In this document: in pieces, positions 1 to 27,437 of the stretch
How the letters are laid out: each line of letters begins with the position of its first letter
Position numbering within the stretch: position 1 is the first letter of the stretch
DNA from: a virus
Virus record (IMG/VR): IMGVR_UViG_3300027883_000019
Coordinates: 1 to 27,437 of that record
DNA: 27,437 bases
Reading direction: 5' to 3' (one strand)
Made by a program: the position numbers and the translations under genes
Notes under the pieces: model-generated
What the model was told of the DNA's origin: nothing
Databases searched by the model: none
Seen by the model: only the letters and a program-made list of their open reading frames with translations

Positions 1-2
1 CT

Positions 3-335
3 TTATTTGTTAACGGTAAATCGGAGTTTGACGGTAAAGTGATCGTGCCTAACTCTACTGCTGACAATGAAGCTGTTAATGGTGCAGACATTAAAGCTAA
101 TCAGAAGATTTATCAATTTGATTTAGTAGGCGGTGTTGCTAAGGTTATTTCAACACCTACTACTATTGACCTTGATAAGGTGATTTGGCACGTAGTTGAT
201 AACTATACTGACGTTAATCTAAGTGTTGTACTTGATGACAGCCAAAAAGAAATCACAGTAACGGCAGTTGGCGGTAACTTGTCAGATGTTAAGTTATTAA
301 TGCAAGAGCTAAGTTGTGACGTTGAAAACGTTTAA
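3..335 (+). CDS. C-terminal part of a structural protein (5' truncated)
   Basis: The reading frame is open from the first full codon of the window, so the gene starts upstream. An internal GTG at 39 has no ribosome binding site in front of it and is probably not the start. The visible 110 residues are rich in Val, Asp, Asn and Thr with alternating hydrophobic residues, as in a beta-sandwich. No motif identifies it. Its place just before the DnaT-like head-completion gene is where phages carry the end of the major capsid protein or a head decoration protein, so a virion role is an inference from context. A factor-independent terminator follows directly. Confidence 0.7.
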   Translation, partial: LFVNGKSEFDGKVIVPNSTADNEAVNGADIKANQKIYQFDLVGGVAKVISTPTTIDLDKVIWHVVDNYTDVNLSVVLDDSQKEITVTAVGGNLSDVKLLMQELSCDVENV

Positions 336-352
336 CTAGCATAAAAGTCATG

Positions 353-376
353 ACCCTAATCTTATGTAGGGTTTTT
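353..376 (+). terminator. Intrinsic terminator after the first structural gene
   Basis: A perfect 6-bp stem (ACCCTA/TAGGGT) with an 8-base loop is followed by five T. It lies 18 bases after the stop at 335. An almost identical copy lies at 738-765. Confidence 0.75.
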
Positions 377-503
377 AAATGGCTTACTTGCGGGCGATAA
401 ACTTAGCGTATGGGTAGCTAGTGAGAAATATGCTACTATAACCGTTTATGATGCAAACCTAGGCTTGAATTTACGTACAAAAGATTAAGGGAGGATTTAC
501 TGC

Positions 504-647
504 ATGGACGCGCACATGACTGAGGCAGAAATTCATTATGAATTGATACAAGATTTTATACAAAATAAAAGTAGCTCAACCTTTGAAATGGAGCACTTTC
601 TCTATGTATTAGAAAATTTAAAAGATTGCTTGATACGTTGTTCTTAA
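504..647 (+). CDS. Small hypothetical protein, 47 aa (moron-like insert)
   Basis: This short ORF starts with ATG after a strong Shine-Dalgarno (AGGGAGG ending about 10 bases upstream). The product is acidic and helical in look, with no hydrophobic segment and no recognised domain. It sits alone with an overlapping tiny ORF between two copies of the same terminator, inside the late structural region. That arrangement is typical of morons, which are independently transcribed accessory genes. I could not find a convincing sigma70 promoter in 377-500, only a weak extended -10 (TGCTACTAT at 431-439). Function unknown. Confidence 0.6.
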   Translation: MDAHMTEAEIHYELIQDFIQNKSSSTFEMEHFLYVLENLKDCLIRCS

Positions 648-739
648 CTTCTATTATTTTGGCTGGGTTGGTATTGCTTTTCCCTTGGTGGCTTGGGTTG
701 TCTTTTTCAGACATGAGAAAAAACAAGTTTAAGTCATAA
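626..739 (+). CDS. Possible tiny single-pass membrane protein, 37 aa
   Basis: A TTG-initiated frame overlaps the end of the 47-aa gene and runs to a TAA inside the following terminator. It encodes one strongly hydrophobic helix (around residues 5-25, rich in Leu, Ile, Trp and Phe) followed by a basic tail (RKNKFK). There is no clear Shine-Dalgarno, so it would need translational coupling to the overlapping gene. The hydrophobic-then-basic pattern is the main reason to list it. It may be a chance frame. Confidence 0.3.
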   Translation: MLDTLFLTSIILAGLVLLFPWWLGLSFSDMRKNKFKS

Positions 740-765
740 CCCTACTCTTATGTAGGGTTTTTTTT
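738..765 (+). terminator. Intrinsic terminator, second copy
   Basis: A perfect 7-bp stem (AACCCTA/TAGGGTT) is followed by a T-run. Stem, loop and the preceding AAGTCAT match the terminator at 353-376 almost base for base, so one is a duplicate of the other. Confidence 0.85.
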
Positions 766-825
766 GCTTTCTTTTTAATCTCCAATCTATGTGTTAAACT
801 AAATAAAATTATAGAGGTTTTTATC

Positions 826-1374
826 ATGGCGTTAATAGTAGAAGATGGAACTATTGTTCCCAGTGCGGATTCATTTTTAAGTTTGGTCGATGCTAGGTTG
901 TTAGCGGTTAACTATGGGCTTAATTTGCCTATTGATGATACTGAGGCAGAAATTACGTTACGCAATGGCTACCTGCTTTTATTGACAGAGGAAAGAAACT
1001 TACAAGGCTCAAGAGTTAATGAGGCGCAAACGGGTATTTTTCCACGTAAAAACGTATTGCAAAATTGCTTTGGCTTGCCTAGTGATATTATCCCGCAAGA
1101 GGTCAGAATGGCTCAACTATACGCTGCTGACGCTATTAATTCAGGCGCAACAACTAATAACATAGATGACGGTCAAAGACTTAAAAGCTTTAATGTTGAT
1201 GGTGTTTACTCTGAAACATATCAAGACGGTTCAAGCGCATCAACTAACGCAAGCATCCAAGGCGTTGACAATCAATTATTTCCATTTACTAAAGCTGGTT
1301 TGTCTGCTGCTAATTGTGGCGGGGTTGGTGGCTTCGGTCAACTTAACGCTAATAACTTCGGATATTTAGGTTAA
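826..1374 (+). CDS. DnaT-like head-completion / head-tail adaptor protein
   Basis: The N-terminus (MALIVEDGTIVPSADSFLSL) matches the opening of the phage family named 'putative DnaT-like ssDNA-binding protein'. Despite that name, its constant position just after the capsid genes points to a connector or head-completion role. The 182-residue length suits the family. A helical middle (residues 35-110) is followed by a Gly/Asn/Ala-rich tail. The start is supported by AGAGG 9 bases upstream. Its stop overlaps the next start by one base (TAATG), so the two genes are translationally coupled. The family call is by recognition, and the exact structural role is inferred from gene order. Confidence 0.75.
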   Translation: MALIVEDGTIVPSADSFLSLVDARLLAVNYGLNLPIDDTEAEITLRNGYLLLLTEERNLQGSRVNEAQTGIFPRKNVLQNCFGLPSDIIPQEVRMAQLYAADAINSGATTNNIDDGQRLKSFNVDGVYSETYQDGSSASTNASIQGVDNQLFPFTKAGLSAANCGGVGGFGQLNANNFGYLG

Positions 1375-1526
1375 TGAAAACGTTAACGCTGAGTGTTGAT
1401 ATTAGAAACACTAGACCAGTTGAGCAACTACTGAATATGCTTGATGAATATAGTGACTGTATAGAAGACCCACTACGCACAAAGTTAATTATATGGGCTG
1501 ATAATAACAACGAGAAAGATGACTAA
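1374..1526 (+). CDS. Small hypothetical protein, 50 aa
   Basis: This short ORF fits exactly between its neighbours. Its ATG overlaps the preceding TAA by one base, and its TAA overlaps the next ATG by one base. That double TAATG junction is strong evidence it is translated. The product is acidic, especially at the C-terminus (NNNEKDD), with an amphipathic helix around residues 15-40. No domain is recognised. Its position in the head-completion cluster hints at a virion assembly role, but nothing more can be said. Confidence 0.75.
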   Translation: MKTLTLSVDIRNTRPVEQLLNMLDEYSDCIEDPLRTKLIIWADNNNEKDD

Positions 1527-1900
1527 TGAGCAGTTTAAATATACAAAACAAAATTAAAGCAGGACTAGCAAAAGCCATTAACAAAACAGGCTCGGCTAGT
1601 ATTGATAAAGTTTATTTAATGCTTAAAGTGTCTACGGGTGGTAATACTCCACTAGACACACCAACAGTTACTAATACTCCTGTTTTACTTTTTAACGCTA
1701 TCTTTAAGAGCTACGATAAAGAAATGATAGGCGGCAATATTGTTGCAGGTGATAGAGAGCTTGTAAGTAATAACGATATTGAAATAAAAACAGGTGACAT
1801 TATCAAGCAAGGTGATGACGAGTTTATTGTTATTAGTGTAGACGTTAAAGCGCCGACCAGTGACGTATTGGTATACATTGCACAGGTAAGGCAGCAGTAA
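1526..1900 (+). CDS. Putative head closure / head-tail joining protein
   Basis: This 124-residue protein has a short helical N-terminus and a beta-rich remainder. The segment around residues 65-110 (GDRELVSNNDIEIKTGDII) is the pattern seen in small phage proteins lying between the DnaT-like adaptor and the gp10-like protein, where head closure proteins are encoded. It is coupled to both neighbours by one-base overlaps. The specific role (closing the head pore or joining it to the tail) is inferred from gene order and size; I do not see a diagnostic motif. Confidence 0.6.
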   Translation: MSSLNIQNKIKAGLAKAINKTGSASIDKVYLMLKVSTGGNTPLDTPTVTNTPVLLFNAIFKSYDKEMIGGNIVAGDRELVSNNDIEIKTGDIIKQGDDEFIVISVDVKAPTSDVLVYIAQVRQQ

Positions 1901-2364
1901 TGCCATTAAAGGGGTTGAAAGGCGTTAAGCTCGCCATCGACCAACTAGAGCAGAGCGCTAACGATAACGTGCGTGGGGTTTACCTTGCAGGTCTTAAAGA
2001 CATTGTACAAGAAACGCCAGCCGACAAAGGCAGGGCTAGGAATAATTGGTTTTTATCAGTTACTGCGCCATCAAGCAAAACAACAACTAGTGCTAGTATT
2101 GGTGGTGGTGCCTCATTGAGCCAAGCTAGTAAAATGCCCAAACGTGTTTTAGGTAAAAAAATATACTTTACTAATAATTTGCCTTATATTGGTATTCTTG
2201 AATATGGGGGATTCCCTAAACCAGTAAAAAAAGGCTCTTACATTAAAAGGTCTGGTGAATACGAGAAGTTATCAGAAAACGGCTATAGTAAGCAGCTAAA
2301 GGGCGCGAAAGGCTGGGTTAGAATAAACCTTAAACGAATGCAGAGTAAGATAAAAAAACTATGA
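1900..2364 (+). CDS. HK97 gp10-like neck / tail-completion protein
   Basis: The protein has the look of the HK97 gp10 family: an N-terminal helix, then TPADKGRARNNWFLS (around residues 39-53), and later a conserved stretch around YFTNNLPYIGILEYGG (88-103). It ends in a very basic helix. Such proteins sit at the head-tail interface of siphoviruses and are needed for tail completion or joining. The 154-residue length is normal for the family. The start overlaps the upstream stop by one base. The end overlaps the tail terminator gene by four bases (ATGA). Confidence 0.75.
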   Translation: MPLKGLKGVKLAIDQLEQSANDNVRGVYLAGLKDIVQETPADKGRARNNWFLSVTAPSSKTTTSASIGGGASLSQASKMPKRVLGKKIYFTNNLPYIGILEYGGFPKPVKKGSYIKRSGEYEKLSENGYSKQLKGAKGWVRINLKRMQSKIKKL

Positions 2365-2789
2365 GCCAATTAAATACAAAACAAGCTTTTTTAAGTCACT
2401 TAATAAATAACTTACCTGCGGGGCTAACGACAGCAGATGTTGCATTTGAAAATAAAAAGTTTAAGCCTAAAAATAAAGATTTATGGTTAGCTGTTTATTA
2501 CATACCGGCAACTAGTGACATGATGGGAAAGTCTACAACCGACAGAGACGAAGAGCGCGGATTGTATCAAGTCAGTGTTTTTGTGTCGCTCAACAACGAC
2601 AATTACGACAATACACAACTACAAGCAATTGATGAACTTAAAAGCGCATTTAGCTATAATACTGAGTTAGTGTATAATGACCAAGTGATAAGCATTTTAG
2701 ACAGTGAAACCAACGCAGGCGTAGAAAGTGAAGCTTGGTTTCAGCGTGACCTAACAATTAATTTTTTAACATTTACAAACAGAGGATAA
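2361..2789 (+). CDS. Tail terminator protein (gpU / DUF4128-like)
   Basis: At 142 residues and placed between the gp10-like protein and the tail tube gene, this fits the tail terminator that caps the tube and forms the head-binding end of the tail. The N-terminal helix followed by an alpha/beta pattern, a DEERGLYQVSVFVS strand and a final FQRDLTINFL strand resemble the DUF4128/gpU-like fold. It overlaps the upstream gene by ATGA. Identification is by pattern plus gene order. Confidence 0.7.
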   Translation: MSQLNTKQAFLSHLINNLPAGLTTADVAFENKKFKPKNKDLWLAVYYIPATSDMMGKSTTDRDEERGLYQVSVFVSLNNDNYDNTQLQAIDELKSAFSYNTELVYNDQVISILDSETNAGVESEAWFQRDLTINFLTFTNRG

Positions 2790-2793
2790 AAAC

Positions 2794-3201
2794 ATGGCAG
2801 GCGAAATTAACGGTACTAATATTTTAATCCAGAAAGGCGCTTCACCGACTGATATTTTTGGTCAAATGGAAGCTACATTAACAATGAATGGTACGCCGAT
2901 CGACATCAGCAATAAAAGCAATGGTGATTTTGTAACTATGCTTGATGCCGAAGTCTCAAGTCAGCAAATCGTTTTAACAGGTACTATGATTTATAATGTA
3001 TCTGATAACTACGAAGCAATCAAAGCCGAAGCATTTACAGGTACTCAAGACGATTACGTTGTCACGTTTACTGGTGGCGAATCATATTCGGGTAAGTTTG
3101 TTCCTAGTGGCATTAGCGATGCTATCCCGCATGGTGACAAGGTATCGACTAGCTTTACATTGTCTAGTTCTGGCGAAGTAACACGTACTCCGCAAACATA
3201 A
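2794..3201 (+). CDS. Major tail tube protein
   Basis: This 135-residue beta-rich protein starts MAGEINGTNILIQKG and ends in a Ser/Thr-rich strand. The pattern is typical of TP901-1-like tail tube subunits, which stack as hexameric rings to form the tail. The start has AGAGGA 7 bases upstream, the strongest ribosome binding site in this cluster, which fits a highly expressed structural protein. The stop overlaps the tail chaperone start by one base. Its position directly before the frameshifted chaperone pair is the standard siphovirus order. Confidence 0.8.
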   Translation: MAGEINGTNILIQKGASPTDIFGQMEATLTMNGTPIDISNKSNGDFVTMLDAEVSSQQIVLTGTMIYNVSDNYEAIKAEAFTGTQDDYVVTFTGGESYSGKFVPSGISDAIPHGDKVSTSFTLSSSGEVTRTPQT

Positions 3202-3605
3202 TGGAGTTTAAGCTAGCTTACAAATCTTATAAATACGGTTGGTCTTTATCTAATTTCAAGCGTTTTTTTGACGCTACGGGTTTGGATTTATCAACCGTAT
3301 TACAAGATTACATACAAGCGTATGCGTCGGATGTTGAGCAGTCAAAAGTTGCTAAACACGTAGAGCTAAGTAAGTTGTATAGTCGTGATATTGCGTCAAA
3401 TATATTTTACTGCATTACTGATAAAGATCTAAACATACCGCTTGATGAATTTGATGATGCAACATTTAGAACATCATGGTTTCAAACAGAAAGCATTGAT
3501 GGTTTTAGTGAAGAGTATCCAATGGTATTACTATCTATTGCTTTAGCGTTTAACGATTATATACAAGCAAATATACATGTAAAAAAAAAGGATACAGAGG
3601 CTTAG
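3201..3605 (+). CDS. Tail assembly chaperone, short product (gpG-like)
   Basis: This 134-residue protein lies between the tail tube and tape measure genes. It ends just after a run of nine A, as lambda gpG-type chaperones do. Such proteins coat the tape measure and recruit tube subunits, and are absent from the finished virion. The last codons read VKKKDTEA before TAG. A -1 slip in the A-run opens a further 81-codon extension (separate entry). The product is mostly helical and acidic. The start is fixed by the one-base overlap with the tail tube gene. Confidence 0.8.
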   Translation: MEFKLAYKSYKYGWSLSNFKRFFDATGLDLSTVLQDYIQAYASDVEQSKVAKHVELSKLYSRDIASNIFYCITDKDLNIPLDEFDDATFRTSWFQTESIDGFSEEYPMVLLSIALAFNDYIQANIHVKKKDTEA

Positions 3606-3835
3606 TAAATAGGCCGTACAAATCAGATCCTTTTGATTACTGGCACTGGTTCAAACATGCTGTACATAATCTAAAGCTACAACCGTCAGAAGCTTGGGCG
3701 CTTGATTTTGTTGAGTTGATGTATTTGTCAGACCAAGAAAACAAGGAAGGCTCTGACTTATCTGTAATGCTTAACGCTGAGAGAAAAATTAACGGAGCTA
3801 GTCAAGAATGGCTAAAAGGTGTAAATAATGGCTAG
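3201..3835 (+). CDS. Tail assembly chaperone, -1 frameshift product (gpGT-like)
   Basis: Reading in the zero frame to 3590 and then stepping back one base (continuing from 3590 as GGA) gives an open frame to the TAG at 3833-3835, adding 81 residues for about 211 in total. The extension starts GYRGLVNRPYKSDPFDYW and is rich in Trp and aromatic residues, as in gpT-type domains that bind the tail tube protein. It has no ATG start and ribosome binding site of its own, so it is expected to be made only by frameshifting. It ends inside the first codons of the tape measure gene, as is usual. The order tube, chaperone pair, tape measure makes this a secure call. Confidence 0.85.
3584..3590 (+). promoter_or_regulatory. 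Programmed -1 ribosomal frameshift site, A AAA AAG
   Basis: Nine A and a G occupy 3581-3590. In the zero frame the codons are AAA (3585-3587) and AAG (3588-3590), preceded by A, which gives the classic slippery heptamer A AAA AAG. Both tRNAs can re-pair after a -1 slip. The zero frame stops 15 bases later and the -1 frame stays open for 81 codons. Confidence 0.85.
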
Positions 3836-5624
3836 TGAAAAATTAACAATTGAACTTCAAGCGAAAACAAATCAGTTAGACGCTAAACTAAAAAGCGCGA
3901 AAACTGAACTTAACGAGCTAGGCGATTCAGCCGACAATACAGATACTAAATTTAAAAAAATGAGTAATTCAGCGGGCACGTTTGGCAAAGCTCTAGGTGT
4001 TGCTAGTGTTGCTGTCACCGCTTTAACCGTTGGCACTGTTGCCCTAATAAAACAAACGACAGCATACGGTAGAGAGTTAAAAATAGCATCTAATATTTCA
4101 GGTGTGTCTACTGAAAGACTTCAAAGTATGGCTTTTGCCACATCTACGGTGGGTATTGGCCTTGAAAAACTGGGTGACATTTCAAAAGATACCCGCGAAA
4201 AGATAGGTGACTTCTTGAACACTGGTGGCGGTGGCTTTATGGATTTTGTTGACGCCATGAAGTTAACAAAAGAAGAAGCAACAGCAGTAGCCAAAGAATT
4301 CTCAACCATGGCTGGCCCTGACATACTTCAAGAAATGGTAAACAGAATGGAAGATGCGGAAGTGTCAACTGTCCAAATGTCGCACGCTTTAGAAGGTATG
4401 GCATCAGATACCACCAATTTAATACCACTGATGACTGAGGGCGGCAAAAAAGCAAAAGAATTAGCCGATGGCATGTCAGGCGTAACAGTCCCATTAACTG
4501 CCGAAGATTTGAAAAAGCTTGAAGATATGGATGTGGCTTTAAATTTAGCAGGCGAAGCGGCAACAAATCTAGCAACAAAAAGCCTTGTTAAATTATCAGA
4601 CTGGTTTGTTAACGCGGCTAATGCCGCCTCTTTTTTCTTTGCTTCATTAAACGAAGGAACAAGGGCCGACTTACAAACCGACTTACTGCCTATACTTGAG
4701 AGCATACAAGAGGTTGAGCAAAAGCTACAAACAGCAGGCGGGGCAGAAGAGAACAGACTCAATAGGCTGCTAGAAAAGCTAAAAGCAGAGCGCGAGGAAA
4801 TAAGACTAGCGTTAGACGCCTTAAATAATACCGCAGAAGCACCAGCGCTAGTTAGTACCGAAATTAATGGCATTGAAAATAGCAGCTTTGTCGAAGATGA
4901 GATAAACAAAAAGAAAGCTGAGTTAAGAGAGCAAAACCAGCAGTCTATAATTGATAGCTTTAAAACAGAAGAGGATTTGCTACATGAAAAATATGAGCGA
5001 GAGCTTGAAATTCTAGGTGAGCATCATGAGCTAGCTAAAGAGTTGGAAGAGCGTTATCTTGATGACTTAATCGCTATGGATGATGAGAAAAACAAAAAGA
5101 TTGAAGAGAACAATAAAAAACTAAGGGATGACGAGAACAAAGCCAAAGCCGCACAAGAAAAGTTAAACAATAAGCAAAATAAAACAGAAGAAAAAGGCGA
5201 AAAAGACAAAAGTAAAATGATGGAAAGTAACGCTCGTTCAGCAATGGACTTAGCGGCTTTTGTTTTTGAGGACAATAAAGCGATAAGTGCAGGTATCGCG
5301 GTAATTAATACAGCAGAGGGTATATCAGCCGCACTAGCAAAGCAAAACTACGCAGGTGCAGCATTAACAGCGGCTATGGGTGCTGCTCAAATATCAAGCA
5401 TACTGAGCGCTTCAAAAGGCGGAGGTTCTGTTGCTCCGGTTCAATCTTCTGTAGCACCTACAGGGCCAGATTTCGTACAAGATACAGATACATTGCAATT
5501 AACAGATAGCAGCGCTAGTGGCTCGGCTTCTAATGAAATACGCTTTGCGACTGACAGCGGTGACGAATTAATTGATGCGCTAGCCAGTGCGCTAAATAAA
5601 GGTCAAGTAGAGGGGCGTTTTTAA
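3828..5624 (+). CDS. Tail tape measure protein
   Basis: This 598-residue, largely alpha-helical protein has an N-terminal coiled coil (residues 1-45), a hydrophobic segment near 50-75 (GVASVAVTALTVGTVALI), and a second around 255-275. A long charged coiled coil spans about 285-465, and an Ala-rich hydrophobic stretch follows near 490-530. This is the usual tape-measure architecture. It sets tail length and is ejected during infection. At about 1.5 angstrom per residue the tail would be near 90 nm (inference). Its start overlaps the end of the frameshifted chaperone, and a one-base gap separates it from the next tail gene. It is on the short side for the family. Confidence 0.85.
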   Translation: MASEKLTIELQAKTNQLDAKLKSAKTELNELGDSADNTDTKFKKMSNSAGTFGKALGVASVAVTALTVGTVALIKQTTAYGRELKIASNISGVSTERLQSMAFATSTVGIGLEKLGDISKDTREKIGDFLNTGGGGFMDFVDAMKLTKEEATAVAKEFSTMAGPDILQEMVNRMEDAEVSTVQMSHALEGMASDTTNLIPLMTEGGKKAKELADGMSGVTVPLTAEDLKKLEDMDVALNLAGEAATNLATKSLVKLSDWFVNAANAASFFFASLNEGTRADLQTDLLPILESIQEVEQKLQTAGGAEENRLNRLLEKLKAEREEIRLALDALNNTAEAPALVSTEINGIENSSFVEDEINKKKAELREQNQQSIIDSFKTEEDLLHEKYERELEILGEHHELAKELEERYLDDLIAMDDEKNKKIEENNKKLRDDENKAKAAQEKLNNKQNKTEEKGEKDKSKMMESNARSAMDLAAFVFEDNKAISAGIAVINTAEGISAALAKQNYAGAALTAAMGAAQISSILSASKGGGSVAPVQSSVAPTGPDFVQDTDTLQLTDSSASGSASNEIRFATDSGDELIDALASALNKGQVEGRF

Positions 5625-5625
5625 G

Positions 5626-6384
5626 ATGGGTTTATCAATATCATACACAAATGTTTTAATCGACCAAGTGCCGACAATAACCGACCCCGGTACAGATGAA
5701 ATCCCCGCTAATTTATCAGACCCCGACCATTCGCTAAACTATACGTGTGGAGCTAACGTATCTGATTTCTCTATAGATTATGGGGCGCAAACCAGTATTA
5801 GTTATGTTGCTGTATCTGGTCATAACGGAACTAATGAGGGGGATATTATGGTCGCTATTTATGATGGATTAGATTTTGTTCAGTTCGTTTTACCGTTAAA
5901 GCGAAATAACAACTTGATGTTTACGTTTGAAGAGCGAGACTTTACAAATTTAATAATAAAGTTTTTACCTCTGCCAAGTAGCGCCCCATTAACAAATGAA
6001 ATAACAGTAAGCTATGTCGCTGCCGGCAAACATTTAAACATAGAAACAGGCGAGCAAGCAGGCTATAAAAGGTTGTGGCTTATGCGTCAATTGCAGCAAC
6101 GCACAACGACTAACATGCAAGCAGCGCCCGTTAGCTCATTACAAAAACCAAAAGCCTTAAAGGGGAGTTTAACGCTACCTAATACCGACCTAGATTTTAC
6201 CATGGATGAGTGGCAAGACTTTATAGATTTTACTTTTGAACAACCTTTTTTTATTAAAGAGCGAGTGAATGACCCGCAAAGCAGTTATATTTGTTTTGAT
6301 GCCAAACACGATATAGCGGCGCATCCGCAAACAAGAAAGCTAAACGCTGTCAAACTATCTTTTAATGCTTTTAACGGGTTATAA
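5626..6384 (+). CDS. Tail tip / distal tail protein
   Basis: This 252-residue beta-rich protein lies immediately after the tape measure gene, the position of the distal tail protein that links the tube to the tip. There is no clear sequence motif. The N-terminal two thirds alternate strands and turns, and a basic patch around RQLQQRTTTNMQ lies near residues 154-165. The start has AGGGG about 10 bases upstream. The downstream gene follows after one base. The distal tail role is an inference from order and size; another minor tail protein is possible. Confidence 0.65.
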   Translation: MGLSISYTNVLIDQVPTITDPGTDEIPANLSDPDHSLNYTCGANVSDFSIDYGAQTSISYVAVSGHNGTNEGDIMVAIYDGLDFVQFVLPLKRNNNLMFTFEERDFTNLIIKFLPLPSSAPLTNEITVSYVAAGKHLNIETGEQAGYKRLWLMRQLQQRTTTNMQAAPVSSLQKPKALKGSLTLPNTDLDFTMDEWQDFIDFTFEQPFFIKERVNDPQSSYICFDAKHDIAAHPQTRKLNAVKLSFNAFNGL

Positions 6385-6385
6385 A

Positions 6386-8701
6386 ATGGCTACATTTGAA
6401 CAAACAAAAGACATGAGAAGTCAACAGCACTTTGAAGTTCTAGAAATTGACTTACCAGTGATAACAGGCGCTTGCACAATTGGTGGCGCTAGTGGTTACG
6501 GTACGCCTTTGACTTGTGATGAAGCATGGACGGGCGAATATAAAACGTATAAATTCACCAATCAAAACGCACCATTAATTAAAGGCTCTCCTTTTAGATG
6601 TATTAAATCAATAGGCGAGACTGCTACCTCAATAATGCCAGGCAAAGGCTTGGCGGGGCGTGGCTCATTAAATATAACTTTTGATGATTTTACAGGACAA
6701 GACCCCAACCCAGAAGCGCCAGCAGTCACTAACACAGTTAAAAAGCAAGGTACATTTTTCGGTAAGCTTGCAGCAAGACAGATATTTGATAACAAGCTGG
6801 TAAGGCTAAAACTTTATCGTGTAGAGTCTGACGGCTCGATTGATTTAGTTAACGGTGCAGAAACTCGGCACTATGTAGCGGAATCTTTTAACGCAGGTAG
6901 TAAAGGAACATGGAAGCTAAACTGTAAAGACGTTATGTCTTTGGCTAATTTAGATGAGAAAGAGTGGCCTATTGCTACTAATAGTTTTTTACGTCAAGAC
7001 ACAACAGACACACAGCAAATATTACAGGTCGATAATGATACTGTTTACACGATAGGTATGGTTATCCGTATTGGTGACGAGTTTACAAGGGTGACAGGTG
7101 TTGACACTTCAAATCCTAGTGACCATAAAATACAAGTTACTACTAGGGGGCTGTCTATTGTCGGTACGCAATCGGGCGAATTACTAACGCTAACAGAAAA
7201 AGACGAGCATAGCGCAGGTGATGAGATATTTATATGTGATGAGTCAGACGATGAAACTATTGATAGCTTAATTACTAGGGTATTAATTGATTCTGATTTT
7301 GATCCCGCATTGATACCATCGGCTGAATGGGCCGCAGAGGTTAACGAATGGCATGCAACAACAAGAATAAATACATTACACATTGAATCTAGAAGCGTTA
7401 ACGATGTACTAAAAAGTGTTCTCAACGGGTTTTTAATGGATTTGTGGTTTAGCACTACAGAGAACAAAGCGAAATTATCAGCTATAAGCGTATGGAAACA
7501 AAGTAGCACAACAATTACAGAGGGCAAGGAAGTTAACGCATATGCTATCAGTAAAAAGCCAAAGGAAAGCATAAGAGCGTCAAGGGCGCTAGTGTTGTAT
7601 AACAAAGCCAATCTAGCAGATGATGACAGCACCACCAGTTATAAAAAAGGCGCTCAATTTGCCGACAACACAATAATAGTGCCTGAATTATATGGCGAGC
7701 ATAAAGACAAGCGCTTTGAAAACAATGTAATGCTAAATAAAGATAGCGCAGAGTTATTAGTTCAGCGTTACGTAAGTCGTTTTAAATTTACGCCGTATTT
7801 AAGAACGTTCACAGCAAATGAAAGATACATTAACTATAAAACTGGGGACGTAGTTAATATTAACAGCGAGGTAGACCAAGGTTTTGACGGTGCAAACTCT
7901 AACAACATAAGAGCACAGATTTTAAAAATAAATCCTAGCTACACTAAAGAAGGGCGGCAATATAAAGTAGATGCCATGACCTATGAAGCAGCATTTGAGG
8001 ATAACAGCGAGATTGTTTTAGACGGCGCATTAGGCGAAGTGAATCTTTATGTTTTAGCTGGCGCTCCTTCTCAAGCTGTTACAATAACATTTGTATTAGC
8101 CGCTTACTCATTTGGTCAAACTTCTATAAGGGCGGGTTCTTTTGCTGCAGACTCAAAAATAATATTGGTACTTGTTAACGGTTTTGAGGGTAAAGCAAAC
8201 GGTGGTAACGGCGGCGATGGTGCTGCTGGCGCTGTGTATAGTGTATTGCCCCCAGCTAACGTACCAGATGACGGGCAAAACGGTGGCACTGTTTACGATG
8301 CGCAAGGCGTAGATACTGATATTTATTTTAGCGGCCCAACTCCTTCGGCAGCATACCCAACAGCAGACGGTTATATTTTTGCTCCTAATGGCGGTGACGG
8401 CGGATTCAATTATCTTCAAGTAGGGCCTAATGTTTTTTTAGGTGGTAGTGGCGGCGATGGTGGTAACGGTAGATTACCCGGCACTGGCGGATCTGTTGGC
8501 CCTGTTGGCGATGTTGCTTACGCAAATAACGGAGCTAACGGCTCTATAAACGATACTGGAATAGGATGGGGGCAAGATGGTGTTGATAATGACGCATCCA
8601 AAGGTTTAGCGGGTAGCGGCATAATCGACAGCGGAGCAGTAAACGTGGTATTATTTGGAGCAACAGCGGCTAGATATGTGAACGGGAATGGTGACCACTA
8701 A
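6386..8701 (+). CDS. Tail hub / tip protein with glycine-rich C-terminal adhesin-like region
   Basis: I chose the ATG at 6386 (MATFEQTKDMRSQQ) rather than 6365, because the latter would sit inside the upstream gene and 6386 follows its stop by one base. The product is 771 residues. Residues 1 to about 560 are a beta-rich baseplate-type hub region. The last about 175 residues hold Gly-rich patches (GGNGGDGAAG, NGGDGG, GGSGGDGGNG, GTGGSVGPVG). Such patches resemble the polyglycine receptor-binding domains known from T-even gp38-type adhesins. That comparison is by pattern only. The stop overlaps the next start by one base. Domain fusion of hub and adhesin is the notable feature. Confidence 0.7.
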   Translation: MATFEQTKDMRSQQHFEVLEIDLPVITGACTIGGASGYGTPLTCDEAWTGEYKTYKFTNQNAPLIKGSPFRCIKSIGETATSIMPGKGLAGRGSLNITFDDFTGQDPNPEAPAVTNTVKKQGTFFGKLAARQIFDNKLVRLKLYRVESDGSIDLVNGAETRHYVAESFNAGSKGTWKLNCKDVMSLANLDEKEWPIATNSFLRQDTTDTQQILQVDNDTVYTIGMVIRIGDEFTRVTGVDTSNPSDHKIQVTTRGLSIVGTQSGELLTLTEKDEHSAGDEIFICDESDDETIDSLITRVLIDSDFDPALIPSAEWAAEVNEWHATTRINTLHIESRSVNDVLKSVLNGFLMDLWFSTTENKAKLSAISVWKQSSTTITEGKEVNAYAISKKPKESIRASRALVLYNKANLADDDSTTSYKKGAQFADNTIIVPELYGEHKDKRFENNVMLNKDSAELLVQRYVSRFKFTPYLRTFTANERYINYKTGDVVNINSEVDQGFDGANSNNIRAQILKINPSYTKEGRQYKVDAMTYEAAFEDNSEIVLDGALGEVNLYVLAGAPSQAVTITFVLAAYSFGQTSIRAGSFAADSKIILVLVNGFEGKANGGNGGDGAAGAVYSVLPPANVPDDGQNGGTVYDAQGVDTDIYFSGPTPSAAYPTADGYIFAPNGGDGGFNYLQVGPNVFLGGSGGDGGNGRLPGTGGSVGPVGDVAYANNGANGSINDTGIGWGQDGVDNDASKGLAGSGIIDSGAVNVVLFGATAARYVNGNGDH

Positions 8702-9366
8702 TGACTAACGAAAAGATAATTTTAAAAATTCAAGAAATTAAAGCACATGTAGAAATGCTAAGTCGAAAAATTGACGAGCATAGACCACAAGAGGCTAAAA
8801 AAGTTGTTGTTGATGTTGATGCTATTGTTGAGCAATCAGTCGTTGAATGTAAAAAACTTATTGCCCCATTAGAAGCGCAAAATAATAAATTAAAAAACGA
8901 TAACGCTATTGCTGTAGACGGGTTGACAAAAAAAATTGATACCTTAATCAAAGAGAACAAGCAAATTAAAAAAAGCGTTGAAGGTTTGCGGCAAAGTATG
9001 GAAAAAGAAATTTTAAAAACAACTAAAAATATAAATACTGTAAACTCTAATCTAAACGACTGTATCGACTTTTTGAGTGAGAGCTTAAAAAGTAATATAA
9101 AAATTAATGATAAAAAACAACGTGCCAAGCTAGTTGATTTACAATTAACTATAGACTCTAACACTAGCCTATTAGATAAAAAGATTTCAGTTGCTAACAA
9201 TGAAATAAAAAAGAGCTTTAAAGATGTGGTTACTATTGGCCTATTAGATAAAAAGATTTCAGTTGCTAACAATGAAGCAGCGAAACAATTTAGAGAAAAC
9301 ATAGAACAAGCGATAAGCAAAAAAGTAAATATTAATTTTGTAAACAATTTATATAGGACTAAATAA
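8701..9366 (+). CDS. Coiled-coil tail protein with internal duplication
   Basis: This 221-residue Lys-rich, strongly helical protein is predicted by eye to be coiled coil over most of its length, with no membrane segment. The 12-residue unit LLDKKISVANNE occurs twice, 24 residues apart, encoded by a 38-bp perfect DNA repeat. It lies between the tip/adhesin gene and the fibre genes, with one-base overlaps on both sides, so a tail-fibre stalk or chaperone role is likely. No enzymatic motif is present. Function is inferred from context only. Confidence 0.65.
   Translation: MTNEKIILKIQEIKAHVEMLSRKIDEHRPQEAKKVVVDVDAIVEQSVVECKKLIAPLEAQNNKLKNDNAIAVDGLTKKIDTLIKENKQIKKSVEGLRQSMEKEILKTTKNINTVNSNLNDCIDFLSESLKSNIKINDKKQRAKLVDLQLTIDSNTSLLDKKISVANNEIKKSFKDVVTIGLLDKKISVANNEAAKQFRENIEQAISKKVNINFVNNLYRTK
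9167..9276 (+). repeat. 38-bp direct repeat, 72 bp apart
   Basis: Copies at 9167-9204 and 9239-9276 are identical over 38 bases, while the 34 bases between them differ from what follows the second copy. The 72-bp period equals 24 codons, so the frame and heptad-like register are kept. This is a recent in-frame duplication inside the coiled-coil gene. Confidence 0.95.
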
Positions 9367-9893
9367 TGAGCAGCATAAATCTAATAGGTAATTTACTCGA
9401 CCCGAATGGCTTGTTTTCTGTTGGTGATAAAGTAAAGTTTACGCATCAAACAACCACCGGCGAAACTATAAAAAGCGCAGTATCAATTATAATTATCCCC
9501 CCCGATGGCAGCTATAATCTAAATTTGCAATACGGATTGATCAAAGTCGAATATAGGGACGTTTTAACAGGTGTCTATAAAACCGTTGGCGTAGTAACTG
9601 TCAACGGAGATAGTGTGGCAACAACTTTGCCGCAACTTCTTAGCGCTATTACACCGCCAACCCCTCCACCTGGGGCAGTTACAGAAGCGCCCGTTAACGG
9701 TAAAACTTACGGGCGCATGGATGCAGGCTGGATCGAAATAATATCAGGGTCAAGCGGGGTGGAAGAAGCTCCTATAAATGGAAATCAATACGTTCGAAAA
9801 GATGGTGGGTGGCAATCTAACACACCGATAGAAGTAGTCACAGAATTCCCTGCTAGCCCTAATACTAATACTTTGTATATAAAGGTGGTTTAG
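9366..9893 (+). CDS. Tail fibre-associated protein with repeated EAPxxGxxYxRxxxGW motif
   Basis: This 175-residue protein has a beta-rich N-terminal domain (residues 1-90) that resembles prophage tail-fibre N-terminal domains. A Pro-rich linker (TPPTPPPG, about 95-103) follows, then two copies of a fibre motif: EAPVNGKTYGRMDAGW and EAPINGNQYVRKDGGW. This motif is common in tail fibre and collar proteins of many phages. It ends with VVTEFPASPNTNTLYIKVV, a typical fibre tail. It probably bridges the tip to the large receptor-binding protein encoded next. One-base overlap upstream; one-base gap downstream. Confidence 0.7.
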   Translation: MSSINLIGNLLDPNGLFSVGDKVKFTHQTTTGETIKSAVSIIIIPPDGSYNLNLQYGLIKVEYRDVLTGVYKTVGVVTVNGDSVATTLPQLLSAITPPTPPPGAVTEAPVNGKTYGRMDAGWIEIISGSSGVEEAPINGNQYVRKDGGWQSNTPIEVVTEFPASPNTNTLYIKVV

Positions 9894-9894
9894 T

Positions 9895-12525
9895 ATGAGT
9901 ACAGCATTAACTTTTGATAACATAGGTGACCAAATTCTTTTCGCTCAAGATAGTGAAGGAAATGAGATTAATACTTGGCAAACTAATAGTACAGACGAGT
10001 GGAGTATAGAAGGCTCTTTTCTTTATAAAAGGGGCAGCTTTGTTTTTGTTGGGGAAGGGGATGGCAGTCAATCTAATTCATATATATCAAATTATTTAAG
10101 GTGTAGTAATGATGGAGGTCTTGAAGCTAAGGTAAAAATTGCTTCAACAGAGATAACTCCTGCTATGGTTGGACAGGGAGATGGTACTGGATTTATAGAA
10201 GATGAATTAATAACCTTTAAATTGTATAAGGATAATAACGCAGTATATCTTGTTTTTAACCCTGTGACTGGAAATTTTGAAGAAGAAACTGGACAAGCTA
10301 TCAGGTTTGATGTTAATGGAATATCTACCACTAAACCTCTCATTAATAATGATTTTAGTTTTATAGGGTTTAATGTTAAATACGCTTACAATGATGGTCT
10401 TGAGTACACTGGTCAATTGCGAGGTATTTGGACTTTTAGTGGGGGAGGTCAACCAACACGGACATATAACTTAGATACTCAAGATACTAGTGCAGGTAAT
10501 GTTACATTAGTTGACCAGACTTCTGGTTTTAATCTAACTAGTACAAATATGCCTACTGATGGAAGTGCTTGGGTTGAATACACTATTCCAGACCCAGAAC
10601 CTGAACCTGAACCTGAACCAACTGACGGTAAGTGGGCGTTAGAGTTTGATGGAATCAATGACTATTTATCTATGTCATCCATTCTTATAAACGCACTTGT
10701 AGGGTTTTCAGTAAGCGGTAAATTTATTTTTAAACCAAATGTAGTTTTACTTTCATCAACTGTAAGACCAGATTGCTTTTTGTGGACAACCTCAACTTCT
10801 ATAGTATTGTATACTCAGGGATTGAGTTTTTTCTCAATAGGCCCATTTGAAGAGGGGGAGTTGATAGACCTGAAAATAGAAAGACCAATAAGCAGCAATC
10901 CATTAATTAATATGGTAGGCAATGAAAAAGAAGCTTCTATTGATGCAGGGACTTCTTCTTTTGAATTCAATCGTATTGGTCGCCCAAGCCCTAGTACCTC
11001 TAAAGGGTATTACAACGGGCAATTATCAGGAGAATGGCTTTTTAACGTAATAGGAGAGCCAGACAGAATTTATGATTTCAACCTTTCTGGTAACTCAAAG
11101 ACTGGATCTGGGCAACCAGTAGTTATTGATACTATATCGGGAGAAAATGCAGTAGGTGTAAACATGAGCACCGAGGATAGTAATTGGGTGGAGTTGCAGC
11201 CTGATCAGTCAGGCGTTAATCTAATACAATATAATGGGCAAGACATACTAGATGTTAAGTATTCAGATTCAAATAGTGTGTTGCAAAATGTTGAAATGAA
11301 TCTAGGAAGTGTGCCTGTCTGGGGTGGTACTCCTGCACCTGAACAAGAATGGGGGCTGCAATTTGATGGGAACAATGATTATGTGACTTACCCTACACTT
11401 GAAATTGAACCTTCACAAGATTTTTCAATAAAATTAACAGCAGAGTTCAAAGCAGATACGATGCTTCTAGGGAATGATAGTGATATTTTATCATATATAT
11501 ATTGCACCAGTATTGGAGGGGGAAAGGTAACTGCGAAAATAGAAGATGGCAGTGTTAACTCAAGTCAAGTTTCTTCTGAAGGAGGCATCCAAGACGGTCA
11601 GGTGATAGAAATAGAGTTAAAAAGGCTTAACAATACTTTATATATATACGTAGATGGCGTATTAGGAAATTCCGCTCCTAATGGTAACGCTTCAAACTTT
11701 AATACGATAGGCTCATGGGGGAACTCAGCCTCACAACCTCTTTTTTACTCAGGTATGTTCAAAGGAAAACTTGAATTTCTACTGGGGCCAGGTTTTAACA
11801 CTACTTTTTATGTAGCAAGGTCATATGATTTCAACCTTTCTGGAAACTCAAAAACAGGCTCTGGTCAGCCAGTGCTTATTGATACTATATCAGGAGAAAA
11901 TGCAGTGGGTGTAAACATGAATACCGATGATAGTAATTGGGTAGAGCTTACCCCTGCACCTGAACAAGAATGGGGGCTGTATTTTAATACAGGTGAAGAT
12001 CTAGCAATTCCAGAGTGGACTGCTGGTAGTTTTGAGATAAGGGTTTCCTTTAGATTCCCTGAAAATAGTTCAGGTATCCTAACAGACAGTGCAGGTAGTT
12101 ACATATCGGCTTTTGTTAGAGAGGGTGAGTCAAACGTCATAGCTGTTTCAATAGACGATAATGACCGAAGAGAGTTGCCAGTAAATTACTCTACGGGAGA
12201 CATAGTACACTTGGTTGTTCGTACATCAGGCACTAGCCTTTTTATATCTACTCAAGATGTCAGCGAAGTGGGATTCTCAAATGTAGGGGGACTTCTTAGA
12301 CTAACAAAAGCTACGCCTAACGATTCTATGTTATTGGGTACTATGTCATTTGACGGTCGGGATAATCTCGCATCGCCTGATAGGTCATATGATTTCAACC
12401 TTTCTGGAAACTCAAAAACAGGCTCAGGACAGCCTATAGTTATTGATACTATATCAGGAGAAAATGCAGTAGGTGTAAACATGAACACTGACGATAGCAA
12501 TTGGGTAGAGCTGATAGCTCCTTAA
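9895..12525 (+). CDS. Large receptor-binding protein with repeated LamG-like domains
   Basis: This 876-residue protein is built from about four concanavalin/LamG-like beta-sandwich units. They open near residues 3, 246, 485 and 691 (for example WALEFDGINDY, WGLQFDGNNDY, WGLYFNTGED). Three end with a near-identical 42-residue module starting YDFNLSGNSKTGSG at residues 393, 644 and 832; the first unit ends in a divergent version. A (PE)n linker sits near residue 234 and a PAPEQEWGL linker is repeated twice. Such domains bind glycans, so cell-surface attachment is the likely role. The start has AAGGTGG 6 bases upstream. It is the last late gene before the convergent operon. Confidence 0.75.
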   Translation: MSTALTFDNIGDQILFAQDSEGNEINTWQTNSTDEWSIEGSFLYKRGSFVFVGEGDGSQSNSYISNYLRCSNDGGLEAKVKIASTEITPAMVGQGDGTGFIEDELITFKLYKDNNAVYLVFNPVTGNFEEETGQAIRFDVNGISTTKPLINNDFSFIGFNVKYAYNDGLEYTGQLRGIWTFSGGGQPTRTYNLDTQDTSAGNVTLVDQTSGFNLTSTNMPTDGSAWVEYTIPDPEPEPEPEPTDGKWALEFDGINDYLSMSSILINALVGFSVSGKFIFKPNVVLLSSTVRPDCFLWTTSTSIVLYTQGLSFFSIGPFEEGELIDLKIERPISSNPLINMVGNEKEASIDAGTSSFEFNRIGRPSPSTSKGYYNGQLSGEWLFNVIGEPDRIYDFNLSGNSKTGSGQPVVIDTISGENAVGVNMSTEDSNWVELQPDQSGVNLIQYNGQDILDVKYSDSNSVLQNVEMNLGSVPVWGGTPAPEQEWGLQFDGNNDYVTYPTLEIEPSQDFSIKLTAEFKADTMLLGNDSDILSYIYCTSIGGGKVTAKIEDGSVNSSQVSSEGGIQDGQVIEIELKRLNNTLYIYVDGVLGNSAPNGNASNFNTIGSWGNSASQPLFYSGMFKGKLEFLLGPGFNTTFYVARSYDFNLSGNSKTGSGQPVLIDTISGENAVGVNMNTDDSNWVELTPAPEQEWGLYFNTGEDLAIPEWTAGSFEIRVSFRFPENSSGILTDSAGSYISAFVREGESNVIAVSIDDNDRRELPVNYSTGDIVHLVVRTSGTSLFISTQDVSEVGFSNVGGLLRLTKATPNDSMLLGTMSFDGRDNLASPDRSYDFNLSGNSKTGSGQPIVIDTISGENAVGVNMNTDDSNWVELIAP
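11071..12513 (+). repeat. Three dispersed copies of a 126-bp coding repeat
   Basis: Copies lie at 11071-11196, 11824-11949 and 12388-12513. Each is exactly 126 bp and differs from the others mostly at third codon positions, so the 42-residue module is conserved while the DNA drifts. A shorter shared block (CACCTGAACAAGAATGGGG) precedes units 3 and 4 near 11337 and 11957. Confidence 0.95.
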
Positions 12526-12547
12526 GTATTCAGCTAAAAAACCTAAC

Positions 12548-12574
12548 AAAGCAGTGGTATAAAGCCGCTGCTTT
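12548..12574. terminator. Hairpin between convergent operons
   Basis: A 10-bp stem (AAAGCAGTGG with CCGCTGCTTT, one G-T pair) encloses a 7-base loop. It lies between the last tail gene (+) and the end of the leftward operon (-). On the minus strand a run of six T follows about 7 bases after the stem. On the plus strand the T-run is poor. A shared terminator is likely. Confidence 0.6.
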
Positions 12575-12624
12575 CCTCATTAAAACAGTATCTATAATAT
12601 TCTTCTCGTTCTTGTTCAGTCACT

Positions 12625-13005
12625 CTACTTCCCTAGTTCGATTATTTCAGCTTCAACTCGTGGATTGTCTCTATCAATGCCGCCATAGTATTCACTATTA
12701 CAAGTTATAAAATTCACGTTGTCATCTTCAATTAATCCGCTCTCAACTAGCGCATCCTGAAAAAACTTCTTTACAGTTCCGACAAAATTATCAAGGTCCG
12801 GCGAATTATTTGCTTTTGCATAATACTTATATTTAATCTTTATCGGTGTTTGTATTTTGTCGAACATATCGAGCTGCGATTGTATTTGTTTTTTAAATTC
12901 TATTTTTGCCTTGTTGCTCGTCTGATAGTGGGCGTTCCTATACCAATTAACGGCAATAGCGCCCTTCTTGGTTACACCATACAAAGGCAATGTAAACTTA
13001 ATCAT
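12625..13005 (-). CDS. rusA: RusA-type Holliday junction resolvase
   Basis: This 126-residue protein carries the RusA signature SPDLDNFVGTVKKFFQDAL, with acidic residues D70 and D72, Lys 79/80, and D94/D95 in LIEDDN, matching the active-site layout of RusA-family resolvases (Asp triad plus Lys). The family cleaves four-way junctions as homodimers, here probably resolving branched replication or recombination DNA before packaging. It is the last gene of the leftward operon and overlaps the HNH-like gene by ATGA. Association with NinB is a familiar lambdoid pattern. Confidence 0.9.
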   Translation of the reverse strand: MIKFTLPLYGVTKKGAIAVNWYRNAHYQTSNKAKIEFKKQIQSQLDMFDKIQTPIKIKYKYYAKANNSPDLDNFVGTVKKFFQDALVESGLIEDDNVNFITCNSEYYGGIDRDNPRVEAEIIELGK

Positions 13006-13370
13006 GCGCTTGTCATCCTTATAGCTTCACATACATCAGCAGGTGGTAATTCATAGCCACAGTCGCGCATATCCTCAACCATAGATAAAAATAAATCTCT
13101 TTGATTGCCAAAGCGCTTAACAAATGCTTTTTTTCTATGTGTTACATTTTCAGGATGGTTACTACTAACATCATGCAATTCAAAAGGTACTGGCAATATA
13201 AACCAGTGGCCTATCTTTACTTTGTTGTGTTTAGCGCTGCGGCCTAATACGTGATGTCTTTGTATATTAGCGTTAAAGTAACTTACACCGTAAACTAGCT
13301 GTATATTATCTTGCGCCCATTCCGTAATGTCATTCATCCACTGTTTTTGCTTTGCGTTTGCTTGTTTCAT
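13002..13370 (-). CDS. HNH-like / recombination-associated protein
   Basis: This 122-residue protein is rich in His: an HH pair at 39-40 (IQRHHVLGRSAKHN), then HW at 55, H66 followed by D, H72 and H78. Such spacing resembles small phage HNH or DUF968/Ref-type nucleases encoded next to rusA and ninB, but Cys pairs for a structural zinc are missing. Nuclease function is therefore tentative. It overlaps rusA by four bases, and its ATG overlaps the stop of a 36-residue membrane protein gene by one base. A role in phage recombination is inferred from context. Confidence 0.55.
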   Translation of the reverse strand: MKQANAKQKQWMNDITEWAQDNIQLVYGVSYFNANIQRHHVLGRSAKHNKVKIGHWFILPVPFELHDVSSNHPENVTHRKKAFVKRFGNQRDLFLSMVEDMRDCGYELPPADVCEAIRMTSA

Positions 13371-13480
13371 TAATAACCCCTACATAATTGAATAACACTA
13401 TAAGCGTTAATACTCATTAGGGTAGTTATTACTGCTACGTAGTAAAGGCCCTTTAAACTGTCTTGATATAAATGTCGCAT
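13370..13480 (-). CDS. Tiny membrane protein, 36 aa
   Basis: This short ORF starts with ATG behind a good ribosome binding site (AAGGGG about 7 bases upstream). It ends with a TAA that overlaps the next ATG by one base, the same junction used throughout the operon. It encodes a single hydrophobic helix (LYYVAVITTLMSINAYSVI, about residues 12-30) with a charged N-terminus. No family is recognised. Its placement between ninB and the HNH-like gene is unusual for a membrane protein. Confidence 0.65.
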   Translation of the reverse strand: MRHLYQDSLKGLYYVAVITTLMSINAYSVIQLCRGY

Positions 13481-13502
13481 TATTTACCCCTTATTTATAT
13501 TG

Positions 13503-13952
13503 TTAGTTATTTTGCTTTTCTAGTACGTCTCTGTACTCGCATTTCGCTGGTATTCTTATCGCACACCCTAAGTTGTTACATAGGTCAAGCATCTTAGTTA
13601 TATAGTCGCAAGCCTCACCTACATCTAGCTTTGAGCTACTTCTTAAAACCTGTCTAATTGTAATCTCACCAGTAACCATATCTGTACACTCTGCATCAAC
13701 CCAGCCTAAAAAGTTATTTTTCATTTCAAACTTTGTTTTTTTCTCAGTCCAGTCAGTGCGACCCTTGCTAATTAGGTACTTCGAAAGCTCATCGTAAATT
13801 ACATGCTGAAAGTTATTCTGACTAAGACTACGAGACTCACGCCAAAGCTTTATACTAACCCTAAATGATTTATTAGGGCTAGTGGTCACAATCTTTGTTA
13901 ACTCTGCAACTAGATAACCTAGTGAGCTCATGGTTAACTTAAAGTCTTTCAT
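13503..13952 (-). CDS. ninB: NinB / Orf-type recombination mediator
   Basis: This 149-residue protein contains the NinB hallmark FRVSIKLWRESRSLSQNNFQ (about residues 30-49) followed by a helical middle and a C-terminal segment typical of the lambda NinB (Orf) family. These proteins bind single-stranded DNA and SSB and substitute for host RecFOR in loading annealing or strand-exchange proteins. Together with RusA it forms a nin-like recombination unit. Its ATG overlaps the upstream stop by one base. Confidence 0.85.
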   Translation of the reverse strand: MKDFKLTMSSLGYLVAELTKIVTTSPNKSFRVSIKLWRESRSLSQNNFQHVIYDELSKYLISKGRTDWTEKKTKFEMKNNFLGWVDAECTDMVTGEITIRQVLRSSSKLDVGEACDYITKMLDLCNNLGCAIRIPAKCEYRDVLEKQNN

Positions 13953-14260
13953 TAACTCGAAACATAAAAAGTTGATGAAGGTTTAGGGCCAGCACTGGTT
14001 ATTGGTGGGCCTTTTTTTAACTGGCTATTAATAACCATCTTTTTTGTTATACCCGATATTGTTGTTCGTGAGACTTCCAATTCCTTAGCGATTTGCTTAT
14101 TAGTCATCAAGCCTTTTTCCTCTAACAATACTTTTATATTTTTTTGATAAATCTCACTTATTTGCACAAAAGATTTATTTGTTATTGGGCCGCCCGCTTC
14201 ATAGAAGTCTATAGCGTCAATAGGCTTTATTAGTCTAAATGCTTTAATGTCTAATCTCAT
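13952..14260 (-). CDS. Small winged helix-turn-helix-like protein
   Basis: This 102-residue protein has a helix-turn-helix pattern around residues 52-74 (MTNKQIAKELEVSRTTISG), a standard DNA-binding sequence of the DeoR/MarR-like type. A basic stretch and a beta-like end follow. The N-terminal half is unrecognised. It could regulate the leftward operon or late genes, but its operator is unknown. Overlaps: TAATG with ninB downstream, ATGA with the 84-residue gene upstream. Confidence 0.65.
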   Translation of the reverse strand: MRLDIKAFRLIKPIDAIDFYEAGGPITNKSFVQISEIYQKNIKVLLEEKGLMTNKQIAKELEVSRTTISGITKKMVINSQLKKGPPITSAGPKPSSTFYVSS

Positions 14261-14511
14261 TTTTCATACTCATTATAATAGTTGTTTTGTGTTTGATTGA
14301 TGGTTGATACTACCGCTTCATACGCGCCGCCAGTTGTAGCTTTTATAACATTACGACAAGCATTGTATAAAATCTTATCCTTGGTTCTATCACGTATTAT
14401 TTTGCAACATTTAGCTATTTTCATAGCTCGCTGTTTATCAGTTAAAAACTTGTGAACTTGATTGCATAGTAATATCGTTAACGTGTCGCTTTTTATTTGT
14501 TCTGCATTCAT
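14257..14511 (-). CDS. Hypothetical helical protein, 84 aa
   Basis: This is a helical, basic protein with four Cys (positions 16, 34, 35 and 52) but no ordered zinc motif, and an Asn/Tyr-rich end (QTQNNYYNEYEK). I do not recognise a family. It is coupled to both neighbours by four-base ATGA overlaps, between the C5 methyltransferase and the helix-turn-helix protein, so it is certainly part of the operon. Confidence 0.7.
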   Translation of the reverse strand: MNAEQIKSDTLTILLCNQVHKFLTDKQRAMKIAKCCKIIRDRTKDKILYNACRNVIKATTGGAYEAVVSTINQTQNNYYNEYEK

Positions 14512-15545
14512 TGTGTTATACCCTTAAAAATATGCTTGATAACTTCCATAGTCCATGCGTTACCTGTCATTTTGTAAAGTTGTGTGTTACTAATGCCGGC
14601 GCTTAAAAGTGTATCAATATGATGTTCTGGTACTGTTTGAAGTCTCATGCATTCGCGCGGTGTTAGTTTGCGGTAGTGGAGTCTATCGTCTTTATCAATA
14701 TATTTGCCTTTAAACTTTTCTGCTGTTTCTTTGTTTGTCATTAACGGAACGTTACCACCACCAATGCCCATTGACGCCGTAATAGTTGGCGATTTGCCGT
14801 TGTATGTATGCTCTGCGTTTTTCTGTACTGTAGCTCTGACTACAAAGTTTCCATTCCAGCTTGCGTACTGCCTCGCTGTCATAGTTATCGCTTTATCTGT
14901 CGAGCCATCATTACATATTGCAGAGTATTTTTTTCTTAACTGAAAATCTTGCTTTTCACTCCACCACTTGTGCCATCCGTCAGAATTAACATCATTGCAG
15001 TCCTGCTCAATAATATCTTTTAATAAAATACCTCTATCTTCTGGCTGTTCAACCGCAAAGCTAGTCCAGTAATATCTGTTACGGTTTTGAGCAGATACCA
15101 GGGCGCTATTGATTAGTATTTTATGTACGTGACCTAAAGCGTTTTCGGTATGGGTTGTAATATACTGCTCAAACTCTTTTTTCATCTTTACGTTTTCAAT
15201 CATAAAGTGCGCTTTCGGGTTGTGGTATTTAACATGCTTCATAATATCCAGCATTGTCCAGAACAACATACCTCGTTCGTCTTTATCGCCTAACTGCTTA
15301 CCAGCCATTGACCAAGCTTGACAAGGAAAGCCGCCGGTAACTAAATCAATACTTGACCAATCAATATCCCATTCTCGCCATTCAGTTACACTACCTAGCT
15401 GTACAGTGTTAGGGTATAATGCTTGAGTTGCTTGTGTTGCGTACTTGTCAATTTCACTTGAGTAATACGTGCCTACATCAACATTAAGCGCTTCTAGCGC
15501 CATTCTGCCGACACTCATACCATTAAATAAGCTTAATACATTCAT
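14508..15545 (-). CDS. C5-cytosine DNA methyltransferase
   Basis: This 345-residue enzyme shows the C5-methyltransferase motifs in canonical order. Motif I is LSLFNGMSVGRMAL (4-17). Motif IV is GGFPCQAWS with catalytic Cys75. Motif VI is MIENV (115-119). Motif VIII is QNRNRYYW (153-160). Motif IX is around RKLTPRECMRLQ. Motif X is GNAWTMEVI (328-336). It transfers methyl from S-adenosylmethionine to C5 of cytosine in DNA. Motif I has LFNG where most bacterial enzymes have FSGxGG, like Dnmt3-type sequences. No restriction partner is nearby, so phage self-protection is the likely role. The recognition sequence cannot be read. Confidence 0.93.
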   Translation of the reverse strand: MNVLSLFNGMSVGRMALEALNVDVGTYYSSEIDKYATQATQALYPNTVQLGSVTEWREWDIDWSSIDLVTGGFPCQAWSMAGKQLGDKDERGMLFWTMLDIMKHVKYHNPKAHFMIENVKMKKEFEQYITTHTENALGHVHKILINSALVSAQNRNRYYWTSFAVEQPEDRGILLKDIIEQDCNDVNSDGWHKWWSEKQDFQLRKKYSAICNDGSTDKAITMTARQYASWNGNFVVRATVQKNAEHTYNGKSPTITASMGIGGGNVPLMTNKETAEKFKGKYIDKDDRLHYRKLTPRECMRLQTVPEHHIDTLLSAGISNTQLYKMTGNAWTMEVIKHIFKGITQ

Positions 15546-15898
15546 TACTTACCCACCCATGTAAATTCATGGCCAAAACTATTATCTTTAAAATCAATAA
15601 AGCCCTCTTCTCTAAGTTTTCTAGCATGTTTTAACACTGCTTTTTTACCAATGCCTGCGAAATCTTTTATTTGGGCGCTGTTAGTAACCATAAATAATTT
15701 AATAATATACTTTACTTGCTCAAGTTCAGTTAGGCTATCTAACGGCCTTTTATCGCGTTTAGAGTTAATTGTTAATCGCCTTGGTTTACGTGGCACTATT
15801 GGCGCTACATTCACTTTACCGCCGTTACTTTCAAACTGCGCTACAACGTCTAGACACCTAGCATGCTCTTCATTAGCCTTTTCTTTTGTTAAGTTCAT
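15545..15898 (-). CDS. Small DNA-binding-like protein
   Basis: This 117-residue protein has a basic middle (RKPRRLTINSKRDKRP, residues 37-52) and a C-terminal half that looks like a winged helix: helix, TNSAQIKDFAGIGKKAVLKH, then REEGFIDFKD and a final strand. The pattern suggests DNA binding. A transcriptional or replication-control role is possible but unproven. Its stop overlaps the methyltransferase start by one base (TAATG). Its start overlaps the end of the Ala-rich gene by ATGA, inside a 27-bp repeat. Confidence 0.6.
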   Translation of the reverse strand: MNLTKEKANEEHARCLDVVAQFESNGGKVNVAPIVPRKPRRLTINSKRDKRPLDSLTELEQVKYIIKLFMVTNSAQIKDFAGIGKKAVLKHARKLREEGFIDFKDNSFGHEFTWVGK

Positions 15899-16212
15899 TG
15901 TTTATTATCCTTGTTGATTTCATCAATGTAGTCTTGCTTGTTTTCGCATGTTTGTTTGAAGTATCTGTCAAGCCAATAATCAGCGGCAGCATAATCAATA
16001 GCAGCAGTATTAGCAGCAGCATAAGCACAAGCACAAGCATTAGCATTAGCAGCATAAAAATCATCAGCAACAAAGGCAGCATCAGCATCATTAGCATCGT
16101 AAGCAGCATCAGCATTCTGCTTTAACTGCTCTTGCGTGTACTTATCAGGGTTTAGCTGATTGTCTATTACCATTAATATGTGTTTGTTCATTGTTTATTA
16201 TCCTTGTTGATT
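15893..16212 (-). repeat. 27-bp direct repeats bracketing the Ala-rich gene
   Basis: Copies at 15893-15919 and 16186-16212 are identical over 27 bases. Each contains a start codon and its AAGGA ribosome binding site in minus sense. One copy is read as the last codons of the Ala-rich gene; the other is mostly intergenic, so coding constraint does not explain the match. A degenerate relative lies near 17128-17145. Confidence 0.95.
15895..16191 (-). CDS. Ala/Asp/Tyr-rich repetitive protein, 98 aa
   Basis: Residues 27-75 are a low-complexity run built on Ala with regularly placed Asp, Asn, Tyr and Phe (DAAYDANDADAAFVADDF). The run is flanked by ordinary-looking ends. Similar Ala-rich repetitive small proteins occur in accessory regions of many phages, without a known function. 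This frame is chosen because it has an AAGGA ribosome binding site and ends in an ATGA overlap with the next gene. The alternate minus-strand Leu/Met-rich frame starts inside the repeat with no such signals. The gene is bracketed by a 27-bp perfect repeat. Confidence 0.65.
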   Translation of the reverse strand: MNKHILMVIDNQLNPDKYTQEQLKQNADAAYDANDADAAFVADDFYAANANACACAYAAANTAAIDYAAADYWLDRYFKQTCENKQDYIDEINKDNKQ

Positions 16213-16966
16213 AAATTTCAAAAGCCATTTGTATAGATGTTTTATCAGTATCTTCATTGTAAATTAAAGAGCTTGCAGAGTTCACTGATTCAATATTGTT
16301 TTTCATTACATACGCCCTAACTTCTTTTGATTTTGGTTGGTAGTTACCTTTTGACCAATTTTTATCTATACCTATATTCCGGGCAATATTTGTGCTGTCA
16401 GCTGACGCAAAAGGAAGATTTTTAAAAATACTTTTATTTAAACCCCTTAACATATGTAACTTAGTTATTGGATACCCATTATCATCAACAACATGGCGAA
16501 TAACATCTTTTAACTTGCTTACAGATGACGCTGGCTTGCTTACATCATATTCACCACAAGAGCCTATAGCTACTCGATCATAATCATTGCACAGCCTTAT
16601 AAACCTTTCATCTGACTCGTTCATGTGCCACACAGGAACACCAGCACCGCAGCGATTTAAATCCCATTCACTCAATAAGATGTCATTTTCAACTTCACCA
16701 CCATCAATAACATCTGGAATAATACAAAAGTCATACCTTGGATGATTTTTTATTGATTCAATAAAGCTATAATAATCATCCCAATCAATTTTTTTTGTTT
16801 TTTTCCAAAATGTAAAAGCACCGTTGTCAATGCCAACGCCTTGGCTTATATCTAAAGCAAGATGCAATTGGCTTGTATGCGCCCAACTAACAAAAGCAAA
16901 GCCATTCTTCCAAGCTTTCATAGCGCAACTGGCTGGTGTTATAGGCCCACCGTGATAATGTTTCAT
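16211..16966 (-). CDS. TGT/DpdA-like TIM-barrel protein (putative nucleic-acid base modification enzyme)
   Basis: This 251-residue protein opens MKHYHGGPITP. Conserved-looking acidic clusters follow on predicted barrel strands: GVGIDNGAF (D47), CIIPDVIDGG (D85, D88), VPVWHMNES (H114), RVAIGSCGEY (131-140), LHMLRGLN and PFASADSTN (D190). This series resembles the tRNA-guanine transglycosylase/DpdA superfamily, whose phage members insert 7-deazaguanine bases into DNA to evade restriction. The CxCxxC zinc motif of classical TGT is absent, and the protein is shorter. The assignment is by pattern recall, so treat the reaction as a hypothesis. The next gene upstream is joined by ATGA. Confidence 0.5.
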   Translation of the reverse strand: MKHYHGGPITPASCAMKAWKNGFAFVSWAHTSQLHLALDISQGVGIDNGAFTFWKKTKKIDWDDYYSFIESIKNHPRYDFCIIPDVIDGGEVENDILLSEWDLNRCGAGVPVWHMNESDERFIRLCNDYDRVAIGSCGEYDVSKPASSVSKLKDVIRHVVDDNGYPITKLHMLRGLNKSIFKNLPFASADSTNIARNIGIDKNWSKGNYQPKSKEVRAYVMKNNIESVNSASSLIYNEDTDKTSIQMAFEI

Positions 16967-17130
16967 ATTTTCTGACTTTTAATAATGTAATGGTTTGGTA
17001 TTAATGTTTTTATTGGTGCTTTCAAATAAAAGTTACCGTTTATTTTTTTGCATAAAAGCTTCTGTTTTAATGTGGTGATTAACCATAGGTTAATCATAGA
17101 GTTAGCACACAATGTTTCCCATTTATTCAT
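16963..17130 (-). CDS. Small basic hypothetical protein, 55 aa
   Basis: This ORF is supported by its junctions: its ATG overlaps the upstream TAA by one base, and its TGA overlaps the ATG of the TGT-like gene (ATGA). AAGGA precedes the start. The product is basic, with a moderately hydrophobic stretch (SMINLWLITTL, residues 11-21) and many Lys. It might be peripheral to the membrane. No family recognised. Confidence 0.6.
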   Translation of the reverse strand: MNKWETLCANSMINLWLITTLKQKLLCKKINGNFYLKAPIKTLIPNHYIIKSQKI

Positions 17131-17276
17131 TATTTATTATCCTTACTATCAAACATTTGTTTATAGTTTAAATACTCGCGCATGTGATACTCGGCCGCTT
17201 TTTCTTTATTGCTATCAACTGATAGCTGATATTCTTTAAAATGAAAGTTCATTTTGTTTTCATAGTAGTTTTTCAT
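17130..17276 (-). CDS. Small helical hypothetical protein, 48 aa
   Basis: The start has AGAGG 7 bases upstream, and the stop overlaps the next ATG by one base. The product is Lys/Glu/Tyr-rich and probably one or two helices (KEKAAEYHMREYLNYKQMF). No domain is recognised. It belongs to the cluster of tiny genes immediately downstream of the leftward promoter, a position where phages often encode early host-takeover or anti-defence proteins (inference). Confidence 0.65.
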   Translation of the reverse strand: MKNYYENKMNFHFKEYQLSVDSNKEKAAEYHMREYLNYKQMFDSKDNK

Positions 17277-17279
17277 TGT

Positions 17280-17519
17280 TCAACCTCTAAAAGTCATGTA
17301 GTTTTTAGCCTTGTATAAATCCCACTCGCTAAATCCGCACATTTTTAAATCTTTAATGATATTGGCAACGCTATCAGAAAACCAAGCCGAAATGTTAGCG
17401 CCCGTTATTGGCAACTCCATATCGCTAGTAATATTGTCTTCATAAGAACGAGTGTAAGAAAACCCCGTATCAGTTGCCTTGATTGCATAATGTAATTTAT
17501 CAGTATTAAGTTTTAACAT
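17280..17519 (-). CDS. Hypothetical protein, 79 aa
   Basis: This is a mixed alpha/beta small protein (start MLKLNTDKLHYAIKATDTGF) with a C-terminal helix and an RG end. No recognised motif. The start has AAGGA 9 bases upstream, inside a repeated leader shared with the next upstream gene. A 3-base gap leads to the following gene. It is part of the leftward early cluster. Confidence 0.65.
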   Translation of the reverse strand: MLKLNTDKLHYAIKATDTGFSYTRSYEDNITSDMELPITGANISAWFSDSVANIIKDLKMCGFSEWDLYKAKNYMTFRG

Positions 17520-17557
17520 CTGCTCAATTCCTTGTTTGCGTTAAGTTGGGGTAAATT

Positions 17558-17788
17558 TTATTGCAATGTAAAGTCAATTCTGTAATAGCCTTCACCGATT
17601 GGATAAACATAGGCCGTATTCATATCGACAAAATGTTCAAAGTTCCATCTAACTTTAAAACTAGGACTATGAGAAATTGAGCTAATTATTTTTTTTGAAT
17701 CGCCTTTCGGGCTGTTTTCCTGTAATACAGCTTTTAATGCTGCTATCCCACTAACTGCGCCCATAATATAACTATTTATAATTTTCAT
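17558..17788 (-). CDS. Hypothetical protein, 76 aa
   Basis: The N-terminus (SYIMGAVSGIAALKAVL, residues 6-22) is moderately hydrophobic and could be a short membrane or signal segment. The rest is beta-like, ending YPIGEGYYRIDFTLQ. No family recognised. AAGGA lies 9 bases before the start within the repeated leader. A gap of 38 bases to the next gene is filled by the next leader copy. Confidence 0.6.
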   Translation of the reverse strand: MKIINSYIMGAVSGIAALKAVLQENSPKGDSKKIISSISHSPSFKVRWNFEHFVDMNTAYVYPIGEGYYRIDFTLQ

Positions 17789-17844
17789 ATGTTCAATTCC
17801 TTGTTTGCGTTAAGTGAGCGCCACGTTAGCAGCGCTATGGTTGG

Positions 17845-18084
17845 TTATTTAAACCAAGCGTTTTCTATTTCAAGAGCAACATCAGAACTACACTCTACTA
17901 ATGATTTTTCAATACCACCCTCATGAACTGAGTATTCACAATGAACAGAAAAAGCTTTTTTAGCTGCATCAGATAGCTTAGATTTAAATTCTGATATAAA
18001 TGCAAAGAATTCATGATCAGAGCTTGCAACATCGACTTGGTCGATAACTTGATTCCCAGCATATAAGTAATGTTCAGTAGCCAT
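17845..18084 (-). CDS. Hypothetical acidic protein, 79 aa, first gene of the leftward operon
   Basis: The frame is open from 18159, but I chose the ATG at 18084 (MATEHYLYAG). The longer form would cover the promoter at 18128-18156 and the repeated leader. The product is acidic and mixed alpha/beta, with two Cys (residues 49 and 65). No family is recognised. As the first gene after the strong leftward promoter it should be made very early in infection. The ribosome binding site is weak (GGGA, 6 bases upstream). Confidence 0.6.
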   Translation of the reverse strand: MATEHYLYAGNQVIDQVDVASSDHEFFAFISEFKSKLSDAAKKAFSVHCEYSVHEGGIEKSLVECSSDVALEIENAWFK

Positions 18085-18127
18085 AATATCCCACTTGTTA
18101 ATTGAGTTGTTTGCGTTAAGTGAGGTA

Positions 18128-18156
18128 ACTTTAGCAATTAGTATTTGACCTGTCAA
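18128..18156 (-). promoter_or_regulatory. Leftward sigma70-type promoter
   Basis: Minus strand: -35 TTGACA (18156-18151), 17-base spacer, -10 TAAAGT (18133-18128). A perfect -35 and ideal spacing make this the best promoter in the window. It would drive the whole leftward operon down to rusA. Confidence 0.75.
18145..18156. promoter_or_regulatory. Operator-like palindrome formed by abutting -35 boxes
   Basis: TTGACCTGTCAA is a perfect inverted repeat (TTGAC, 2 bases, GTCAA) made of the two divergent -35 hexamers. A dimeric regulator bound here would block both promoters at once. The palindrome may also simply follow from two consensus -35 boxes back to back. Confidence 0.4.
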
Positions 18157-18173
18157 CACTTTTGCGTTATTGT
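18145..18173 (+). promoter_or_regulatory. Rightward sigma70-type promoter
   Basis: TTGACC (18145-18150), 17-base spacer, TATTGT (18168-18173). It faces the replication operon starting at 18205. Its -35 abuts the -35 of the leftward promoter. Confidence 0.65.
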
Positions 18174-18204
18174 TTACAAAGATTAATTAATGAGGACGTT
18201 AGAA

Positions 18205-18423
18205 ATGCAGCAAAAAGAACTTAAAGAGTTAAACGAGCAAGGTAAAATAAAGTCGGTTATGGCAGTAGATAAAGGCGTTAACTGGAATATTGCAGTTGAT
18301 ACCGAAGATGACGGCTTTGCAGTGATAAGGGCATCAAGAGGCGGTAAGCGTGATTTTAAAACTTTAGATGCTGTTAAGGCAATGTTAGAAGAAGTTGATA
18401 TAAAATCTTTTACGGTTTGCTAA
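18205..18423 (+). CDS. Small hypothetical protein, first gene of the rightward operon
   Basis: Two ATGs are possible. I prefer 18205 (MQQKELKELNEQGK) because GAGGA lies about 8 bases upstream, while 18190 has no ribosome binding site. The 72-residue product has an N-terminal helix and then a beta-rich part with GGKRDFKTLDAVKAMLEE near the end. It looks like a small alpha/beta domain. The position as the first early rightward gene suggests a regulatory or host-directed role (inference). No family recognised. Confidence 0.65.
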   Translation: MQQKELKELNEQGKIKSVMAVDKGVNWNIAVDTEDDGFAVIRASRGGKRDFKTLDAVKAMLEEVDIKSFTVC

Positions 18424-18427
18424 GAAT

Positions 18428-18450
18428 AAAAAAACCGCTTTGCGTAGCGG
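18428..18450 (-). terminator. Hairpin with T-run on the minus strand
   Basis: The stem CCGCT (18435-18439) pairs with AGCGG (18446-18450) around a 6-base loop. Seven A lie on its left, so the T-run is on the minus strand. It would stop leftward transcripts before the divergent promoters. In the plus direction it could act as a weak attenuator after the first gene. Confidence 0.55.
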
Positions 18451-18479
18451 CTTAATTAACTAGGATAAGGTAATTATAC

Positions 18480-19118
18480 ATGACTAATAAAAAGAAGTCA
18501 TTTCTGTTGCACATAGATAGCTTAGATATACTTGATGACTTAACAAATGGTCAAGCAGGTGTTTTGTTTAAAGCTATAAAAGCATATCAACATGGTGAGG
18601 ATTTTCCGCTTGATAGCATAGTGAAAGTGGCCTTTTCACCGTTCAAAAATCAGTTTTTAAGGGATGATGAAAAGTATATAAAAACGTGTGAAAGGCGCGC
18701 TATTGCTGGCTCTAAAGGAGGCAAGCAAAAGGTAGCAAATGCTAGCAAGAGCAAGCAAACAGTAGCAAACGTAGCAGATACAAAGAATAAGAATAAGAAT
18801 AAAACAAATAATAAGAGTGATAATTATAGTAAAGACATATATCAGCAAGTAGCTGATGCCTACAATGAAGTTTTCCCGCATTTGCCTCAAGTGGTTAAAG
18901 TTAGCCAGAAAAGAAAATCACACATAGCAGCAAGCATTAACGAGTTTAAAAAAGACTTTGGATTTGATAATGCTGACAACTGGAAAAGCTTATTTTATCA
19001 TGCAGCAAAAAGTGATTTCTTAACTGGAAGGAAAACGGATTGGTCTATGGACTTTGACTTTGTAATAAACAAAACTAACCTATTAAAAATAATTGAGGGT
19101 AATTACGACAATGTTTAA
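18480..19118 (+). CDS. Replication initiation / helicase-loader-like protein (DUF6291-type N-terminus)
   Basis: This 212-residue protein starts with a domain (KKSFLLHIDSLDILDDL to about residue 85, with SKGGKQ) typical of DUF6291 phage proteins found before DnaB-type helicases. A Lys/Asn-rich linker (95-118) follows. The C-terminal region contains NEVFPHLPQV and a final block with WSMDFDFVINKTNLLKI, as in phage replication proteins. It probably opens the origin or loads the helicase encoded next. Linker sequences in such genes often hold the origin, and this one is A-rich and repetitive (AATAAGAATAAGAATAA at 18784-18800). It overlaps the helicase start by 8 bases. Confidence 0.75.
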   Translation: MTNKKKSFLLHIDSLDILDDLTNGQAGVLFKAIKAYQHGEDFPLDSIVKVAFSPFKNQFLRDDEKYIKTCERRAIAGSKGGKQKVANASKSKQTVANVADTKNKNKNKTNNKSDNYSKDIYQQVADAYNEVFPHLPQVVKVSQKRKSHIAASINEFKKDFGFDNADNWKSLFYHAAKSDFLTGRKTDWSMDFDFVINKTNLLKIIEGNYDNV

Positions 19119-20490
19119 AGAGCCACCACATAATCAGAATGCAGAAAAAGCGATATTAGGCGCATTACTAACAGATAGTAATAACCAATCATGTAGGCAA
19201 ACACTTGATATGATGGATTCATCAGCGTTTTACCTGCAAAGCAACAGGGTCATCTTTGATACGATCAAGAGAATGTCACAAGATGATTTACATATTGACA
19301 CGATAACAGTTACAGAAAAGTTAAAAGCAGATGGCAACGAAAATATATCAGGTGGTTATTTTTATATTTCAGAACTACCAAGAGCCGTTACAAGTTTAGC
19401 GCTAACAACTGTACACGTTAACTTAGTAAACAAAATAGCTACAACAAGGGAAATAATAACAACAGCACAACAGGCGATTGAACATTCTGAAAACCTTGAT
19501 CCAAACGAATTAATCGAAATGATAGAAAACAATTTAAGAGCTATCACTTCAAAAGATACAGGTAAGGAAGTTAGCCACATTTCAGACTTTGGCGAGTGTT
19601 GGGTTAAGAAACTAGAAGACCGTGTAAACAGTGGGGACGCTATAAGCGGATTGGAGACGGGTATTGCTCAACTCGATGAAAGACTATCGGGATTTGATTT
19701 AGAGGGCTTAATTGTGCTTGCTGGGCGCCCTAGCATGGGTAAAACGTTAATGGCTCAGACAATAATGGCTTTTGTGGGCGGTAAAGCGCAAAAAAACTGT
19801 TTATTCTTCTCAATGGAAATGAGCGACAAGCAGGTCTATGAAAGATTTATTTCCAAATCATCAGGTGTATGCCCTAAAAAAATAAGAAGTGGTAAAGGGC
19901 TTGATGATGAAGATTGGGGTAGATTAACTGCTGGTATGGGTCGCGTTAACAGCAGTAAAATATTTGTTGATACTGATGCGAAATTATCAGTGGCACAAAT
20001 TAGAGCCAGAGTACGCAGACACGCATCAAAAAACGGCAACATAGGTTTAATAGTTATTGATTACCTTGGTCTCATGGCTATGCCTAAAGCAGCCAGCTTA
20101 ACAATATCAATAGGCGAAGTTACATCAGCACTAAAAAGCTTAGCTAAGGAAATGAAAACACCAATCTTATTGCTTGTGCAAGGTAGCAGAGCAATGGACA
20201 AAGGCGGCCGCCCGGTAATGAGTGACTTAAAAGATTCAAGCTCAATTGAAGCTGATGCCGATGTTGTTTTATTTGTTCACCGTCAAGAAGTATTAGACCC
20301 TGACACAGAATTAAAAGGCGTAACAGAATTAATAATCGCAAAAGATAGACACAACGATGGTAACGGAACAATACATTTAACAAAATGCTCTGGTGGCTTT
20401 ATGGAGATAAGCGAGCAGGAAGTTGCTGAAATGGTACACAGAGAAGAAACCAAGAACCAGCCACCGCAAAGAGGTTATGCAAGAAGATGA
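19111..20490 (+). CDS. dnaB: DnaB-type replicative helicase
   Basis: The start is the ATG at 19111 (MFKEPPHNQNAEKAILGALL), a typical DnaB N-terminus, with GAGGG 11 bases upstream. The product has 459 residues. The N-terminal domain spans about 1-110. Walker A GRPSMGKT lies at about 205-212, followed by FFSMEMSDKQV. Walker B LIVIDYLGLM lies at about 313-322, then LLLVQGSR and motif-4-like DLKDSSSIEADADVVLFVHR. It is a hexameric 5'-3' helicase that unwinds DNA at the fork. It follows its probable loader, and no primase domain is fused. The stop overlaps the next gene by ATGA. Confidence 0.93.
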   Translation: MFKEPPHNQNAEKAILGALLTDSNNQSCRQTLDMMDSSAFYLQSNRVIFDTIKRMSQDDLHIDTITVTEKLKADGNENISGGYFYISELPRAVTSLALTTVHVNLVNKIATTREIITTAQQAIEHSENLDPNELIEMIENNLRAITSKDTGKEVSHISDFGECWVKKLEDRVNSGDAISGLETGIAQLDERLSGFDLEGLIVLAGRPSMGKTLMAQTIMAFVGGKAQKNCLFFSMEMSDKQVYERFISKSSGVCPKKIRSGKGLDDEDWGRLTAGMGRVNSSKIFVDTDAKLSVAQIRARVRRHASKNGNIGLIVIDYLGLMAMPKAASLTISIGEVTSALKSLAKEMKTPILLLVQGSRAMDKGGRPVMSDLKDSSSIEADADVVLFVHRQEVLDPDTELKGVTELIIAKDRHNDGNGTIHLTKCSGGFMEISEQEVAEMVHREETKNQPPQRGYARR

Positions 20491-20714
20491 TAATACAAGC
20501 TAATATGCAAGCGCAGAAAGATTTTAAAAATAACATGGGATTCAGTATTGCTGATGCAGAAATAAAACTAAGAAGTACGAAGGAAAACACAGAAGAGTTA
20601 TGGGCGCTAAGATGTACTATCAATGGTTTTTGCTCAAAAACAAATGAAAAAATAAAATTATCTGATGATGATAAAAAAGCAATACAACAAAGAATAGATG
20701 AATTAATTAAATAG
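20487..20714 (+). CDS. Hypothetical helical protein, 75 aa
   Basis: This acidic/basic mixed helical protein (KLRSTKENTEELWALRCTIN) has two Cys and a Lys/Asp-rich end. No family recognised. It is translationally coupled to the helicase by an ATGA overlap, so it may be a replication accessory, but that is only context. Confidence 0.65.
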   Translation: MIIQANMQAQKDFKNNMGFSIADAEIKLRSTKENTEELWALRCTINGFCSKTNEKIKLSDDDKKAIQQRIDELIK

Positions 20715-20725
20715 GAGTTATAAAC

Positions 20726-20926
20726 ATGAGTAATGAATACGGCTTTGACTTTGGTAGTATGTCAGTGACTAGAACATGTCAAGATGACAGGTCATCAGTT
20801 ATCAGTATAAAAACCAAGAAAACTAGTTTTAGTGTTCGCACTACTAATAACGGCTCAGTAAGGTTTTTTGATGGTCAAGGGAACGAGTGCGAGCTAATCA
20901 ATAAAGAACACAATAGAGGTAAATAG
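20726..20926 (+). CDS. Hypothetical protein, 66 aa
   Basis: This is a beta-rich small protein (SVISIKTKKTSFSVRTTN) with no recognised motif. TAGGAG lies 8 bases upstream of the ATG. It ends inside the first copy of a repeated leader (20906-20926), so its last codons NKEHNRGK are encoded by the leader DNA. Confidence 0.6.
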   Translation: MSNEYGFDFGSMSVTRTCQDDRSSVISIKTKKTSFSVRTTNNGSVRFFDGQGNECELINKEHNRGK

Positions 20927-20927
20927 T

Positions 20928-21101
20928 ATGAAACTTAATATTCACAATACTCACGTTATTATGAGTGATGGCGGTCGAAAGAAAATCTTTCATAATAAGA
21001 AAGATGGCTCTTACATCAATGTTAATGGAAGTAAGGTAAATATAGCCAACTTATTCCTTGATGGCTCCCTTATGTGGAGTAAACAAAACAATAGAGGTTA
21101 A
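20928..21101 (+). CDS. Hypothetical protein, 57 aa
   Basis: This short ORF starts with ATG at 20928 after AGAGG in the repeated leader, and ends at TAA 21099-21101 inside the next leader copy. It is beta-rich (GSYINVNGSKVNIANLFL) with a basic N-terminal half. Its ending SKQNNRG resembles the ending NKEHNRGK of the gene before it, because both are encoded by the leader repeat. No family recognised. Confidence 0.65.
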   Translation: MKLNIHNTHVIMSDGGRKKIFHNKKDGSYINVNGSKVNIANLFLDGSLMWSKQNNRG

Positions 21102-21105
21102 TAGA

Positions 21106-21300
21106 ATGAGTAAGGTAGTAGGAATAACCAAACAAACAAAAATACCAGGTAAAACAATAAGCGAACTTTATTACGGGCTTTTATATTTAGTTGAAGGTAA
21201 GTATAAAGACGAAACAAGGCATGAGACAGCCAAAAGATTAATAATAGAAGCGCAAACAACAGAAGAGCAAACAACAGAAGAGGATTGTAATAATGGGTAA
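21106..21300 (+). CDS. Hypothetical protein, 64 aa
   Basis: I chose the ATG at 21106, which has AGAGG 8 bases upstream in the repeated leader, over 21058, which lies inside the previous gene. The product is helical (TISELYYGLLYLVEGKYKDE) with a duplicated acidic tail (QTTEEQTTEE, from a 12-bp tandem repeat). No family recognised. It overlaps the next gene by 8 bases. Confidence 0.65.
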   Translation: MSKVVGITKQTKIPGKTISELYYGLLYLVEGKYKDETRHETAKRLIIEAQTTEEQTTEEDCNNG

Positions 21301-21463
21301 TGTAACTAGTGTAAATTTTAGCAATAAATTTTCAGTGCAAGAGGATTTAGAAAGAGATATGGCAAAGTTAATAGAAAAATACGATGGTCAAATGTCTTTG
21401 GCTCAATTTTGCGGGGTTCTTGATATTGTAAAATTTAGCTTATTAACTGGTCACTCCGAATAA
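21293..21463 (+). CDS. Hypothetical protein, 56 aa
   Basis: This ORF has an AGAGGA site about 9 bases before the ATG at 21293. The product is helical in its middle (EDLERDMAKLIEKYDGQM), with one Cys. No family recognised. It is the last gene of the rightward replication operon; an orphan leader copy follows, then a hairpin. Confidence 0.6.
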   Translation: MGNVTSVNFSNKFSVQEDLERDMAKLIEKYDGQMSLAQFCGVLDIVKFSLLTGHSE

Positions 21464-21490
21464 TTGAACACAATAGAGGTTAATAGACAT

Positions 21491-21512
21491 AAAAAAGCCC
21501 CTGACTGGGGCT
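21491..21512 (-). terminator. Intrinsic terminator of the XRE repressor gene
   Basis: The perfect 6-bp stem AGCCCC/GGGGCT has a 5-base loop, and six A on its left become a T-run on the minus strand. It lies downstream of the minus-strand regulator ending at 21560. On the plus strand it may also slow transcripts of the replication operon. Confidence 0.8.
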
Positions 21513-21559
21513 AATCATTATATGCTGGTATGAAATATAAAATAATATCTAGTAGTAAA

Positions 21560-21763
21560 TCAGTCATCATCACCAAGCCTTATAAATTCCCATACTTTAT
21601 AATTTAGCGCTTCTGCTAGCTCTTGCAATTTAGCAACTGACAAGCGACCGTCTTTGGTTACTTGCGTGATGTATGATGGTGTTACTTTCATTTGTGCTGC
21701 TAAGTCTTTTTTCTTCATGTCACGACTGGCTAGAGCCATATTAAAAGATTTTTCTAAGTTCAT
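21560..21763 (-). CDS. Small XRE/Cro-type repressor
   Basis: This 67-residue protein is almost all helix-turn-helix: KKKDLAAQMKVTPSYITQVT (residues 17-36) followed by LSVAKLQELAEALNYKVWEF. It has no oligomerisation or peptidase domain, so it resembles Cro or a minimal transcriptional repressor, not a lambda CI. It has its own promoter (21796-21824) and terminator, and is divergent from the recombination operon. It most likely binds the 21764-21985 control region. An antitoxin-like regulator is the alternative. Confidence 0.8.
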   Translation of the reverse strand: MNLEKSFNMALASRDMKKKDLAAQMKVTPSYITQVTKDGRLSVAKLQELAEALNYKVWEFIRLGDDD

Positions 21764-21795
21764 TGTAGTATCCGTTAGTTAATAAAGTTAACGTC

Positions 21796-21824
21796 AATAT
21801 AAGCTATTACGGTGCTTAAATCAA
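21796..21824 (-). promoter_or_regulatory. Leftward promoter of the XRE gene
   Basis: Minus strand: TTGATT (21824-21819), 17-base spacer, TATATT (21801-21796). It starts transcription about 25 bases before the XRE start codon. Confidence 0.65.
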
Positions 21825-21839
21825 ATTGTAAATTAATTT

Positions 21840-21860
21840 AATTAAGCGCTTGACTTAATT
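21840..21860. promoter_or_regulatory. Candidate operator, 7-bp inverted repeat over a -35 box
   Basis: AATTAAG (21840-21846) and CTTAATT (21854-21860) form an inverted repeat with a 7-base spacer. It covers the TTGACT -35 of the rightward promoter. It is a good candidate for XRE repressor binding, though AT-rich palindromes also arise by chance. Confidence 0.45.
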
Positions 21861-21877
21861 CGTAGTTAGTATAATAT
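21850..21877 (+). promoter_or_regulatory. Rightward promoter of the recombination operon
   Basis: TTGACT (21850-21855) is followed 16 bases later by TAATAT (21872-21877). A consensus TATAAT overlaps it at 21870-21875 but with a short 14-base spacer. It would drive the operon from 21985. The roughly 105-base leader that follows holds only 9-10 codon mini-ORFs and the weak pair GCTGGT/ACCAGC. Confidence 0.65.
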
Positions 21878-21984
21878 TAACGGCATAGGAGTTAAGCAAC
21901 CCCGCTGGTGGTATCCCGTCAACTTCTACGAACAAAATGACTAAGCCAATACCAGCAACTAATTATTAATGAGAGATTTTAATT

Positions 21985-22167
21985 ATGAACGTACATAATA
22001 TCCCACAAGATAAAATGCAAGCCGAACATAGTTTAACATTGGTTAAATTAGAGCTTTTAGAGATTGCCGAAGAAATCGCAGGTAATAACACCACTGTTAA
22101 TAACATTAACGGCTCTGTCTGGAATAGAATAGAAGTTATAGATGAGTATTTGGAGGGTGCAGAATAA
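21985..22167 (+). CDS. Hypothetical protein, 60 aa
   Basis: This helical, acidic small protein (KLELLEIAEEIAGNNTTVNN) is the first gene of the recombination operon, with a GAGAG site about 9 bases upstream. Its TAA overlaps the next ATG by one base. No family recognised. It may modulate the annealing protein or the regulator, but there is no direct evidence. Confidence 0.6.
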   Translation: MNVHNIPQDKMQAEHSLTLVKLELLEIAEEIAGNNTTVNNINGSVWNRIEVIDEYLEGAE

Positions 22168-22742
22168 TGAGTAATGATATTTTTAAGGTATTAAATAATG
22201 TTGATGTAATGCCGTTAACAAAAGAGAAGGGTAAGTTTAGATATCTTTCATGGTCTAACGCAGTAAGAGAAGCTACAAAGCTATTCCCTGAGATGTCTTG
22301 GCAGATGACAAAGTGGGATAACTTACCATATTTAAAAACAGAATTAGGGTATTTTGTTGAGTGTACTGTAACCATTAACGGTATATCAAAAATACAGATG
22401 ATGCCTGTTTTAGACTTTAAGAACCAAACAGCAACAGCACCAAAAGCAAATGATATAAATAAAAGCCAGATGCGAGCACTGACCAAAGCAATAGCTTTGC
22501 ATGGTTTAGGTATTGATTTGTGGGCAGGTGAAGATATAAACGGGGAGTATGAAGGGGACGGATCTACAAAAGTTGAATTAACTATTGATGTTGAAAAAGT
22601 TGATACTTTAGTTCCTTTGCTTTGTAATGAATCAGGGCATTACACAGAGAAGGGCAACAAAATACGAAACGGATATAAGTTTAATAACATCAATGAAATA
22701 CTCGAAAAAGATTATAAAAAAATATTAAAGGCTGCTTCATGA
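22167..22742 (+). CDS. Single-strand annealing protein (DUF1071 / Sak3-type)
   Basis: This 191-residue protein contains the DUF1071 pattern FRYLSWSNAVREATK (24-38), GYFVECTVTINGI (61-73), MMPVLDFKNQ and the signature DINKSQMRALTKAIALHGLG (95-114) with LWAGED. This family anneals complementary single strands, acting with an exonuclease and SSB. The next two genes encode exactly those partners. A GGAGG ribosome binding site precedes the start. It overlaps the exonuclease gene by four bases. Confidence 0.88.
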   Translation: MSNDIFKVLNNVDVMPLTKEKGKFRYLSWSNAVREATKLFPEMSWQMTKWDNLPYLKTELGYFVECTVTINGISKIQMMPVLDFKNQTATAPKANDINKSQMRALTKAIALHGLGIDLWAGEDINGEYEGDGSTKVELTIDVEKVDTLVPLLCNESGHYTEKGNKIRNGYKFNNINEILEKDYKKILKAAS

Positions 22743-23359
22743 AAATTATAGAAACTTGCGAACAAGGTAGTGCTGAATGGTTAACAATGCGACTCGGAAA
22801 AGTAACCGCCTCAAGAGTAGGCGACGTATTATCAAAAGGGCGTGGAACTTCACCAAGTCAAAAAGCAAAATCTTACATGATGGAGTTAATAGCAGAGACT
22901 TTAACAGGGCAATCAAAGCCGTTCTTCGAGAATGATGCTATGCGCTGGGGTACAGAAACAGAGCCACAAGCCCGTTCAATGTATGAAATAAACAACGACT
23001 TTGTGACAGTTAAAGAAGTTGCTTTTATTGAATTTAACGAGTTTATAGGCGTATCACCTGATGGTTTAGTCGGTGAAAATGGTTTACTTGAAATAAAATG
23101 CCCCACAACAACAACGCAAATAAATCGCGCGCTATCTGATGATTACAGTTCAGACTATAAAGCACAGATACAAATGCAGCTTTGGATTAGCGGGCGTGAT
23201 TGGTGTGATTTTGTTAGCTTTGACCCAAGGCTAGATTGTGAGGCAAGTTATTTGCAACAGCGCGTTATGCGTGACGAAGAATATATAAAAGAAATGCAAG
23301 ATAAAGTATTTGCTTTTGTAGAGAAGAAAAACGAATTAATAAAACAATTAACTAAATAG
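22739..23359 (+). CDS. YqaJ / lambda-type exonuclease
   Basis: This 206-residue nuclease has the YqaJ-family N-terminus EQGSAEWLTMRLGKVTAS, GTETEPQARSMYE (71-83), and the active-site block GVSPDGLVGENGLLEIKCP with D108, E118 and K120 (D-xn-E-x-K). A QIQMQLWISGRDW helix follows. It degrades one strand of duplex DNA 5'-3' to give the annealing protein its substrate. The annealing protein, exonuclease and SSB form one operon, a phage recombination system like lambda Red. Confidence 0.9.
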   Translation: MKIIETCEQGSAEWLTMRLGKVTASRVGDVLSKGRGTSPSQKAKSYMMELIAETLTGQSKPFFENDAMRWGTETEPQARSMYEINNDFVTVKEVAFIEFNEFIGVSPDGLVGENGLLEIKCPTTTTQINRALSDDYSSDYKAQIQMQLWISGRDWCDFVSFDPRLDCEASYLQQRVMRDEEYIKEMQDKVFAFVEKKNELIKQLTK

Positions 23360-23370
23360 GAAAGATATAA

Positions 23371-23859
23371 ATGCATATTATACATGGCGAACTACGAAAA
23401 GCACCATACGTTAAAACTGGAATGGGGCAAGACGGGCAGACCACAATGTTTATAATTGAATTGTCAGAAATGATAAAAGACCGTCAAACAGGAGAAAAGA
23501 ATTACACTAATTACAGCGCTGCTATTTTTGCCAAGTCTCAAGCTCAAATTGATTATTATAATACTTCATTAGTAGAGGGTAATTACGTTGTAGTTAATTG
23601 TGAGAAATTAAAAGTTGATGTTAGTGAAAGCAACGGCAAACAGTATATTAAACTACAGATGGAAAACGCAAGGCTAGAAGGTGCAAAATACATTGAAGCT
23701 AAACAAGGCGGATTCCAGCAAGCACCAGCGCAGCAACAATACCAGCAGCCACAGCAACAGCCACAATCGCAAGGATTACCACCTAATCAGCAAGGGTGGG
23801 GGCAGCCGCAACAGCAGCAAGCACCTAACTTCCCACAGGATAATAAAGCGCCCTTTTAA
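23371..23859 (+). CDS. ssb: Single-stranded DNA-binding protein
   Basis: This 162-residue protein has an OB-fold-like N-terminal region (residues 1-105) and a Gln/Pro-rich disordered tail (about 112-157), ending DNKAPF, a variant of the acidic DDDIPF tip that recruits partner proteins. It binds single strands made by the exonuclease and at forks. The start has GGAAAG about 8 bases upstream. The CAG/CCA repeats in the tail explain the alternate frames seen here. Confidence 0.85.
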   Translation: MHIIHGELRKAPYVKTGMGQDGQTTMFIIELSEMIKDRQTGEKNYTNYSAAIFAKSQAQIDYYNTSLVEGNYVVVNCEKLKVDVSESNGKQYIKLQMENARLEGAKYIEAKQGGFQQAPAQQQYQQPQQQPQSQGLPPNQQGWGQPQQQQAPNFPQDNKAPF

Positions 23860-23871
23860 ACAATAACTAAA

Positions 23872-23896
23872 TAGCCTGTATAAAGCATACAGGCTA
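23872..23896. other. Strong hairpin after ssb without T-run
   Basis: TAGCCTGTAT and ATACAGGCTA form a perfect 10-bp stem around AAAGC. No T-run follows on either strand. It may protect the ssb mRNA end, act as a factor-assisted pause, or fold over the next ribosome binding site 5 bases away. Confidence 0.6.
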
Positions 23897-23910
23897 AATA
23901 AGAGGTAATA

Positions 23911-24087
23911 ATGCTGATAGCCAAAACTCACACATCAAGACATTGCAGATTATGTAAGATTGAATTGTATATAGGTGCTGGCTATTATGACTTAGGTAAG
24001 GGTAAGTATGTTTGCGAGCATTGCGTTAATTTAATAATGAACTATTTAATAACGTGCTACGCAATACAAAACAATAAGGTAAATTAA
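23911..24087 (+). CDS. Small zinc-finger-like protein, 58 aa
   Basis: This short ORF has an AGAGG site about 5 bases upstream. Cys pairs CRLC (residues 12-15) and CEHC (35-38) have the spacing of a treble-clef or zinc-ribbon knuckle, with His8 and His11 nearby. A hydrophobic helix follows (VNLIMNYLITCYAI). The function is unknown; DNA or protein binding is the usual role of such knuckles. It is followed after two bases by a second small Cys-pair protein gene. Confidence 0.65.
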   Translation: MLIAKTHTSRHCRLCKIELYIGAGYYDLGKGKYVCEHCVNLIMNYLITCYAIQNNKVN

Positions 24088-24089
24088 TT

Positions 24090-24248
24090 ATGAATAGGCC
24101 GACAGATGAGCAGATATTTAATTACATGAAGCCTGATGATTATTCTTGCCTAGTATGTAACGAAGAAACAAAAGAGTTAGACTGTGGTTACTATGTTACT
24201 CGCCAGTGCTTGAGTTGCGGCTATACACCAGAGCCACAAGAAGAGTGA
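24090..24248 (+). CDS. Small zinc-ribbon-like protein, 52 aa
   Basis: This short ORF has an AAGG site about 10 bases upstream. CLVC (20-23) and CLSC (40-43) suit a four-Cys zinc ribbon, with Cys32 between them. The ends are acidic (PEPQEE). No family assignment is possible. Paired with the preceding Cys-rich gene, it may be a small regulator or host-interaction protein. Confidence 0.65.
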   Translation: MNRPTDEQIFNYMKPDDYSCLVCNEETKELDCGYYVTRQCLSCGYTPEPQEE

Positions 24249-24331
24249 TGAATTTAACAGTAATAAGGTAATTAATTACTTTGACCGAAATAAAAACAAT
24301 TATATTCCCGTATGGGTTGGAGCATTTAAAA

Positions 24332-24718
24332 ATGTATAAATTGAGCAGTAAATCAAAGGGGCGTTTGCAGGGTATTGACCCACGTTTAATAAGTATTATT
24401 AACGAAGCGTTGAAAATTAGCGTTATAGATTTTGGAATACCTGGTGACGGTGGGTTAAGAACCGCAGAACGCCAAAAAGAATTATTTGATAAAAAAGTCA
24501 GTGAATGCGATGGCACTATAAACAAATCGTATCATCAAACCGGCAAAGCTTTTGATGTTTATGCGTATGTTGATGGTACGGCTAGCTGGGATAGATATCA
24601 TTTAACACAAGTTGCTGCGGCAATATTACAAGCTGCGGCTATGCTTGGTTATCAATTACGATGGGGTGGCCTTTTTAAGAGCTTTGTTGATATGCCTCAT
24701 TTCGAGATTAGGGATTAA
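24332..24718 (+). CDS. Endolysin, L-Ala-D-Glu peptidase (M15 family)
   Basis: I chose ATG 24332 (MYKLSSKSKGRLQGIDPRLI), which has GGAG 9 bases upstream and aligns with the usual start of T5-type endolysins. A TTG at 24281 would add 17 residues. The 128-residue product has SYHQTGKAFDVY with zinc ligands H68 and D75, and DMPHFE with D120 and H123, at the spacing seen in T5-type M15 peptidases. It cuts the peptide stems of peptidoglycan. No signal peptide is present, so export needs a holin. Confidence 0.88.
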   Translation: MYKLSSKSKGRLQGIDPRLISIINEALKISVIDFGIPGDGGLRTAERQKELFDKKVSECDGTINKSYHQTGKAFDVYAYVDGTASWDRYHLTQVAAAILQAAAMLGYQLRWGGLFKSFVDMPHFEIRD

Positions 24719-24719
24719 T

Positions 24720-24935
24720 ATGTTCATACAGGTAACTAAAAAAATTAATAGCTACTCACAACTATGTGTAATTAACGTAAATAATATTAATTATATGTAC
24801 GCTAATATGTACGCCGACAGAAATGAAACAGTAATCGAGTTTAGTAACGAAAGTATTCGTGTACGTGAAAGTATTGAAGAAATTCTGGGGTTAATATCAA
24901 ATAAACCTTGTGTTACATGTAACAGTGTATTATAG
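24720..24935 (+). CDS. Hypothetical protein, 71 aa
   Basis: I chose ATG 24720 because it follows the endolysin stop by one base; the longer frame starts inside the endolysin gene. The product starts MFIQVTKKINSYSQLCVINV and is beta-rich, with an IRVRESIEEILGLI helix. It looks loosely like FlbD-type small proteins, but I would not name it. It has Cys16, a CVTC near the end and no membrane segment. It may be a lysis regulator by position only. Confidence 0.6.
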   Translation: MFIQVTKKINSYSQLCVINVNNINYMYANMYADRNETVIEFSNESIRVRESIEEILGLISNKPCVTCNSVL

Positions 24936-24971
24936 TTACTTCAACAGCAACGAAACAACGGATTAAATAAA

Positions 24972-25373
24972 ATGTTCAAACCCACTAAATTCTATCCAGC
25001 AAATATTATTAATAACGGTAAGCCTTCTTTATGGACCAATCACTTTGACACTGCTCATGCGGCTAAAAATTCCGTTCAGAAGTTGATTGATAATAATGAT
25101 TTCGGCACAAAAAATCATGTTTTAGCTGGTTACGCTTACTTTAATAAAGATAATGAAATTGTTTATGCCTTCCCTAAAAAAGAAGACATGATTAAAGCCT
25201 TAGTTTCAATTAAAAAAATGGTTAGCACTGGCGGAACAAGACAATACGCCAAGTTAAGAATGTTAAAAAATTCAGCTATATCTACTCTTAATAAACTAAA
25301 TAATAAAGAGCTAGCAGACAAGGTTATAAAAGTAAATACGTTTAAAGAGTTGGGGTTGCTACTTGATGAGTAA
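24972..25373 (+). CDS. Hypothetical protein, 133 aa
   Basis: The N-terminal half (to about residue 70) has a mixed alpha/beta pattern (VLAGYAYFNKDNEIVYAFPK). The C-terminal half is helical and Lys-rich. No family is recognised. It has a poor ribosome binding site, and its frame is kept open over 133 codons. It overlaps the next ORF by 8 bases. A cytoplasmic accessory protein is likely. Confidence 0.6.
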   Translation: MFKPTKFYPANIINNGKPSLWTNHFDTAHAAKNSVQKLIDNNDFGTKNHVLAGYAYFNKDNEIVYAFPKKEDMIKALVSIKKMVSTGGTRQYAKLRMLKNSAISTLNKLNNKELADKVIKVNTFKELGLLLDE

Positions 25374-25503
25374 AGAAAGAGTTAAACAATACCGACTTAG
25401 GCAAAAAGAGCTAGGTCGGTTAAAACGTGAAATGTATTTAACTGATAGTGAGTATGAGACTTTGAAGTTTTATTTAGAGCAGTTAAGGGCTAACAATGAG
25501 TGA
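25366..25503 (+). CDS. Small ribbon-helix-helix-like protein, 45 aa
   Basis: This short ORF overlaps both neighbours by 8 bases. The very basic N-terminus (KERVKQYRLRQKELGRLKRE) is followed by a strand (MYLTD) and helix (EYETLKFYLEQLR). This order resembles CopG/Arc-type DNA-binding proteins and a common family of small phage proteins. A regulatory role is plausible. Confidence 0.6.
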   Translation: MSKERVKQYRLRQKELGRLKREMYLTDSEYETLKFYLEQLRANNE

Positions 25504-25705
25504 AGAACAAAAACCGTCCAACTTAATTTTAGTTGCGGCGGCGAGTGCTGCTATTAGTGGCGGTGGTACTCACATAGTTACATCAAGCGATGATGTAACT
25601 AGTGCTGGCATTGAAGATTGTCGTTCATTCTCAGAACATGCTAGAGAGCATGAGCGCGCTAATTGTGAGATAGAGAAAAATAGAATTTTATTGGAGTGTA
25701 AATGA
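25496..25705 (+). CDS. Hypothetical protein with N-terminal hydrophobic segment, 69 aa
   Basis: Residues 9-27 (NLILVAAASAAISGGGTHI) form a short hydrophobic, small-residue helix that could be a membrane anchor or signal. The rest is charged, with three Cys (42, 57, 68) and many Glu. It could be a spanin-like or other lysis accessory, but lacks a lipobox, so this is only a possibility. It is coupled to the methyltransferase by ATGA. Confidence 0.5.
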   Translation: MSEEQKPSNLILVAAASAAISGGGTHIVTSSDDVTSAGIEDCRSFSEHAREHERANCEIEKNRILLECK

Positions 25706-26416
25706 TTAACTTAATTCAAGGTGATTGCTTAGAGCGAATGAAAGAGATTGAAAGCGGTTCAGTTGATATGATTTTGACAGATCCGCCTTATGGCACTACA
25801 GCGTGTAAATGGGATTCAATCATTCCGCTAGAACCAATGTGGGAGCAGTTGAAGCGTATTATTAAGCCTAATGGGGCTATTGTAATGACAGCAAGCCAAC
25901 CTTTTACAAGTGTATTGACCTGCAGTAATTTAAAAATGTTTAAGTATTCTATGGTTTGGAAGAAGTCACAAAGCACGGGGCATTTAAATGCTTGGCGTAT
26001 GCCTATGAGAGCGCATGAGGATTTAGTTGTTTTTTATAGTAAGCCGCCAACGTATAACCCAGAATTAAAAGACAAGCCGGCAGCTAACATTAGACCAATA
26101 ACAAGCAGAACAAAGAAAACAGATTGTTATGGTGATCACAAGCTTGATGCTCGGAAATGCCCGCCAAATAAAACAATGCCAAACAGTGTACTGCAGTTCA
26201 ATAACGCACAAGGCACAGTGCACCCAACACAAAAGCCAGTTGCATTAATGGAGTGCCTAATTAAAACCTACACCAACGAAAACGAAACGGTTTTAGATTT
26301 CACAATGGGCAGTGGCACTACTGGCGTAGCAGCTAAAAACCTAAACCGTAGCTTTATCGGTATTGAGTTAGACGAGAATTATTTTAACATTGCACAAGAA
26401 AGAATTGGAGTGTAAA
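25690..26416 (+). repeat. 13-bp direct repeats bracketing the N4/N6 methyltransferase gene
   Basis: ATTGGAGTGTAAA occurs at 25690-25702 and 26404-26416, holding the ribosome binding site for the gene that follows. The two copies are read in different frames (ending ECK and IGV), so the match is at DNA level. Confidence 0.85.
25702..26415 (+). CDS. N4/N6 DNA methyltransferase (beta-type)
   Basis: This 237-residue enzyme has the catalytic motif IV TDPPYG (26-31) near the N-terminus and the SAM-binding motif I VLDFTMGSGTTG (197-208) near the C-terminus, followed by FIGIELDENYF. This is the beta-class order of exocyclic amino methyltransferases (PF01555). DPPY permits either N6-adenine or N4-cytosine methylation; the target site cannot be read. 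No nuclease partner is present, so it is probably for anti-restriction. A GGAG site lies 5 bases upstream. Confidence 0.93.
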   Translation: MINLIQGDCLERMKEIESGSVDMILTDPPYGTTACKWDSIIPLEPMWEQLKRIIKPNGAIVMTASQPFTSVLTCSNLKMFKYSMVWKKSQSTGHLNAWRMPMRAHEDLVVFYSKPPTYNPELKDKPAANIRPITSRTKKTDCYGDHKLDARKCPPNKTMPNSVLQFNNAQGTVHPTQKPVALMECLIKTYTNENETVLDFTMGSGTTGVAAKNLNRSFIGIELDENYFNIAQERIGV

Positions 26417-26418
26417 CC

Positions 26419-26718
26419 ATGACTGATTTAGAAATATGCAAACGTATTGCAGAGATTGAGGGTTACAGGGTATCAACTGACGTAAGACCAAGTTGTGGAA
26501 GTGCTTATGCAAACATATATCCTGACAACTGTTACGGGAACTACAACCCACTAACAGACAAGGCTTTATGTTTTGATTTGATGGTTAAGCACAAGGTAGA
26601 TACAGAGTGGTGGGGCGATGAATTAGGTGTTTATATACCTGTCAACGATGGTGAGATACACGACAAAAACCCACAAAAAGCTATATGTTTAGCGATAATT
26701 GAAGCACACAAGGGGTAA
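26419..26718 (+). CDS. Phage ABA-sandwich domain protein
   Basis: This 99-residue protein has the pattern of phage ABA-sandwich/DUF2591-like proteins: NYNPLTDKALCFDLMVKHKV (about 40-59), W-rich middle, and PQKAICLAIIEAHKG at the end. These small proteins are widespread in phage accessory regions and have no defined function. GGAG lies 8 bases before the ATG. Confidence 0.7.
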   Translation: MTDLEICKRIAEIEGYRVSTDVRPSCGSAYANIYPDNCYGNYNPLTDKALCFDLMVKHKVDTEWWGDELGVYIPVNDGEIHDKNPQKAICLAIIEAHKG

Positions 26719-26721
26719 ACC

Positions 26722-27027
26722 ATGAGCTGGTTCGGACTATTTGATAAGACTGTTGATTTGGTATCAGAGGCTATTGAAGACCCTGATAAACTAAATCAAA
26801 TTAAAGGCAACATTGAGCGATTAAAGCAGGAGCGCTACACGCTAGAGTTGCAAACTAAAACGATTCCCTGGGTTGATGCTTTGCACAAGATGGGTAGACA
26901 AATAACTGGTTATGTGGGGTACGGTTTAGCGTTTTACATGGTTAGTCACGGTTATGACCCCATGGCAGCAATGGCAGCAGTAGCACCAGGCGGTATTTAC
27001 GCAGCATTTAAAAACAAGGGTAAGTAA
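26722..27027 (+). CDS. Holin-like membrane protein (3TM holin family pattern)
   Basis: This 101-residue protein has a charged N-terminal helical part, then IPWVDALHKMGRQITGYVGYG, and two hydrophobic segments (about 62-75 and 80-95). The WVDALHKMGRQ block resembles 3-TM holins of the gene-transfer-agent type. It would release the M15 endolysin to the periplasm. AGGGG lies 7 bases upstream. The stop overlaps the next ATG by one base. Holin assignment is by pattern and neighbourhood. Confidence 0.6.
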   Translation: MSWFGLFDKTVDLVSEAIEDPDKLNQIKGNIERLKQERYTLELQTKTIPWVDALHKMGRQITGYVGYGLAFYMVSHGYDPMAAMAAVAPGGIYAAFKNKGK

Positions 27028-27101
27028 TGGATAAACCAATCGACCACAAAGGAACAAAACCAAATCACAGGCGTATTGTGCCTAAGAAACAATACTGTTA
27101 A
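27027..27101 (+). CDS. Tiny basic hypothetical protein, 24 aa
   Basis: This ORF is supported only by its one-base TAATG coupling to the holin-like gene. The product is basic (NHRRIVPKK). No domain, and it may not be functional. Confidence 0.35.
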   Translation: MDKPIDHKGTKPNHRRIVPKKQYC

Positions 27102-27122
27102 TATACAAGGACTTTTAACAAG

Positions 27123-27437
27123 ATGGATTTATTTCAATGGCTTCTACAAGAAAGCGAAAGCGCTCTAGCGGTAGTAAACAGTCAAAGTAAAAATACTGAA
27201 TTATTTTTACTCTACGCTATTGTATCAATATGTATAAAAAAGCCGCAGCTATTGTCGGCTTTTTTTATGAGTTGTTTATTATTTGAATGCAGCTTTTTTG
27301 ACAGCTTTACCGAGGGGCAGTTATATTTAATAACATTTATAATTTACAGTTATGTAATGTTTTGTAATGGATTTAACGCAGATACTAGGGCAGCTTGTGT
27401 CATAATGTGCTTATTATGTGTTGTACTAGCGTATGAT
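27123..27437 (+). CDS. Multi-pass membrane protein (3' truncated by the window end)
   Basis: The frame is open from ATG 27123 to the last base, 105 codons. Four hydrophobic segments are visible: LFLLYAIVSICI (27-38), LLSAFFMSCLLF (43-54), LYLITFIIYSYVMF (67-80) and ACVIMCLLCVVLAY (91-104). They follow a soluble start MDLFQWLLQESESALAVVN. Regular helix spacing across about 105 codons supports real coding. It could be a holin or anti-holin partner of the gene before it, or a superinfection-exclusion protein. A terminator-like hairpin lies inside it. The ribosome binding site is weak (AAGGA 13 bases upstream). Confidence 0.6.
   Translation, partial: MDLFQWLLQESESALAVVNSQSKNTELFLLYAIVSICIKKPQLLSAFFMSCLLFECSFFDSFTEGQLYLITFIIYSYVMFCNGFNADTRAACVIMCLLCVVLAYD
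27236..27266. terminator. Bidirectional terminator-like hairpin inside a reading frame
   Basis: AAAAAAGCCG (27236-27245) and CGGCTTTTTT (27256-27265) form a 10-bp stem around a 10-base loop, followed by one more T. It has A-run and T-run on both strands, as in bidirectional terminators, but lies in the membrane-protein frame. Confidence 0.65.

Follow-up and report, generated by a model that had tools for sequence, protein, structure and literature searches.

The stretch of viral DNA analyzed here, hereafter referred to as the window, comprises the 27,437 nucleotides of a 27 kb IMG/VR contig, which may be a fragment, such that the gene absences described below for the window refer to the contig alone. 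Provided in Table 1 are the coordinates of the gene under study, dpdA, of codons for its putative active site residues, and of a neighboring methyltransferase gene. The dpdA reading frame is intact and encodes 251 amino acid residues followed by a TAA stop codon. It is situated in a minus-strand cluster that also contains homologues of NinB and RusA and, as the third gene 3' of dpdA on the same strand, the C5-cytosine methyltransferase. Adjoining dpdA is an open reading frame for 98 residues (15895-16191) that consists of a low-complexity repeat rich in Ala, Asp, and Asn (ANADAAYDANDADAAF...). The stretch matching it in a related locus, L007, near position 3000, is also repetitive in appearance. 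A second DNA methyltransferase is located at 25702-26415 (PHROG 67), and as many as three modifications may thus occur in the DNA of this phage when dpdA is counted with the two methyltransferases.

Table 1. Features of the dpdA region, in window coordinates.
Feature	Position	Strand	Basis or counterpart
C5-cytosine DNA methyltransferase, possible companion modification enzyme	14508..15545	(-)	PF00145, E 7e-42
Singleton DpdA-like 7-deazaguanine DNA transglycosylase gene	16211..16966	(-)	PHROG 887, hhalign to pathway-linked DpdAs, AlphaFold2 model
Codon for Asp 190, inferred nucleophile	16397..16399	(-)	Aligns with Asp 215 of 9g DpdA; invariant
Codon for Arg 174, HxLR signature of the singleton subfamily	16445..16447	(-)	Gly in pathway-linked DpdAs
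Codon for His 171	16454..16456	(-)	Aligns with His 196 of 9g DpdA, the DpdA hallmark histidine
Codon for His 114	16625..16627	(-)	Aligns with His 141 of 9g DpdA; invariant
Codon for Asp 85, candidate base-recognition Asp	16712..16714	(-)	Aligns with Asp 114 of 9g DpdA; invariant
Codon for Asp 47	16826..16828	(-)	Aligns with Asp 72 of 9g DpdA and the DSGGF motif of TGT

The encoded protein matches PHROG 887, annotated as queuine tRNA-ribosyltransferase, with an E-value of 3e-74, and displays 63% sequence identity to a Vibrio phage protein (E 6e-98). Homologues are present in 128 phage records (E up to 0.01). Comparison of the gene with those on a near-identical contig and on an 86%-identical contig yielded dN/dS ratios of ∼0.02 and 0.07, respectively. 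Purifying selection thus acts on dpdA, and the open reading frame is a real, conserved gene rather than a chance occurrence. No model in Pfam or NCBIfam finds the protein, and weak Ets-domain matches in the Pfam, NCBIfam, and single-sequence PDB searches were dismissed as chance. When close phage relatives were sought at the nucleotide level, only short methyltransferase matches came up.

An earlier note on this DNA had proposed a DpdA/TGT-like enzyme on the basis of four sequence landmarks. All four are located in the translation as described, namely Asp 47 within IDNGAF, PDVID at positions 84-88, WHMNES at 113-118, and ASADSTN at 187-193. A joint alignment was constructed with short DpdAs and with pathway-linked DpdAs, the latter mostly adjoining QueC, QueD, or FolE genes. 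As can be seen in that alignment, Asp 47, Asp 85, His 114, His 171, and Asp 190 are invariant across both groups, whereas the short DpdAs carry an HxLR signature versus HGxG in the pathway-linked proteins. The roles of the catalytic residues in TGT are known. Asp 47 lies in register with TGT by hhalign, and its counterpart is presumably the general-base aspartate, Asp 102 of the Z. mobilis enzyme. By transfer from TGT, Asp 190 would function as the nucleophile and Asp 47 as the general base. The zinc motif of TGT, CxCxxC, is absent from the window protein, from all 425 relatives, and from the nine other phage DpdA-like proteins examined. His 196 of the 9g enzyme is a DpdA hallmark for which DpdA2 has no equivalent (PMC6884629). 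The window protein is assigned to DpdA because that histidine is present as His 171, and DpdA2 (the nt-1 type) was rejected.

The AlphaFold2 model, calculated from a 43-sequence alignment, has a pLDDT of 93.2 and a pTM of 0.89. The eight strands alternate with helices in the pattern of a TIM barrel, and the window protein is thus predicted to adopt the fold that the earlier note had anticipated rather than another one. Indeed, nearly all of the 251 residues belong to the modeled barrel. A Foldseek search against solved structures returned mostly TIM barrels, none with an E-value below 1e-3, and an archaeal archaeosine TGT (1j2b) ranked 13th (E 0.02) after other TIM barrels. The search supports the predicted barrel and does not single out TGT. 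Against predicted viral proteins there were 28 matches at E <1e-3, and wherever a function was named it was queuine or queuosine tRNA-ribosyltransferase. The viral matches also included nt-1, a Vibrio phage of the DpdA2 type. No meaningful match came from a single-sequence PDB search with the window protein or from profile searches of solved structures.

The proposed homology to DpdA proved to be well founded. A profile comparison with the pathway-linked phage DpdAs (hhalign) gave a probability of 99.6% and an E-value of 8.5e-24, and tblastn aligned the window protein to the DpdA of Pantoea phage MED16 with 35% identity over 198 residues (E 2e-35) and to the SE131 protein with 34.5% identity (E 1e-27). 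The SE131 protein and its counterpart in Salmonella phage 7-11 share 99.6% identity. A direct hhalign comparison with bacterial TGT kept the register without reaching significance. The link to TGT itself is weaker than that to DpdA and runs through the pathway-linked DpdAs, which align with TGT in register (hhalign, E 0.0015), and through the published HHpred match of the MED16 DpdA to T. maritima TGT (PMC8306585). Bacterial and archaeal TGTs share with the window protein the predicted barrel and aspartates at corresponding positions, but they possess a zinc site and act on tRNA. Membership in the TGT family was rejected, as the window protein has neither a match to Pfam TGT (PF01702) nor the zinc motif. 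Judged by sequence and model, it has the features expected of a DpdA: the homology, the hallmark histidine, the predicted TIM barrel, and the pair of putative catalytic aspartates with roles taken from TGT.

The gene belongs to the gamma-proteobacterial group of singleton DpdAs, that is, DpdAs without preQ0 or G+ synthesis genes, and it is a further member of an already recognized phage family. Hutinet et al. in 2019 found DpdA-only phages to be the largest group, described singleton clusters from Mycobacterium and gamma-proteobacterial phages, and raised the possibility that singletons have diverged in function (PMC6884629). The short MED16 enzyme followed in 2021 (PMC8306585). The earlier suggestion of an undescribed subfamily, marked by short length and a missing zinc motif, consequently does not hold: the phiSM DpdA, which adjoins QueC and QueD genes, contains only 240 residues, and pathway-linked DpdAs are also without the zinc motif. 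Many temperate phages carry a singleton DpdA, Salmonella BTP1 and Shigella SfI among them.

Two short members of the family have been characterized chemically. In MED16 DNA, dADG amounts to ∼0.13% of G (PMC8306585), and in 7-11 DNA to ∼0.02% of G (PMC6884629). Scaled by genome, these published rates correspond to ∼33 dADG residues in MED16 and ∼9 in 7-11. The MED16 DpdA, a member of the DpdA/TGT_1 cluster, resembles the window protein in length (261 versus 251 residues; PMC8306585), active-site set, and HxLR signature, and both phages are without synthesis genes and have a DNA methyltransferase nearby; the two differ in that sequence identity is only 35% and that dADG has been measured in MED16 alone. 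The SE131 DpdA likewise has 251 residues and the same signature, and a 7-11-like record (L417), as in the window, is without QueC; here the differences are the 34.5% identity and the very sparse dADG of 7-11. The pathway-linked DpdAs (9g, Iggy, and others) share the barrel and the D/D/H/H/D set, including His 196 of 9g, but are encoded within FolE-QueD-QueE-QueC clusters, contain HGxG rather than HxLR, and often have C-terminal extensions (9g, 317 residues). In Mycobacterium phage Orion, a DpdA-only phage whose host is without the pathway, no modification was found (PMC6884629).

The window record contains neither QueC nor a PF02592 gene, and none of the non-structural proteins that were scanned against PHROGs or Pfam proved to be QueD or another queuosine-pathway enzyme, the earlier note having likewise reported no queuosine-precursor genes. 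None of the viral records of 50 relatives, which may be fragments, encodes QueC above the family cut-off; the sole QueC-like match (G047) was partial, fell below it, and was rejected. QueC is encoded in each of the seven bacterial genomes that carry a close relative of the window dpdA, which is only a consistency check in that QueC is common in such bacteria.

A same-strand gene neighbors dpdA in 19 of ∼80 representative loci. One representative of this gene gave a match to PF02592 (Vut_1/YhhQ), a family to which the preQ0 transporter of E. coli belongs, as cited in PMC6884629. With a cluster model, this preQ0-transporter-like gene was located in 62 of the 425 family loci (flanks of ∼5 kb), always within 700 bp of dpdA, 30 times upstream and 32 times downstream; the 425 loci are not independent, and the independent count of the pairing is nearer 19. 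A whole-record Pfam search found PF02592 in six of the 50 relatives' records, all adjoining dpdA, and in none of 41 control phage records, which were picked by methyltransferase, are shorter on average, and include two with a DpdA family member. The same pair occurs in the annotated phages Phleasolo and Tbat1_6. In a tree, the transporter is spread over several clades, and the pairing therefore probably has multiple origins. According to Hutinet et al., phage YhhQ did not correlate with any of the groups (PMC6884629), and no earlier report of the dpdA/PF02592 pairing was found in the open-licence literature. A further 15 loci contain a QueD/PTPS-like gene, the representative of which has a Pfam match below the cut-off, and it never occurs together with the transporter. 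In these loci (L389, L394, L398-L403, L405-L407, L409, L412-L414) the small protein displays HGH motifs, and its gene is directly 5' of dpdA in those inspected. PP-loop-like proteins are encoded near some singleton dpdA genes (L310:161-1027 and L385:6196-6987), the one in L310 matching PAPS reductase.

New in this analysis are the linkage of dpdA in relatives to a PF02592 or, alternatively, a QueD-like gene, and the distribution of QueC. The linkage supports the view, from gene neighborhoods, that these enzymes would use borrowed 7-deazaguanines; together with the viral records without QueC above the cut-off, it makes likely the host supply suggested in the earlier note. The linkage thereby supports a 7-deazaguanine substrate by an independent genomic line and renders the 2019 question of singleton divergence testable in laboratory E. 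coli.

By analogy to its relatives, the window gene most likely encodes a singleton DpdA that exchanges guanines in phage DNA for a host-derived 7-deazaguanine, a reading to which we assign a probability of roughly 80%. The occurrence of 7-deazaguanine in virion DNA has been established by others for relatives of the window phage, and identity to the two relatives with measured dADG is only about one-third. For the window phage itself we infer the following chemistry, substrate, and benefit. Asp 190 would displace guanine from the DNA to form a covalent enzyme-DNA intermediate, as in TGT and DpdA. Asp 47, Asp 85, and His 114/His 171 would orient the replacement 7-deazaguanine and activate it for insertion where the guanine had been. 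The base would be preQ0 or its amide, ADG, drawn from the queuosine pathway of the host because the phage is without synthesis genes. If this phage resembles MED16 and 7-11, the product would be a deoxy-7-deazaguanine, most likely dADG, that is sparsely distributed at perhaps tens of residues per genome or fewer, and the probable benefit would be nuclease evasion at some sites.

QueC produces ADG as an intermediate. The HxLR singletons might form a functionally distinct branch that inserts ADG, the amide intermediate of host QueC, directly and only at a small number of specific sites in each genome. This idea is speculative and rather unlikely, but if true it would account for the occurrence of dADG in the absence of DpdC as a partner, for its very low abundance, and for the recurrent pairing with a precursor transporter.

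The gene context is compatible with an anti-restriction role, though no proof of one. The C5-methyltransferase family neighbors dpdA in seven of the loci clustered, Pseudomonas phage Epa33 carries a C5 methylase directly after dpdA, MED16 has an adenine methyltransferase near dpdA, and ral (restriction alleviation) lies in the same region as dpdA in BTP1 and SfI. In MED16, dADG had little effect on the restriction enzymes tested (PMC8306585).

Modification in MED16 and 7-11 is very low, and therefore DNA might be a minor substrate. The enzyme could then be a phage tRNA transglycosylase, modifying or de-modifying, that exchanges queuine or guanine in host tRNA and produces dADG as a side reaction. 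Although the homology to TGT and the name given by the databases agree with such a function, it is unlikely for a protein that carries the DpdA hallmark histidine, is without the zinc motif of bacterial TGT, is closest to enzymes inserting 7-deazaguanine into DNA, and, being almost entirely barrel, has no space for an added tRNA-binding domain. Improbable as well is a diverged barrel that inserts no 7-deazaguanine and acts on DNA with another base or by another glycosylase reaction. The recurrent transporter-like or QueD-like neighbors and the dADG of the two tested members argue against it, whereas the subfamily-specific HxLR in place of HGxG, the absence of synthesis genes nearby, and the functional divergence raised by Hutinet et al. 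(PMC6884629) would be in keeping with it. That the gene is an inactive remnant or functionless is highly improbable, for despite an in-frame stop in a Paraferrimonas prophage copy, such a state is contradicted by the selection test, the invariant catalytic set, and the intact frame. The Paraferrimonas stop (L013 and L169, at ∼position 6618 of each locus) follows approximately residue 206 and falls beyond the conserved DSTN motif.
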